Source: Candidatus Gastranaerophilales bacterium
Lineage (GTDB): Bacteria; Bacillota; Clostridia; Lachnospirales; Lachnospiraceae
Reading direction: 5' to 3'
Assembly: GCA_023663225.1 (NCBI GenBank)
Contig: JAMPHU010000015.1
Span: 1 to 56,640 of the forward strand
Length of the DNA: 56,640 bases
Shown here: in pieces, positions 1 through 56,640 of the stretch
Layout: each line of letters starts with the position of its first letter
Numbering within the stretch: position 1 is the first letter of the stretch
Notes under the pieces: generated by a model
Database searches by the model: none
What the model was told of the DNA's origin: nothing
Seen by the model: the letters and a program-made list of their open reading frames with translations, nothing else
Made by a program: the position numbers and the translations under genes

Positions 1-138
1 TTGACGGCTGTGATTTGCCACGGTTTGCCCCGTTTTGCAAAAAGTGTGGCAGAACGGGGGTGAGAAATCTGAAAAATATAAGTCCGCAAACCGTGCCAAA
101 ACACGGCATTTGAGGGCATTTTGAGAAAGGAATTTTTT

Positions 139-618
139 ATGATTAGAATACTTTTCGTGTGCCACGGCAACATCTGCCGTTCCCCCATGGCAGAATTTAT
201 TTTCAAAGACCTACTCCGCAAGCAAGACCTCTCCGACCGTTTTGAGGTAGCCTCCGCGGCCACCAGCACGGAGGAGATCTGGAACGGCGTCGGCAATCCG
301 GTCTACCCGCCGGCCAGGGAGGAGCTTGCCCGACATGGCATCCGCTGTGATGGCAAGAGAGCTGTCCAACTGACCAAAGCGGATTATGACTACTATGACT
401 ACCTGATCGGCATGGACTCCATGAACATTCGCAACATGGAGCGTATGACCGGACACAAAGGGGGCAAAATACACATGCTCCTGGAATTTGCCGGAAGTGC
501 GCGCTCTGTGGCAGACCCTTGGTATTCCAATGATTTTGAGACCGCATACGCGGACATTTATGAGGGCTGCCAAGCGCTCCTTGCGTATCTGAAAGCACAG
601 GGCGTGTCATCGCGGTAA
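139..618 (+). CDS. Low-molecular-weight protein-tyrosine phosphatase
   Basis: A cytosolic phosphatase of about 159 residues that hydrolyses phosphotyrosine through a cysteinyl-phosphate intermediate. The P-loop CHGNICRS starts at Cys8 and ends with Arg14 (the C-x5-R signature), and the general-acid Asp-Pro pair is at residues 126-127, so all catalytic residues are present. The length is normal for the family. The ATG at 139 is chosen because AGAAAGGA lies just upstream and the P-loop then sits at the usual distance from the N-terminus; a TTG at 121 is in frame but has no ribosome binding site. The gene stands alone, convergent with the TetR gene, so its substrate cannot be inferred from context. 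The neighbourhood shows no capsule or BY-kinase genes, which are common partners of this family. Confidence 0.93.
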   Translation: MIRILFVCHGNICRSPMAEFIFKDLLRKQDLSDRFEVASAATSTEEIWNGVGNPVYPPAREELARHGIRCDGKRAVQLTKADYDYYDYLIGMDSMNIRNMERMTGHKGGKIHMLLEFAGSARSVADPWYSNDFETAYADIYEGCQALLAYLKAQGVSSR

Positions 619-665
619 ACTGCTCTGACATGGAAGAGCTATAAGCTATCATACTCTTTTTCCGA

Positions 666-1274
666 TCAACAAGGCAATTTTGTCTGTTTTTTGGTTTGCG
701 TTTCCTCCGCACCGGCGAACAGTCCGCTGTGGAACAAGCCGCTGCATATTGCCGCCATCTCTTCCGGTGAGCGGGGGTCAGAGCGATTCAGCCATAGTTC
801 GATGACGCCGATGTAGCCGGCCACGATGAAGGCATAATTGTATTCGCAGTTTGGAGCGGTCTGTTCCTGCTTTGTGAGATGCCAGAGCCGTTCCTCCACC
901 AACGCTTTTAATCGGTTCACAAAGGAGAGATCACCGTGAGGGCCGATCATTACCTCCGCCAGATTTCGGTGGCGTTCCAGAAAGGTAAAAATATCTAAGA
1001 GGGTGGACTGGGGAGAAAGAATCTGCTGCTTCGCCGTGAGATGGCGGTCCAGGATGCTGTTGAATTCCACGAACAGTTCGTCCTCGATCTTGTCCACCAT
1101 GTCGTAGATATCATTGTAGTGCAGATAAAAAGTGCCCCGATTGATATCTGCCAGGTCAGACAGTTCCTTGACGGAGATGTCTTTGATGTCCTTTTCTCCC
1201 ATCAGTTGTATCAAACCCTGCAAGAGGAGCGCTCGGGTCTTTCGGACCCTGCGGTCCATTTTTTCTGTTGCCAT
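666..1274 (-). CDS. TetR/AcrR family transcriptional regulator
   Basis: A repressor-type protein of about 202 residues. The N-terminal helix-turn-helix region is recognisable (VRKTRALLLQGLIQLM followed by ISVKELSDLADINRGTFYLHY), with the GTFYLHY recognition helix typical of TetR proteins. The C-terminal half is the variable ligand-binding and dimerisation domain, and resembles the TetR C-terminal domain common in Firmicutes regulators. The ATG at 1274 is preceded on the minus strand by GGAGAA; an in-frame ATG further upstream (1316) has no such site. It is divergent from the MMPL exporter gene, and the shared intergenic region contains a perfect 7-base inverted repeat just downstream of a good promoter, so it most likely represses the exporter operon and perhaps itself. 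The ligand is unknown. Confidence 0.92.
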   Translation of the reverse strand: MATEKMDRRVRKTRALLLQGLIQLMGEKDIKDISVKELSDLADINRGTFYLHYNDIYDMVDKIEDELFVEFNSILDRHLTAKQQILSPQSTLLDIFTFLERHRNLAEVMIGPHGDLSFVNRLKALVEERLWHLTKQEQTAPNCEYNYAFIVAGYIGVIELWLNRSDPRSPEEMAAICSGLFHSGLFAGAEETQTKKQTKLPC

Positions 1275-1363
1275 AACACATTCTCCATTTCTAAACTTTT
1301 TATGAATAATCGACATTTTTCTAATATTTGTCTATAAATAAACAGAAGCTCCAAAAGTGGATA

Positions 1364-1391
1364 TTGTCTTTTTCTCATCTCCTATTATAAT
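1364..1391 (+). promoter_or_regulatory. Promoter of the MMPL/GLUG operon
   Basis: TTGTCT (1364-1369) and TATAAT (1386-1391) are separated by 16 bases, a near-consensus sigma-A promoter reading toward the MMPL gene. The expected transcription start is near 1398, just upstream of the inverted repeat at 1409-1440. Confidence 0.65.
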
Positions 1392-1408
1392 GACTTTTTA
1401 GAAGAAAT

Positions 1409-1440
1409 TCAACACATGTTAAGTAAAAGACGCGTGTTGA
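1409..1440. promoter_or_regulatory. Probable TetR operator (inverted repeat)
   Basis: TCAACAC (1409-1415) and GTGTTGA (1434-1440) form a perfect 7-base inverted repeat with an 18-base spacer. It lies immediately after the predicted start of the exporter transcript and between the divergent TetR and MMPL genes. A bound repressor here would block the exporter promoter. That the neighbouring TetR binds it is inference. Confidence 0.55.
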
Positions 1441-1479
1441 GAGGAGCGCGACAAGTCGCTCAGAAATGAGGATTGGCAT

Positions 1480-4134
1480 ATGGAAAAAGAAAAAAAGGAT
1501 AATTCATTTATGATGAAGCTCTCCACTCTGATTGTCGATAAGAGGAAAGGTTTTTATCTGATTTTTATCGTGCTGATCATTTTCAGTATTCTGTCCATGG
1601 ACAAGGTGAAAGTCAACAATGATCTGACCACCTATCTCCCTGATACGACCGAGACCAGACAGGGCATCGATCTGATGGATGAGCAGTTCATCACCTACGG
1701 GACGGCGCGGATCGTGGTTTGCAATGTGACCTTTGACGAGGCGCAAATGTTGGCGGATCGTCTGGAAACCATGGAAGGGGTCAATATGTTGGACTTTGAC
1801 GACAGCGAGGACCATTACCACAATATGGAGGCGTTGTTTTCCGTGACCTTCGACGGGGAGGCTGATGAGGAGGCGACGTATGAGCATTTGAATCAAGTGC
1901 TGGAATCTCTGGCGGAATATGATGTATATTATGCCTCCGACATCGGGCAGGAGGAGCGCGACGCCTCCGATTTAAACAGCGATATGGTGTTGATTTTGGT
2001 GTTGGCTAGTGTGGTGATCGTTGCGGTGCTGCTCTTTACCTCCACCACTTATGCGGAGATTCCGGTATATCTGGCAACCTTTATCGTGGCGGCGATTCTC
2101 AACAAGGGCACCAACTACTGGTTCGGCACGATCAGTTTTGTCACCAACTCTATCGCGGTAGTTCTGCAGTTGGCCCTGGCGTTAGACTATGCAATTATTC
2201 TGGCCCATCGCTTTATGGAGGAGCATGAGGATAAAGATGCCAGAGAGGCGGTTATCGTGGCTTTGAGTAAGGCGATCCCGGAGATATCTTCCAGCTCCCT
2301 CACCACAGTTTCCGGCATGGTGGCCATGATGTTCATGCAGTTTCGGATCGGTTATGACATGGGGATCATTCTGGCGAAAGCGATCGTTTTGAGCCTGGTG
2401 TCCGTGTTTTTCTTGATGCCCGGATTGCTTTTGACTTTTTCCAAGGCGATCGACAGCACACATCACAAGAGTTTTGTGCCCAAGATCACGGCGGTGGGAA
2501 AGTTTTGTGTACATACTCGTTATATCATGCCGCCCTTGTTGGTGGCAGCGGTCATTATCGCTTTTATTCTATCCGGCAAGGCGGACTATGCCTACGATGT
2601 CAACTCCCTGGAGTCCAAGACCATGAGTGAAAACCGCTTTTCTGTGAGCATGGTGAATCGGGAATTTGGCGAGGTGAACCAACTGGCGGTGTTGGTGCCC
2701 AATGGCGATTATGAAAAAGAAGCGCAGGCGCTGCGTGTGCTGGAGGGGATGCCGGAGGTAAATTCCTGCATGGGACTTGCCAACATAGAGGCTATGGACG
2801 GATACATATTGACGCAGTCGCTCACGCCCAGAGAATTTGCGGAGCTGATCGATCTAGATGTGGAGGTGGCCGATCTTTTTTATGCCACCTATGCGGTGGA
2901 TCAAAACGACTATGGCGCCCTGATCAGTGGAGTCAGCGATTACAAGGTGCCGTTGATCGACATTTTCCTGTTTCTCTATGAGCAGAAGGAGAGTGGAAAT
3001 ATTACCTTGGAGGACGACTTGGAGGAGACTCTGACAGATGCTTACTCCCAGATCAGCATTGCCAGAGATCAGCTCTTGGGAGAGGAGTACACGCGTTTTG
3101 TGCTGGAACTCAATGTTCCCGTGGAAGGGGAGGAGACATATGCTGCGTTAGAAAAAATCAGAAATGCCATGGCGCGCTTTTATGATGTAGGCGATATTTA
3201 TCTGGTGGGAAATTCCACCAGCGACAAGGACTTGAGCGCAGCGTTTGCCACGGACAATACAATTATTACCGTACTGACAGCGCTCTTTGTCATGATTATT
3301 TTGCTTTTTACGTTCCAATCTGCGGGGCTTCCCGTATTGCTGGTCGTGACCATACAGGGGAGCATCTGGATGAATTTCTCCCTGCCCTATCTGATGAATG
3401 AGCAGGTGTACTTTTTAGGCTATCTGGTGGTCTCTGCCATTCAGATGGGAGCCACCATAGACTATGCGATCGTGATCACCAGCCGATATATGGATCTGAA
3501 AACCTACATGCCCATCAAAGAGGCGATCGTGGAGACACTCAATCAGGCGTTTCCCACCATTGTCACAAGCGGCTCCGTGTTGGTGGCGGCAGGTTTTATC
3601 ATCAGCAACGTGTCCACCAATGCCGTGGTGGCGGCCATCGGTCTGGCGTTGGGGCGAGGCACTTTGACATCCATTGCGTTGGTACTGTTGGTACTGCCGC
3701 AGACTTTGCTGATTGGCGATATTATCATTGAAAAGACCGCGTTTACTTTGACGCACAATCTGGCGAAGCCTTTGCCCGCAAACGGACGTGTCCGCATGAC
3801 AGGTCATATCAGAGGTTATGTGAATGGTGTGATCGAAGGAGATTTCTCCGGTGTGATTGAAGGGGAAATAGGAGCTGTGGTGAGAGCAAAAGACAAGGTG
3901 GAATCTATGGAAGAAGCGGAGGATGGCTCCGGTCAACCGGATCCCAAGCTGTTGACAGGAAAAGTGCAGGAGATGAATGAACAGGAGATACATGATCAGA
4001 AAGCAAATGACCGAGGGACGAATGATCCGGAGACAAATGACCGGAAAATGAATGACCGGGAGATGGACGATCGAGAGACTGACGATCAGGAAACAGAGGA
4101 AGAAAGCGAGGTGACGACAGATGAAAAATCATAA
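1480..4134 (+). CDS. MMPL/RND-superfamily exporter
   Basis: A large inner-membrane transporter of 884 residues with the internally duplicated layout of MMPL/YdfJ-type RND proteins. A first membrane segment near residues 22-40 is followed by an extracytoplasmic loop, a cluster of five segments around 165-345, a second extracytoplasmic domain, and a second cluster around 595-760. It is expected to export a hydrophobic or lipidic compound using the proton gradient; the substrate cannot be read from sequence. The ATG at 1480 follows GAGGAT at a spacing of 6. Residues from about 785 form a long hydrophilic tail ending in degenerate repeats of an Asn/Asp-Asp-x-Glu-Thr type unit, unusual for the family. 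The last 14 bases overlap the GLUG-protein gene, implying coupled translation. Control is probably by the divergent TetR. Confidence 0.9.
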   Translation: MEKEKKDNSFMMKLSTLIVDKRKGFYLIFIVLIIFSILSMDKVKVNNDLTTYLPDTTETRQGIDLMDEQFITYGTARIVVCNVTFDEAQMLADRLETMEGVNMLDFDDSEDHYHNMEALFSVTFDGEADEEATYEHLNQVLESLAEYDVYYASDIGQEERDASDLNSDMVLILVLASVVIVAVLLFTSTTYAEIPVYLATFIVAAILNKGTNYWFGTISFVTNSIAVVLQLALALDYAIILAHRFMEEHEDKDAREAVIVALSKAIPEISSSSLTTVSGMVAMMFMQFRIGYDMGIILAKAIVLSLVSVFFLMPGLLLTFSKAIDSTHHKSFVPKITAVGKFCVHTRYIMPPLLVAAVIIAFILSGKADYAYDVNSLESKTMSENRFSVSMVNREFGEVNQLAVLVPNGDYEKEAQALRVLEGMPEVNSCMGLANIEAMDGYILTQSLTPREFAELIDLDVEVADLFYATYAVDQNDYGALISGVSDYKVPLIDIFLFLYEQKESGNITLEDDLEETLTDAYSQISIARDQLLGEEYTRFVLELNVPVEGEETYAALEKIRNAMARFYDVGDIYLVGNSTSDKDLSAAFATDNTIITVLTALFVMIILLFTFQSAGLPVLLVVTIQGSIWMNFSLPYLMNEQVYFLGYLVVSAIQMGATIDYAIVITSRYMDLKTYMPIKEAIVETLNQAFPTIVTSGSVLVAAGFIISNVSTNAVVAAIGLALGRGTLTSIALVLLVLPQTLLIGDIIIEKTAFTLTHNLAKPLPANGRVRMTGHIRGYVNGVIEGDFSGVIEGEIGAVVRAKDKVESMEEAEDGSGQPDPKLLTGKVQEMNEQEIHDQKANDRGTNDPETNDRKMNDREMDDRETDDQETEEESEVTTDEKS

Positions 4135-7100
4135 GAACAGAAAAGTGACATATATGGCAATAATCAGCAGTCTGATCTTGCTGTCGGAACCTGTTTTGAC
4201 CGCTTGGAACGTTCAGGCCGCGGAGAATGACATGTATCTGGACTATCTTGCGGGAACTGTCAATCGGACAGATCGGAAGGAGTCGGAATATACGGTGATC
4301 GAGATCAGGTCGGAAGCGGATCTGGCCGAACTGGCGGAGAACTGCACTTTAGATACCTGGTCACAGGATAAATATGTAAAGTTGATGAACGATATTTCCT
4401 TACAGGAGTACAGAAATTTGAGTATTCCCAGTTTTGACGGTATTTTTGACGGCGCCGGATATCGGATCACCAATCTGAAGATTGAGACTAAAGGGTCTGC
4501 GGCAGGTCTGTTCCGGTATGTGCAGGAAAACGGCGTGGTGAAAAATCTTTCTGTGGAGGGGAGAGTGACTCCCGAGGGCAGTCAGAGCCAGGCGGGCGGT
4601 ATTGTCGGAGTCAACTATGGGAGGATCGCGGATTGCAGTTTTTCCGGCTGTGTGGAAGGCGCGGATGAGATCGGCGGTATCGCGGGCGTGAACGAAGCGG
4701 ACGGCGAGATCCGAAGATGCGCCAACAGCGCCATGATCATAGGCAATCATTCCACAGGCGGCATCGTGGGAAACAATCATGGAACCTTAAACAACTGTAG
4801 CAATTCCGGCGATATCAACACCCGCGGCACAGAGGTGTCTTATGATCTGGAAGATATCACCGTGGAAAACCTGGAGGACTTAAACAGTACTTCCAATGTG
4901 GCGGCGCACATAGACAGCGGGGGAGTTGCGGGAATTTCCGACGGAAAAATTTATTATTGCTCCAATTCCGGAACTGTGGGATACACGCATGTGGGATATA
5001 ATGTGGGCGGTATCGTGGGAAGATTGCATCAGGGATATCTGCAAAGCTGCACCAACACGGGACATGTCTTGGGACGGAAAGATGTGGGCGGTATCGCGGG
5101 ACAGATGGAACCTTTTTTGGAAGTAAAGTATTTGAATGACAAGCTGCAGGAATTGGACCGAGAGACGGATCGGTTTTTAGATATGCTGGAAGCCTTGAAT
5201 GATGATCTGGATCATTATGGGGACCGGACCATTAGTCTGACCAAAAATATTACTGCCAGTTTGCGGAACGCAAATGCCGCGGGAGGTAATCTCCTGGGAG
5301 CAGCCAATGAAGTGTGGTATCTCTACAATCAAGAGTTGGCCGGACTCAGCGGGGATCTGCGAAATTTGAGCGATGATCTGGGAAAACAGAGTACTACGGA
5401 ACAGGAAGTGACAGTCAGCGGCAATGATTGGTTTCAGGGGGAAAATGGCAATATTACCATACAGGTGCCGGATGACAGAGCGGGATATGAGGCGGCATTG
5501 CGCAGATTTGGGGACAATGCGGGAAGTCATCTCGACAATATCACATCCGGTACAAATGACCGGTTAGGCGGGATCACGGACAATCTGAACACTTTCAATG
5601 CCGAGATGGAGGCCGCCGGAAATGATTTGGAGCAGTTGTCCTACGTGCTTGAGGAGGGGACGGACCATCTGAACGCCGATTTGGATGCGCTGTCGGCGCA
5701 GGCGAAGGTGCTGCGCAAACTGATCAGTGAGATTCGCGACGATCTGTTTCGCTATGAAGGGTTTACCATAGAAGATGTCTCTGACGAGTCGGCCAGCGAA
5801 GAGACTGGCGTATTGGGCGCGGATGCAGGAGAAAACACTGTGGAAACGGAGCAGGCGTATTATGATACGACCTCTTTTCAGCAGGGGAAAGTGACACATT
5901 GTATCAACAAGGGGACCGTGGAAGCGGACGCCAACGTGGGCGGCATTGTAGGTCAGATCGCCACAGAATATGATCTGGATCCGGAGGATGACATTACCTT
6001 GACCGGAACGGAGAGTTTTGACGTGGAGCGGACAGTCAAGGCGGTGGTCCGTGACAGTCGCAATTTGGGGACCGTGAGCGGTAAAAAAGATGATATAGGC
6101 GGAGTGGTAGGAAAGGCGGACAATGGTGCGATCGTTTCCTGCGAGTCTTACGGGGATGTGTCCAGCAGCAGCGGAAATTATGTGGGCGGTATTGCGGGCG
6201 AGGCCGGTTATACGATCAGAAGCTGCTATGCCATGAATCATTGTTCCGGTAAAAACTATGTGGGAGGTATTGCGGGAAAAGGCTGTGATATCTTTTACAG
6301 TTATACCTATTCCCAGTTGGAAGCGACAGGAGAAAAAGTGGGAGCGATCGCGGGATGGGTAGAAGATATGGGAATTTTGTGTGAAAATGGCTATGTGGCG
6401 GGAGAGACCGGCGGTGTTGACGGGATTGGATATAGGGGAGGCGCCATGCCCATCACCTACGAAGAACTCTGTCAAATGGAGCAAGTGCCGGATGCCTTTT
6501 CCCATTTTACAGTCACTTTCCTGGCGGAAGGGCAGGAGATCGCCTCCTGTGAGTGCGGTTATGGAGACGGCATAGAGGAGGGTGAGATTCCCGAAATTCC
6601 CAAAAAGGAGGGATACTACGGCACTTGGCCGGATTTTGACTTTGAGAATATCACAGGCAACAAGATTCTGGAAGCACAGTACGAGAAATGGGTCGGCGCG
6701 TTGGAGAGCGACGAGACGGATGAAACGGGACGCCCGCAAGTGCTGGTGGAAGGCGCGTTTGTGCCGGACGCACGGTTGGTCTTGAATCAGTCCGATGAAG
6801 AGATTACTTTTACGATCACTTGTCCGCAGGAGAACAGCGACATTTCTGAGCAGATTCAAAATGGGAATTATGTGGGGGAAGTAGATGTGCGTATCTTATG
6901 TGACGACGCGGAACATGTCAAAGTGGAGGTGCAGACGGACGGCGGCTATGAGCAAGTCGATACAAAGGTGATGGGAAGCTATTTGGTATTTCATATGGAG
7001 CGTCCGGGCACTTTTCGCATGACAAACGCTGCGGACCATGGTACAATAATCACGGGTGTTATAGTTGGATGCATGGTTTTCCTGGTACTTTTGATTGTGC

Positions 7101-7135
7101 TGTTGAGAAAAAGGAAGAAGAAACAAAAAGGGTAG
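4121..7135 (+). CDS. GLUG-repeat surface protein with coiled-coil insert and C-terminal membrane anchor
   Basis: A 1004-residue exported protein. It begins with a positively charged stretch and a hydrophobic signal segment ending near an Ala-Ala cleavage site (about residue 36). About ten GLUG-type units (GGIVG or GGIAG followed by a short turn and a Cys/Ser strand) occur in two blocks, roughly 155-330 and 605-730. Between them lies a Leu/Asn/Asp-rich helical region (about 330-545) that looks like a long coiled coil. Near 970-997 there is a membrane segment followed by a basic RKRKKKQKG tail, so the protein is anchored with its bulk outside. It overlaps the MMPL gene by 14 bases with its own GAGGTGA ribosome binding site, so the pair is likely one functional unit. 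GLUG repeats occur in adhesins and surface-attached peptidases. No peptidase motif was seen. Confidence 0.82.
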   Translation: MKNHKNRKVTYMAIISSLILLSEPVLTAWNVQAAENDMYLDYLAGTVNRTDRKESEYTVIEIRSEADLAELAENCTLDTWSQDKYVKLMNDISLQEYRNLSIPSFDGIFDGAGYRITNLKIETKGSAAGLFRYVQENGVVKNLSVEGRVTPEGSQSQAGGIVGVNYGRIADCSFSGCVEGADEIGGIAGVNEADGEIRRCANSAMIIGNHSTGGIVGNNHGTLNNCSNSGDINTRGTEVSYDLEDITVENLEDLNSTSNVAAHIDSGGVAGISDGKIYYCSNSGTVGYTHVGYNVGGIVGRLHQGYLQSCTNTGHVLGRKDVGGIAGQMEPFLEVKYLNDKLQELDRETDRFLDMLEALNDDLDHYGDRTISLTKNITASLRNANAAGGNLLGAANEVWYLYNQELAGLSGDLRNLSDDLGKQSTTEQEVTVSGNDWFQGENGNITIQVPDDRAGYEAALRRFGDNAGSHLDNITSGTNDRLGGITDNLNTFNAEMEAAGNDLEQLSYVLEEGTDHLNADLDALSAQAKVLRKLISEIRDDLFRYEGFTIEDVSDESASEETGVLGADAGENTVETEQAYYDTTSFQQGKVTHCINKGTVEADANVGGIVGQIATEYDLDPEDDITLTGTESFDVERTVKAVVRDSRNLGTVSGKKDDIGGVVGKADNGAIVSCESYGDVSSSSGNYVGGIAGEAGYTIRSCYAMNHCSGKNYVGGIAGKGCDIFYSYTYSQLEATGEKVGAIAGWVEDMGILCENGYVAGETGGVDGIGYRGGAMPITYEELCQMEQVPDAFSHFTVTFLAEGQEIASCECGYGDGIEEGEIPEIPKKEGYYGTWPDFDFENITGNKILEAQYEKWVGALESDETDETGRPQVLVEGAFVPDARLVLNQSDEEITFTITCPQENSDISEQIQNGNYVGEVDVRILCDDAEHVKVEVQTDGGYEQVDTKVMGSYLVFHMERPGTFRMTNAADHGTIITGVIVGCMVFLVLLIVLLRKRKKKQKG

Positions 7136-7179
7136 AGAAGATCCGCAAACGTGACCTATGCCGCGAAAGGTGGAAAGAT

Positions 7180-7851
7180 ATGGTACATGCTGTGCTTTTT
7201 GATATGGATGGAACGTTGATCGACACAGAAAAGTATTATCGGATCTATTGGAAGGCGGCGCTGGCAGAGTTTGGCTATGAGATGACGGATGAACAGGCGC
7301 TTGCCATGCGCAGTCTGGGGCGGCCCTTTGCGCCCCAAAAGCTGAGGGACTGGTTTGGCCCCGAATTGGACTATATCGCAGTACGCGATTGCAGAAAAAG
7401 GATGATGGAGGAATGTCTGGACAGAGAGGGCATTGTGTGCAAACCCGGCGCTTTTGAGCTGCTCTCTTTTCTGGAAAGACAACAGATCACGGCAGCAATT
7501 GCTACAGCTACCGATCCGGAGCGGACAAAGAAATATTTGGACAAGGTGGGATTGGCCCGCTATTTTGACGAGATTGTCTGCGCCACGATGGTGAAGGAGG
7601 GGAAACCTGCACCGGACATCTATCTATATGCCTGTGAACAGTTGGGGGAGCGGCCAAAGGATTGCATTGCCGTGGAGGATTCGCCAAACGGGGTTCTATC
7701 TGCGAGCAGAGCCGGGTGTCAGGTGGTCATGGTGCCGGATCAGACACAGCCCGACGAGGAACTCTCCGGACATCTGTACGCCTGTGTGGAGACATTGGCG
7801 GACATCATCCCCTTGTTACATGACTTGAAAAATACTTTTGAAAAAGGCTAG
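7180..7851 (+). CDS. HAD-superfamily phosphatase, beta-phosphoglucomutase-like
   Basis: A cytosolic hydrolase of 223 residues. Motif I is DMDGTLIDTE at the N-terminus, with the nucleophile Asp and the acid-base Asp two residues on. Motif II Thr is in ATATD, motif III Lys is in VKEGKPAPDIY, and motif IV is in AVEDSPNGVLSA. The helical cap after motif I places it in subfamily I, the group of beta-phosphoglucomutases and sugar-phosphate phosphatases. The ATG at 7180 is chosen because AAAGGTGG precedes it and motif I then starts near residue 8; longer in-frame starts run back into the GLUG gene. It follows that gene by about 45 bases and may be cotranscribed. The substrate is not evident: no maltose or trehalose phosphorylase lies nearby. 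Confidence 0.88.
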   Translation: MVHAVLFDMDGTLIDTEKYYRIYWKAALAEFGYEMTDEQALAMRSLGRPFAPQKLRDWFGPELDYIAVRDCRKRMMEECLDREGIVCKPGAFELLSFLERQQITAAIATATDPERTKKYLDKVGLARYFDEIVCATMVKEGKPAPDIYLYACEQLGERPKDCIAVEDSPNGVLSASRAGCQVVMVPDQTQPDEELSGHLYACVETLADIIPLLHDLKNTFEKG

Positions 7852-7877
7852 ACAAGATTTTTTATTTAGAGTAGTAT
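7849..7877 (+). promoter_or_regulatory. Possible promoter of the DUF4190 gene
   Basis: TAGACA (7849-7854) and TAGTAT (7872-7877) are 17 bases apart, followed by the gene start at 7918. The match is moderate and the assignment tentative. Confidence 0.35.
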
Positions 7878-7917
7878 GAATAAGAAAGTATATCAATCGA
7901 ACACAAGGAGAGAAAAA

Positions 7918-8247
7918 ATGAGCGACAACAACAATTTCAACAACCCCAATGATCCTTACAATCAGGCGTCCCCTTATGGGCAGCAGGCCCAAACTGCACA
8001 GCCCACAGAGCAAAAAGGGATGTCCATTGCGTCCATGGTCTTGGGCATTGTAGGTCTGATCGCATGGTGCTTCCCCTGCCCGGGTTATATTGTGACGATC
8101 TTGGGACTTGTCTTTGGTATCATGGGCATGAAAAAGGGCGGAAAAGGCATGGCGATCGCCGGCATCGTCCTGAGTGTGATCTCTTTGATCCTTACGCTGA
8201 TCAATTCCTTTTTGGGCGCATATTTCAATGTGATGGGGCTGTTGTGA
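7918..8247 (+). CDS. DUF4190 family small membrane protein
   Basis: A 109-residue protein with an Asn/Gln/Pro-rich soluble N-terminus of about 35 residues, then two hydrophobic segments separated by a short charged turn (MKKGGKG). This is the DUF4190 pattern: an SIASMVLGIVGLI type first helix and a GIVLSVISLI type second helix. The ATG at 7918 has AAGGAG eight bases upstream, preferred over an earlier in-frame ATG at 7876 with no such site. The function of the family is unknown. A paralogue lies on the other strand at 29783-30193. It sits just ahead of ptb-buk, but there is no sign of a shared role. Confidence 0.8.
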   Translation: MSDNNNFNNPNDPYNQASPYGQQAQTAQPTEQKGMSIASMVLGIVGLIAWCFPCPGYIVTILGLVFGIMGMKKGGKGMAIAGIVLSVISLILTLINSFLGAYFNVMGLL

Positions 8248-8295
8248 TCTGTTGAGACACAGAGAATATCCCTACGATAGAAAGGAATGAGGAAC

Positions 8296-9225
8296 ATGAG
8301 AGAGGGTTTTGACGACATTATTTCCAAGGTGAAGGAATGTGGCAAAAAGACTGTTGCCGTGTCTGTAGCGCAGGACGAAGCGGTGCTGGAAGCTGTGGCG
8401 GAGGCCAAAAAGCAGGGGATTGCAGATGCGATCTTAGTCGGCGACGAGGCCAAGATCAGAGAGATTGCAGATTCTCTCAAGATGGATCTGGGCGATTATG
8501 AGATCATCGATGAGCCGGATATGATCCAGGCGTCCTTAAAGGCGGTGAAGCTGGCCCATGAAGGCAGAGCGGACATGTATATGAAAGGAGTCATTGACAC
8601 CAAGAACTTTTTGAAGAGCGTGCTGGACAAGGAGGTAGGACTCCGCACGGGCGGTGTGCTTTCTCATGTCTGTGTGTTTGATATTCCGGGGATTGACAGG
8701 CTGCTCTTTTTGACGGATGTGGCGTTTATGACTTACCCCACTTTGGAGGATAAGGTCAGTATCATCAAAAATACCTTGCCTGTGTGCAAGGCTTGCGGCG
8801 TGGAAATTCCCAAGATCGCGCCGCTTGCGGCGGTGGAGGTAGTCAACCCCAAGATGGCCGTCACGGTGGAGGCTGCGGAGCTGACACGTATGTGTGCGGA
8901 AGGCGAGCTGACAGGCTGTGTGATCGACGGGCCGCTTTCGCTCGATCTGGCGGTGGACCCCGAGGCCGCGAGACACAAAGGCGCCACAGACCGCAAGATA
9001 CAGGGAGATGCGGATGTTTTGCTGTTTCCGGATATTCACGCGGGCAATCTGGTATATAAGGCGATCGTACACATGGTAAAAGGAGTGAAAAACGGATGTA
9101 TTTTGACCGGCACGAAGGTGCCCGTGATCCTGACCAGCCGTTCGGATACCTTTGAGACTAAGGTAAATTCTATCGCTCTGGCGGCCGTGGTGGCTGAAGA
9201 GAGGAGGAAAAATAATGTCAATTAA
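8296..9225 (+). CDS. ptb: Phosphate butyryltransferase
   Basis: Transfers the butyryl group from butyryl-CoA to phosphate, giving butyryl-phosphate and CoA in the cytosol. The protein (about 309 residues) has the length and architecture of the phosphate acetyl/butyryl transferase family, with the recognisable central [14 protein letters not shown] block and a C-terminal [18 protein letters not shown] block. The downstream butyrate kinase overlaps it by 11 bases, which makes butyryl rather than acetyl the likely group. ATGs exist at 8287 and 8296; AAAGGA ends at 8286, so only 8296 has a workable spacing of about 9. Together with buk it forms the terminal, ATP-yielding step of butyrate fermentation. 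No butyryl-CoA:acetate CoA-transferase or butyryl-CoA synthesis genes are in the window. Confidence 0.9.
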
Positions 9226-10282
9226 GAGTTTGATCATCAATCCCGGCTCCACCTCCACCAAGATCGGGGTTTTTGAGGACGAAGAACTGTTATTTGAGGA
9301 GACTTTGAGACATTCCACAGAGGAGATCGCTCAGTATGCGGCTATTGTGGATCAGAAAGATTTCAGAAAAAAGATCATTCTGGATCTGTTGAAAGAGAAA
9401 AATTTTGACATTAACACCCTGAATGTTGTGGTGGGGCGGGGCGGTATGCTCAAGCCTATCCCCAGCGGTACTTATGCGGTAACGGATGATTTGCTGGCGG
9501 ATCTGATAGTCGGCGTACAGGGACCGCACGCTTCCAATTTAGGAGGGATTCTGGCGAGAGAGATCGGAGATTCCATCGGCGTCCCCTCCTATATTGTAGA
9601 TCCTACCGTGGTGGATGAGCTGCAGCCTGTCGCGCGCTATTCCGGCGTTCCTGAGTTGCCCCGCACCAGCGTGTTTCACGCGCTCAATACCAAGGCGGTG
9701 GCGAAGCGATATGCCAAGGAGATCGGAAAGTCCTATGAATCTCTGCGCTTGATTTTGGTGCATATGGGCGGCGGCGTGTCCGTGGGCGCCCATGAGTATG
9801 GCAAAGTGGTGGATGTGTTCAACGCATTGGACGGCGACGGCGCATTTTCACCGGAGCGCGCGGGGGCAGTTCCCAGCGGCGCGTTGATCAAAATGTGCTT
9901 CTCCGGCAAATATACGGAGAAGGAAGTCTATGGCAAGTTCGTGGGCAACGGCGGCTTTAACGCTTACTTAGGCACCAACGATATGCGCGAGGTTACAAAG
10001 AGGGCCGATGCGGGAGATGAGAAGGCTGCGGAAGCGAAGCAGGCGTTTATCTATCAGGTGGCTAAAGATATCGGTTCCATGGCGTGTGTGCTGAATGGAA
10101 AGGTAGATCAGATCATCATCACAGGCGGTATCGCCTACGGTACGGATGTGGTGGAAGCGATCAAAGAGAGAGCGGGTTGGATCGCGCCCTTTACCGTGTA
10201 TCCCGGAGAGGATGAGCTTTTGGCGCTTGCCCAGGGCGCGCTGCGCGTGATGAATGGTGAAGAACAGGCGATGCAGTATTGA
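9215..10282 (+). CDS. buk: Butyrate kinase
   Basis: Phosphotransferase of the acetate/butyrate kinase (ASKHA) family that converts butyryl-phosphate and ADP to butyrate and ATP. The 355-residue protein starts with the phosphate-1 loop [15 protein letters not shown] and carries the adenosine-binding glycine motif [12 protein letters not shown] and the [10 protein letters not shown] segment near the C-terminus. The length is as expected for Buk and shorter than acetate kinase (about 400). The ATG at 9215 has GAGGAGG eight bases upstream, inside the end of ptb; the 11-base overlap implies coupled translation and equal expression. A branched-chain substrate (isobutyrate, isovalerate) is possible, since some Ptb-Buk pairs work on those. 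Confidence 0.93.
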
Positions 10283-10306
10283 TCTGCATACAGATGGTGT
10301 AGGATT

Positions 10307-11662
10307 GTGAATGGAAAGAAACATTTTTGGCAGACGATCTCTCCCATGAAATTTATTTTGGGAGGGTATTGTCTGATCATATTGACGGGAACGCTTCTGC
10401 TCTCTTTGCCCATCGCGACAGAGGGAGGCGGAAGCACTCCTTTGAGCGACTGCTTTTTTACGGCGACCTCCGCCACTTGCGTCACAGGACTTGTGCGTTA
10501 CGACACTTACACCCACTGGACCGCCTTCGGACAGTGGGTGATTTTGGCGATGATACAGGTGGGCGGCATCGGCTTTATGACGGTGGCGATCCTGTTTTTG
10601 ACTTTGACAGGGCGCAGGATCGGACTGGGGCAGCGCTCACTCATGCAAAATTCCATCTCTGCGCCGCAGATTGGCGGGATCGTGCGGATGACAAAATTTA
10701 TCGCTGTCGGTACGTTTCTCGTGGAAGCGATAGGGGCGGCGCTCTTGGCTTTTGACTTTGTCCCTCGGTTTGGGGCGAAGAAAGGGATCTATTTCTCGAT
10801 TTTTCATGCGGTGTCGGCGTTTTGCAATGGCGGCTTTGATCTGATGGGCGGTACGACAGGAGAATTTTCCTCCCTGACCGGTATGGAACGCAATTTATAT
10901 GTAAACGTAGTGCTCATGCTTCTGATCTTTGTAGGTGGTCTGGGGTTTTTTGTGTGGCGGGATCTGGTGCAAAAGAAAGGTAATCTGCGGAAGCTGTCGC
11001 TGCAGAGTAAGATGGTGCTCAGCATCAGCGTCGGGTTGGTGTTGTTTGGCGCGCTCGCGCTGCTTGTCACGGAAAAAGAGCACGGCATGACGGCAGGACT
11101 GGGGATGAAAGATCGGATTCTCGCCAGCTTTTTTCAATCTGTCACCGCCAGGACGGCGGGATTTAACACTTCCGATCTGACCGCCTTGACGGAACCGGGA
11201 GTGCTTGTGATGATCTGTCTGATGTTTATCGGAGGTTCCACGGGTTCCACTGCCGGCGGAATCAAAACGACTACCTTCTGGGTGTTGTGTGTCAGTATTT
11301 TTGCGACCTTCCGTCGAAAGAAAAACATCGAAGCCTTTGGACGCAGGATGGAGGAGAGTATCACGAGGACGGCGTCCTGTGTGTTTATGACCTATCTTCT
11401 GCTGATTCTGGCTGCCACGATCGTGATCTCCGCCATAGAGGAGCTGCCGGTTTTGACAGTTCTGTTTGAGACGGTGTCCGCGATGACCACAGTGGGACTG
11501 ACGCTGGGTATCACACCGAAATTGTGCATGGCGTCCAAGTTGATCTTAGCGTTTCTCATGCTGTGCGGCAGGGTGGGATCGATTACGATGCTGCTGGCAT
11601 TTTCCTCTGATAAGAAGCCGACCGGATCGAGGCTTCCCTTGGAAAAGATACAGGTTGGTTGA
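10307..11662 (+). CDS. ktrB: Potassium uptake channel subunit, TrkH/KtrB family
   Basis: Inner-membrane potassium or sodium-coupled potassium transporter of 451 residues. It has the repeated membrane-pore-membrane layout of the family; filter loops with conserved glycines are visible in SATCVTGLV, CNGGFDLMGG, GGSTGSTAGGIKTTT and AMTTVGLTLG. The last of these follows the family pattern for the fourth pore loop. The start is a GTG at 10307 with a weak AGGA site; no better start is in frame nearby. It overlaps the KtrA-type gate gene region downstream, so the two make a KtrAB system. It lies 24 bases after buk and could be partly cotranscribed, but no functional link is evident. Confidence 0.9.
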   Translation: MNGKKHFWQTISPMKFILGGYCLIILTGTLLLSLPIATEGGGSTPLSDCFFTATSATCVTGLVRYDTYTHWTAFGQWVILAMIQVGGIGFMTVAILFLTLTGRRIGLGQRSLMQNSISAPQIGGIVRMTKFIAVGTFLVEAIGAALLAFDFVPRFGAKKGIYFSIFHAVSAFCNGGFDLMGGTTGEFSSLTGMERNLYVNVVLMLLIFVGGLGFFVWRDLVQKKGNLRKLSLQSKMVLSISVGLVLFGALALLVTEKEHGMTAGLGMKDRILASFFQSVTARTAGFNTSDLTALTEPGVLVMICLMFIGGSTGSTAGGIKTTTFWVLCVSIFATFRRKKNIEAFGRRMEESITRTASCVFMTYLLLILAATIVISAIEELPVLTVLFETVSAMTTVGLTLGITPKLCMASKLILAFLMLCGRVGSITMLLAFSSDKKPTGSRLPLEKIQVG

Positions 11663-11736
11663 TATATTTGACTCTCGTGAGCAATGAGCGAAGCGCTACG
11701 CGGGGAATTGACTTTATGGTGAAAAGGAGGAGCGGT

Positions 11737-12378
11737 ATGAAATCAATCTTGATGATAGGATTGGGACGGTTTGGCCGCCATATGGCCTTAAAGTTTATTG
11801 AGAATGGGCATGAGGTTATGGCCATCGACTCCAATGAGGACAGAGCGGATGACGCTGTGGGCGATATCCAGCAGATTCTCATCGGTGACGCCACAGAGGA
11901 GCGCTTTATGGCGGGGATCGGCGTGGACAATTTTGATCTGGCAGTCATCGCGATCGGGGAGAATTTTCAGACGGTCTTAGAGATTACAGTTCTTTTAAAA
12001 GATCTGGGTTGCAAATATATTGTGGCCAGAGCTACCAGAAATGTCCATAAGAAGCTGCTCTTACGCAATGGCGCGGACTATGTGGTCTACGCGGAGCGCG
12101 AGGTGGCTGAGCGTTTGGCGATCAAATTTGGAGCGGACAATATTTTTGACTATGTGGAACTGACGCCGGAAATTGGAATTTACGAGATTGCCGTGCCGCA
12201 GAAATGGAAGGGAAAGAGCATGGTAGAATTGTCCATCCGCAACAAGTATCATGTGAGTGTCATGGCAACCAAGAAAAATGGGCAGATCTTCCCGCTTCCG
12301 GACCCTCGCCATGTCTTTGAGAGCAATGAGAGCGTCATGGTCATGGGAAGAGCGGAGGACGTCAATGACCTGACTTAA
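11737..12378 (+). CDS. ktrA: Potassium channel gating subunit, TrkA/KtrA family
   Basis: A cytosolic ring-forming regulator of about 213 residues that binds nucleotides and opens or closes the KtrB channel. The Rossmann motif GLGRFGRHMA is at residues 8-17, with the acidic ribose-binding Asp in MAIDSNEDR (RCK-N). The C-terminal RCK-C domain begins near residue 135 (ELTPEIGIYEIAVP). The ATG at 11737 is preceded by AAGGAGG with a spacing of 6. An in-frame ATG at 11716 would extend the protein by only seven residues and lacks the site. It follows ktrB by about 75 bases. The downstream AraC gene is convergent. Confidence 0.92.
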   Translation: MKSILMIGLGRFGRHMALKFIENGHEVMAIDSNEDRADDAVGDIQQILIGDATEERFMAGIGVDNFDLAVIAIGENFQTVLEITVLLKDLGCKYIVARATRNVHKKLLLRNGADYVVYAEREVAERLAIKFGADNIFDYVELTPEIGIYEIAVPQKWKGKSMVELSIRNKYHVSVMATKKNGQIFPLPDPRHVFESNESVMVMGRAEDVNDLT

Positions 12379-12431
12379 GCAGACAAAAGCGGAATCAGAT
12401 CAAATCTGAATCGGGCAAAAGTTGGCGACAG

Positions 12432-13247
12432 TCAATCGGGATTCTTGCGGTATTCTCTGGGGGACTTTTTGTATATTTTTTTGAACAGATCCTTGAAATA
12501 ATTGCTGTCGTTAAAACCGTACTCCAGGGCAATATCCGTGATGGTATTGTTGGTGGTGAGAAGCGCCATCTGGGCATGTTTGAGCCGCACGTGATTTAAG
12601 TATTCTTTGAACCCCATGCCGGTCACCTGTTTGAATTTGCGGCTGAAATAGGTGGGACTTAAGGAGGCCACCTGAGAAACTTCTTCCAGTGTGAGCGGCT
12701 TTTGAAAGTTTTTGTAAATGTATTTGGTGGCCAGCAGGATATCCGCATCTCGGGCGTTGAGCAGCTCCGGCTCTCTCTCGTTCATAACAGAGTGCCGCAT
12801 CAAGAGAAGCAGCACTTCGGTCAGGTAGCACTGTAGAAAAGCGGACGAATACTCATCGAGCAGAGGAGCTTCCGACAACATTTTGTTTAAGAGCGCGTGA
12901 AACTCCTCCTGGTACAGGGTGGGCACGCTTCCCATAAAGGAGCGGTACTCCTGCGAACGGATGGGGAGCGCGAGATGCTCCTTCAGGAACAGGATGTTGA
13001 CGATCTCACAGGCCGTACTTGCGTCGGAGGAATAGACTGCGTGATGCAGTTCGCCGGGCGCGATGAGGACGAGATCCCCCTTGTTCAGATGATAGACATG
13101 ATCCTTCAACAAAAAGCGGCATTTTCCCGCATACAGATAAAAAATCTCAAAAAAACTGTGATAATGATCTGCCTGCAGCGGCGAAAAATCGCCGCGCTTT
13201 CCTTTATATATGATTATTTGTTCAAGATCACGCCGCCCTGATTTCAT
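12432..13247 (-). CDS. AraC family regulator with N-terminal cupin domain
   Basis: A 271-residue transcription regulator. The N-terminal half is a sugar-sensing cupin (HYHSFFEIFYLYAGKCRFLLKDHVYHLNKGDLVLIAPGELHHAVY). The C-terminal 100 residues hold two helix-turn-helix motifs, with LTLEEVSQVASLSPTYFSRKFK and the closing ITDIALEYGFNDSNYFKDLFKK pattern typical of AraC. The ATG at 13247 has GAAGGA upstream on the minus strand. It lies directly downstream of uxaC in the same direction, separated by a terminator, and faces the pectin genes. It is therefore the best candidate regulator of uxaC, uxaBA and the GH28 group, probably as an activator responding to an uronate. The effector is inference. 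Confidence 0.92.
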   Translation of the reverse strand: MKSGRRDLEQIIIYKGKRGDFSPLQADHYHSFFEIFYLYAGKCRFLLKDHVYHLNKGDLVLIAPGELHHAVYSSDASTACEIVNILFLKEHLALPIRSQEYRSFMGSVPTLYQEEFHALLNKMLSEAPLLDEYSSAFLQCYLTEVLLLLMRHSVMNEREPELLNARDADILLATKYIYKNFQKPLTLEEVSQVASLSPTYFSRKFKQVTGMGFKEYLNHVRLKHAQMALLTTNNTITDIALEYGFNDSNYFKDLFKKIYKKSPREYRKNPD

Positions 13248-13337
13248 CTTGATTCCTTCGCTTTCTACTTATTTTTGCTCTTCAACCCCATTCTAACACA
13301 AGCTTTACATTAATACTACAAAAATCGCATACTGATA

Positions 13338-13371
13338 CAAAAACGGGAACCTTCATCTGTGGGTTCCCGTT
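13338..13371 (-). terminator. Intrinsic terminator downstream of uxaC
   Basis: AACGGGAACC (13342-13351) pairs perfectly with GGTTCCCGTT (13362-13371) across a 10-base loop. On the minus strand the stem is followed by a run of T residues, so it ends the uxaC transcript before the AraC gene. On the plus strand it is followed by only a short T stretch. Confidence 0.85.
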
Positions 13372-13413
13372 TTCTCATTACTTCATTACTTTGTCATGCA
13401 GTTTTGCGAGGTA

Positions 13414-14823
13414 TTACAGAGGGAACTTGAAATATCTCTTTGCGTTGTTGTAAGAGATATCGGTTACGATCTCTCCCAAGATATCGTAGTCAGCGGGAAA
13501 CTCGCCGTTCTCTACCCAGCCGCCCATCAGGTTGCAGAGGATGCGCCTGAAATACTCATGTCTGGTGTAGGAGAGGAAGCTCCTGGAATCGGTCAGCATA
13601 CCTACAAATCCGGACAGATTGCCCAAGTTTGCAAGGGAGATCATGTGCTCCTGCATACCCACCTTGTGATCGTTGAACCACCATGCGCTGCCGTGCTGGA
13701 TCTTGGAGATGGCGGTGGAATCCTGGAAACATCCGAGGATCGTGTCGATGGCCTGGTTGTCGTGAGGGTTCAGGCTGTAGATGACCGTTCTGGGCAGTTC
13801 GTCCGTAATGTTTAACGCATTGAGGAAATCTGCCATCTGAGAGGAAGGCGCGTGGTTGTTTATGCAGTCATAGCCGGTGTCGGGACCCATCTTGTCGTAC
13901 ATCAGCGTGTTGTTGTCACGCTTACAGCCATAGTGAAGCTGCATCGCCCAATCCAGCTTGTGGTACTCTCTGCCGACAAAGAGCATGAATGCGGTCTTGA
14001 ACTTCATCTCATCCTCTTTGCTCAGCACCATCTTGTTCAATCTCTTTAAGAAAATAGCCTCAAGCTCGTCATCGGAAGCCGGACTGTACATTACATACTC
14101 CAGAGCGTGGTCGGACACATTACAACCCATGGATGCGAAAAATGCCATGCGGTTTTTCAGAGCGTCCTTTAAGGCTTTGAAGGTGCGGATCTCGGTCACA
14201 CCCACCACGGCGGCCAGCTTATCCAGATATTCCAGATACTCGGGTTTCTCAATGTTCATCGCCTTGTCAGGTCTCCACGCGGGAAGCACCTTTACGTCAA
14301 AGCTGGGATCCTCAGCAATCTGTTTGTGCCACTCCAGAGAATCGATCGGATCATCTGTGGTGCAGATCAGGGTGACATTGCTCTGCTTGATCAGATTGCG
14401 GACGCTCATGGAAGGCTGCTGCAGCTTCTCGTTGCAGAGGTTCCAGACTTCATCCGCGGTATTTTTGTTCAGGACGCCGTTGTAACCGAAAAATCTCTGC
14501 AGCTCTAAGTGGCTCCAGTGATACAGGGGATTGCCGATCGCCTTGCCCAGGCACTCGGCCCACTTTACAAATTTCTCGTAATCGGAGGAATCTCCGGTGA
14601 TGTACTTCTCATCTACGCCGCAGGAGCGCATAAAACGCCATTTATAATGGTCTCCGCCCAGCCATACCTGCGTGATATTGTCAAATTGACGATCCTCTGC
14701 GATCTCCTTGGGGTTGATATGGCAGTGATAGTCGAGTACAGGGGTCTTCTCTGCGTAGTCGTGAAAGAGTTTCTGTGCGGTCTCGGTCTCGAGCAGAAAA
14801 TCTTTGTCCATAAATGGTTTCAT
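13414..14823 (-). CDS. uxaC: Glucuronate/galacturonate isomerase
   Basis: Uronate isomerase of 469 residues that converts D-galacturonate to D-tagaturonate (and D-glucuronate to D-fructuronate) in the cytosol. It is an amidohydrolase-superfamily barrel; the metal-ligand motif DYHCHI is near residue 33 and the family blocks CTTDDPIDSLEWHK and WRPDKAM follow. The C-terminal RHEYFRRILCN segment is also conserved in this family. The length matches. The ATG at 14823 has GGGAGGA six bases upstream on the minus strand. It is divergent from uxaB-uxaA, which catalyse the next two steps, and each direction has its own 17-spaced promoter in the shared 258-base region. Confidence 0.96.
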   Translation of the reverse strand: MKPFMDKDFLLETETAQKLFHDYAEKTPVLDYHCHINPKEIAEDRQFDNITQVWLGGDHYKWRFMRSCGVDEKYITGDSSDYEKFVKWAECLGKAIGNPLYHWSHLELQRFFGYNGVLNKNTADEVWNLCNEKLQQPSMSVRNLIKQSNVTLICTTDDPIDSLEWHKQIAEDPSFDVKVLPAWRPDKAMNIEKPEYLEYLDKLAAVVGVTEIRTFKALKDALKNRMAFFASMGCNVSDHALEYVMYSPASDDELEAIFLKRLNKMVLSKEDEMKFKTAFMLFVGREYHKLDWAMQLHYGCKRDNNTLMYDKMGPDTGYDCINNHAPSSQMADFLNALNITDELPRTVIYSLNPHDNQAIDTILGCFQDSTAISKIQHGSAWWFNDHKVGMQEHMISLANLGNLSGFVGMLTDSRSFLSYTRHEYFRRILCNLMGGWVENGEFPADYDILGEIVTDISYNNAKRYFKFPL

Positions 14824-14901
14824 ATTTTGTCCTCCCTAAAATGAATTATGTGTTGCCAATCCGCTTGCGCGGAACTTCTGTACATACAAATACACACTAA
14901 A

Positions 14902-14930
14902 ATTATATCTAAAGTCGGGGGTTTTTTCAA
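14902..14930 (-). promoter_or_regulatory. uxaC promoter
   Basis: On the minus strand TTGAAA (complement of 14925-14930) and TATAAT (complement of 14902-14907) are separated by exactly 17 bases, a near-perfect sigma-A promoter reading into uxaC. Confidence 0.75.
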
Positions 14931-14948
14931 GATATATTTTTGCTTCTC

Positions 14949-14977
14949 TTGACTTACTTTCTTTTTGGCAGTAAAAT
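14949..14977 (+). promoter_or_regulatory. uxaBA promoter
   Basis: TTGACT (14949-14954) and TAAAAT (14972-14977) are 17 bases apart and read toward uxaB. A partial catabolite-repression-like site, AAGAAACGCTTACA (14983-14996), overlaps the expected start of transcription; only its right half matches the consensus well. Confidence 0.65.
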
Positions 14978-15081
14978 TATTGAAGAAACGCTTACATATA
15001 TTCATGGAAGCTGGGCGGAGTCATGGCGAGTCATGCTCAACAAGATTAAAGTGCGTCCGAGGGCGCGGAATGGAGGTCAAA

Positions 15082-16542
15082 ATGGAAATCTTAAACAAGC
15101 AGAAAACCGGCAAGAAGGAGCGGCCGATCAAGGTGGTGCAGTTCGGCGAGGGCAATTTCCTGCGCGGTTTTGTGGACTACATGATCGATATTGCCAACGA
15201 GCAGGGGAAATTCGACGGGGACATCGTCCTGATCAAACCCATCGAGTTCGGCAATCTGGATATGTTCCACAAGCAGGACTGCCAGTACACGGTTTCTCTT
15301 CGCGGTAATGTGAACGGCGAGGGCAAGATCCTCAACAGGATTGTCACCAGTGTAGCGGATGCCGTGGACACCAGCAGAGAGTACCAGAAGTACATGTCTC
15401 TTGCGGAGATCGACACCCTGCGCTTTGTAGTCTCCAACACGACCGAGGCCGGTATTGTGTTTGATGATACCGACAAGTTTGATGCTGAACCCCCCAAGAC
15501 CTTCCCCGGCAAGCTTACCAAGTTTTTGCACCATAGATTTGAGACCTTCAAGGGCGACGCCTCCAAGGGACTGGTGATGCTCCCTGTGGAGCTGATCGAC
15601 GACAACGGGATCATGCTGGAGAAGTGCGTGATGCAGTTGATCGACCTGTGGAATCTGGGCGATGATTTTAAAAATTGGGTGAAGGATGCATGTATATTTA
15701 CCTCTACTCTTGTAGACCGTATTATCACAGGCTATCCCCGCGCTACCGAGAAAGAGGAGTGGGAGAAGCTGGGCTATGAGGATCACATTATGGTCACAGG
15801 CGAGCCTTTTGCTCTGTGGGTGATCGAGTCCGCAAAAGATATCAGCAAGGAGTTCCCCCTTCCCGACGCAGGACTTCCCGTGGTGTTCACAGAGGATCAC
15901 CATCCTTACAAACAGAGAAAGGTGCGCATTTTGAACGGCGCGCATACCTCTTTTGTGTTGGCTTCCTGGCTGTGCGGCAACGATATCGTGAGACAGTCCA
16001 TGGAGGATGCCGATATCAGAGATTTTATGAACAAGACGATTTTTGACGAAGTGATCCCTACGCTGACGCTTCCCGAGGAGGAGCTGAAAGAGTTTGCGGG
16101 CGAAGTGGTCAACCGTTTCAATAACCCTTATGTAGATCACGCGCTGTTGGCGATCTCCCTTAATTCCGTGTCCAAGTGGAGAGCGAGATGCCTGCCGAGT
16201 CTGCTGGGTTATGTGGATAAGTTTGGCAAGCTTCCCGCGCATCTGACCTTCTCTATTGCGGCTTTGATGGCGTTCTACTGCGGCACAGAGATCCGCGACG
16301 GCGCGCTGATCGGCCACAGGAACGGGGAAGAGTATCTTGTGAAGGACGATCTGGCTGTGCTTGAGTTCTTCCGCGACAACTGTGAGAAGAGCACGAGAGA
16401 GTTTGTCACCGCCTACCTGGGCAGAGAGGACTTCCACGGACAAGATCTGAACAAGGTTGCAGGGTTGACTGACGCGATCGAGGCTTATCTGGACGATATC
16501 AAAGAAAATGGAATGAGGGCGGCATTATGCAAGATTTCATAA
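15082..16542 (+). CDS. uxaB: Tagaturonate reductase (altronate oxidoreductase)
   Basis: NADH-dependent reduction of D-tagaturonate to D-altronate, the second step of galacturonate catabolism, in the cytosol. The protein belongs to the mannitol dehydrogenase-like family: a Rossmann N-terminal half with VVQFGEGNFLRGFVDYMID, and the C-terminal catalytic helical domain containing KVRILNGAHT, which carries the family's lysine-asparagine-histidine site. With the ATG at 15082 it has 486 residues, close to the family norm; GGAGGT lies four bases upstream. An in-frame ATG at 15070 is the alternative. It is first in the uxaB-uxaA operon and overlaps uxaA by 16 bases, consistent with coupled translation. 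UxaB is preferred over fructuronate reductase UxuB because of the uxaC and uxaA neighbours. Confidence 0.95.
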   Translation: MEILNKQKTGKKERPIKVVQFGEGNFLRGFVDYMIDIANEQGKFDGDIVLIKPIEFGNLDMFHKQDCQYTVSLRGNVNGEGKILNRIVTSVADAVDTSREYQKYMSLAEIDTLRFVVSNTTEAGIVFDDTDKFDAEPPKTFPGKLTKFLHHRFETFKGDASKGLVMLPVELIDDNGIMLEKCVMQLIDLWNLGDDFKNWVKDACIFTSTLVDRIITGYPRATEKEEWEKLGYEDHIMVTGEPFALWVIESAKDISKEFPLPDAGLPVVFTEDHHPYKQRKVRILNGAHTSFVLASWLCGNDIVRQSMEDADIRDFMNKTIFDEVIPTLTLPEEELKEFAGEVVNRFNNPYVDHALLAISLNSVSKWRARCLPSLLGYVDKFGKLPAHLTFSIAALMAFYCGTEIRDGALIGHRNGEEYLVKDDLAVLEFFRDNCEKSTREFVTAYLGREDFHGQDLNKVAGLTDAIEAYLDDIKENGMRAALCKIS

Positions 16543-18020
16543 AGATCAATGACAATGACAATGTAGTGGTGGCGTTGAACACGATCCCCGCGGGCACCGT
16601 GATCTCTGTGGAGGAGGGCGGCAGCGCTAAAAATGTGACCGCGCTGGAGGAGATCCCTGCGGGGCACAAGATGGCGATCTGCGATATCCCTTCGGGCGGC
16701 GAAGTGATCAAATATGGCTATCGCATCGGCAATGCCAAGCAACCCATCAAAGAGGGCGGCTGGATCCACACGCACAATGTGAAGACCGCTCTGGGCGATC
16801 TGTTGGATTACAGCTATGAACCCACTCCCGTGGAGGAGGTTCAGACGGAGGATGTGACCTTTATGGGATATAACCGGCCTGACGGCAAGGTGGGCGTCCG
16901 CAACGAGATCTGGGTGATTCCCACTGTGGGTTGTGTGAACAATGTGGCATCCGCCATTGCCAGACAGGCGAACGCTTTCGTGAAAGGCAGCGTGGAGGAA
17001 GTGATCGCATTTCCTCACCCTTACGGATGCTCGCAGATGGGGGACGATCAGGAGCACACCAGAAAGATCCTGGCGGATCTGATCAATCATCCCAACGCCG
17101 GCGGCGTGCTGGTGCTGGGACTGGGATGTGAGAACAGCAACATTGATGTGTTAAAACCCTATATTGGGGATTATGATGAGAATAGAGTGAAATTCCTGGT
17201 GAGTCAGGAGTCTGATGATGAGATTGCGGACGCGGTGGAGATCATCAAGGGTTTGATCGACTATGCCGCAGGATTTCAGCGGGAACCCATCAGTGTGAGC
17301 AAGTTGGTCATCGGCATGAAGTGCGGCGGTTCAGACGGTCTTTCCGGCATCACTGCCAATCCCTTGGTGGGACGTTTCTCTGATCTGCTGATCTCCAAGG
17401 GCGGCACCACGATCCTGACCGAAGTGCCGGAGATGTTCGGTGCGGAGACGATTCTGATGAATCGTTGTGCCAACGAAGAGTTATTCCATCAGACGGTGGA
17501 TCTGATCAATGACTTCAAGAATTACTTCAAGAGCCACAATCAGACCATCTACGAGAACCCTTCTCCCGGCAACAAAAAGGGCGGCATCTCCACATTGGAA
17601 GATAAGTCCTTAGGCTGCACGCAGAAATCGGGCAGCGCCTTGGTAAAGGGTGTGTTGGCTTACGGCGAGACGGTGAAGACGCCAGGCTTAAATCTGCTCA
17701 GCGCTCCCGGCAATGACCTGGTGGCCGCGACGGCTCTGGCGGCAGCGGGAGCTCACATTGTTCTGTTTACCACAGGCAGAGGGACGCCTTTCGCATCCCC
17801 TGTTCCTACCATGAAGATCGCTACCAATTCTAGACTGGCGGGCAAGAAGTCCAATTGGATCGACTATAACGCCGGCGTGCTGGTAGAGGGCAGCAGCATG
17901 GCGGAGGAGACGCAGAAGTTTTTCGACTATGTGGTGGAAGTGGCTTCCGGCAAGCAAGTGTGCAGCGAGGCGGCAGGTTTCCATGATATGGCGATCTTTA
18001 AGCAGGGTGTGACGCTGTAA
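16527..18020 (+). CDS. uxaA: Altronate dehydratase
   Basis: Dehydrates D-altronate to 2-keto-3-deoxy-D-gluconate (KDG) in the cytosol. The 497-residue protein has the small N-terminal SAF-like domain (residues 1-90, with NTIPAGTVI and IPAGHKMAI) and the large UxaA catalytic domain containing GYNRPDGKVGVRNEIWVIPTVGC, PYGCSQMGDD, GLGCENSN and MKCGGSDGLSGITANP, the conserved metal and substrate motifs. Its start lies within the last 16 bases of uxaB. It completes the galacturonate-to-KDG path with UxaC and UxaB. KDG kinase and KDPG aldolase are not in the window and must be elsewhere. A large hairpin element follows within 55 bases. Confidence 0.96.
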   Translation: MQDFIKINDNDNVVVALNTIPAGTVISVEEGGSAKNVTALEEIPAGHKMAICDIPSGGEVIKYGYRIGNAKQPIKEGGWIHTHNVKTALGDLLDYSYEPTPVEEVQTEDVTFMGYNRPDGKVGVRNEIWVIPTVGCVNNVASAIARQANAFVKGSVEEVIAFPHPYGCSQMGDDQEHTRKILADLINHPNAGGVLVLGLGCENSNIDVLKPYIGDYDENRVKFLVSQESDDEIADAVEIIKGLIDYAAGFQREPISVSKLVIGMKCGGSDGLSGITANPLVGRFSDLLISKGGTTILTEVPEMFGAETILMNRCANEELFHQTVDLINDFKNYFKSHNQTIYENPSPGNKKGGISTLEDKSLGCTQKSGSALVKGVLAYGETVKTPGLNLLSAPGNDLVAATALAAAGAHIVLFTTGRGTPFASPVPTMKIATNSRLAGKKSNWIDYNAGVLVEGSSMAEETQKFFDYVVEVASGKQVCSEAAGFHDMAIFKQGVTL

Positions 18021-18070
18021 ATTAAATAAAAAGCGTTATTCAATGATGTAATGACGCAATGGAGTATGGA

Positions 18071-18121
18071 TACGGAGTTATCGCATTATAGCAGTATCGG
18101 CTATAGTGCGACAACCCCGTA
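18071..18121. repeat. Extragenic hairpin element, copy 1
   Basis: Two 22-base arms (18071-18092 and 18100-18121) form an almost perfect inverted repeat around a 7-base loop; the core reads TCGCATTATAGC and GCTATAGTGCGA. The same core, with the same 7-base loop length, recurs at 47724-47772. It lies between uxaA and the next gene and is followed by ATTTTAGTTT, so it may also end transcription of uxaBA. Confidence 0.75.
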
Positions 18122-18151
18122 TTTTAGTTTCTGATGACTTAAGCCTTTCTC

Positions 18152-18180
18152 TTGCGCAACCCCTTTTCTTTTGGTATGAT
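18152..18180 (+). promoter_or_regulatory. Promoter of the GH28 operon
   Basis: TTGCGC (18152-18157) and TATGAT (18175-18180) are 17 bases apart, 49 bases before the start of the small GH105-like gene. It would drive that gene and the GH28 and epimerase genes after it. Confidence 0.5.
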
Positions 18181-18228
18181 AAGAATAGTGATTGCGGTTC
18201 AAAAATGAAAAGAAATGGAGGAGGGTTT

Positions 18229-18699
18229 ATGAGTATGACAGCGGAGGAGATCAAAGCGCTGCCCCGCACTTCGGAGGGGATTTTTGACCTGTCCGGCCTG
18301 GGGGAGGACGTGTACACCACGGCGGCGGTAGTCTATCCCATCTATGCGGCGTATGAGACGGAGGTCAACAAAAAGGAGGGTTATCCTGACATCATGGCGC
18401 AGATGCGGGTGTGGAACGAGAAAGTGAACGAGGAATTTACCTTTGAAAATGCGTCCGCTTACGTGTCTATGCTGATCTTTACCATCAAGAAGATCAGTCC
18501 AGAGATCTACGAGAATTACAGAGAATTGGTGGATATGTTCCGAGAGGCGGTAAAGAGGGCGCTGACGGAGTACTATGCGGCGGACAAGAAAAACTTTGTT
18601 GGCGTGGATCAGGCGGATGTGGACACTTTTTGCAGCGCGGTCAGAGAGGCATGCAGTCTGGATCTTCTGTTGGCGGAAAAATATCAGATGTGCTTCTGA
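18229..18699 (+). CDS. Small protein resembling a reduced GH105/GH88 fold, function unknown
   Basis: A 156-residue soluble protein without signal peptide or membrane segment. GGAGGAGGG lies just before the ATG at 18229. By eye, segments run parallel to GH105/GH88 unsaturated uronyl hydrolases: DVYTTAAVVYPIYAAYE resembles the DGLYMAxPFYAxYE motif, GYPDIMAQMRVWNEKV the following YxDIxxQ helix, ISPEIYENYRELVDMF the PEExxxYRxELI segment, and FCSAVREACSLDLL the C-terminal barrel helix. It is under half the length of those enzymes (about 350-380), and the Trp residues that line their sugar site are missing. It sits at the head of a pectin operon, which agrees with such an origin. An enzyme, a sugar-binding protein, or an unrelated helical protein are all possible. 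The resemblance is my reading and untested. Confidence 0.6.
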   Translation: MSMTAEEIKALPRTSEGIFDLSGLGEDVYTTAAVVYPIYAAYETEVNKKEGYPDIMAQMRVWNEKVNEEFTFENASAYVSMLIFTIKKISPEIYENYRELVDMFREAVKRALTEYYAADKKNFVGVDQADVDTFCSAVREACSLDLLLAEKYQMCF

Positions 18700-18766
18700 G
18701 GGTATTCTGTAATAAAGGAGCTTCCTTTGCGACAGAGCGGATGATCACTTAGAAATGGAGGTATCT

Positions 18767-20320
18767 ATGGATATAACACTTGTTATGAGTACGGCGCGCA
18801 GCGCGACCATCGAGATCAAGGACGGCGGGAGGCATTTTACCAAACGTCCCTACACGGTGAGATTAAACGGGGAGGAGTACGGCGTCACAGAGCAGACGAT
18901 CACTTCTCTCTTTGGATTGAAACCAAGTACAGAGTATTTGGTGGAAGTGTTAGACGGCGAGGAGAAGCTGGGCGAAGTTTCCTTTTCCACATACTATGAA
19001 CATGTCACCCTGGATGTGACCAAATTTGGCGCAAAGGGCGACGGCGAGCACGACGACACCCATTTTATCCAGGCGGCGATCATGGCCTGTCCCAGGGAAA
19101 GTCGGGTCTATTTTCCAGCGGGTACTTACCGTATCACCAGTCTCTTTTTGAAGAGCCATCTCAAGATAGAGCTGGCGGAGGGTGCGGAGCTGAAAGCGTT
19201 TACAGATCGAACCAAGTTCCCTGTCTTTCCGGCTCTGCTTCAGACCTATGACGAGAGTGACGAGTACAACCTGGGCACCTGGGAGGGCAATCCGCTTCCT
19301 ATGTTTTCCGGCATTATCTGCGGCGTGGGCGTGGAGGATGTGACGATCTACGGCAAGGGAGTCATCAATGGCAACGCTTCCAAAGAGAATTGGTGGAACA
19401 ATCCCAAGGTGATGAATATTGCCTTTCGTCCCAGGCTTTTCTTTATCAGCGGTTGCAAGCGTATCACGATCCAGGGGGTGAAATTCTGCAATTCTCCCTC
19501 ATGGACGCTGCATCCCTACTTTAGCGACGATCTGAGATTTATCGGGGTGACGGTGGAGAATCCTGCGGATTCCCCCAACACGGACGGTTTGGATCCCGAA
19601 TCCTGCAGAAATGTGGAGATTTTGGGCGTGCGGTTCTCCCTGGGAGATGACTGCATCGCCGTCAAGAGCGGCAAAATCTATATGGGCAGGAAGTTTAAAA
19701 GACCTTCCAGTAACGTCCATATTCGCCAGTGCTTGATGGAGAACGGACACGGAGCGGTGACTTTGGGCAGCGAGATGGCGGGAGGCGTGGTGAACCTGAC
19801 CGTGGAGGACTGCGTTTTCCGTCATACGGACAGAGGTCTGCGCATTAAGACCAGGCGCGGGCGCGGCAAGGATGCTATCTTGAGCAATATCACCTTCCGC
19901 AATTTGACGTTGGATCATGTGATGACGCCCTTGGTGGTGAACGCCTTTTACTTCTGCGATCCGGATGGCAAGACGCAGTATGTTCAGTCCAGAGAAGTCT
20001 ATCCGGTGGATGACAGGACGCCGTCCATCCGAAAGATGGTGTTTGAGAATATGGAATGTACCAACTGTCACGTGGCGGCAGGTTATTTTGACGGGTTGCC
20101 GGAGCAGAAGATCGAAGAGATCGTGATGCGCAACATCAATATTTCCTACGCGGAGAACCCGAAATACGACGTTCCGGCCATGTCGGAGGGCGTGGAAAAG
20201 AGCAGCCGCAGAGGTCTCTTTGCCAGGAATGTGGCAAAACTGACCCTGGAGAATGTCAACATTACAGGCCAGGACGGAGAGGCTTATGAGTTCATCGGTG
20301 TGGATGAACTGATTCAATGA
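18767..20320 (+). CDS. Polygalacturonase, glycoside hydrolase family 28
   Basis: Hydrolyses alpha-1,4 linkages between galacturonic acid residues. The protein (517 residues from ATG 18767) has an N-terminal beta-sandwich-like region of about 85 residues and then the right-handed beta-helix. The four GH28 motifs are intact: NTD at 271-273, DD at 294-295, GHG at 327-329 and RIK at 359-361, giving the catalytic Asp trio and the His. GGAGG precedes ATG 18767 by five bases and overlaps the alternative ATG at 18755. No signal peptide is visible, so it probably acts in the cytosol on imported oligogalacturonides, likely as an exo-enzyme. It shares an operon with the small GH105-like gene and the epimerase. 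Confidence 0.93.
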   Translation: MDITLVMSTARSATIEIKDGGRHFTKRPYTVRLNGEEYGVTEQTITSLFGLKPSTEYLVEVLDGEEKLGEVSFSTYYEHVTLDVTKFGAKGDGEHDDTHFIQAAIMACPRESRVYFPAGTYRITSLFLKSHLKIELAEGAELKAFTDRTKFPVFPALLQTYDESDEYNLGTWEGNPLPMFSGIICGVGVEDVTIYGKGVINGNASKENWWNNPKVMNIAFRPRLFFISGCKRITIQGVKFCNSPSWTLHPYFSDDLRFIGVTVENPADSPNTDGLDPESCRNVEILGVRFSLGDDCIAVKSGKIYMGRKFKRPSSNVHIRQCLMENGHGAVTLGSEMAGGVVNLTVEDCVFRHTDRGLRIKTRRGRGKDAILSNITFRNLTLDHVMTPLVVNAFYFCDPDGKTQYVQSREVYPVDDRTPSIRKMVFENMECTNCHVAAGYFDGLPEQKIEEIVMRNINISYAENPKYDVPAMSEGVEKSSRRGLFARNVAKLTLENVNITGQDGEAYEFIGVDELIQ

Positions 20321-20348
20321 TCATAAAAAGAGCAAAAGGAGAATCGAT

Positions 20349-21185
20349 ATGCAATTAGGAATCCGTTTACATGACACAAAAAAACTCCCCATAGAGGAGC
20401 GTATTGCCGACGTTCACAACTTAGGTTTTCAGTGCGGACATATGGCGTTAGGGAAAGTGATCGACGAGTACTCCACCGCCGATGAGGCGCTCACGCCCGG
20501 CTTTGCGATGTATCTGAAAAATCTGTTTGCGAGAAACCAGGTAGATATCGCGGTGCTGGGTTGTTACCTGAATCTGGCCAATCCCAACAAGGAGCAGTTG
20601 GCAAAGACCGTGCACCGCTATATGGCGCATATCCGTTTTGCGTCCTGGCTGGGATGCGGCGTGGTAGGCACGGAGACCGGCGCGCCCAACGAGACTTACA
20701 CCCATGTGCCGGAGTGCCACGGGGAGGAGGCTCTTAAGACTTTCATCACCAATCTGCGGCCCGTGGTCAAATACGCGGAGCAGATGGGGGTCGTGATAGC
20801 GATTGAGCCGGTCTGGAAGCATATCGTGTGCAATCCTGTCCGTGCCCGCAGGGTGCTGGATGAGATTGCCTCTCCCAACTTGCAGATCATCTTAGACCCC
20901 GTGAATCTTTTGGATATCTGTAATTATCAGGAGCAGGTTGCCATCGTGGACGAGGCCATAGAGCTGTTGGGCGAGGATGTGGCCATGGTTCATATCAAGG
21001 ACTATGTGGCGGAGGATGGAAAGTTAAAGTCCGTGGGCGCAGGCTTGGGGCAGATGGATTACACTTCCCTGATCAAGTTTATGAAGACGAGGAAGCCTTT
21101 TATTCACGCTACATTGGAGGACACAACGCCGGAGAACAACGTTCAATGCAAAGAGTTTATACAAAAACTGTATGACGAGGCATGA
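20349..21185 (+). CDS. Sugar phosphate isomerase/epimerase, xylose isomerase-like TIM barrel
   Basis: A cytosolic 278-residue protein of the AP-endonuclease-2/xylose isomerase-like superfamily. Metal-site segments are visible: GTETGAP after the third strand, VIAIEPVWKH with the conserved Glu, LQIILDPVNLLD with Asp, VAMVHIKDY with His and Asp, and the final Glu in HATLE. These enzymes interconvert keto and aldo sugars or epimerise ketoses; the exact substrate cannot be read here. Location directly after the polygalacturonase in one operon suggests a uronate or deoxy-keto-uronate derivative. AAAGGAG precedes the ATG at 20349. Confidence 0.85.
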   Translation: MQLGIRLHDTKKLPIEERIADVHNLGFQCGHMALGKVIDEYSTADEALTPGFAMYLKNLFARNQVDIAVLGCYLNLANPNKEQLAKTVHRYMAHIRFASWLGCGVVGTETGAPNETYTHVPECHGEEALKTFITNLRPVVKYAEQMGVVIAIEPVWKHIVCNPVRARRVLDEIASPNLQIILDPVNLLDICNYQEQVAIVDEAIELLGEDVAMVHIKDYVAEDGKLKSVGAGLGQMDYTSLIKFMKTRKPFIHATLEDTTPENNVQCKEFIQKLYDEA

Positions 21186-21283
21186 GCGCCGCGCAGAAAA
21201 AGCTGATCGAAGACGGCGAAGAGACAAAAAGCAGTGAAAATGCCGATCAAACGCCGGAAATGAGGAGAAGGATATGTATATAG
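21182..21283 (+). CDS. Possible 33-residue coupled small ORF
   Basis: An ATG at 21182 overlaps the TGA of the preceding epimerase gene (ATGA arrangement) and opens a frame of 33 highly charged codons that ends ten bases inside the HerA-like gene. The peptide is Lys/Glu/Asp-rich with no hydrophobic segment. It fills the gap between the two genes, so it may serve only to carry ribosomes to the next start. It could also be chance. No homologue is recognised. Confidence 0.2.
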
Positions 21284-22770
21284 ACAAAACGATCTACATG
21301 GGACTTGCGGACGGACAGCGTGTGACCATGCAGCTAAATATGTGCAACAGGCACGGCTTGATCGCGGGAGCCAGCGGCACAGGTAAGACCATTACCATGA
21401 AGGCGATGGCGGAATCTTTTTCCGACGCAGGCGTGCCGGTGTTTTTGTGTGATGTGAAGGGGGATGTGTCAGGACTGGCGTCTCCCGGTGCGCCGTCGGA
21501 GAGCATGGAAGCGCGCATTGACAAGTTTGGTGTCAGGGAGAGCTTTTCCTATCGAGCTTATCCCACATGTTTTTGGGATATCTACCAAAAGAACGGACAT
21601 CCCGTCCGCGCTACGGTCTCGGATATGGGGCCAGAGCTGATCTCCCGCATCCTGGGATTGACGCCCGCCCAGGAGGGCGTGCTGAACATTGTGTTTCGCA
21701 TTGCGGATGATAAGGGGTTATTGTTGATCGATCTAAAAGATCTGAGAGCGATTCTGGACTATGTGAATGAGCACAAAAAAGAGTATGCTTCCACCTATGG
21801 AAATATCACTTCTCAGTCCGTGGGAGGGATCCTGCGCGCGCTGATCCCCCTGGAAAATCAGGGAGGCGATCTGTTTTTCGGGGAACCCGATCTGGATATC
21901 ATGGATTGGATCCGCACGGACGCGGAAGGCAGAGGAATGGTCAATATTTTGGACTGTGGAGAGTTGGTGAGAAACCCCACGCTGTATGCCAGCTTTCTCT
22001 TGTGGATGATGGCGGAGCTTTTTGAGAGTCTGCCCGAGGCGGGCGATATGGAAAAACCCAAGCTGGTGTTTTTCTTTGACGAGGCCCATATGCTGTTTTC
22101 CGATGCGCCGAAGGTGTTGGTACAGAAGATCGAGCAGGTGGTGAAGCTGATCCGCTCCAAGGGCGTGGGCATTTACTTTGTCACACAAAGTCCGGGAGAT
22201 ATTCCGGATTCTGTGCTGGCTCAGCTCAGCAATCGCGTGCAGCACGCGCTGCGGGCATACACCCCTTCCGAGCAAAAGGCTGTCCGCGCGGCGGCACAGT
22301 CCATGCGTGAGAACCCCGCTTTTCGCGCGGAGGATGTGATCATGGAGCTGGGCGTGGGAGAGGCGTTGATATCCTTTTTGGACGAGAAGGGTGTGCCGGA
22401 GATCGCCAAACGGACATCCATCATCTGCCCGCAGAGTTTGATGGGGCCTGTGGATCCCGCGACTAGGAAAAGCCTGATGGAGCGGGACGGCATGAGCCGC
22501 TACGATCAAATGGTGGACAACGAATCGGCCTATGAGGTCCTGGGAGAAATGGCCGAGCAGCAGGCGAAGCAAGATCAACTGGATGCGGAGCGTGCTCAGT
22601 TCGAGAAGGAGAAGGCGGAGTTTGAGAAACAGAAGGCAAAAGAACAGGCAGCCGCGCAGAAAAAGAAAGAGCGGGCTGCCGAGCGCAGGAAAAATCAAAT
22701 TGAGCGCACCCTGATCAACACAGGGGTGCAGGTCCTCAAGAGAGGACTGTTGAACACGCTTTTTAAATAG
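21274..22770 (+). CDS. HerA-like ATPase, DUF853 family
   Basis: A 498-residue cytosolic P-loop ATPase of the HerA/FtsK superfamily, DUF853 (YjgR-like) branch. Walker A GASGTGKT is at residues 32-39; Walker B is [12 protein letters not shown] near residue 265; a sensor-like [16 protein letters not shown] and an arginine-rich [16 protein letters not shown] follow. The last 80 residues form a charged coiled coil rich in Gln, Lys, Glu and Arg. The cellular role of this branch is not established; HerA relatives move or unwind DNA with a nuclease partner, but no NurA-like nuclease is adjacent. GAGAAGGA precedes the ATG. It follows the epimerase by 88 bases and overlaps the convergent pectinesterase gene by 8 bases, an unusual position in a sugar locus. 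Confidence 0.85.
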
Positions 22771-23866
22771 TGTCCGCAGGATTCCAACCCTGCAATACAT
22801 TTTCAATCGTGTATTTTGCGGCTTCCTCTTCCGTCAGTTGATGGGAGAAGGAAGCCCTTTTTTCGGGATTGGCTCCCGGTCCGTAGGAGTCGTATTCTCC
22901 ATAGTAGAAATGTCCGTGCTCCTTGTTCCAATCATGCCACCCTAAAGGATGGATGTGCTCTCCCAGCTCACAGTGCAGAAAGACAGTCTTGGCCCATTCG
23001 CGCCAAGGGCGTCCCAAGTAGACGGAGGCGGGCGGACAGTCGCTCACCAAGTGACAGTCCTGGAACACATAGCCAAAGGGCTGATCCTTGAAGGTGGAGG
23101 CGGCGGTCACATAGCCGTAGATCGAATGATCATCGGGACTTTCGGGGGGAGTCCGGTCGCCGGGAAGCTGGGAAAAGATCACACAGTCCTCAAAGTAGGC
23201 GATCGCTCCGCCAAAAATAAAGTCCACGTCGCCGCGCAGAAGGCAGTCCTTGAAATAATGCCGCCCCATAACACGGGGTGCGGACTCGCCGGGGCCTGTA
23301 AAACCGCCTGGCTTTGCCTCCTTCTGAGGAAGCGGAGCGGTAAAGAGCGTGTCCTGGCTGCCGAGCATCACACAGTCCTCAAAGACAATGCGGTCGCCGT
23401 CCACATACAGAGCTAACGCCTGTCCTACCGTATGCCCAAAACCGGCGTCATTTTGAAAAGTCAGATGCTTTGCCGTAAAGTCGTGCGTGGCAATGCGCAC
23501 GGAAGCCGTGCGGAAAGTGCCTCTGTTGCTGCCGTCGGGCAGCAGTTCCTTTGCCCCCTGGCCGTAGACCAGGCGGGTCTTGTCGCATCCTGCTCCCAAA
23601 AGCGTCACATTTGGTCTGGTGATCACCAACTTCTCCCGATAGATACCCTCCCCGATATGTAGAATGACGGGAGGGAGGTCGGAATATTTTGCGGGAAAGC
23701 TTTGCGCGGCGGAGCGGGACGCCTCATCCAAACCCGCGCGATCTTCCGGTTTGGAAACGGACGAGGACAAGCCGCCGTCCACGGCGGCCAGAGCTTCCCC
23801 GATACTGCCATAGCAAGGATCCTGCCCTGAAATATTGACATAAAGATGAATGGTATTTTCGGTCAT
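22763..23866 (-). CDS. Pectinesterase, carbohydrate esterase family 8
   Basis: Removes methyl esters from polygalacturonate, releasing methanol. The 367-residue protein forms a right-handed beta-helix. CE8 motifs are complete: QAL at 158-160, GSQDTL at 169-174 with the oxyanion Gln, VDFIFG at 214-219 with the nucleophile Asp215, and [14 protein letters not shown] near the C-terminus with the substrate-binding Arg and Trp. The ATG at 23866 has GGAGG nine bases upstream on the minus strand; the in-frame ATG at 23887 lacks a site. There is no signal peptide, so it likely acts on imported methylated oligogalacturonides, ahead of the GH28 enzyme. It is convergent with the HerA-like gene and has its own upstream region toward 24.0 kb. 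Confidence 0.93.
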
Positions 23867-24023
23867 GGTGTAAAACCTCCGTTTCACTTTGAATTGTCAT
23901 AGGTAACAATTACTAAAAAAGCGTAACATAGAAAGGAAGTGCAGTCAACTTTTTTCACTAAGTTTCTGTTTTCAAAGGTACTATTCAACCATAGAGGAAT
24001 TGCGGTTTTGAGTTAAGGACTTC

Positions 24024-24192
24024 GGGACGGAGCAAAGGTTACAGAGAATACTTTCTGTGACGGCCAGATAGGCGTTCCGATGAGCCTCATGCACGGCAAT
24101 GCCCGCCATTGGACGGGCATCACCGGAGTCTCATCTCCACATCTGACTCACGCCACAGAAAGTTTTCTCTGTAACCTATGCTCCTGTATCCC
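24024..24192. repeat. Nested palindromic element 1
   Basis: Outer arms of about 40 bases (24024-24062 and 24151-24192) are inverted repeats that match with few mismatches; the shared core contains GGTTACAGAGAA on the left and TTCTCTGTAACC on the right. Inside are smaller hairpins: ATGAG/CTCAT, and ATGCCCG with CGGGCAT around an 8-base loop. As RNA this would be one long stem with branched inner hairpins. Confidence 0.8.
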
Positions 24193-24300
24193 GCAATTTC
24201 TACAAGTATCCCTCCGCACAATGACACTTGCTGCATCCTCAACAAAAACAACTTTTTTATGTCTCAATAATTACTTTTCACACTCACGCCAAGTACACCA

Positions 24301-24528
24301 GTGCCCGCGAGGCAAACAGCCTGAGAACAGCCTTGTGCAGGTCGGAGCGTTTTCTTACAGCGCGGTTAAGCCTCCCAGGGGGAAATGCACATGGATGTGC
24401 ATTTCAGGTTTCATCGGGCATGGATGCCCGTTGAACCCGCCCCGAAAGTTACCATATTTTGATTCCGCGCTGTTAGAAAACACCCGACCGAAACAAGGCT
24501 GTTCTCAGGCTGTTTGCCTTGCGGGCAC
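24301..24528. repeat. Nested palindromic element 2
   Basis: Arms of 65 bases (24301-24365) and 64 bases (24465-24528) are inverted repeats with roughly seven to nine differences; the outer 35 bases differ at a single position. The interior carries a perfect 10-base hairpin, GAAATGCACA and TGTGCATTTC with a TGGA loop, and a perfect 6-base hairpin, CGGGCA and TGCCCG, also with a TGGA loop. Partial pairing continues outward to about 24290 and 24539. It has no terminal direct repeats that I can see and encodes no transposase. Confidence 0.82.
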
Positions 24529-24596
24529 GCACCTGGCCTGCGACCCGGGAAAAGTAACAAATCACCAACTTTCTACTCCCCCAAGGATTCCAACAG

Positions 24597-24625
24597 TTGA
24601 ATATCGCCGACAAATCTGTTACAAT
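24597..24625 (+). promoter_or_regulatory. secA promoter
   Basis: TTGAAT (24597-24602) and TACAAT (24620-24625) are 17 bases apart, 66 bases before the secA start and immediately after the second palindromic element. Confidence 0.65.
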
Positions 24626-24690
24626 AAACTACAAAGTGCCTGTACCGACTTGAGAAGCATACCGTGTCACGGTGCGTAAGGAGGAGTTTG

Positions 24691-27255
24691 ATGAAAGTTT
24701 TTGAGAAAGTTTTTGGTACGCACAGTTCTAGGGAACTGAAGCGTATCATGCCATTAGTAGATAAAATAGAAGAGTTGCGTCCCACCATGCAGGCGATGAC
24801 CGACGAGGAGCTGGCGGCGAAGACAGTGGAATACAAAAAGCGCCTTGCGGAGGGCGAGACTTTGGACGATCTGCTGCCGGAGGCATACGCCACCGTGCGG
24901 GAGGCTGCAAAGCGCGCGCTGGGTATGGAGCATTATAGAGTGCAGTTGATTGGCGGTGTGATCCTTCACCAGGGGCGCATTGCGGAGATGAAGACCGGCG
25001 AGGGCAAGACGCTGGTGTCCACTCTGCCGGCCTATCTGAACGCACTGGAAGGCAAAGGCGTTCAGGTGGTCACGGTCAACGACTATCTGGCGAAGCGCGA
25101 CGCCGAGTGGATGGGACAGGTGCATCGTTTTCTGGGACTCACGGTGGGCGTCGTGCTAAACGGCATGACTTCCGAGGAGAGACAGGCCGCATACGGCTGC
25201 GATATCACCTATGTGACCAACAATGAGCTTGGTTTTGACTATCTGCGCGACAATATGGTTATTTACAAGGAGCAGTTGGTGCTCAGGGGACTTCACTACG
25301 CGATTATCGACGAGGTGGACTCCGTTTTGGTGGACGAGGCGAGGACGCCCTTGATCATATCCGGTCAGAGCGGCAAATCTACCGCCCTCTATGAGATGTG
25401 CGACCTGCTGGCGCGCCAGATGAAGCGCGGCGAGGATATGCAGGAGTTGAGCAAGATGGACGCCATCATGGGCATCGTGCAGGAGGAGACGGGCGACTTT
25501 ATTGTCAATGAAAAAGACAAGGTAGTCAATCTGACGGCCAAAGGTATGGAAAAGGTGGAGAGATTTTTCCACATTGACAACTACGCGGATCCGGAAAATC
25601 TGGAGATCCAGCACAATATCATCCTGGCTCTGCGAGCGCACAATCTGATGTTCCGCGATCAGGACTATGTGGTGAAGGACGATCAGGTGTTGATCGTGGA
25701 CGAATTTACGGGACGTATCATGCCGGGACGCCGTTACTCCGACGGCCTGCACCAGGCGATCGAGGCGAAGGAGCATGTGAAGGTAAAGCGCGAGAGCAAG
25801 ACGCTTGCCTCCATCACCTTCCAGAATTTCTTTAATCTCTTTGACAAAAAGTGTGGCATGACCGGTACGGCGCTCACGGAGGAGAACGAATTTCGCGAGA
25901 TCTACGGGATGGATGTGGTGGAGATTCCCACCAATATGCCTGTGATCAGACAGGATTTGCAGGACGCTGTGTACAAGACCAGAGCGGAGAAGCTTAAGGC
26001 CATTGTGGACGCCGTGGAGGAGGCTCATGCCAAGGGGCAGCCGGTGTTGGTGGGCACCATTACCATCGAGGCTAGTGAGGAGTTGAGCAAGCTGCTCAAC
26101 AAGCGCGGCATTGCCCATAAAGTGCTGAACGCCAAGTTCCATGAGCTTGAGGCAGAGATCGTGGCAAACGCCGGTATACACGGGGCAGTCACCATCGCCA
26201 CCAATATGGCGGGCCGTGGTACGGATATCAAGTTGGACGAGGAGGCGAAGGCTGCAGGCGGTCTGAAGATCATCGGCACAGAGCGCCACGAGTCCAGACG
26301 TATCGACAACCAGTTGCGAGGCCGTTCCGGCCGTCAAGGAGATCCGGGAGAGTCCAAGTTTTACATTTCCCTGCAGGACGATCTGATGAGATTGTTTGGC
26401 TCCGAGCGTCTGATCGGCATTTTCAACACCCTGGGGATACCGGAGGGGCAGGAGATCGAGCACAAGGCTCTGACCAGCTCCATTCAGACGGCGCAGAAAA
26501 AGATTGAAAACAACAACTTTGGCATCCGCAAAAATCTGCTGGAATATGACCGCGTGATGAGCGAGCAGCGCGAGATCATCTATGAGGAACGGCGCAAGGT
26601 ATTAAACGGCGAGAGTATGCGGGACTATATCTATAAAATGATCACGGATATCACGGAGAACTGTGTGGACATCAGTATCAATGAAGACGCCGGTGTGGAG
26701 GATTGGGATTTCAATGAGCTGAACACGCTGCTTTTGCCCACGATTCCCCTGCAGCCTGTGACGGCGGCGCGCGTGACCAAACCCAAGAAAAGCGGCTTGA
26801 AACAGCAGCTCAAGGAGGAGGCTGTCAAGCTCTATGAGAGCAAAGAGGCGGAGTTCCCCGATCCGGAACAGATCAGAGAGCTGGAGCGCGTGGTGCTTTT
26901 GAAAGTGATCGACCGCAAGTGGATGGATCATATCGACGATATGGATCAGCTTCGCCAGGGGATTGGATTACAGGCATACGGTCAGAGAGATCCCGTGGTG
27001 GAGTACAAGATGAGCGGCTATGAGATGTTTGAGGAGATGACGCAGAACATCAAGGAGGAGACGGTCAGGCTTTTGTTCCACATCAAAGTGGAGCAGAAGG
27101 TGGAACGCGAGCAGGTGGCGCGCGTAACAGGCACCAACAAGGACGACTCGGCGCCCAAGGGGCCGGTAAGGCGTGACAATGCCAAAATTTACCCCAATGA
27201 TCCCTGCCCTTGTGGAAGTGGGAAAAAATACAAGCAGTGCTGTGGCAGAAAATAA
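24691..27255 (+). CDS. secA: Protein translocase ATPase SecA
   Basis: The ATP-driven motor that pushes unfolded preproteins through the SecYEG channel. With the ATG at 24691 the protein has 854 residues, normal for Firmicutes. Walker A MKTGEGKT is at residues 100-107; the DEAD-type Walker B is in [21 protein letters not shown]; the second motor domain has [16 protein letters not shown] and [16 protein letters not shown]. The C-terminus ends in the SEC-C zinc motif [22 protein letters not shown] ends four bases before the ATG. This looks like the housekeeping SecA rather than SecA2, since the C-terminal linker and zinc domain are complete. prfB follows after 40 bases, a common Firmicutes order. 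Confidence 0.98.
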
Positions 27256-27295
27256 ACAACACATGGTATTAAATTAGAGAAAGAAGGTGACGTTA

Positions 27296-28409
27296 TTGGT
27301 AGAACTGGATCAGATGAAGACAGAGCTTTTAGCCTACGAGACACCATTAGCGGAAGTGAGGGATTCACTTTAACCTCGCTGACAAGGTGAAGCGGGTCGA
27401 AGAGTTGGAGATGGAGATGGAGTCGCCGGGTTTTTGGGATGATCCCGATCGCTCCAACCAAAAGATGAAAGAGCTGAAAAATTTGAAGGATACGGTGGAG
27501 GAGATCGAGAAGCTCTCTTCGCAGTACGACGATATCCTGACGCTCATCGAGATGGGCAACGAGGAGGAGGACGAGTCCATGGCGGCGGAGATCCGCGGCG
27601 AGATGGATGAGTTTCTGGAGAAGTTTGAGGAGTTGCGCATCGGCACGCTTTTGTCAGGCGAGTATGACAAGAACAATGCCATTCTGCGTCTCAATGCGGG
27701 CGCGGGCGGCACGGAGAGCTGCGACTGGTGCGGCATGCTCTATCGGATGTACACTAGATGGGCAGAGCGAAAGGGGTTCCACGTGGAAGTGTTGGATTAT
27801 CTGGACGGCGACGAGGCGGGTATCAAATCGGTGACGTTTCAGATTGACGGCGTAAATGCCTACGGTTATCTGAAGTCGGAGAGAGGCGTGCACCGTCTGG
27901 TGCGCATTTCGCCCTTTAACGCGCAGGGTAAGCGGCAGACCTCCTTTGTGTCTCTGGATGTGATGCCGGATATCCAGGAGGATTTAGATGTGGAGATCGA
28001 TGAGAAGGACCTGCGCATCGACACCTACCGAAGCAGCGGCGCGGGCGGACAGCATATCAACAAGACCTCCTCGGCGGTGCGTATCACGCATATTCCCACA
28101 GGGACGGTGGTACAATGTCAGAACGAGAGAAGCCAGTTCCAGAACAAGGACAAGGCGATGCAGATGTTGAAGGCCAAGCTGTTTCTCTTAAAGCAGGAGG
28201 CGAATGTGGAGAAGCTTTCTGATATCAGAGGAGAGGTCAAGGAGATCGGCTGGGGGAATCAGATCCGTTCTTATGTGCTGCAGCCCTACACCATGGTAAA
28301 AGACCATCGCACGGATGTGGAGACCGGAAATGTGGACGCTGTGCTGGACGGCGCGATCGACCCGTTGATCAACGGATATCTGAAATGGATAAATAACACT
28401 AGGAATTAA
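27296..28409 (+). CDS. prfB: Peptide chain release factor 2, with programmed +1 frameshift
   Basis: Releases finished proteins at UGA and UAA codons. The gene is read as 27296-27370 joined to 27372-28409 (370 residues). A TTG start at 27296 opens a 25-codon frame whose product (VELDQMKTELLAYETP and on) matches RF2 N-termini and ends at TAA (27371-27373). Slipping one base at CTT (27368-27370) gives NLADKVKRVEELE in the long frame. A Shine-Dalgarno-like GAGGG (27358-27362) lies five bases before the slip codon. The main frame has the anticodon-like SPF of RISPFNAQGK and the catalytic GGQ of SSGAGGQHINKT. Unusually, the frameshift stop is UAA rather than the usual UGA, so the residue after Leu becomes Asn instead of Asp. 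The 3' end overlaps the convergent DUF975 gene by 11 bases. Confidence 0.95.
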
Positions 28410-29157
28410 ATGGTGTCGTCTGCTGCGCTTTGATGATATCCAAGTAAAATAGAACGATCGTCGTCTGCATGTACGGCATCAGCCACAGATTACCGATGCC
28501 AAAAGAAAAGACACATAAGATATTCAGGGGCAGGAAACTCAGTTCCAACAGGAACAGCCTGCCCTTGTTCCCGTTCATAATCCGCGCGCTGTAGCGAAGG
28601 ATGTCCGATGCGCTGTATTGGGGAAAGTCCAGAAGCAAAAGCGGGGACATGCAAAGCGACAGGGTGAGAGGAATATAGACTGCAAACCCCGCGATCAGGC
28701 ACACGAACATCAAAAAGCTCAAGAACAAAATCGGGTTGTGTTGAAACAGGTAGCTGCATATATAGTACGGTAAAAGACACACTAATCGGAGCAGAGTTGC
28801 CATCACCACAACGGTCACGGAGCGCCCCGGATCTTTGCAAAACGCCATAAACAGGTCAGAGACGGAGTATGCTTGCCCGCTGATCAATTTGAGCAGGAGA
28901 AAATAGCTGCCGATCTCCAAGAGCGTAGACAAGATGCTCAAAAGAAAAGAGAATACAAACAGAATCACATAATACAGGGCCTCCTTGCCCGCCATACCAT
29001 TGCCTGTCCAGAAAACCATCGAAACGATAAAGAGCGCTTCTAAGGCAAAGCAGATCGCGGTAGAAAGGAAGGCGGCGAGCACGGGGGTCCGCCATCTTCC
29101 GTCCAACAGTCCCTTCGCGTTATTTTTCAAGTCGGAAATTTTTGTGTGCTGGTTCAT
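28399..29157 (-). CDS. DUF975 family integral membrane protein
   Basis: A 252-residue membrane protein with about five to six hydrophobic segments. After a short N-terminal stretch (KISDLKNNAKGLLDGRWRTPVLAAFL), typical of the DUF975 family, come segments near residues 27-50, 63-95, 120-145, 150-180 and 215-245, with a conserved polar region ending in NGNKGRLFLLELSFL. The function of the family is not known. The ATG at 29157 is preceded by GAGGA on the minus strand; a longer frame upstream lies inside the next gene and has no site. It appears to be the last gene of a minus-strand group with the SprA-related and DUF4190 genes, and its end overlaps prfB by 11 bases. Confidence 0.85.
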   Translation of the reverse strand: MNQHTKISDLKNNAKGLLDGRWRTPVLAAFLSTAICFALEALFIVSMVFWTGNGMAGKEALYYVILFVFSFLLSILSTLLEIGSYFLLLKLISGQAYSVSDLFMAFCKDPGRSVTVVVMATLLRLVCLLPYYICSYLFQHNPILFLSFLMFVCLIAGFAVYIPLTLSLCMSPLLLLDFPQYSASDILRYSARIMNGNKGRLFLLELSFLPLNILCVFSFGIGNLWLMPYMQTTIVLFYLDIIKAQQTTPFNS

Positions 29158-29210
29158 GGTCGTCCTCATTTCTGTGTGGTCTGCGGATCCAAAGCCAAAA
29201 CCTTCTGCCG

Positions 29211-29762
29211 TCACACGGCCACATCCAGATTCATTCCCACATATTTGGCTCTGTCCGCAGATTTCAACTCTTTTTGATAAGGGGTATCCTCGTTGTAATA
29301 CTTGATCTGCGTGTGCGTGGTGCCGCCGGCCACATAGCTGCGCCCACATTCGGGACATACCGCCATATGGATGGAGACAGATGCCTTTAAGACTTTGCCG
29401 TTATTTTGAGCGGCCTTGGAGTAGGCGTTGGACACATGCTCCTGCTCGTGGGAGCGGACAGCCGCAGCCGCATTTTGCGGGGAGATGTGAGTGGGGGACT
29501 TGAAGGATACCATCTCATCCGAACCGTCCTTATATTTGCGGTTCTTACAAGTCTGGCACTCTTCGGAAGGATCTTCGATACCCGCCTTTTTCTTGGCCTC
29601 CGCTTCCGGATCCTCCATGCCGGGGAGCGGGATGTCCTCTAAGGGACTCGTACCGCCGTAGGGGTTCTGACGCGCAAGCGAAGAAAATGCGCCGCCATAG
29701 TTTAACTGTCCTGTCAGAGAAAAATAGGGGCTGCCGCCTCCGATTGCGTTTAAACCTGACAT
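29211..29762 (-). CDS. SprA-related putative metallopeptidase
   Basis: A 183-residue protein carrying an HExxH zinc motif (RSHEQEHVSNAYSKA, around residue 105) after the sequence HISPQNAAAAV. It also has a CQTCKNRKYKDGSDEMVSFK segment with a Cys pair. This arrangement matches the SprA-related / CJM1_0395-type putative metalloprotease family. There is no signal peptide or membrane segment; the N-terminus is Gly/Ser/Pro-rich. Two further Cys (CPECGRSYVAGGTTHTQIKYY) give a second CxxC pair, so a structural metal site is plausible. AAGGAG lies eight bases before the ATG at 29762 on the minus strand. The substrate is unknown. It lies between DUF4190 and DUF975 genes on the same strand. Confidence 0.75.
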   Translation of the reverse strand: MSGLNAIGGGSPYFSLTGQLNYGGAFSSLARQNPYGGTSPLEDIPLPGMEDPEAEAKKKAGIEDPSEECQTCKNRKYKDGSDEMVSFKSPTHISPQNAAAAVRSHEQEHVSNAYSKAAQNNGKVLKASVSIHMAVCPECGRSYVAGGTTHTQIKYYNEDTPYQKELKSADRAKYVGMNLDVAV

Positions 29763-29782
29763 AATGATCACTCCTTTTTCAT

Positions 29783-30193
29783 CTAAAAATTGTCCAGGAA
29801 CTCATCCAGATCCATGCCGTAGAATCGTTCCATAAATTCGTCCATGTCCATGCCGTAGGCTTCCTCGTAAAGGGAGTCCATCTGATCACGAAATTCGGGC
29901 TGCCGCAACATACCTGGCAGCATAGCTGCAAAAATGTAATAGAAGCTCATAAAAAGCCCCAGCGCCATGCCGACTATGGAGGTGGAGATGCCGGCGATGC
30001 TCATGCCGGGCATAGCTTTTCCCTTGCGGTTTGAGAGGACGGCGAAGAGAATACCCATCGCGCCCAGAGCAAGCGACAAAAGGGCGGAGCAGCACAACAC
30101 CAGCGAGAGAACACCGCAGATCATTGATGCGACGGCAAAACCGTCAACAGAACGGTTACGCATGTTATTGTATTGACCGCCGCTATATTCCAT
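29783..30193 (-). CDS. DUF4190 family membrane protein with acidic C-terminal tail
   Basis: A 136-residue protein with two hydrophobic segments (VASMICGVLSLVLCCSALLSLALGAMGILFAVLS and MSIAGISTSIVGMALGLFMSFYYIF) linked by a basic turn (NRKGKAMPG). This matches the DUF4190 pattern and the gene at 7918-8247. The last 40 residues are acidic with a duplicated unit: YGMDMDEFMERF and YGMDLDEFLDNF. AAGGAG precedes the ATG at 30193 on the minus strand. The function is unknown. It is first in the minus-strand group 30193 to 28399, driven by the promoter at 30228-30256. Confidence 0.8.
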   Translation of the reverse strand: MEYSGGQYNNMRNRSVDGFAVASMICGVLSLVLCCSALLSLALGAMGILFAVLSNRKGKAMPGMSIAGISTSIVGMALGLFMSFYYIFAAMLPGMLRQPEFRDQMDSLYEEAYGMDMDEFMERFYGMDLDEFLDNF

Positions 30194-30227
30194 ATTCTAC
30201 TACTCCTTCATCAGATGTCTTTTTTGT

Positions 30228-30256
30228 ATTTTACCACTTTTTTCTTTGCTAAGCAA
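30228..30256 (-). promoter_or_regulatory. Promoter of the DUF4190/SprA-like/DUF975 group
   Basis: On the minus strand TTGCTT (complement of 30251-30256) and TAAAAT (complement of 30228-30233) are 17 bases apart, 35 bases before the start at 30193. Confidence 0.6.
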
Positions 30257-30316
30257 TACAAAACCACCCTTGCGTTTCCGCAGTTTTATCCACAGAATCT
30301 TCCTGACTGACATCGG

Positions 30317-31255
30317 TCAGTATATCTGCGCCTGCTGTTTTTTCCGGTACTGATAAGGACTGATGCCGGTCTGCTTCTTAAATGCGGAACAAAAATAATT
30401 ACTGGACGAAAAGCCGAGATCGAAAGCCAGATCCGTTATGGACGAGTTCGAGGTCTCTAACAGGGTCTTGGCTTTTTCTATTTTCTGCAGAGTGATGAAC
30501 TCTGCCGGAGTAATTCCTACCTCCTCCTTGAACTTCGCTTTGAAGCGGGAGAGAGAATAGCCGGAGATCTTGGCCAACTCCGCCAGGGACAGCGCACGGT
30601 TGAAATTCTTTTCTACATAATCCAGCGTGCGCTGCATGGATGTATCAATGGGACGGACGATCTCGTCTCCTATAGGCTGCAGATAGATGAGATTGTGCAG
30701 GAAACAGGAGAGATATTGTACACCTGTATGGATATCGTGCGGGTCAGCGCTGCTGAACAGATGAAAAGCCGTGCGGATCTGCTGCAGGGCGGAGACGGAC
30801 AGCGTCAGACGCCTGTATTTTAAGGCTAGAAGCCGGTCGCAGAGCGCGTTGCTGTACTCCTGGTTCAGGCCCAGAAGATTGTCCCGCTCCCTTGTGATGA
30901 GCTGCAGGGCGTAGAACTCGCAGGGTGTCTGCGGCAGGGAACCTGTGCTGTGCAACTCATAGGGAAATGTGAGAAACACCTCGTTTCCCATGATGTTATA
31001 GGATTTCGGCTGTCCCTTATTCTCGAGTATACACACACGCTTTCCCTTTACCATACAATGTATCTCCATCATGTCGGAATGAAAATGCATGGAAGTCGGG
31101 GGTTCCGAAGTGTTCAGCCTCCAGTGGGTAAAGTTGCCGAGTCCGGAGAGATGGTGTACGTCTCTGGTAATCACCTGTTTGTCCTTCTGCCACAGATAAT
31201 CGTCAAATATTTCCTGCGCGGGGAATGGAATGTTTTTTTGTCTGGAAGCTGCCAT
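30317..31255 (-). CDS. AraC family regulator
   Basis: A 312-residue regulator. The N-terminal cupin-like region (STSMHFHSD-type and MEIHCMVKGKRVCILEN) would sense a sugar. The C-terminal 100 residues carry the two helix-turn-helix motifs: LSLAELAKISGYSLSRFKAKFKEEVG and SSITDLAFDLGFSSSNYFCSAFKKQTG, ending ISPYQYRKK. AGGGAG precedes the ATG at 31255 on the minus strand. It is divergent from the GH106-like, fucI, aldolase and sialidase-like cluster, separated by 196 bases, and is the natural candidate for its regulator. It is clearly different in sequence from the AraC protein at 12432-13247. Confidence 0.93.
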   Translation of the reverse strand: MAASRQKNIPFPAQEIFDDYLWQKDKQVITRDVHHLSGLGNFTHWRLNTSEPPTSMHFHSDMMEIHCMVKGKRVCILENKGQPKSYNIMGNEVFLTFPYELHSTGSLPQTPCEFYALQLITRERDNLLGLNQEYSNALCDRLLALKYRRLTLSVSALQQIRTAFHLFSSADPHDIHTGVQYLSCFLHNLIYLQPIGDEIVRPIDTSMQRTLDYVEKNFNRALSLAELAKISGYSLSRFKAKFKEEVGITPAEFITLQKIEKAKTLLETSNSSITDLAFDLGFSSSNYFCSAFKKQTGISPYQYRKKQQAQIY

Positions 31256-31451
31256 ATATGTGACTCCCTTTACTTTGCGACAATAAAATTATAAAATCGT
31301 ACTGAATACAATATCGAATGACTCATAAAGTATGAATGTATTATACTGATATTACATAAAAAAAGCAATATATGGCTGAATGTTACGATATCATGTTTTA
31401 CAAAAAGAAGGCAGATCAGGGCGAAATCTGCCCGAAAGAGGGGAGGTTTGT

Positions 31452-34400
31452 ATGGACGAAGCTTTGAGAAAGGAATTTAGGATGCCCGGAGCGGACAAGC
31501 GTTCCATACCCTTTTGGGCCTGGAACGCAAAGTTGGATGAGGAAGAGCTGAGATGTCAGGTTCGCCAGATGAAGGAGGCCGGCGTAGGGGGATTCTTCAT
31601 TCACTCCCGGGAAGGCCTGGAGACCGATTATCTGGGGGAGCAATGGATGAACTGCGTGAAAGCCGTGGTGCAGGAGGCCAAGGTTCAGGGTATCTATGCG
31701 TGGCTGTACGACGAGGACAGATGGCCCTCAGGGACAGCGGGCGGCAGAGTGACCTCTTGTGGCGACGCATACCGCTGCAAGGGATTGGCCATGGAAATTC
31801 TCCCCGCCGCCGCTTACGGCGAGCTGTACGAAAAGGAAATCAGACCCAAAAAGACCTCTGGGGATGAAGCGGTGGGAATTTTGGCGGTTTACGGAGCAAA
31901 GATATGCGGGGACAGTCTCGTGAGCTATCGGCGTCTGGAGATGGGCGAAGAGGAACCCTTTGGGGACAATGAGGTGGTTCTGGCGGTGCGTCTGGAGGTC
32001 TCGGCGCCCAGCGAGTGGTTTAACAACGAAGCGCCTCCGGACAACTTAAACCCTGACTGTGTGCGGAAGTTCATCCGGGAGACGCATGAGAAATACCGAA
32101 AAGCAGTAGGGGAGGAGTTCGGGAAAACGATAAGAGGTATTTTTACCGACGAGCCGAGCCTCAACGACAGGTTCTCCTATTTTGGGGAGAAGAAAAGCTG
32201 GATTCCATGGACTTACGGTTACGGGGCTTTTTTTAAAGAGCGGATGGGATACGATTTTTTGGACGTGCTGCCGCTGTTCTATTTTCACGGGGAAAATTCT
32301 CCTGAAATAAGGCACGATTACTGGTGCAGCATCGCCCAGAGGTACGGGGAGAGCTATTTTAAGACGCTGGGGGAATGGTGTGAGGAGAACCGTCTCTTGT
32401 TTACGGGCCATTTCCTGCAGGAGGACAAATTGGGACTCAGCACCAGGGTAAACGGTGCGGTTATGCCGCATTATCAGTATATGCATGTGCCGGGCATCGA
32501 CATGCTCTGTGAGCAGACGAATGAATATATGACGGTAAAACAGTGTACCAGTGTGGCGCGCCAACTGGGAAAAAAGCATGTCATCACAGAGACCTACGGG
32601 TGTACGGGTTGGGATTTTACCTTTGAGGGCCAGAAATGGATGGGCGACTGGCAATATGTTCTGGGGGTGAACAGACGATGCCAACATTTGATGCATTACA
32701 GTCTGAGAGGGTGCAGAAAAAGGGATTATCCCCCGTGTTTTAACTACAATACCACATGGTGGAGAGAAAACCGGATTGTGGACGACTATTTTGCCAGACT
32801 GTCGGCAGTGTTGGAGCAGGGTGACGCGGTCAGGGATATTCTCCTGCTGCATCCGGTTTCCACGGCGTGGTCCAGACTGGGTGTGAACCCTTATGGAAAT
32901 CCAAAAAGGCGCGGGGAGAGAGATGTGCCGGCAATCAATGAATACGGAGAGCGCTTCAACGGACTGATCGAATACCTGATGCGCAGGCACCTGGATTGCG
33001 ATCTGGGAGATGAACTGATTATCCAGAAATACGGTAGAATAGATTCGGGGAAATTCGTAATCGGAGAGGCCGCTTACCGTGCGGTGGTTTTGCCGCCCAT
33101 GGATACCATGCTTCTCTCCACCGCGGAAAAGCTTCTGGAGTACATGGAACAGGGCGGGTTCATCTATGCTATGACGCCCTGCGCGCATCTGGTGGGAGCA
33201 AGTAGGGAACACAGGGATATTTTGGAGAAGCTGGAAACCCACAGAAATTGGCGCACGGTGGATAGCAGAGAGGAACTGGCAAAGAGTCTGGAACCCTATC
33301 GCAGAATCCATGTGGAGAATGTTGACGGAGAGGAGTGCGGGGATGTCCTGTGCCAGTTGCGGAAGAAGGGGGAGGAATACTACCTGTTCCTTGTGAACAA
33401 TAGCCGCGGCAGAACGGCGGACGTGACGGTGAAGCTGGGATTCCATGCAGAAATCATGCGGATGGATCTATTGAGCGGAGAAGTGACCGAGGTTTCCTGC
33501 GGAAACGATGTAGAGGGCGCCGCCGGCATGCAGGTGCATTTGGAAAAGACGGGTTCGGCGTTGTTTGGCCTGAGAGAGAAAAAGACGGAGATACTGCAAT
33601 ATGAAGGCCCGTTCTCCTACCGCCTCAACCGCGGAAATGTTCTGACGCTGGACAGATGCAGATACCGGATGAACGGAGACGAATGGTTGGGAGAGATGGA
33701 GGTGTGGCAGGCCCAAAAAGAGATTCGGGAAGCTCTGAAAATGCGCCCTGTTTACCGTAACGGAATCGAACAGCGCTATAAATGGATCGACAAGCCGCAT
33801 CCGGGGAACGGGACGCCGGTGGAACTGATTTTTCGTTTTACCTCTCATCTGCCGATCAGTGGTGCGGCGGTTGCCCTGGAGCGGCCGGAGGAGTTTCGCA
33901 TATTCCTGAATGGGGAGGAGATTCTACGGGAAATGGACGGGTGGTTTCTGGACAAAGAAATTCAAAAGTGGAAGCTGCCGGAAATTGTGCAGGGGGAAAA
34001 TGAGTTGCTCCTGATCTGCGAGTACCGCAACGACATGGAGCTGGAAAATATCTATCTGACGGGCGCGTTCGGAGTGGACGCACAGAGATGCCTCACGGCG
34101 CTTCCGGAGAAACTTTGCGCGGGAAACTGGACGGAGCATGGTCTGCGGCATTATTGTGGAAATGTGATTTATCAAGTAGAATACAGGAGGGAGGAAATCT
34201 CGGACGGGGAGAAAGTCTGGCTCAGACTGCCGCCCACAGAGGGCATCTGTGTGAAGGTGCGGGTCAACGGCAGCGAGACTATCCTTCCATGGAATTTTGA
34301 GAGAAGGATTTCCATTGAAAAATGGCTTCGCCCGGGAGAAAATACCATTGAGGCGGAAGTGGTGGGAAGTCCGCGGAATATGATGGGCCCCTTCCACCTG

Positions 34401-34523
34401 AAAGAAAAGCCGGCCAGTACAAGCGCCGCCAGCTTCTGCCCTTCTGCGGAAGTCTACTCCGAAGATTACCTGCTGGCCCCTTACGGACTTATGGGCGCTA
34501 TCGAGATTATCAGGGAACTGTGA
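31452..34523 (+). CDS. Large glycoside hydrolase, GH106-like (alpha-L-rhamnosidase type)
   Basis: A 1023-residue protein. The N-terminal block PFWAWNAKLDEEELRCQVRQ, GVGGFFIHSREGLET and AWLYDEDRWPSGTAGG is the pattern I associate with the GH106 family and its relatives, where a TIM barrel is followed by beta-sandwich domains; length is also right. Acidic candidates for catalysis are in RGIFTDEPSLNDRF and VITETYGCTGWDF. From about residue 700 the sequence is strand-rich, ending in a galactose-binding-like module. There is no signal peptide, so it is likely cytosolic. GGAGGT precedes the ATG at 31452. It is first in a four-gene cluster; its neighbours suggest it removes a deoxyhexose (L-rhamnose) from an imported oligosaccharide. 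Exact family assignment needs a profile search. Confidence 0.72.
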   Translation: MDEALRKEFRMPGADKRSIPFWAWNAKLDEEELRCQVRQMKEAGVGGFFIHSREGLETDYLGEQWMNCVKAVVQEAKVQGIYAWLYDEDRWPSGTAGGRVTSCGDAYRCKGLAMEILPAAAYGELYEKEIRPKKTSGDEAVGILAVYGAKICGDSLVSYRRLEMGEEEPFGDNEVVLAVRLEVSAPSEWFNNEAPPDNLNPDCVRKFIRETHEKYRKAVGEEFGKTIRGIFTDEPSLNDRFSYFGEKKSWIPWTYGYGAFFKERMGYDFLDVLPLFYFHGENSPEIRHDYWCSIAQRYGESYFKTLGEWCEENRLLFTGHFLQEDKLGLSTRVNGAVMPHYQYMHVPGIDMLCEQTNEYMTVKQCTSVARQLGKKHVITETYGCTGWDFTFEGQKWMGDWQYVLGVNRRCQHLMHYSLRGCRKRDYPPCFNYNTTWWRENRIVDDYFARLSAVLEQGDAVRDILLLHPVSTAWSRLGVNPYGNPKRRGERDVPAINEYGERFNGLIEYLMRRHLDCDLGDELIIQKYGRIDSGKFVIGEAAYRAVVLPPMDTMLLSTAEKLLEYMEQGGFIYAMTPCAHLVGASREHRDILEKLETHRNWRTVDSREELAKSLEPYRRIHVENVDGEECGDVLCQLRKKGEEYYLFLVNNSRGRTADVTVKLGFHAEIMRMDLLSGEVTEVSCGNDVEGAAGMQVHLEKTGSALFGLREKKTEILQYEGPFSYRLNRGNVLTLDRCRYRMNGDEWLGEMEVWQAQKEIREALKMRPVYRNGIEQRYKWIDKPHPGNGTPVELIFRFTSHLPISGAAVALERPEEFRIFLNGEEILREMDGWFLDKEIQKWKLPEIVQGENELLLICEYRNDMELENIYLTGAFGVDAQRCLTALPEKLCAGNWTEHGLRHYCGNVIYQVEYRREEISDGEKVWLRLPPTEGICVKVRVNGSETILPWNFERRISIEKWLRPGENTIEAEVVGSPRNMMGPFHLKEKPASTSAASFCPSAEVYSEDYLLAPYGLMGAIEIIREL

Positions 34524-34611
34524 GCAAAGACAGCCGACAAAAAGGATGTAGCAGAGAATGAAGTAATAATGAAATAAAAAGTGCCGGTAAAGGCAGAAAG
34601 GAAGTAAAATT

Positions 34612-36408
34612 ATGCCAGAAAACAGATTGATTGGAAAAAATCCTGTAATCGGTATTCGTCCGGTTATCGACGCCAGAAGGGGGTATCTGAAGGTGAGGGA
34701 GTCTCTGGAGGAACAGACCATGAACATGGCCCGATCCGCAAAGAAGCTCTATGAGGAGAACTTAAGATACAGCGACGGAGAGCCAGTGGAGGTGGTGATC
34801 TCACCCGTAACCATCGGCCGTGTGGCGGAGGCCGCTCAGTGCGCGGACTATTTTGAGAGTCAGGGCGTGGCGGTCACGCTGACAGTGACTCCCTGCTGGT
34901 GTTATGGAGCGGAGACCATGGATATGGCGAAGAATACCATCAAGGGAGTGTGGGGATTCAACGGAACAGAGCGCCCCGGCGCGGTCTATCTGGCTTCCGT
35001 GCTGGCTACCCATGCCCAGAAGGGCCTGCCCGCTTTCGGAATATACGGACATGATGTACAGGAGGCGGATGCGACGGATATACCGGAGGATGTGCGGGAG
35101 AAGCTTCTTCGCTTCGGACGCGCCGCAGTGGCAGTTGCCTCCATGAGAGGAAAGTCCTATCTGCAGATTGGCTCTATCTGTATGGGAATTGGCGGCTCCA
35201 TCATCGATCCGGCCTTTATCGAGGAATATCTTGGTATGCGTGTGGAGTCCGTGGATGAGGTGGAGATTATCCGCCGCATGAATCAGGAGATTTACGACAA
35301 AGAGGAGTTTGAGAAGGCTTATAAATGGACGAGGGAACACTGTAAGGAGGGATTTGACAAGAACCCTCCCGAGATTCAGAAGACGCTCGAGGAAAAGGAA
35401 GAGGACTGGAAATTTGTGGTCAAGATGATGTGTATTATTAAGGATCTCATGAGCGGCAACAAGAACCTTCCGGCGGGCCGTGAGGAGGAGATGGCCGGGC
35501 ACAATGCCATCGCCGCGGGTTTTCAGGGACAGCGTCAGTGGACGGACTACTATCCGAACTGCGATTTTGCGGAGGCTCTGCTCAACACAACCTTCGACTG
35601 GAACGGAGCGAGAGAGCCGTATATACTGGCTACAGAGAATGATACCTTAAACGGTCTGGGGATGCTTTTCCTGAAGCTTTTGACCAACAGGGCGCAGATT
35701 TTTGCGGATGTGCGCACCTACTGGAGTCCGGAGGCTGTGAAGAAAGCGACGGGTTATGAGTTGGAGGGCGTTGCGAAGGATGCGGGCGGTTTTATCCACC
35801 TGATCAATTCCGGTGCGGCGTGTCTGGATGCAAGTGGACAGTCTAAGGATGCTTCGGGCAATGGCGTGATGAAACCCTGGTATGAGGTCACAGAGGAGGA
35901 TCAGAAAGCAATGTTGGAGGCGACCACCTGGAACGAGGCGGATTTCGGTTATTTTCGCGGAGGAGGGTATTCTTCCAGATTTGTGACGGAAGTGGAGATG
36001 CCTGTGACCATGATCCGCTTGAATCTGGTGAAAGGTCTGGGGCCGGTGGTGCAGATTGCCGAGGGTTGGACTGTAAAGCTGCCGGAAGAGGTGACGGACA
36101 TCCTCTGGAAGCGCACGGATTACACTTGGCCGTGCACTTGGTTTGCACCCAGATGTGATGGGAAGGAGGGGCCTTTCAGGAGCGCTTATGATGTGATGAA
36201 CAACTGGGGGGCAAACCACGGCGCTATCAGCTACGGGCATGTGGGCGCGGATTTGATTACCATGTGTTCCATGCTGCGTATTCCCGTATGCATGCACAAT
36301 GTGCCGGAGGAGAAAATCTTCCGTCCCGCCGCATGGAACGCATTTGGAATGGATAAGGAAGGACAGGACTACAGGGCATGTGCGGCTTACGGCCCTATGT
36401 ATCGCTAG
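34612..36408 (+). CDS. fucI: L-fucose / D-arabinose isomerase
   Basis: Interconverts L-fucose and L-fuculose, and D-arabinose and D-ribulose, using Mn2+ in the cytosol. The 598-residue protein has the full family architecture: N-terminal domain starting [26 protein letters not shown], the [15 protein letters not shown] segment, the metal-site region with [47 protein letters not shown], and the C-terminal [32 protein letters not shown]. The ATG at 34612 has AAGGAAG upstream. It lies between a GH106-like hydrolase and a DHDPS-family aldolase. No fuculokinase or fuculose-phosphate aldolase is present, which leaves D-arabinose as a plausible alternative substrate (see findings). Confidence 0.95.
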
Positions 36409-36452
36409 GCGGACATCGATTTGATCTATGGTAACGAGAAAGGGAGGAGGAT

Positions 36453-37373
36453 ATGGAGACAAGAAAATTTCCCGGAGGCGTATGGCCGGTGATGCTGACG
36501 CCGTTTCAACCGAACGGCGAAGTGGACTACGAGGGATTGAAGGCTCTGACGGACTGGTATATAGTAAGAGGCAGCAGGGGACTGTTTGCAATCTGCCAGT
36601 CTAGCGAGATGTTTTTCCTGAGTTTGGAGGAACGCCTTGAGACGGCTCGGGCAGTGGTGCGATACGCAGGCGGCAGAGTGCCTGTGATCGCCTGCGGCAA
36701 CATCTGTGACACTGTGGAGGAACAGATCGAGGAGACCCGCCGCATGGCGGAGACCGGAGTGGATGCGGTGATCCTGATCACGAATCAGTTTGCTTCGGCG
36801 GACGAAAGCGACGCGGTATGGATGAAGCGCTGCGAGAACTTCCTGCGTGAGATTGACGAGAAGATTCCCTTGGGTTTTTACGAATGTCCTTATCCGTATA
36901 AGCGGTTGATTTCTCTCGATAACCTAGGGAAATGCGCCCGGACAGGGAGGTTTTATTTCCTGAAGGATACCTGTTGTGATCTTGAGACAATAAAGCAGAG
37001 GTTGACGGCGGTACAAGGCACGAATTTAAAAATCTACAATGCCAACAGCGCGACCCTTTTGGAATCGCTTCTCTGCGGGGTGCACGGCTTCAGCGGCGTC
37101 ATGGCGAATTTCCATACGGATCTCTATGCATATCTGTGTGACCATACCATGGATGCGGATATCCGTCTCCTGCAGGGTTTCCTGACGGTGGCTTCCTGGG
37201 CGGAGAGCAGATACTATCCCATGAACGCGAAGTATTACCTTCAGAAGTGCGAGAAGCTTCCCATTGACACTTACTGCAGGAGGCTGGATGGCAAGGGGAT
37301 GAATGACACCCTGATGTGTGAAATGGAACTGTTCGGAGAGTTGACGGAGGAGATCAGGAAGCATTGTGGATGA
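36453..37373 (+). CDS. DHDPS/NanA-family aldolase (2-keto-3-deoxy acid lyase type)
   Basis: A 306-residue TIM-barrel Schiff-base aldolase. The Schiff-base Lys is Lys171 in RFYFLKDTC, and the catalytic Tyr is Tyr143 in GFYECP. The N-terminal GGVWPVMLTPF is typical of the superfamily, but the phosphate or carboxylate loop reads AICQSSEMFFLS rather than GTTGE, so it is not dihydrodipicolinate synthase proper. Family members cleave N-acetylneuraminate, KDG, Kdo-like or other 2-keto-3-deoxy acids to pyruvate and an aldehyde. GGGAGGAGG precedes the ATG at 36453. It lies between fucI and a sialidase-fold hydrolase, so the substrate should be the ulosonic acid that the hydrolase releases. Confidence 0.88.
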   Translation: METRKFPGGVWPVMLTPFQPNGEVDYEGLKALTDWYIVRGSRGLFAICQSSEMFFLSLEERLETARAVVRYAGGRVPVIACGNICDTVEEQIEETRRMAETGVDAVILITNQFASADESDAVWMKRCENFLREIDEKIPLGFYECPYPYKRLISLDNLGKCARTGRFYFLKDTCCDLETIKQRLTAVQGTNLKIYNANSATLLESLLCGVHGFSGVMANFHTDLYAYLCDHTMDADIRLLQGFLTVASWAESRYYPMNAKYYLQKCEKLPIDTYCRRLDGKGMNDTLMCEMELFGELTEEIRKHCG

Positions 37374-37431
37374 CAGCGGCGGAGGAAAGTGGCAGTATAC
37401 CGGCGTGATACTGCAGAAATCGGAGGAAAGA

Positions 37432-38460
37432 ATGAAAGTAAAAAGTATGGTAAAGGAACTGATCGTGGAAGAGGAGAGGGCGTTTGACAGCGGACATGCT
37501 TCCACGCTTGTACAGGCGGCGGACAAAACCGTGGTGGCCGCGTGGTTCGGCGGAAGCTGGGAAAAGGCTCCGGACGTGGCAATCTGGCTTTCCCGCAGAG
37601 TGAACGGCATATGGGAGACGCCAAGGGTTGTGGCGGACGTGAGGGGAGTGGCCACCTGGAACCCTGTGCTTTTCCGCAGGGAGGACGATTCCATCATCCT
37701 GTTCTACAAGGTAGGGCCGACCATTCCCACTTGGAAGACATGGTATGTGGAAAGCAGCGACAACGGCGTCACTTTCTCCGAACCCAAAGAGTTGGTGCCC
37801 GGGGATGAGCAGGGCGGCAGGGGCCCCGTGAAGAATAAGCCTATCCGTCTGGCGGACGGAACCGTCCTCGCACCTGCTTCTTTTGAGGGAGAGTTGTGGG
37901 ACGCTTTCGTAGACATCTCCACGGATGACTGCGCTACCTGGGAGATGAGCCGCATGGTGCCCCTGCGGAGGGCCGGCATCGACGTGCGCGCCATGAATCG
38001 CCCTTACAATAAGTACCATATCTACGGGAAAGGCGTGATTCAACCCACGCTGTGGCAGGATGAAACCGGAGAGGTGCACATGTTTCTGCGAAGCACCTCG
38101 TCTCGCATTTTCCGCAGCGATTCAGGAGACGGCGGGCGTACCTGGTGTACGGCTTACGACACGGGACTTCCTCACAACAACAGCGGGATCGATCTGGTCA
38201 GGATGGGTAACGGAGATATCGTGCTCGTGTACAATCCGAGGGAGAATTATCCCGGTATGTTCAAAGGCTCCCGCACGCCTCTGTCCGTGGCGGTCTCTGG
38301 GGATAACGGAGAGACGTTTGAGCGCTTAGTTGATCTTGAGACCACGCAGGGAAATTTCTGCTATCCTTCGGTGATCTGCGGCGCGAATCAGGAGGTTATG
38401 ATTACTTATACCTGGGATCGAAAGACCGTTGCCTACTGTGAGCTGACATACGAAAGGTGA
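37432..38460 (+). CDS. Sialidase-fold exo-hydrolase, BNR/Asp-box family
   Basis: A 342-residue six-bladed propeller protein of the sialidase superfamily (BNR_2 type). Four Asp-box-like repeats are visible: SSDNGVTF, STDDCATW, SGDGGRTW and SGDNGETF. The N-terminus has the family block FDSGHASTLVQ, AAWFGGSWEKAPDVAIWLSRR and WNPVLFRREDDSIILFYKVG. There is no signal peptide and no FRIP/YRIP motif, so it is not a classical secreted sialidase and is probably cytosolic. Superfamily enzymes release sialic acid, KDN, Kdo or Dha. GGAGG lies five bases before the ATG at 37432; a longer frame upstream overlaps the aldolase gene by 8 bases but has no better start. It is the last gene of the cluster. Confidence 0.82.
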   Translation: MKVKSMVKELIVEEERAFDSGHASTLVQAADKTVVAAWFGGSWEKAPDVAIWLSRRVNGIWETPRVVADVRGVATWNPVLFRREDDSIILFYKVGPTIPTWKTWYVESSDNGVTFSEPKELVPGDEQGGRGPVKNKPIRLADGTVLAPASFEGELWDAFVDISTDDCATWEMSRMVPLRRAGIDVRAMNRPYNKYHIYGKGVIQPTLWQDETGEVHMFLRSTSSRIFRSDSGDGGRTWCTAYDTGLPHNNSGIDLVRMGNGDIVLVYNPRENYPGMFKGSRTPLSVAVSGDNGETFERLVDLETTQGNFCYPSVICGANQEVMITYTWDRKTVAYCELTYER

Positions 38461-38480
38461 TTGGTGAGTTTTATTTCTGC

Positions 38481-38510
38481 TTGAAAAACCACCTGCTTTT
38501 CCAGTATAAT
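38481..38510 (+). promoter_or_regulatory. tex promoter
   Basis: TTGAAA (38481-38486) and TATAAT (38505-38510) are 18 bases apart, 47 bases before the tex-like gene. Confidence 0.7.
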
Positions 38511-38556
38511 ATAATCGTTTGAATGATTTTGTAAGAAGCGATAGAGAGGTGTACAA

Positions 38557-40950
38557 ATGGATATTATACAGGTGATCAAAGAAGAACTCAAAGTGGAGAA
38601 ATGGCAGGTCGAGGCGGCGGTCAAGCTGATCGACGAGGGCAACACGATCCCTTTTATCTCCCGATACCGCAAGGAAGCGACAGGCTCCCTCAACGATGAG
38701 CAGTTGCGGAATCTGGACGAGCGGCTTACCTATTTGAGAGGACTGGAGGACAAAAAAAGTCAGGTGCTCAAGAGTATCGAGGAGCAGGGCAAGCTGACGG
38801 AAGAGTTAAAAGATAAGATTCTGACAGCGCAGACCATGGTGGTGGTAGAGGATCTGTACCGCCCTTACCGTCCCAAGAGAAAGACCAGAGCCAGTGTGGC
38901 GAAAGAAAAAGGATTGGACGGTTTGGCGGAATACATCAAGGCGCAGGATGCGAAAGCGCCCATAGAGGAGGCCGCAGCGGCCTATGTATCCGAGGAGAAG
39001 GGCGTGGGTTCTGTGGAGGAAGCGATTCAGGGGGCGCAGGATATCTTGGCGGAGAGCATTTCCGACGAAGCGGATTACAGGCTCTATATCCGCAACGCCA
39101 CCATGGAGGAGGGCGTAGTCGTCAGCGCAGCCAAGGACGAGAAGGCGGAGAGCGTCTATGAGATGTACTATCAGTTTGAGGAGCCTGTGAAAAAGATCGC
39201 GGGTCATCGGGTGCTGGCGCTGAATCGAGGCGAGGCGGAGAAGATGCTTACCGTGAAGGTCAATGCGCCCACGGAGCGTATTCTGCGATATTTGGAAAAG
39301 ATGAACCTGACTTCGGACAACCCCTACACGACCCCGCTCATCAAGGCGGCGATTCAGGACAGTTACGAACGTTTAATAGCACCTGCTATCGAAAGGGAAG
39401 TCCGCAACGAACTGACAGAGAAGGCGGAGGACGGCGCGATCGCCGTGTTTGGCAAGAATCTGGAGCAGCTTTTGCTGCAGCCGCCCATCGCGGGAAAAGT
39501 GGTGTTGGGATGGGATCCCGCTTTCCGCACCGGTTGTAAATTGGCGGTGGTGGACGCCACCGGCAAGGTGCTGGACACCAAAGTGATTTACCCCACTGCG
39601 CCTCAGAACAAAGTGACGGAGGCTAAGGCGGAGTTGAAGCGTCTGATCAAAAAGTATCAGGTGGATTTGATCTCCGTGGGCAACGGCACGGCCTCCAGAG
39701 AGTCCGAGCAGGTCATTGTGGAGCTTTTAAAGGAACTGGACAGACCTGTGCAATATGTGATCGTCAACGAGGCGGGTGCTTCGGTGTACTCCGCAAGCAA
39801 ATTGGCGACAGAAGAATTTCCCGAGTTTGACGTGGGGCAGCGGAGCGCGGCCTCCATCGCCCGCAGGCTGCAAGATCCGCTGGCGGAGCTGGTGAAGATT
39901 GATCCCAAGTCCATCGGCGTGGGACAGTATCAGCATGACATGAACCAGAAAAAATTGAGCGAGGCTTTAGGCGGCGTGGTGGAGGACAGCGTAAACAAGG
40001 TAGGCGTGGATTTAAACACGGCCTCCGCCTCTCTGCTTGGATATATCTCCGGCATCAGCAAGACCATAGCCAAAAATATTGTGGATTACAGAGAGCGAAA
40101 CGGCAGATTTACCAACAGACAGCAGCTTTTAAATGTGGCGAAGCTGGGGCCCAAGGCATATGAACAATGCGCCGGATTTATGCGTATTCTGGATGGGGAC
40201 AATCCCTTGGACGCCACAAGTGTCCATCCGGAATCTTATGAGGCGGCGCAAAAACTGCTCGAAAAGCTGGGCATGACCATGGAGGATGTCAAGGCGGCGC
40301 AGAAAAAGGCGGCCGAGAAAACTTCCGAGAAGCGCTCTGCTGTGGTGGACGAAAAAGGAACCGCCCCCAGCAGACCGGCACAGAGAAAACAAGGGATACA
40401 GGTGAGAAACACCAACACCGCTATGGGGAAGGCTCTGGCCGCAGCCATGGGAGGCATGACCCTGGAGGCGGAGCAAAAGAAGCCTCAAAAAGCCGGAAAC
40501 GCCTCGGAGAAACAAAAAATAACGAAAGATATTTATGAAAACAACGTCTCTTCTCTGGAGAAACGAGTCAAAGATAAGAAGAAGCTGGCGGAAGAATTGG
40601 GTATAGGAGAGATCACGCTGACGGATATCCTCAAGGAGTTGGAGAAACCCGCCAGAGATCCCAGAGACGACATGCCCAAGCCCATTCTCAGGAGTGACGT
40701 GCTGGATATGAAAGACTTAAAACCCGGCATGATCTTGAAGGGGACTGTGCGCAATGTCATAGACTTTGGCGTATTTGTGGACATCGGCGTGCATCAGGAT
40801 GGATTGGTACATATTTCTCAGATCACGGACCGCTATATCAAACACCCGCTGGAGGCGGTCAGCGTGGGTGATATCGTGGATGTGCAGGTCATCAGCGTGG
40901 ACTTGCCCAAAAAGAGGATTGCGCTGACTATGAAGATCAAGGCACAGTGA
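38557..40950 (+). CDS. Tex-type RNA/DNA-binding transcription accessory protein
   Basis: A 797-residue cytosolic nucleic-acid-binding protein. The N-terminal helical Tex domain contains NTIPFISRYRKEATGSL and the LYRPYRPKRKTRA segment. Next is a YqgF/RNase H-like domain (VLGWDPAFRTGCKLAVVD), then helix-hairpin-helix units (VGVDLNTASASLLGYISGI, FTNRQQLLNVAKLGPKAYEQCAGFMRI), and a C-terminal S1 domain (GMILKGTVRNVIDFGVFVDIGVHQDGLVHIS). Between the HhH and S1 parts there is a Lys/Ala-rich insert of about 90 residues (roughly 580-665) that looks disordered and makes the protein longer than typical Tex (about 720-775). The gene has its own promoter. Confidence 0.95.
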   Translation: MDIIQVIKEELKVEKWQVEAAVKLIDEGNTIPFISRYRKEATGSLNDEQLRNLDERLTYLRGLEDKKSQVLKSIEEQGKLTEELKDKILTAQTMVVVEDLYRPYRPKRKTRASVAKEKGLDGLAEYIKAQDAKAPIEEAAAAYVSEEKGVGSVEEAIQGAQDILAESISDEADYRLYIRNATMEEGVVVSAAKDEKAESVYEMYYQFEEPVKKIAGHRVLALNRGEAEKMLTVKVNAPTERILRYLEKMNLTSDNPYTTPLIKAAIQDSYERLIAPAIEREVRNELTEKAEDGAIAVFGKNLEQLLLQPPIAGKVVLGWDPAFRTGCKLAVVDATGKVLDTKVIYPTAPQNKVTEAKAELKRLIKKYQVDLISVGNGTASRESEQVIVELLKELDRPVQYVIVNEAGASVYSASKLATEEFPEFDVGQRSAASIARRLQDPLAELVKIDPKSIGVGQYQHDMNQKKLSEALGGVVEDSVNKVGVDLNTASASLLGYISGISKTIAKNIVDYRERNGRFTNRQQLLNVAKLGPKAYEQCAGFMRILDGDNPLDATSVHPESYEAAQKLLEKLGMTMEDVKAAQKKAAEKTSEKRSAVVDEKGTAPSRPAQRKQGIQVRNTNTAMGKALAAAMGGMTLEAEQKKPQKAGNASEKQKITKDIYENNVSSLEKRVKDKKKLAEELGIGEITLTDILKELEKPARDPRDDMPKPILRSDVLDMKDLKPGMILKGTVRNVIDFGVFVDIGVHQDGLVHISQITDRYIKHPLEAVSVGDIVDVQVISVDLPKKRIALTMKIKAQ

Positions 40951-41009
40951 TGTGCCAGAAAAGGCAGTTGACATCCGCGCGGAGAGGGAGTAAGATGTTT
41001 TACAGAAAA

Positions 41010-41119
41010 TTCTTCGGGGTTGGGTGCGATTCCCTACTGGCGGTAAAGTCCGCGACCTATGGCAACATAGCTGACCCGGTGCGACTCCGGGACCAACAGT
41101 AAAGTCTGGATGGAAGAAG
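41010..41119 (+). ncRNA. FMN riboswitch (RFN element)
   Basis: The sequence carries the RFN core: a closing TTCTTC/GAAGAA helix, CGGGGTTGGGTG followed by ATTCCCTACTGGCGGTA, a variable arm (GACCTATGGCAACATAG), GACCCGGTG followed by ACTCCGGGACCAACAGTA, and AGTCTGGATGG. This matches the FMN aptamer, with G-C-G in place of the more common G-A-A at two junction positions. It lies upstream of ribU with a terminator between, so FMN should stop transcription of the transporter gene. Confidence 0.95.
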
Positions 41120-41195
41120 AATATCTGGTGTTATTCTATTGCGTCTCTGTCGAGAACCGCACAGAAAACGCCAGGTAGCGCGCAAGGATCATCAC

Positions 41196-41226
41196 AACCC
41201 CGAGTATATATACTCGGGGTTATTTT
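41196..41226 (+). terminator. Riboswitch-controlled terminator before ribU
   Basis: A perfect 26-base palindrome (41196-41221; arms AACCCCGAGTATA and TATACTCGGGGTT) is followed by ATTTT. Nine bases of its left arm (CAACCCCGA, 41195-41203) are exactly complementary to TCGGGGTTG (41014-41022) in the 5' strand of the riboswitch, which supplies an antiterminator when FMN is absent. Confidence 0.85.
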
Positions 41227-41343
41227 GATGCCTGCGAGCAATGAGCCAAGTGCCGTGCCTGCACGAGCATTTGGCACTTGCCGGTTTTATGTGCACGAGC
41301 AGAAGAATTTTCCGACTAACTTATCATATGAGGAGGAAAGAAA

Positions 41344-42081
41344 ATGAATGTTTTTTGGAAAGATGTGACTTCAAATGTCTCTACTGTGCTGGGTTTTGTG
41401 GGAGTGATCGTCATGCTGTTTGTAGTGGCCCTTATCTTAGAAAAGGCCGCACAGCGCAAGCAGGGCGTCAAAGAGCGGATTTTTGACACCAGAAAGGTGG
41501 CAATGATCGGTATGTTTTCCGCTTTGTCGGCGGTATTGATGCTCTTTGAGATCCCGTTGCCCTTTGCACCGCCCTTTTACAAGCTTGATTTCAGCGAACT
41601 TCCGATTTTGGTCGGAACCTTTGCCTTTGGTCCCGTGGCCGGAGTGATGATGGAGTTTGTCAAGATTCTCTTAAAGCTTGTTATGAAAGGAACCAGCACG
41701 GCATTTGTGGGAGATTTGGCCAATTTTGCGGTAGGCTGTAGTTTTATCCTGCCGGCGTCGGTGGTGTACGCCTTCCGCAAGAGCAAGAAAAATGCTATGG
41801 TCGGTTGTGTGGTGGGAACGCTAGTTATGACAGTGTTCGGCACAGCCTTCAACGCGGTCTATCTGATTCCTGCCTTCTCCAAGCTTTACGGCTTGCCGCT
41901 GGAGGATATTCTGCTGATGGGAAGCAAAGTCAATCCGCTGGCGAGAGAGGGGGATCTTGTCAGTTTTGTGGCTGCCTGTGTGGCGCCCTTGAATCTGATC
42001 AAAGGGGTCAGTGTGTCTGTGGTGACGCTCTTGATTTACAAACCGCTAAGTCCTATCATTAAGAGCGGCCGCCGAAAATAG
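41344..42081 (+). CDS. ribU: Riboflavin ECF transporter substrate-binding subunit RibU
   Basis: A membrane S-component of 245 residues that captures riboflavin and works with the shared ECF energising module (not in the window). It has about six hydrophobic segments. The family block KVAMIGMFSALSAVLMLFEIPLPF and FYKLDFSELPILVGTFAFGPVAG is plain. A longer than usual N-terminal region adds one membrane segment (residues 12-30) before the S-component core. The gene lies downstream of an FMN riboswitch and its terminator, which settles the substrate. AGGAGGAAAG precedes the ATG at 41344. A possible promoter for the next cassette starts about 24 bases after its stop. Confidence 0.93.
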   Translation: MNVFWKDVTSNVSTVLGFVGVIVMLFVVALILEKAAQRKQGVKERIFDTRKVAMIGMFSALSAVLMLFEIPLPFAPPFYKLDFSELPILVGTFAFGPVAGVMMEFVKILLKLVMKGTSTAFVGDLANFAVGCSFILPASVVYAFRKSKKNAMVGCVVGTLVMTVFGTAFNAVYLIPAFSKLYGLPLEDILLMGSKVNPLAREGDLVSFVAACVAPLNLIKGVSVSVVTLLIYKPLSPIIKSGRRK

Positions 42082-42104
42082 GGGTTGTAGTTAAAAAAAA
42101 TGTC

Positions 42105-42133
42105 TTGCCTCTAGTTCCTTTTTGTGTTAGCAT
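42105..42133 (+). promoter_or_regulatory. Possible promoter of the RelA/SpoT cassette
   Basis: TTGCCT (42105-42110) and TAGCAT (42128-42133) are 17 bases apart, 33 bases before the cassette's first gene. The -10 box is weak. Confidence 0.35.
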
Positions 42134-42165
42134 GAATTTATGATTATTGTGTACAGAGGAAAAAT

Positions 42166-43158
42166 ATGGGTCAAGGAAAAGACTGGAACAGTTATTGGAC
42201 AACATTTATAAAGAAGAAGCGGCTTGAAAATTATGTAAAGTATTTGGATGAAGCTGATAATGAAAATGGGCGTGAATCTCGTATAAAAGACATATGCAAA
42301 GATATCTATGAGGATTATACACGGGTATGCAAGCAGAAGTTAGGAAGTATTCAGGCTGATTTTCTAAAGGAGTTAAGTGAAATTCAAGGTATCTACTTGC
42401 AAACCAGCCGGATAAAGGCGAGAGATAGTTTATTAGAAAAGGTGATTACAAAACGCTATAGTTATTATCGTAAAGCGGAAATGGGATATCTGGATATCAG
42501 TGGCGGTAACTATAAGAATGTTATTACTGACTTGATTGGTGTACGCATTATTCTGAAAGATAGGGGAGATTGGAGAGATGTCCATCAAAAAATTCTTAAA
42601 AAATTTCCATTAAATCAATCTGCACCAAATAATGTGGGTATCACTTTGGCGCATAGTTCAAACGGGGAGGGCAGATTGGTGCAGCTTCCCTTTGTCTATT
42701 ATGCACAAGGGGATAGTACGCAAGAGTTTCTTGATTGTGGTCTTGCTATAAGACTTCACGAGAAAGGATATAGAAGCATACATTATACGATAAGTTATCA
42801 ACAAGTTTATGTGGAGATTCAAGTGAGAACGATATATGATGAAGCGTGGAATAATTACGATCATGATTATGTGTATAAGCAGGATAGACACAAAAGTTAT
42901 TCTGCATTGAAACAAATATCCCATATTTTGTGTAAATTAACGAATATCTCCAGTGATATGGGCGAAAATATGAAGGAGATATTTGAAAAGCAGTCCTATG
43001 CGGATTTTGAGGGTAAGTGGTTGACAGATAAAGATAGCGTTCAAGAGATTGAAAGCGAACTGTTAAGATTGGAAGCCGTTGTTGAGGAGTTTAGGAACCT
43101 TAGAAATCAAATACAAGTAAGGCAGGAGGTGGGCGACCATGAAACATCAGACAAATGA
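42166..43158 (+). CDS. RelA/SpoT-domain nucleotide pyrophosphokinase-like protein
   Basis: A 330-residue soluble protein with one RelA/SpoT synthetase domain. Core motifs are intact: KRYSYYRK, VITDLIGVRIIL (Asp122), EKGYRSIHYTI (201-209, with the guanine-stacking Tyr region) and VEIQVRTIYDEAWNNYDHDY (Glu217, Gln219). There is no HD hydrolase domain and no TGS/ACT regulatory domain, so it is a single-domain type. Residues from about 255 form a helical, charged C-terminus. Possible activities are (p)ppGpp or ppApp synthesis or transfer of pyrophosphate to tRNA, as in toxSAS toxins. The gene is visibly AT-richer than its neighbours. It overlaps the next small gene by 20 bases and heads a three-gene cassette. 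Confidence 0.85.
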   Translation: MGQGKDWNSYWTTFIKKKRLENYVKYLDEADNENGRESRIKDICKDIYEDYTRVCKQKLGSIQADFLKELSEIQGIYLQTSRIKARDSLLEKVITKRYSYYRKAEMGYLDISGGNYKNVITDLIGVRIILKDRGDWRDVHQKILKKFPLNQSAPNNVGITLAHSSNGEGRLVQLPFVYYAQGDSTQEFLDCGLAIRLHEKGYRSIHYTISYQQVYVEIQVRTIYDEAWNNYDHDYVYKQDRHKSYSALKQISHILCKLTNISSDMGENMKEIFEKQSYADFEGKWLTDKDSVQEIESELLRLEAVVEEFRNLRNQIQVRQEVGDHETSDK

Positions 43159-43360
43159 AGGATATCTGTTTGCGTTGGAATTTCTGAGCGATATCCAAAA
43201 TGGTATTATCGCAAAAGAATGTATGACGAATCATTCTGAGAACTTTACAGGAGGTATGGAAGATTTACACAGGGAACGATTCAATGTGTATTTGAGTTCC
43301 TGCGGCTGTTTTCTCATGGACAATCGTATTCGCAAGTCGGAGGAAGCATATCATGGATAA
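43139..43360 (+). CDS. 73-residue protein of the RelA/SpoT cassette, unknown function
   Basis: A small soluble protein starting MKHQTNEGYLFALEFLSDIQNG and ending in a C-terminal segment with two Cys (SSCGCFLM). There is no signal or membrane segment. AGGAGGT lies inside the end of the upstream gene, eight bases before the ATG, so it is deliberately translated; it overlaps its neighbours on both sides (20 and 8 bases). I recognise no family. Its size and place between a possible toxin and a third gene would suit an antitoxin or adaptor, but that is inference. Confidence 0.65.
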   Translation: MKHQTNEGYLFALEFLSDIQNGIIAKECMTNHSENFTGGMEDLHRERFNVYLSSCGCFLMDNRIRKSEEAYHG

Positions 43361-43904
43361 TGAAAGTAAAGATGAAGTACAAGGATATCAGTATATAGTG
43401 ACTAAATTTGGTGAGGAAAAAGTGCGGTCACGAGCGGAATTTCTGTATAATACGCTGAGTGATTACATAAAAATGCAAGAGCTTACCGACAAGGTGGAAA
43501 TTTCAAGGAGCGTTTTGAAGCATGTGCTCATTGACTATTTTGTCGATATTGATCGTTTAAAGGATTTTTCTGATATTTCCAAAGTGAACGATTCCAAGAT
43601 TTATGCATATCTTAGTTATTGGTTGCTTAGACATAAGCCGCTACATATGAGCGCAGGGTGTGATGAGCAGGAACTGGTATTTGTCAATGAGGAGTTTGTG
43701 TCGCACTTTTTGCGGGGGTACTTATTTTCTCAGCCGGATGGTATTCCCATAATGAATGATAAGAAAGAGGATGTTGACGTCTTTGTCAAGACTTTGCAGT
43801 ACTTTTTTAAGTATCGGGATTATTCTGCAAAGAACATAGAAATAATGATTCTTGCTTTTGTGGCAGGGAGGGGATATCAGTACTCTGTGGATTGTCAAAA
43901 TTAA
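43353..43904 (+). CDS. 183-residue protein of the RelA/SpoT cassette, unknown function
   Basis: A soluble, mainly helical protein with no signal peptide. The first half reads as a compact helical bundle (FGEEKVRSRAEFLYNTLSDYI, VEISRSVLKHVLIDYFVDIDRLKDF); the second half has KIYAYLSYWLLRHKPLHM, ELVFVNEEFVSHFLRGYLF and a closing hydrophobic helix EIMILAFVAGRGYQYSV. GGAGGA precedes the ATG at 43353, and it overlaps the 73-residue gene by 8 bases. Codon and base use are AT-rich like the other two genes of the cassette and unlike the flanks. I do not recognise the family. A terminator follows at 43924. Confidence 0.7.
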   Translation: MDNESKDEVQGYQYIVTKFGEEKVRSRAEFLYNTLSDYIKMQELTDKVEISRSVLKHVLIDYFVDIDRLKDFSDISKVNDSKIYAYLSYWLLRHKPLHMSAGCDEQELVFVNEEFVSHFLRGYLFSQPDGIPIMNDKKEDVDVFVKTLQYFFKYRDYSAKNIEIMILAFVAGRGYQYSVDCQN

Positions 43905-43923
43905 TAAAAAGTTGCATTGAAAG

Positions 43924-43947
43924 GCTCGGGCAGTCCCGAGCTTTTTT
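43924..43947 (+). terminator. Terminator of the RelA/SpoT cassette
   Basis: GCTCGGG (43924-43930) and CCCGAGC (43935-43941) form a perfect 7-base stem with a CAGT loop, followed by six T. It ends the cassette 20 bases after its last stop codon. Confidence 0.9.
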
Positions 43948-44016
43948 GGGGTATCATTATAAGAAAATCTTTAGAAATTTCTCACATTATTTTTAAGTTT
44001 TATCTGTAAAATAATA

Positions 44017-44060
44017 TTGACAAGGCATTTATACTATTGTATTATTTGAACAATACAATA
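44017..44060 (+). promoter_or_regulatory. Promoter and overlapping operator of the MacAB-type exporter
   Basis: TTGACA (44017-44022) and TATTAT (44040-44045) are 17 bases apart. A perfect 9-base inverted repeat, TATTGTATT (44035-44043) and AATACAATA (44052-44060), with an 8-base spacer, overlaps the -10 box. A repressor bound there would block the promoter. No regulator gene is adjacent, so it must be encoded elsewhere. Confidence 0.65.
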
Positions 44061-44089
44061 AATGTATCTTTCGGCAGGAGGTTATACAT

Positions 44090-44821
44090 ATGGGCGCTTT
44101 GGTGGAGATACGGGATGTGTGCAAGGTATACAATCCCGGGGAGAATGAAGTGCGCGCGCTGGATCATGTCAATGTGAGTGTTGACGCCGGAGAGTTTGTG
44201 GCGATCATCGGCCAGTCCGGAAGCGGCAAGTCCACATTGATGAATATGTTGGGATGTCTGGATGTGCCTACCAGCGGACTTTACAGGCTGCACGGTCAGG
44301 ACGTGTCCGCCTTAAACGACGACGAGCTCTCGGATATCCGCAACAGAGAGATCGGTTTTATCTTTCAGGGTTTCAATCTGATACCGAATCTGACTGCCTT
44401 GGAGAATGTGGAGCTTCCTCTGATCTACCGCGGCGTCGGCAAGAGGGAGCGCACGGAGCTCTCGGAAAAGGCGCTTAGAAAAGTGGGATTGGGACACCGG
44501 ATGGATCACAAACCCTCGGAAATGTCCGGCGGACAACAACAGAGAGTCGCCATTGCCAGAGCGATCGCCCAGGCGCCGCCTGTGATTCTGGCGGATGAAC
44601 CCACAGGTAATCTGGATTCCAATTCCACCAAAGAGATCATGGGTATTCTGCAGGAATTGCACAGCGAAGGCAGGACAGTGATTCTGATCACCCACGACAA
44701 TGAGATTGCGGCACAGGCGAAGCGCGTGATACAGATTCGGGACGGGAGGATCGAGTCGGACTCCAAGGACAGAGAAATGGCTGATTTTACAGAAAAAGAG
44801 ATAAAGGAGCAGGAGAAATGA
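44090..44821 (+). CDS. ABC transporter ATP-binding protein, MacB/LolD type
   Basis: A 243-residue cytosolic ATPase. Walker A is GQSGSGKS, the Q-loop is in IGFIFQGFNLIPNLTALENVELP, the signature is SGGQQQRVAIARA, Walker B is VILADEPTGNLDS and the H-loop is ILITHD. The FQGFNLIP and ADEPTGNLDS forms are typical of the MacB/LolD/FtsE branch that pairs with FtsX-like permeases. AGGAGG precedes the ATG at 44090. The stop overlaps the start of the adaptor gene by four bases (ATGA), so the three exporter genes form one operon. The promoter carries an inverted repeat over its -10 box. Confidence 0.95.
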   Translation: MGALVEIRDVCKVYNPGENEVRALDHVNVSVDAGEFVAIIGQSGSGKSTLMNMLGCLDVPTSGLYRLHGQDVSALNDDELSDIRNREIGFIFQGFNLIPNLTALENVELPLIYRGVGKRERTELSEKALRKVGLGHRMDHKPSEMSGGQQQRVAIARAIAQAPPVILADEPTGNLDSNSTKEIMGILQELHSEGRTVILITHDNEIAAQAKRVIQIRDGRIESDSKDREMADFTEKEIKEQEK

Positions 44822-46419
44822 AAAAGAAGAAGCAGACAGAGATGATCAAAGCGGAGGAGACAGATTCCGCAAAGGGCAGGAAAAAGCGCAAAAAAGCGCC
44901 GATCATCATAGGAGGCGTTCTTGTGCTATTGTTGATCCTGCGCATGGTGAGCTGTGCGCTGACTCCTGATATGGGCGCCGTTGTCACCACCACAAATGCG
45001 TTCAGAGGGGAGCTGCAGGAGAGCGTTTCCGCCAGCGGCCGTGTGGAGAGCGGCGAGCAGGATGTGGTGTTCTCCCGAGTCAACGGGCGGATCGATCAGG
45101 TGTTGGTGTCGGTGGGCGATCTGGTGCGCGCCGGAGACATCCTGATCAGCTTTGATATGGAGGAGATGGGAAATCGGCTGGAACAGGCATCTTTGCAGCA
45201 GGCTATGAGCGATGCCACTTATCAGGGCGCGCTGGCGGACAATGCCGAGAATCAGGGCAAGCTGACGGAGGCCAATACCAACCTGGCCGTGCTGGAACAG
45301 CAGATTGCCGATTATAAGGCATGGCTGAAGAATTTGCAGAACACATTGAGCGAGGAACAGCGCAACACAAACAACAATCTGTCCGCCGAGAACTTTCATC
45401 TCACCCAGCGTCAGGCGGAGCTTGCCGGAGAACAGGAGAAACTGGCAAAAGAGCTGGAAGGACTGGGAAATGAACTGGCAGAGTTGGAAAAGAATGGTGG
45501 TGCGGACAGCTCCAAAACGGCGGAGATTCAGAAGCAAATGACGGAGACTCAAAAGCGGCTGGCAGCCATTCAGGAGGAACTGACAAACATCAGCGTCTCG
45601 ATGGCGCAGAACAGTTATTACCAAGGTCTTACGGCGAACTCCGATTATGCGGCTGAGATGCAGAGCAAGATCACGGAGGCGCAGGAGCAGATCGCCGATT
45701 GGGAGGAGTACAAGGCCCGCATGGAGAGCCAGAAAAGCTCCAGCGAGGCGGCGATCATGGATTCCTATGACCGGACGCAGCGAGAGGCTGACAATCAGCT
45801 TGCGCATCTGACTTATCGGGATGCGGAGGATGAATACAACGCGGCGAAGAACGGAGTCGTGGCGGCGTTTGACGGCGTGGTCACAGAATGTGCCGTTCTC
45901 TCAGGAGAGACGGTGTCAGAGAGTATGCGGCTTTTGACGGTTGCCAGCAGCGAGAATGTGAAAATCACGTTTCAGGCCTCCAAGCATGACGTGGAAAAGC
46001 TGGCGGTGGGACAGAAGGCGGATGTGACCATCTCCGGACATTCCTATCAGGGGGAGATCAGCAAGATCGATCATATGGCATCGCTCAACGAGTCCTCTAC
46101 CCCTATGGTGGGCGTGGAAGTACAGATATTAGATCCCGATGAGAACATTATCCTGGGGATGGACGCCCGACTAGATATCTATACCCAAAAGGCGGACAAC
46201 GCGCTGCTCATACCCGTGGAGGCGATCAATGCCGACAGAGAAGGCGATTTCCTCTATGTGGTGGAGGATGGCGTTGTGGTGAGAAGATCCATCGTGTGCG
46301 GGATTTCCTCCGACACTTATACAGAGGTGTTGGAAGGCATTACGGAGGAGGATCAGATCATTTTGACTTCTTACACTACGCTGGAGGAAGGGATGTCCGT
46401 GACCGTTATGCCGCAGTAA
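44818..46419 (+). CDS. Efflux adaptor subunit, MacA/HlyD family
   Basis: A 533-residue membrane-anchored adaptor. After a very basic N-terminus (KKKKQTEMIK and KGRKKRKKAP) there is one membrane segment (about residues 38-52). The first half of a lipoyl-like domain follows (ASGRVESGEQDVVFSRVNGRIDQVLVSVGDLVRAGDILISFD). A long coiled-coil hairpin spans about 115-330 with many Gln/Glu/Ala, and the second lipoyl half (AAFDGVVTECAVLSGETV) and beta-barrel domain close the protein. In Gram-positive bacteria such proteins reach through the wall rather than to an outer membrane. The coiled coil is longer than in typical MacA (about 370 residues in all), which accounts for the extra length. It is the second gene of the exporter operon. 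Confidence 0.9.
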   Translation: MKKKKQTEMIKAEETDSAKGRKKRKKAPIIIGGVLVLLLILRMVSCALTPDMGAVVTTTNAFRGELQESVSASGRVESGEQDVVFSRVNGRIDQVLVSVGDLVRAGDILISFDMEEMGNRLEQASLQQAMSDATYQGALADNAENQGKLTEANTNLAVLEQQIADYKAWLKNLQNTLSEEQRNTNNNLSAENFHLTQRQAELAGEQEKLAKELEGLGNELAELEKNGGADSSKTAEIQKQMTETQKRLAAIQEELTNISVSMAQNSYYQGLTANSDYAAEMQSKITEAQEQIADWEEYKARMESQKSSSEAAIMDSYDRTQREADNQLAHLTYRDAEDEYNAAKNGVVAAFDGVVTECAVLSGETVSESMRLLTVASSENVKITFQASKHDVEKLAVGQKADVTISGHSYQGEISKIDHMASLNESSTPMVGVEVQILDPDENIILGMDARLDIYTQKADNALLIPVEAINADREGDFLYVVEDGVVVRRSIVCGISSDTYTEVLEGITEEDQIILTSYTTLEEGMSVTVMPQ

Positions 46420-46450
46420 AAAAGTGCGGTCCGGCAGAATGTGAGGAATT

Positions 46451-47665
46451 ATGGCACAGATATGGGAATACATTAAAATTGCTCTGATGAATATAAAGAG
46501 CAACAAGGGACGCTCTATTTTGACAATGCTCGGCATTATCATTGGCATTTCCTCCGTGATTATGATTATTTCCATCGGAAACGGAGTCAAGAGCGGCATC
46601 AACAGTGAGTTGAACAATATGGCGGGAGGCCAGCTTTACATTTATTCTAACGGAAACAATGACGAGGGTGTGGAAGTCGAATTTACGGACGAGGATATTC
46701 AGGCGATCTTGAATACGGTGCCCCATGTCAAGGCCGTGACTCCCAACTGGGGATTTAGCGGGACTGTGTCCGGCAGAAAAGGGATCTTCAACGGCACCTG
46801 CAGTTTCGGTATGCCCGGCTTACAGTATTCCAGCAACGATCCGCTGGTGAAGGGCCGGTATTTTACGGAGAGCGATTATTATTCGGCCAACAAAGTGTGC
46901 ATCATCACGGAGAACAGCGCCCGGCTGCTCTTTGGCAACACCAATGTGGTGGGGATGACGCTGGAGTATTCTATGTACGGGGAGAGCGTGGAATTTACCA
47001 TTATCGGTATCCGTCAGGACAACAATTCTATGTTGTCGGGCCTGATGAGTTCCAACCAGATCTCCATGGAAGCGCCGTTGTCGGTGGTGACGGATTCCAT
47101 GGGTTTCTACATCACGATGAGCGATCTGCTGATCATCAGCGACAGTGCGGAGGACGCCAGACAGGTTGCCGTGGACACGGTCCGCCTCATGGAGAATCGG
47201 CATAATGTGAGGGGGAAAGATGCGATCCAGGTGGAAAATTTCAACGATTATATGAGCCAGATGGATTCGATCTTGAGTTATGTCACCGTGTTTGTGGTAT
47301 TTGTGGCGGCGATCTCTCTGTTGGTGGGAGGCATCGGCGTGATGAATATTATGCTGGTGTCTGTCACGGAGCGCACCAGAGAGATCGGTATCCGCAAGGC
47401 GCTGGGCGCGCGCACCGGCTCCATCTTGCTGCAGTTTTTGTCAGAATCCGCCATTATCACGCTTCTGGGAGGCATCATCGGCATCCTGATCGGTGTTGCG
47501 GGGGCTTATGGAGTCTGCAGCCTGATCGGTTTTACCGCCAGGGTCAATGTAAGCACCGTGTTGGGCGCAAGTCTTTTCTCGTCCGCGGTAGGAATCTTCT
47601 TTGGCATCTATCCCGCCAGGAAAGCGGCGCGTTTAAGTCCCATTGAAGCGCTGCGCCATGAGTAA
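46451..47665 (+). CDS. ABC transporter permease, MacB/FtsX type
   Basis: A 404-residue permease with the MacB layout: one N-terminal membrane segment (ILTMLGIIIGISSVIMIISIGNG), a large extracytoplasmic MacB-PCD domain of about 230 residues, then three C-terminal segments beginning FVVFVAAISLLVGGIGVMNIMLVSVTERTREIGIRKALGAR, the conserved FtsX coupling region. The final IYPARKAARLSPIEALRHE motif is characteristic. MacB-type systems act by mechanotransmission, extruding peptides, antibiotics or lipoproteins from outside the membrane. The substrate is unknown. It follows the adaptor gene by 31 bases and ends the operon, with a hairpin element 59 bases downstream. Confidence 0.95.
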   Translation: MAQIWEYIKIALMNIKSNKGRSILTMLGIIIGISSVIMIISIGNGVKSGINSELNNMAGGQLYIYSNGNNDEGVEVEFTDEDIQAILNTVPHVKAVTPNWGFSGTVSGRKGIFNGTCSFGMPGLQYSSNDPLVKGRYFTESDYYSANKVCIITENSARLLFGNTNVVGMTLEYSMYGESVEFTIIGIRQDNNSMLSGLMSSNQISMEAPLSVVTDSMGFYITMSDLLIISDSAEDARQVAVDTVRLMENRHNVRGKDAIQVENFNDYMSQMDSILSYVTVFVVFVAAISLLVGGIGVMNIMLVSVTERTREIGIRKALGARTGSILLQFLSESAIITLLGGIIGILIGVAGAYGVCSLIGFTARVNVSTVLGASLFSSAVGIFFGIYPARKAARLSPIEALRHE

Positions 47666-47723
47666 AAAGGACTTGCATTTTACGGGGAAGTATATTAATA
47701 TATTTTTTAGATTGAAAAATGAG

Positions 47724-47772
47724 GTGGGGCTGTCGCACCATAGCAATTTCCGCTATAATGCGACGGCCCCAC
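47724..47772. repeat. Extragenic hairpin element, copy 2
   Basis: Arms of 21 bases (47724-47744 and 47752-47772) form an inverted repeat with two mismatches and one wobble around a 7-base loop. The core TGTCGCACCATAGC and GCTATAATGCGACG matches the element at 18071-18121, while the outer bases (GTGGGGC and GCCCCAC) differ. It lies between the exporter operon and the YcxB-like gene. No T-run follows. Confidence 0.75.
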
Positions 47773-47803
47773 TTGACGCTATAACAGAAAGGAAACGGGT
47801 GTT

Positions 47804-48280
47804 ATGGTTGAGCTGGATATCAAGATCGATGCGGGAGATCTGTATAATTACAATCTCAGACATGCGTACAACAACGCGTCGGGCATCATGGGAAGTGCGC
47901 TGGGCGCTCTCATGCTTATCGTGGGAGCAGGGCGCGGCCAGTGGATCTTTGTCATAGGCGGCGCGGCACTTTTGCTCTATCTGCCTTGGACGCTCTTTTT
48001 GCGGAGCAGGCAGCAGCTTATGAACAATCCCGCATTTAAAAATACGCTGCACTATGTGTTGGACGATCAGGGGATCACCATCTCCCAGGGGGAGGAGTCG
48101 GCTACCCAGAGCTGGGAAGATATGGTGAAAGCGGTATCCACAGGGCGGAGCATTATCGTCTATACCTCGAAGGTGAATGCCACGATTTTTCCCAAGAGAC
48201 AGATGGGGGACAAGACCATCCAGGTGATCGAGTGCATTTCCACCCACATGCCTCCCGCCAAGGTGAAGATACGAGCGTGA
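47804..48280 (+). CDS. YcxB-like membrane protein
   Basis: A 158-residue protein with two adjacent hydrophobic segments (about residues 27-42 and 45-63) followed by a soluble C-terminal domain (LHYVLDDQGITISQGEESATQSWEDMVKAV and STGRSIIVYTSKVNATIFPKRQMG). This is the YcxB-like arrangement, in which the C-terminal domain resembles a small PH-like fold. The function is unknown. GAAAGGAA precedes the ATG at 47804. It may share a transcript with rimI, 87 bases on; that gap holds a 19-base direct repeat. Confidence 0.78.
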   Translation: MVELDIKIDAGDLYNYNLRHAYNNASGIMGSALGALMLIVGAGRGQWIFVIGGAALLLYLPWTLFLRSRQQLMNNPAFKNTLHYVLDDQGITISQGEESATQSWEDMVKAVSTGRSIIVYTSKVNATIFPKRQMGDKTIQVIECISTHMPPAKVKIRA

Positions 48281-48306
48281 GGCAAGCAGCAGGATTATGC
48301 GCTGAT

Positions 48307-48359
48307 GGAAGATGCACAGAGATGGGATCGTGAGAACAGAGGAAGATGCACGGAGATGG
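48307..48359. repeat. Short direct repeat before rimI
   Basis: A 19-base sequence at 48307-48325 (GGAAGATGCACAGAGATGG) recurs at 48341-48359 with one change. The copies are 34 bases apart and the second ends eight bases before the rimI start. Confidence 0.6.
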
Positions 48360-48367
48360 AGTAGACT

Positions 48368-48811
48368 ATGGAACTGCGGATACGGCCGTTATGTGAGGCG
48401 GATATTGAACCTTTGAGCGCGATCGAAGCGGAGGCGTTCAGTATGCCTTGGTCGCCAAGAGACTTTGCGGAACTTTTAAAACATGATTACTGTCTGTATC
48501 TGGTGGCGGAGGCGGACGGCGTCGTGGCGGGCTGCGCCGGTATGACTGTAAGCTGCGGCGAAGGCAGTATTGACAATGTGGTGGTGGCCCAAAAGTACAG
48601 GGGGAGGGGGATCGCGAAACGTATGCTCGAGGCGCTCTTTGAGCGGGGAGCGGCGCAGGGCGTGGGAGCCTACACTCTGGAAGTGCGCGTCGGCAACCGC
48701 GAGGCGATCCATCTGTACGAGAAGGTAGGTTTTGTGTCGGAGGGTGTGCGTCCGCGTTTTTACGAGAAACCCACGGAGGATGCGCTGATCATGTGGAAGC
48801 GGGATGCGTGA
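48368..48811 (+). CDS. rimI: Ribosomal protein S18 alanine N-acetyltransferase
   Basis: A GNAT-fold acetyltransferase of 147 residues that uses acetyl-CoA to acetylate the N-terminus of ribosomal protein S18. The acetyl-CoA loop VVAQKYRGRGIAKRML is intact, and the RimI-typical start IRPLCEADIEPLSAIEAEAFSMPWSPRDF and end LEVRVGNREAIHLYEKVGFVSEGVRPRFYEKPTEDALIMW are present. The length is as expected. The usual tsaB/tsaD neighbours are not adjacent. GGAG precedes the ATG at 48368. Confidence 0.92.
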   Translation: MELRIRPLCEADIEPLSAIEAEAFSMPWSPRDFAELLKHDYCLYLVAEADGVVAGCAGMTVSCGEGSIDNVVVAQKYRGRGIAKRMLEALFERGAAQGVGAYTLEVRVGNREAIHLYEKVGFVSEGVRPRFYEKPTEDALIMWKRDA

Positions 48812-48900
48812 GCCAACAATTACCACGCACAGATCATCCTTTTTCCGTTATACTTGAGTAGGAAACACTCATACATGCTAAATGGTGAAAGGTGAGGAAG

Positions 48901-49125
48901 ATGCGCAAAGAGGAAAAGATTATTTGCAATTATTGCAAAAAAGAATTAAAATCAGAGAAAGGTATCTTGAGAGAAGGCTGTTTTTCCGTGGACTATGTCT
49001 TCGGATATTTCAGCCGCAAAGATGGCGTCCGCCATCGGTTCGAGCTCTGTGAGGACTGTTACGACAGGATGATACAGAGTTTTGCGCTGCCGGTGGAGGA
49101 GACGGCGGAAAATGAATTGTTATAA
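48901..49125 (+). CDS. Small zinc-ribbon-like protein
   Basis: A 74-residue soluble protein with two Cys pairs: ICNYCKKEL near the N-terminus and LCEDCYDRM near residue 53, the spacing expected of a single zinc site. Between them lies a segment rich in aromatic and charged residues (VDYVFGYFSRKDGVRHRFE). The ATG at 48901 has GGTGAGG upstream; a GTG at 48892 is the alternative. It lies 15 bases before the ribonuclease Z-like gene and is probably cotranscribed with it. The function is not known. Confidence 0.75.
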   Translation: MRKEEKIICNYCKKELKSEKGILREGCFSVDYVFGYFSRKDGVRHRFELCEDCYDRMIQSFALPVEETAENELL

Positions 49126-49140
49126 GAGATAGAGGTCAAT

Positions 49141-50052
49141 ATGTTAGATGTATGTCTGTTGGGAACCGGAGGGATGATGCCTCTGCCGTATCGGTGGCTC
49201 ACTTCCCTGATAATGCGCTATAACGGGAAAAGTGTGCTGATCGACTGCGGCGAGGGGACGCAGATCGCTCTTCGGGAGAAGGGGTGGAGTCCCAAACCCA
49301 TAGACATCATCTGTTTTACTCATTTTCATGCGGATCATATCAGTGGTCTGCCGGGAATGTTGCTCACCATGGGAAACGCGGAACGCACGGAGGAACTGCT
49401 GCTTGTTGGCCCCAAGGGGTTAAGCAGGGTGGTGGCTTCTCTGCGCGTGATCGCGCCGGAGCTCCCATTCGAGATCCGCTGCGTGGAGATCACAGAACCC
49501 GAGCAGACATTTTCTTTTGACGGTTTTCGGATTGAGGCTTTCAAGGTGAATCACAATGTGGTATGCTATGGATATAGCCTGGTGGTGGAGCGTGCGGGCA
49601 GATTTGACAAGGACAGGGCGATTTCTCAGGAAATCCCCATGAAGCTTTGGAGCAGACTGCAAAAAGGCGAGACGATCTCCCAGGATGGCAGGATATTTAC
49701 GCCGGATATGGTGCTGGGCGGCGCGCGCAAGGGGTTGAAAGTGACCTACAGCACAGACACCCGACCCGCCGACAGCATTGTGAAAAATGCCGCGGGAGCC
49801 GATCTGTTGATCTTGGAAGGCATGTACGGCGAACCGGAGAAGCTCGCAAAGGCGAGAGAACATAAGCACATGACCATGTACGAGGCGGCAAAGATTGCCC
49901 ATAAGGCGCAAGCACCCCGCCTGTGGCTGACTCATTACAGCCCCTCCCTGCTCCATCCGGAGGATTATATGGGGGAAGTGCGCAAGATTTTTCCGGCGGC
50001 GGTGGCGGCCAGGGATGGCAGGAGCCTGGAACTCAATTTTGAGGAAGAGTAA
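49141..50052 (+). CDS. Ribonuclease Z / metallo-beta-lactamase fold hydrolase
   Basis: A 303-residue cytosolic metallo-hydrolase. The tRNase Z start LGTGGMMPLPYRWLTSLIMRYNGKSVLIDCGEGTQIALRE, the zinc motif FTHFHADHISGLPGML, the STDTR segment with a metal Asp, the KHMTMYEAAKIAHKAQAPRLWLTHYSP block with the later His residues are all present. These enzymes cut the 3' trailer from tRNA precursors that lack an encoded CCA, which fits the CCA-less tRNA-Ser genes later in the window. GAGG precedes the ATG at 49141. It is followed 21 bases on by the DUF6715 gene. Confidence 0.92.
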   Translation: MLDVCLLGTGGMMPLPYRWLTSLIMRYNGKSVLIDCGEGTQIALREKGWSPKPIDIICFTHFHADHISGLPGMLLTMGNAERTEELLLVGPKGLSRVVASLRVIAPELPFEIRCVEITEPEQTFSFDGFRIEAFKVNHNVVCYGYSLVVERAGRFDKDRAISQEIPMKLWSRLQKGETISQDGRIFTPDMVLGGARKGLKVTYSTDTRPADSIVKNAAGADLLILEGMYGEPEKLAKAREHKHMTMYEAAKIAHKAQAPRLWLTHYSPSLLHPEDYMGEVRKIFPAAVAARDGRSLELNFEEE

Positions 50053-50073
50053 AGATACGCATGGAGGCAGAGT

Positions 50074-50643
50074 ATGAAAAAAACAACGATGAGAGTAACA
50101 ATGGTGGTCATCGTACTGGTGGCGGCGGTAGTGGCTTACTACGCATACCTCTCCAATCAGACGAAGGAGAGCAGAAGAGATGCGACTCTGACGGCGGTGC
50201 AGTCTGTGTTGAGTCGGAACCTGGAGAACGATTATCCCAAGACGGTTAAGGAAGTCATCAAATACTACAACGAGATTATGAAATGTTACTATAATGAGGA
50301 GTGTACCGAGGCGGAGATCGAGGATCTGGGAATACAGGCGCGCGGACTCTACGATGCGGAGCTTCTGGAGGAAAATGAGGTCACTGTATACATGCAGCGC
50401 TTGTACGACGAGATCACTGATTTTAAAGATCATAAGCGCAAGATCACCAGCATCTCCTTGGCGGGCAGCACCAGTGTGGACTATTTTGAACAGGACGGCT
50501 ATAGTTTTGCGCGGATCCAGTGTATCTACAATGTGAGCGAGGACGGTGTCACGACGGGTTCCATAGAGCGCTATCTGCTCAGGCAGGACGAGAACAGACG
50601 ATGGAAGATCTATGGCTGGGAGCTTGTTCCGCAGACCAATTAG
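50074..50643 (+). CDS. DUF6715 family membrane-anchored protein
   Basis: A 189-residue protein with an N-terminal membrane segment (VTMVVIVLVAAVVAYYAYLSN, residues 7-27) after a short basic stretch, so it is an anchored extracytoplasmic protein or has an uncleaved signal. The remainder is helical then strand-rich, with YPKTVKEVIKYYNEIMKCYYNEECTEAEIEDL and a closing RRWKIYGWELVP. It fits a family (DUF6715) found in Lachnospiraceae with no known role. GGAGGC precedes the ATG at 50074. It lies between the ribonuclease Z-like gene and ispD. Confidence 0.75.
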   Translation: MKKTTMRVTMVVIVLVAAVVAYYAYLSNQTKESRRDATLTAVQSVLSRNLENDYPKTVKEVIKYYNEIMKCYYNEECTEAEIEDLGIQARGLYDAELLEENEVTVYMQRLYDEITDFKDHKRKITSISLAGSTSVDYFEQDGYSFARIQCIYNVSEDGVTTGSIERYLLRQDENRRWKIYGWELVPQTN

Positions 50644-50673
50644 GAGGCGCACGTGGGGCGAAAATGAGGCGAT

Positions 50674-51417
50674 ATGGAAAAGAAAAGATGTACGGCGGTG
50701 ATCCTGGCGGCCGGCAGCGGCAGCCGGATGCAGAGCGAGGTGCCAAAGCAATTTATGACGCTTGAGGGGAAGCCTCTGATCTGTTATGCCCTTTACGCGG
50801 CGGAAATGTCCGCGGTCATAGATGACTGTATTCTGGTGGTCAGGCGGGAAGATCGCAGTTATGTGGCGGAGGAGATCGTGGAGCGATATGGTTTCCAAAA
50901 GGTGGCCGCACTGAGCGACGGAGGGGCCGAGAGGTGGCGCTCTGTATGCAGCGCCTTGCGCGCCATGGAACGGGATGATTTTGGGCCGGCTAAGGAAGGC
51001 TATGTGTTCATCCATGACGGCGCCCGCCCTTTTTTGACAGAGGAAATTTTACAGGATACTTATGAAGCGGTGCAAAAGTATCGGGCTTGTGTGGCGGCGG
51101 TTCCCTCCAAAGATACGGTTAAGATTGCGGACGAGGAGGGTTTTTCGGCGGCGACTCCCGACAGGCGGCTGGTGTGGAACGTCCAGACGCCGCAGGTGTT
51201 TGAGCGGGGACTGATCACGGAGGCCTATGAGAGACTGGCGGGGGCTTATGAGGCATGGCGGAGGGATCCGCGGGGAGAAGAACCCGTGGTGACGGACGAC
51301 GCCGGCGTGGTGGAAAAGTATACGGATGTCAAAGTCAAACTGGTGCCCGCCTCCTATCGAAATATCAAGATCACTACCCCGGAGGATATCGCCGTGGCGC
51401 GGGCCTGGCTGCGGTGA
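50674..51417 (+). CDS. ispD: 2-C-methyl-D-erythritol 4-phosphate cytidylyltransferase
   Basis: Third step of the non-mevalonate isoprenoid pathway: joins CTP and methylerythritol phosphate, giving CDP-ME and pyrophosphate. The 247-residue protein has the nucleotide motif ILAAGSGSRMQSEVPKQFM with the catalytic Arg and Lys, the central VFIHDGARPFLTEEI block, and the C-terminal TDDAGVVEKY and NIKITTPEDIAVA motifs. An insertion around residues 185-205 (AYEAWRRDPRGEEP) makes it slightly longer than usual (about 230). The start is ATG 50674 after GAGGCG. A strong terminator follows the gene. Confidence 0.95.
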   Translation: MEKKRCTAVILAAGSGSRMQSEVPKQFMTLEGKPLICYALYAAEMSAVIDDCILVVRREDRSYVAEEIVERYGFQKVAALSDGGAERWRSVCSALRAMERDDFGPAKEGYVFIHDGARPFLTEEILQDTYEAVQKYRACVAAVPSKDTVKIADEEGFSAATPDRRLVWNVQTPQVFERGLITEAYERLAGAYEAWRRDPRGEEPVVTDDAGVVEKYTDVKVKLVPASYRNIKITTPEDIAVARAWLR

Positions 51418-51435
51418 GGAGGCGGTTATGGCACG

Positions 51436-51461
51436 GCGGACAAATTTGTCCGCTTTTTTTT
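51436..51461 (+). terminator. Terminator after ispD
   Basis: GCGGACAAATTTGTCCGC (51436-51453) is a perfect 18-base palindrome followed by eight T. It ends the rimI-to-ispD group 19 bases after the stop codon. Confidence 0.92.
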
Positions 51462-51566
51462 GTATAATTTGACTAAAAAAGACGTTTGTATTTTTTTCGC
51501 AAACTTGAGAAATAGAAGGATTGACAATAAAATAGTCAAAATATCCATGAAAAATCAAAATTTTGC

Positions 51567-51595
51567 TTGTTTTTTGTGCGAGATGATGATAGAAT
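51567..51595 (+). promoter_or_regulatory. Promoter of the sugar ABC importer operon
   Basis: TTGTTT (51567-51572) and TAGAAT (51590-51595) are 17 bases apart, 64 bases before the binding-protein gene. Upstream, TTGAC (51521-51525) and GTCAA (51535-51539) form a short inverted repeat with a 9-base spacer that could be an operator. Confidence 0.55.
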
Positions 51596-51658
51596 AGAAA
51601 ATGATCAGGGTTAACCTTGATTGATAATACTTTTACAATATTAAAGGGAGGAAAGAGA

Positions 51659-53374
51659 ATGAAGAAGAAAGTATTAGCTTTACTCTTGGCTTCTACAATG
51701 GTAGCTTCCATGGCTGCCTGTGGAAACGAAGAGGGTTCTAACAGCAGTGCTCCGGAATCATCTAACAGCGGCGCTGCACAGAACAGCAGCAGTGATGCCA
51801 ACACTCCTGCTCCTGCAGAAGACTATGTTCTGGATAAGATCAGTGTCGTTGTGAACGGTACCGTGAACGCGATCAAGACAGACGGCGCGCAGGATGCGGA
51901 GTCCACGGCTGCTGCTGAGGCGGCAAAGGAGGCGTTTATCGACCAGTTGGAGGCTGGTATTGAGGCGCGTATGGGTTATCATGTGGATCTTGAATTCACC
52001 CAGCTTGATCACTCCAAGTATGTTGACGCTGTAGGTCGTCTCTTTGTCAGCGGCGACTACCCCGATGTTATGATCATGAGCGCTGAGATGTACAAACAGT
52101 ACGCTCCCACCGGTCTTTTGTGGGATATGGCTGAGGCTTACGACAACGCAGAATTCCAGAGTCGTATGGAGCTGCCCGGCATCAATGAAGCTGCAAAGGA
52201 TTCCGAAGGACATCTGTACGGCTTCGCGCCTACTTACGGTAATGGATGTATTACATACATCAAGCAGACCTGGCTGGATGCTGTGGGAATCAACGGCGAC
52301 AGCATTAAGACTTATGACGACTATTACAACATGTTGCTTGCCTTCCACAACGGCGATCCCGACGGCGATGGCACCGACGGCAACACCTATGGTGTGATTA
52401 GCGCAGGCTTCTATGGAACCGAAGCTCCTTATATCAACTATGTGCCGGAGTTCTGGCAGGGCGCATATCCCGGTTTGCTTCAGGATGCGGACGGCGTATG
52501 GTATGACGGTTTTGCTACCGACGATACCAAGGCGGCTCTGGAGAGATTGCGTCAGGCATATGTGGACGGCGCGATTGATCCCGTCAGCTTCACCGCAGGT
52601 ACCAAGGATGCTCGTGAGAAGTGGTTCTCCGCAGATCAGGCAGGTTCCTCAGGCGCATTCACCTACTGGGCAGGCAACTGGTTCAACAACCTGAACAACA
52701 AGATGGTTGAGAACGGCCTTGCAACTTCCGCTGATGTGGATGCCAACAAAGTGCTCTATGAGCTGGCTCCGATCAAGGAGATCACCGATACCATCGGCGG
52801 CTACATCAACAGAGAAGCTCCTGTGTGGGTTATCATCGACAACGGCGACGAAGCACGCTGCCAGGCAGTCTTTGACGCTTTCCTTGACACCATGCTGGAC
52901 GGCGATGTATGTCAGACTCTCTGGACATATGGCGCAGAGGATGTTCACTGGTCCACTCATGCAGAGGAGTTCGTGCTTAATGCTGACGATCCTGACAAGA
53001 GGAAAGAGTACAGCTATGAGGAAGGCACCTTCCATTACACCCCGTCTGTCACCAGTCCTACTACCGCAGTGAACGGTAAGAACCATTTGGATCCCGCGCT
53101 GGTAATCGCTCCTATTTCCAATGGTCTGGTTGATCTTGCCGACCTTGAGGTTATAAGCAATCAGTTCTTCACCAGCAACTGTGTGGATGCCCCTGTTTCT
53201 CCTTCGTCTGAGACCTTCAGCGAACAGAGCGGAACAATTACGGATGCTATAAAAGTCTGCATCTCCGATGTTGTTATTGACGGTGTTGATGTAGATACTG
53301 CTATGGATAAATATATCAGCACTGTCGGTAGCATTGTTGAGACGTGTCTGGCAGAGTTGAACGCTGCAGAATAA
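51659..53374 (+). CDS. Sugar ABC transporter substrate-binding lipoprotein
   Basis: A 571-residue extracellular binding protein. A lipoprotein signal (MKKKVLALLLASTMVASMAAC) places the lipidated Cys at residue 21, followed by a Ser/Asn-rich linker. The mature part has the type 1 (LplA/LipO-like) fold: GYHVDLEFTQLDH, VGRLFVSGDYPDVMIMSAEMY, and YGFAPTYGNGCITYIKQTWLDAVGI. The GDPDGDGTDGNTYG segment is a calcium-loop-like motif common in this large-protein branch. GGGAGGAAAG precedes the ATG at 51659. With the LplB and YtcP-type permeases it forms a complex oligosaccharide importer. No ATPase gene is present; such importers share a common MsmX-like ATPase. The following SGNH esterase suggests a pectic oligosaccharide as substrate. 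Confidence 0.92.
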   Translation: MKKKVLALLLASTMVASMAACGNEEGSNSSAPESSNSGAAQNSSSDANTPAPAEDYVLDKISVVVNGTVNAIKTDGAQDAESTAAAEAAKEAFIDQLEAGIEARMGYHVDLEFTQLDHSKYVDAVGRLFVSGDYPDVMIMSAEMYKQYAPTGLLWDMAEAYDNAEFQSRMELPGINEAAKDSEGHLYGFAPTYGNGCITYIKQTWLDAVGINGDSIKTYDDYYNMLLAFHNGDPDGDGTDGNTYGVISAGFYGTEAPYINYVPEFWQGAYPGLLQDADGVWYDGFATDDTKAALERLRQAYVDGAIDPVSFTAGTKDAREKWFSADQAGSSGAFTYWAGNWFNNLNNKMVENGLATSADVDANKVLYELAPIKEITDTIGGYINREAPVWVIIDNGDEARCQAVFDAFLDTMLDGDVCQTLWTYGAEDVHWSTHAEEFVLNADDPDKRKEYSYEEGTFHYTPSVTSPTTAVNGKNHLDPALVIAPISNGLVDLADLEVISNQFFTSNCVDAPVSPSSETFSEQSGTITDAIKVCISDVVIDGVDVDTAMDKYISTVGSIVETCLAELNAAE

Positions 53375-53414
53375 ACCGTAAGAAATAAGCAGTAATCAGC
53401 CGCAAGGCTGTCAA

Positions 53415-53470
53415 GTGAAACCTGTCCTGCTTTCAGGGGAACTTACCCCCGGGCAGGACAGTTGTTTCAC
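53415..53470 (+). promoter_or_regulatory. Long mRNA hairpin between binding protein and permease genes
   Basis: GTGAAAC CTGTCCTGC (53415-53430) pairs with GCAGGACAG (53453-53461) and GTTTCAC (53464-53470), with a second GGGG/CCCC pairing in the loop. No T-run follows, so it is not a standard terminator. It probably stabilises the 3' end of the binding-protein mRNA or partly blocks read-through, giving more binding protein than permease. Confidence 0.65.
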
Positions 53471-53540
53471 AAAACAGTGTCCCGGCCTTACGACGGTCGG
53501 TGATGTTGAATAGTTTATGAGAGGAAAGGAAGAAATCGGT

Positions 53541-54506
53541 ATGAGCAAGAAAAAGACAGTGATGACATCTACCGGCGTCGAAGTGCGGCAAAAGCCTCTG
53601 GGGCTCCGCATTAGGAACAACTTGGGACATTATATAATGTTTCTGCCTGTATTTATATTTGTGCTGATCATGAACTACTGGCCCATGCTGGGTATTCGTT
53701 ATGCGTTTTTTGAGTTTAAGGCAGGCTCCAATCCCGTGTGGACGGGATTGTCCCATTTCACCAAGATGTTCGGCTATGCCGCGTTTTGGACTGCCTTCAA
53801 GAACACGCTGATCCTGAGCGTTATGAAGCTGATTATTTCCACAGTCGCTTCCGTGGTGGTATCTATTTTCCTGAATGAGATGGGGAATCTCTTTGCGAAG
53901 AAAACGCTGCAGACGATCATTTATCTGCCCCACTTTATGTCCTGGGCGGTTGTGGCCTCCATATTCACCTTGCTCCTTTCTCCTTCCGTCACCGGTATGG
54001 TAAACGGTATGTTGAGAGATATGGGTGTGTTGGGAGCAAATGATCAGAACATTTACTTTCTGGCAAACAAGTCGATGTGGCGTACTATTTTCTACATCAT
54101 CAACCTCTGGAAGGAGACCGGTTGGGGAACTATCATCTTCCTGGCTACTTTGTCCGGTATCAGTCCCGACTTGTATGAGGCTGCTGAGATCGACGGCGCG
54201 ACCCGTTTCCAGAAGATGCGCTATATCACCGTGCCGGCTCTGGCAAACACGATTATCACCGTGCTGATCCTGAACCTGGCAAAGGTTATGAACCTGTTCG
54301 AGTCCGTATTCGTATTGTACAACAGCGCGGTATATGATGTGGCGGATGTTGTCTCCACCTACATTTACCGTCAGACATTCGCAGTTGCGCGTCCGGATTA
54401 CGGTTATTCCACAGCGGTTGGTCTGTTTAAATCGCTGGTTGGCTGTTTCCTGGTGTTGGTATGTAACTGGGCAAGTAAGAAGACCCGTGGGCGCGGTATT
54501 GTTTAG
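53541..54506 (+). CDS. Sugar ABC transporter permease, LplB type
   Basis: A 321-residue inner-membrane permease with six predicted segments. The coupling (EAA) motif is LYEAAEIDGATRFQKMRYITVPAL. The N-terminal NNLGHYIMFLPVFIFVLIMNYWPMLGIRYAFFEFK is typical of LplB-type proteins. The ATG at 53541 is preferred to the in-frame ATG at 53517, because AAAGGAAG lies between them at a useful spacing. It follows the binding-protein gene after a 166-base gap that contains the mRNA hairpin, and is followed 11 bases on by the second permease gene. Confidence 0.94.
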   Translation: MSKKKTVMTSTGVEVRQKPLGLRIRNNLGHYIMFLPVFIFVLIMNYWPMLGIRYAFFEFKAGSNPVWTGLSHFTKMFGYAAFWTAFKNTLILSVMKLIISTVASVVVSIFLNEMGNLFAKKTLQTIIYLPHFMSWAVVASIFTLLLSPSVTGMVNGMLRDMGVLGANDQNIYFLANKSMWRTIFYIINLWKETGWGTIIFLATLSGISPDLYEAAEIDGATRFQKMRYITVPALANTIITVLILNLAKVMNLFESVFVLYNSAVYDVADVVSTYIYRQTFAVARPDYGYSTAVGLFKSLVGCFLVLVCNWASKKTRGRGIV

Positions 54507-54517
54507 GAGGTGAGAAT

Positions 54518-55384
54518 ATGGCTGAGACAAAAGCGGTTTATCATAAACCAAAGACGAAAATAACACTTTTTGCTGTAGTAAACTATCTGGTGTTTATTTT
54601 GATTGGATTGATCGTATTGGTTCCCATATGGAAGGTGCTGATCGACTCCCTGAATGCGATTGGCGTATACCAGTTCAGGCTGTGGCCAGATCAATTCACT
54701 CTGGATGGTTATAGAGTTATATTCCGGGCGAGTTCTCTGTACAGACCCCTTGTGAATTCTTTTCTCACCACAATATTTGGGACTTTGTTGGGATTGTTGC
54801 TCAGTACCCTGGGCGGCTATGTGTTGATTCAGTTTGACATGCCCGGACGAAATCTGTTGGCTTACTTCCTGCTCTTTACCATGATCTTCTCCGGCGGTAT
54901 GATCCCCGAGTACTTGGTTATGAGACAGTTGGGTCTGGTCAACAATATGTGGATCCTGGTGCTCAAGCACGGTATCAATGTGTACAATGTAGTCCTGATG
55001 AGAAACTTCTTCGAGGGCATCCCGGGCAGCCTTTTTGAGGCGGCTAAGATCGACGGATGTTCCCCTATGGGAATCTTTGTCAAGATCGTGCTTCCGCTGT
55101 CCAAAGCGGCTCTGGCTTCCATCGGTTTGATGTTTGCGGTATCTGTGTGGAACGATTACTCCACCGTCCAGATTTACATCACCGATCCCAATCAGGTAAA
55201 CTTCCAGTATAAGCTGCGTGTCATGATCATGGACGGCGACACGCCGACTACTGCAATGAAAGTTTCACAGACGACCCTGTACAATGCGGGTATTATTACC
55301 GCAATCTTACCTTTCATGGTGCTGTATCCTTTCCTTCAGAAATACTTTGTGAAGGGCGTTAATATCGGCGCTGTGAAGGAGTAA
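54518..55384 (+). CDS. Sugar ABC transporter permease, YtcP/YtcP-like type
   Basis: A 288-residue permease, the usual partner of LplB-type subunits. Six membrane segments are visible, and the EAA motif is LFEAAKIDGCSPMGIFVKIVLPLSKAAL. The closing block VLYPFLQKYFVKGVNIGAVKE is the signature end of this carbohydrate permease subfamily. AGGAGGT precedes the ATG at 54518. YtcP/LplB pairs in Bacillus and relatives serve rhamnogalacturonan or other complex oligosaccharides, which fits the pectin genes in the window. A hairpin follows at 55427. Confidence 0.94.
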   Translation: MAETKAVYHKPKTKITLFAVVNYLVFILIGLIVLVPIWKVLIDSLNAIGVYQFRLWPDQFTLDGYRVIFRASSLYRPLVNSFLTTIFGTLLGLLLSTLGGYVLIQFDMPGRNLLAYFLLFTMIFSGGMIPEYLVMRQLGLVNNMWILVLKHGINVYNVVLMRNFFEGIPGSLFEAAKIDGCSPMGIFVKIVLPLSKAALASIGLMFAVSVWNDYSTVQIYITDPNQVNFQYKLRVMIMDGDTPTTAMKVSQTTLYNAGIITAILPFMVLYPFLQKYFVKGVNIGAVKE

Positions 55385-55426
55385 TACAAAACAGGTGTTA
55401 CGCGATATAACATAGTAGATTCAATG

Positions 55427-55465
55427 ACAAAGCCTGTGACAGCATAGAGTTGTAGCAGGCTTTGT
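55427..55465 (+). terminator. Probable terminator or attenuator after the importer genes
   Basis: ACAAAGCCTG (55427-55436) pairs perfectly with CAGGCTTTGT (55456-55465) around a 19-base loop, followed by ATATTGCTTTT. The T-run is weak, so some read-through into the acetylesterase gene is likely. Confidence 0.6.
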
Positions 55466-55499
55466 ATATTGCTTTTGGGTTGACAAGGAGTAAAAAGAG

Positions 55500-56192
55500 A
55501 TGAACAGAATTTTTTGGGCGGGAGATTCCACAGTACAGACCAACGATTATACGACGTATCCTCAGACGGGTATCGGGCAGGTATTTTCCTTATTTATAAA
55601 AGAGGACTATCAGGTTGAAAATCATGCGAAGAATGGCCGGAGCACCAAGAGTTTTATAGATGAAGGACGTCTTGCGGCGATTGAGGAGCGGATCGGAGAA
55701 GGCGATTTTCTCTTTATTCAGTTTGGTCACAATGACGAGAAGAAGGAAGATCCGACGAGATATACAGAGCCGTATTCCAGTTTTATTGACAATCTTGGTC
55801 TGTTCATCAAGGTGGCAAAGGATCACGGCGCGTATCCGGTATTGATTACGCCAATAGAGCGTCGATGTTTCAGAGAGGATGGCAGTTTAGGCCCGGGAGC
55901 GCACGGAGATTATGTGGCGGGCATGAAGCAGGCGGCGGAGAAATTCGATGTGCCTTTGGTCGATCTGTATACGATGAGCAGAGAGGCACTGCAAAAGGCT
56001 GGTGAACCAGGAAGCCGCAGATGGCATATGTTCTTTCCCGCGAACGAGTACAGTCAGCATCCGGAAGAGTCTCAGGACAATACGCATTTAAGACATGACG
56101 GCGCGGTGAACTACGCCAGTATGGTGGCACGGGGACTGAGACAATTAGGCGGAAGATACAAGGAAATGCTGTTGGAAGAACTGGCGGAATAA
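55500..56192 (+). CDS. SGNH hydrolase, rhamnogalacturonan acetylesterase type (CE12-like)
   Basis: A 230-residue esterase expected to remove O-acetyl groups from pectic oligosaccharides. Block I is FWAGDSTVQTNDYTTYPQTG with the nucleophile Ser7 or so (GDS). Block II Gly is in NHAKNGRSTKSFIDEGR, block III Asn is in FIQFGHNDEKKEDPTRYT, and the final Asp-x-x-His reads DNTHLRHDGA. The QTGIGQ and GHNDEK forms are those of the rhamnogalacturonan acetylesterase branch. There is no signal peptide, so it acts in the cytosol. AAGGAG precedes the ATG at 55500. It follows the importer permeases by 115 bases with a hairpin between. Confidence 0.92.
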   Translation: MNRIFWAGDSTVQTNDYTTYPQTGIGQVFSLFIKEDYQVENHAKNGRSTKSFIDEGRLAAIEERIGEGDFLFIQFGHNDEKKEDPTRYTEPYSSFIDNLGLFIKVAKDHGAYPVLITPIERRCFREDGSLGPGAHGDYVAGMKQAAEKFDVPLVDLYTMSREALQKAGEPGSRRWHMFFPANEYSQHPEESQDNTHLRHDGAVNYASMVARGLRQLGGRYKEMLLEELAE

Positions 56193-56241
56193 GATGAAGG
56201 GATAGAGGAAATTTTTGTTAAGAATTGCTATAAAAAGTTGT

Positions 56242-56270
56242 TGACAGGAACGAATCTTTTTGATAGAATA
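56242..56270 (+). promoter_or_regulatory. Promoter of the tRNA-Ser genes
   Basis: TTGACA (56242-56247) and TAGAAT (56265-56270) are 17 bases apart, 37 bases before the first tRNA. It is a strong, near-consensus promoter as expected for stable RNA. Confidence 0.75.
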
Positions 56271-56307
56271 ATTTTTGCCGCTGATGAGTGGTATACGACA
56301 AAAACAT

Positions 56308-56393
56308 GGAGAGATATCGAAGTGGTCATAACGAGGCGGTCTTGAAAACCGTTTGTCCGCAAGGGCGCGTGGGTTCGAATCCCACTCTCTCCG
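56308..56393 (+). tRNA. tRNA-Ser (anticodon UGA)
   Basis: The acceptor arms GGAGAGA (56308-56314) and TCTCTCC (56386-56392) pair, with discriminator G at 56393. The anticodon loop CTTGAAA gives TGA, reading UCA codons. A long variable arm (TTGTCCGCAAGGGCG region) and the T-loop GTTCGAATC mark it as a class II serine tRNA. The 3' CCA is not encoded. Confidence 0.95.
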
Positions 56394-56465
56394 TCAGGAG
56401 ATAGATATCTCTCTCCTCTATATTTATGTGTAATATCATAGCGCGACAGACAGGATCAATTTTTT

Positions 56466-56554
56466 GGAGAAGTACCCAAGAGGTTGAAGGGACACCCCTG
56501 GAAAGGGTGCAGGTCGTTAATAGCGGCGCGAGGGTTCAAATCCCTCCTTCTCCG
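56466..56554 (+). tRNA. tRNA-Ser (anticodon GGA)
   Basis: The acceptor arms GGAGAAG (56466-56472) and CTTCTCC (56547-56553) pair, with discriminator G at 56554. The anticodon loop CTGGAAA gives GGA, reading UCC and UCU. It has the long variable arm of serine tRNAs and the T-loop GTTCAAATC. The 3' CCA is not encoded. It is probably cotranscribed with the preceding tRNA-Ser. Confidence 0.95.
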
Positions 56555-56640
56555 TTCGGAAACGGTTGTTATTTCCGAGTTCTGTTGAACCTTGACAAAT
56601 GAACAGCAATGCAACCCTGAAAATTCCAAATAAAAGGAAA

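Follow-up and report, generated by a model that had tools for sequence, protein, structure and literature searches.

We propose, chiefly on sequence comparisons, that four consecutive genes in a 56,640-nucleotide stretch of DNA (the window) encode a route for the salvage of Kdo, a rare plant cell-wall sugar acid, from rhamnosyl-Kdo, probably pectin-derived as part of rhamnogalacturonan-II (RG-II), and we consider this reading likely. The genes, confirmed as a real cluster beside a divergent AraC-family gene, lie on the plus strand and encode a GH106-like glycosidase (31452..34523; Pfam PF17132, with matches to solved GH106-type structures), the L-fucose/D-arabinose isomerase FucI (34612..36408; NCBIfam fucI equivalog cut-offs), a class I aldolase of the DHDPS superfamily that we call AldK (36453..37373; Pfam DHDPS), and a predicted sialidase-fold BNR_2 hydrolase that we call BNRk (37432..38460; Pfam BNR_2 and fold match of an AlphaFold model), for which a longer alternative reading frame starts at GTG 37366. 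No signal peptides are visible on the cluster's products. The AraC-family protein (30317..31255, minus strand; Pfam HTH_AraC and HTH_18) is the probable local regulator, and a 53% identical homologue is likewise divergent to the cluster at locus L048. In the putative pathway the GH106-like enzyme would take off rhamnose, BNRk would hydrolyze the glycosidic bond of Kdo, AldK would cut free Kdo between C3 and C4 into pyruvate and D-arabinose, and FucI would convert D-arabinose to D-ribulose, which a kinase encoded outside the cluster would phosphorylate. Neither a D-ribulose kinase nor an importer is present within the four genes, so that the "complete breakdown" claimed for them in the sequence-only reading was an overstatement; an ABC binding protein of relatives has no ortholog in the window's genome, only 24-29% matches, a point against the proposal. 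The importer and the kinase are less certain parts of the proposal, as are the specificity of the rhamnosidase and RG-II as the source outside the near clade.

The central steps, in which Kdo would be released and split to pyruvate and D-arabinose and the D-arabinose isomerized, had been deduced from the cluster itself and are now supported by gene neighborhoods, gene fusions, the phylogenetic profile and the contrast with clusters of the type expected for Dha. AldK shares a locus with BNRk in 17 of 33 loci, the window included; near BNRk it is absent in 16 and FucI in 29, some of the contigs being short. In two genomes (loci L154 and L155) AldK and BNRk are fused in a single chain. FucI shares the locus in four of the 33, three of them intact (one from another bacterial family) and one broken. 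At locus L035, from a MAG labelled Oscillospiraceae, BNRk, FucI and AldK form a run on one strand, and a single run at locus L048 (genome G170) comprises IclR, BNRk, AldK, TctC, TctB, TctA, YhcH and a second FucI. Acetatifactor muris DSM 23669 is a relative whose BNRk is 86% identical. L033, taken as a duplicate of L037 because their contigs are equally long, and the distant L050-L052 were left out of the locus counts, L032 and L034 are possibly kin of genomes already counted, and rows L090, L092 and L096 of alignment A1 start at in-frame trimmed positions.

Co-occurrence was also counted across genomes. AldK was found in 12 of the 14 genomes with a close BNRk and in 1 of 13 hand-picked controls, namely 11 Dha-type genomes and two others (p = 6e-5); the two BNRk genomes from which it is missing are G016 (87% complete) and G174 (76% complete). 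Each of the 14 family genomes that carry a close BNRk has a full-length FucI, versus 73 of 285 others (p = 1.4e-8), and this association persists without three linked genomes (11/11, p = 6e-7), where Fisher tests take genomes as independent, which is only roughly true (298 genera among 299 genomes), and where 4 of the 91 FucI genomes, having partial matches, were counted as lacking FucI. The count of BNRk genomes excludes 14 of 28 matching genomes whose matches were all weak (E no better than 6e-15); likewise dropped before counting were 22 of 35 genomes in one further match set and 2 of 15 in the BT_1020 set. Genomes with BT_1020 are also rich in FucI (10 of 13, and 6 of the 9 without BNRk, p = 0.02). 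In the other genomes FucI may simply serve L-fucose.

BNRk is predicted to be the glycosidase that releases Kdo. Its AlphaFold model matches the sialidase beta-propeller fold, in agreement with the fold first assigned from the sequence; the BNRk sequence alone found no match in the PDB, and a profile built from 27 sequences does match there. GH33 sialidases operate with an arginine triad that includes the RIP arginine, a catalytic Asp and a Tyr/Glu pair. In profile alignments with GH33, from which the BNRk active site was deduced rather than from superposed coordinates, Tyr333, Arg242 and possibly Arg303 align, whereas the position of the RIP arginine is Trp98, the catalytic Asp loop has no counterpart and the position of the Glu is Gln226 (His in a sister clade). 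Comparison with GH33 thus left the fourth protein short of three catalytic residues by alignment, which makes the label "GH33 sialidase" inappropriate and hydrolase activity uncertain. The BNR_2 clades of BNRk and its sister match no NCBIfam model, and we know of no characterized enzyme from this subfamily.

For AldK, the predicted reaction is cleavage of Kdo to pyruvate and D-arabinose. The Schiff-base Lys and the Tyr of the DHDPS superfamily, Lys171 and Tyr143, are invariant in 15 of 15 aligned sequences, and the motif PYPYK or PYPFK occurs in all 11 aligned AldK sequences. AldK scores under every specific NCBIfam cut-off listed, including that of the nanA equivalog (40.8 vs 382 bits), and carries NANS or NANT in place of the NanA motif GYDE. 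Kdo aldolase (EC 4.1.2.23) and Kdo synthesis by NAL enzymes represent the same reaction as that predicted for AldK, Kdo to and from pyruvate and D-arabinose. PMC4016182 describes Kdo made by NAL enzymes from D-arabinose and pyruvate, with a D-arabinose rate of 1-1.5% of the ManNAc rate. We infer Kdo cleavage by AldK from this reverse reaction, since N-acetylneuraminate lyases belong to the same superfamily; in NAL enzymes Kdo synthesis is a side activity, whereas AldK forms a separate clade.

FucI passes both NCBIfam equivalog cut-offs (1037 and 971 bits vs 775 and 850), and among solved structures L-fucose isomerases and a D-arabinose isomerase gave near-equal scores (839.3 and 838.5 bits). 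Isomerization of D-arabinose to D-ribulose is a general FucI activity, and this is the conversion predicted for the cluster's enzyme, the only FucI match in the window's genome. The missing fuculokinase, advanced earlier as an argument for this role, proved weak, because none of 40 genomes, made up of 14 BNRk genomes and 26 further ones that have FucI, reaches the cut-off for an E. coli-type fuculokinase, and its absence is therefore uninformative.

The GH106-like protein is predicted to be a cytosolic alpha-L-rhamnosidase acting on Rha-Kdo. Its relation to GH106, suggested from the sequence, held against the Pfam profile PF17132 (56.3 bits vs a cut-off of 29, the match being partial), and a seven-sequence profile matched three solved GH106-type chains; a specific rhamnosidase model was far out of reach (70.9 vs 1300 bits). 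Glu234 and Glu380 are invariant among the seven aligned sequences. Taking Glu461 and Glu593 of BT0986 to be the GH106 catalytic pair, Glu380 corresponds by its motif to the base, and the acid position lands on Ile251; we propose Glu234, in the motif TDEP, as the equivalent of the acid, which would make Glu234 and Glu380 a candidate catalytic pair. In 10 of the 33 loci a GH106-like homologue lies close to the propeller, and removal of rhamnose, the opening step of the sequence-only reading, is supported less firmly than the Kdo core.

As the source of rhamnosyl-Kdo, RG-II is suggested by its structure and by the genes that accompany BNRk. PMC12282258 and PMC11288761 give side chain C of RG-II as alpha-L-Rha-(1-5)-Kdo, and PMC11288761 places RG-II in the primary walls of vascular plants, and thus in the diet. 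Upstream in the window lie the galacturonate/pectin genes UxaC, UxaB-like, UxaA-like, GH28 and pectinesterase, and a GH140 apiosidase is encoded in the same genome, as is an enzyme of family GH127; a GH28 gene adjoins the cluster at L039 and lies within 3 kb of AldK at L176 and L177. A strong apiosidase match, by a threshold set after the list had been inspected (E 1.3e-59 or better, 28 of 61 matching genomes), occurs in six of eight near-clade BNRk genomes (p = 1e-5). At E 1e-3 an apiosidase match occurs in 8 of 14 BNRk genomes, all eight near-clade, versus 53 of 285 others, and in none of the six more distant BNRk genomes. A BT_1020-type propeller is present in 4 of 14 BNRk genomes (p = 0.002); no BT_1020 homologue was found in the window's genome, and a second BNR_2 protein at L031 and L039 gives weak matches to the BT_1020 propeller model, limited to 55 residues (30.9 and 28.2 bits vs 27). 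The RG-II markers covered in the window's genome were GH140, GH127 and the BT_1020 propeller. The attribution to RG-II made from the sequence is supported less firmly than the Kdo steps, with the apiosidase link confined to the near clade.

Kdo might instead come from the LPS core, capsules or free Kdo entering by carboxylate transporters. E. coli K-12 carries Rha on Kdo in its LPS core, relatives at L044 and L048 have a TctC-type gene but lack a GH106-like one, and the six distant BNRk genomes have neither an apiosidase nor a BT_1020 match; the pectin genes upstream in the window, GH28 at L039, L176 and L177, and the apiosidase and GH127 of the window's genome nevertheless make such a source unlikely. 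We regard as improbable a role in host-glycan use, in which a sialidase and a NanA-type lyase would act on Neu5Ac or KDN and FucI on L-fucose. The fold of BNRk, the superfamily of AldK and the equivalog status of FucI fit it, but the cluster has a GH106-like partner gene and neither fucosidase nor kinase, and NanE, which sialic acid use needs, was not found in the window's genome and exceeds its cut-off in only 6 of 14 close-BNRk genomes. With the nanA equivalog score of AldK and the incomplete catalytic set of BNRk also against it, sialic acid is not favored as the substrate. Least probable, and very much so, is an oxidative deoxy-sugar route in which AldK would cleave 2-keto-3-deoxy-L-rhamnonate or -fuconate, yielding pyruvate and lactaldehyde, while the GH106-like enzyme and FucI handled rhamnose or fucose. 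Aldolases of the DHDPS superfamily do act in such routes and the GH106-like enzyme could supply rhamnose; the cluster, however, encodes neither a sugar dehydrogenase nor a lactonase or dehydratase, RhaB and RhaD, which usually serve rhamnose, are encoded elsewhere in the genome, and a propeller fused to AldK links this aldolase to whatever the propeller produces.

The cluster also has parallels in known systems. RG-II degradation in Bacteroides thetaiotaomicron, which employs the BT_1020 propeller, a GH140 apiosidase and others (see also PMC12282258 and PMC6118326), concerns the same predicted sugars (rhamnosyl-Kdo and Dha), and GH140 and GH127 also occur in the host genome here. Unlike that system, the present one is a small operon that includes an aldolase and an isomerase, has no visible signal peptides and sits in a genome without a BT_1020 homologue. 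Nan operons comprise a sialidase, the NanA lyase, YhcH and a transporter; a sialidase-fold enzyme with a NanA-superfamily lyase follows the same logic, to which L048 adds a carboxylate transporter and YhcH, but NanE/NanK are replaced by FucI, AldK scores short of the NanA cut-off and the propeller lacks the GH33 residues. Among the matches listed in the open-licence PMC literature on the breakdown of Kdo, on aldolases or hydrolases for it, on RG-II in connection with these sugars and on Dha in connection with threonate, no such gene cluster was found. If the assignments are true, they would provide genes for the intracellular fate of RG-II's two odd sugar acids, among them one devoted to cleaving Kdo, would give BNR_2 clades that have no NCBIfam model a function, and would warn against equating such sialidase-like genes with mucin use.

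A broader proposal, about as likely as not, is that Gram-positive gut bacteria have two parallel, as yet unassigned routes for the two ulosonic acids of RG-II, each opened by a sialidase-fold BNR_2 hydrolase whose active site is rewired, together with its own aldolase from the DHDPS superfamily. Kdo would pass through D-arabinose and FucI; Dha would be converted by way of D-threuronate, with an Fe-dependent reductase, a D-threonate kinase and PdxA2 leading to dihydroxyacetone phosphate, and the two BNR_2 clades would constitute one or two new hydrolase families. The sister BNR_2 clade has D-threonate-type genes alongside in 11 of 13 loci, DtnK-like and PdxA-type (at L051 together with an Fe-ADH), and these are what Dha, RG-II's other ulosonic acid, would need. 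D-threonate catabolism, as represented in NCBIfam models, likewise uses DtnK and PdxA2; the genes beside the sister clade lie outside the window and are here proposed as the lower route for Dha.

We examined the company kept by BNRk, the sialidase-fold BNR_2 propeller (P0004) of the predicted Kdo salvage cluster (31452..38460). Matches to P0004 occurred in 28/299 family genomes and in 44/391 genomes at class level. Close homologues (E 2.5e-80 or better) came from 14 family genomes, including that of the window, and gave 15 loci; the best 14 class loci outside the window, out of the 44 matching genomes, and four named records (a fifth, L033, was left out as a duplicate of L037) completed a set of 33. 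AldK, the DHDPS-superfamily aldolase, lay near BNRk in 17 of the 33, a GH106-like gene in 10 and FucI, the L-fucose/D-arabinose isomerase, in four, including one broken copy at L044. Two loci encode a natural AldK-BNRk fusion as a single protein of 644 residues (L154:530-2464, both domains confirmed) or 648 residues (L155:8099-10045). The fucI remnant of L044 (104-656) sits beside BNRk and AldK, and an intact fucI lies elsewhere in that genome.

Splitting Kdo between C3 and C4 yields pyruvate and D-arabinose, a known substrate of FucI through a side activity, and the solved FucI-type set contains an enzyme named D-arabinose isomerase. Full-length FucI was present in 14/14 close-BNRk genomes as against 73/285 others (p=1.4e-8), an excess that persisted when three linked cases were taken out (11/11, p=6e-7), and it showed no clear association with genomes carrying the sister, Dha-type BNR_2 clade (6/13, p=0.14). 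Because genomes with the BT_1020 propeller of the Bacteroides thetaiotaomicron RG-II system were FucI-rich too (10/13, p=4e-4; 6/9, p=0.02, for those lacking BNRk), a general plant-glycan lifestyle may account for part of the BNRk-FucI co-occurrence. AldK occurred in 12/14 close-BNRk genomes versus 1/13 controls, in four of the 12 on a separate contig from BNRk. The sialic-acid pathway enzyme NanE exceeded its cut-off in 6/14 close-BNRk genomes and was not found in the window's genome. G022, the only other genome of the genus searched, has neither BNRk nor FucI, and the cluster is therefore not fixed in the genus. NAL enzymes are reported to run the reaction backwards, from D-arabinose plus pyruvate to Kdo, using D-arabinose at 1-1.5% of the rate seen with ManNAc (PMC4016182).

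The sister clade (25-29% identity to P0004; 13/299 genomes at E 2.5e-115 or better) serves as a natural control. Its aldolase AldD, a DtnK-like kinase, a PdxA-type protein and an Fe-ADH each occurred in 12 of its 13 loci and all four together in 11, one with a PdxA match of only 77 residues; the poorest locus is a 5.3-kb contig. FucI was found in 0/13 of these loci and DtnK in 0/33 Kdo-type loci. The downstream genes found with either propeller clade fit its predicted sugar. AldD would cleave Dha to pyruvate and D-threuronate, which would then be reduced to D-threonate, both steps following our own stereochemical derivation. The kinase has D-threonate kinase as its top NCBIfam model (190 bits, below the cut-off of 450), and the PdxA-type protein, which clears the cut-off of the general pdxA model, reaches 343 against the D-threonate 4-phosphate dehydrogenase model, below the latter's cut-off of 583. 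The arginine of the PARTG motif, which in DHDPS binds a substrate carboxylate, is kept in 4/4 aligned AldD sequences, and PYPYK or PYPFK occurs in 11/11 aligned AldK sequences; these motifs agree with separate Dha and Kdo substrates. G158 has the four Dha-type genes at a distance of 7-12 kb from a protein with strong homology to the BT_1020 propeller (294 bits). Six further loci were taken around larger BNR_2 proteins from the sister-clade search; a strong BT_1020 propeller lay inside or ≤1 kb from each stretch, and four of the six held all four gene types. Loci combining a sister-clade or BT_1020-type propeller with DHDPS-type aldolase, Fe-ADH, DtnK-like and PdxA-type genes (L051, L052, L089-L099, L083, L086-L088) are predicted to catabolize Dha via D-threonate. 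Adjoining the predicted Dha genes of L083 is an 838-residue protein (7513-10029) with an FGE-sulfatase-type and then a BNR_2 domain, and ORFs of 787-832 residues adjoin PdxA in L086-L088.

In a profile alignment of BNRk with NanI, the nucleophile is matched by Tyr333, the second arginine of the triad by Arg242 and the third perhaps by Arg303; the RIP arginine falls on Trp98, the glutamate on Gln226, and the catalytic aspartate has no counterpart. For these three mismatches a GH33 placement was not adopted. His44, Asp70, Arg152, Asn271, Asn272 and Arg352 are invariant in 27/27 aligned sequences. BNRk likely works like a sialidase, acting on Kdo.

Kdo and Dha are described in RG-II side chains C and D (PMC12282258; PMC11288761). 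Upstream of the cluster in the window, at a distance of roughly 8-18 kb, are galacturonate genes and pectin genes. Contig C20 of the same genome carries a GH127 enzyme, a xylulokinase and a GH140 apiosidase (324 bits) within about 9 kb (C20:11176-20312; L165, L166). Of the eight genomes whose BNRk is nearest, six had a strong apiosidase match (p=1e-5), as against 0/6 for the remaining close-BNRk genomes; a strong BT_1020 propeller was found in 4/14 (p=0.002) and not in the window's genome. RG-II is the best reading of the Kdo source for this near clade and a possible one for the distant members.

No D-ribulose kinase lies within the four-gene cluster; the FGGY kinases found in the genome are GlpK, XylB, RhaB (beside RhaD) and one without assignment. 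Searching that genome with relatives' ABC binding protein identified no importer. Elsewhere, L048 runs IclR, BNRk, AldK, TctC, TctB, TctA, YhcH, FucI; a carboxylate transporter and a sialic-anomerase-family protein are what an acidic ulosonic sugar would call for. The runs of L031 (Acetatifactor muris) and L039 contain IclR, AldK, two ABC permeases, binding protein, BNRk, GH106-like and a second BNR_2 protein, with GH28 additionally in L039. This second protein matches the Pfam model named after BT_1020 marginally, over 55 residues only (30.9 bits in L031 and 28.2 in L039; cut-off 27). Among solved structures sialidases match it best, and a beta-L-arabinobiosidase (so named) ranks lower. Another Kdo-type cluster ends with a protein of 510 residues (L042:16175-17707) that combines DUF5060, apiosidase-like and DUF5605 domains.
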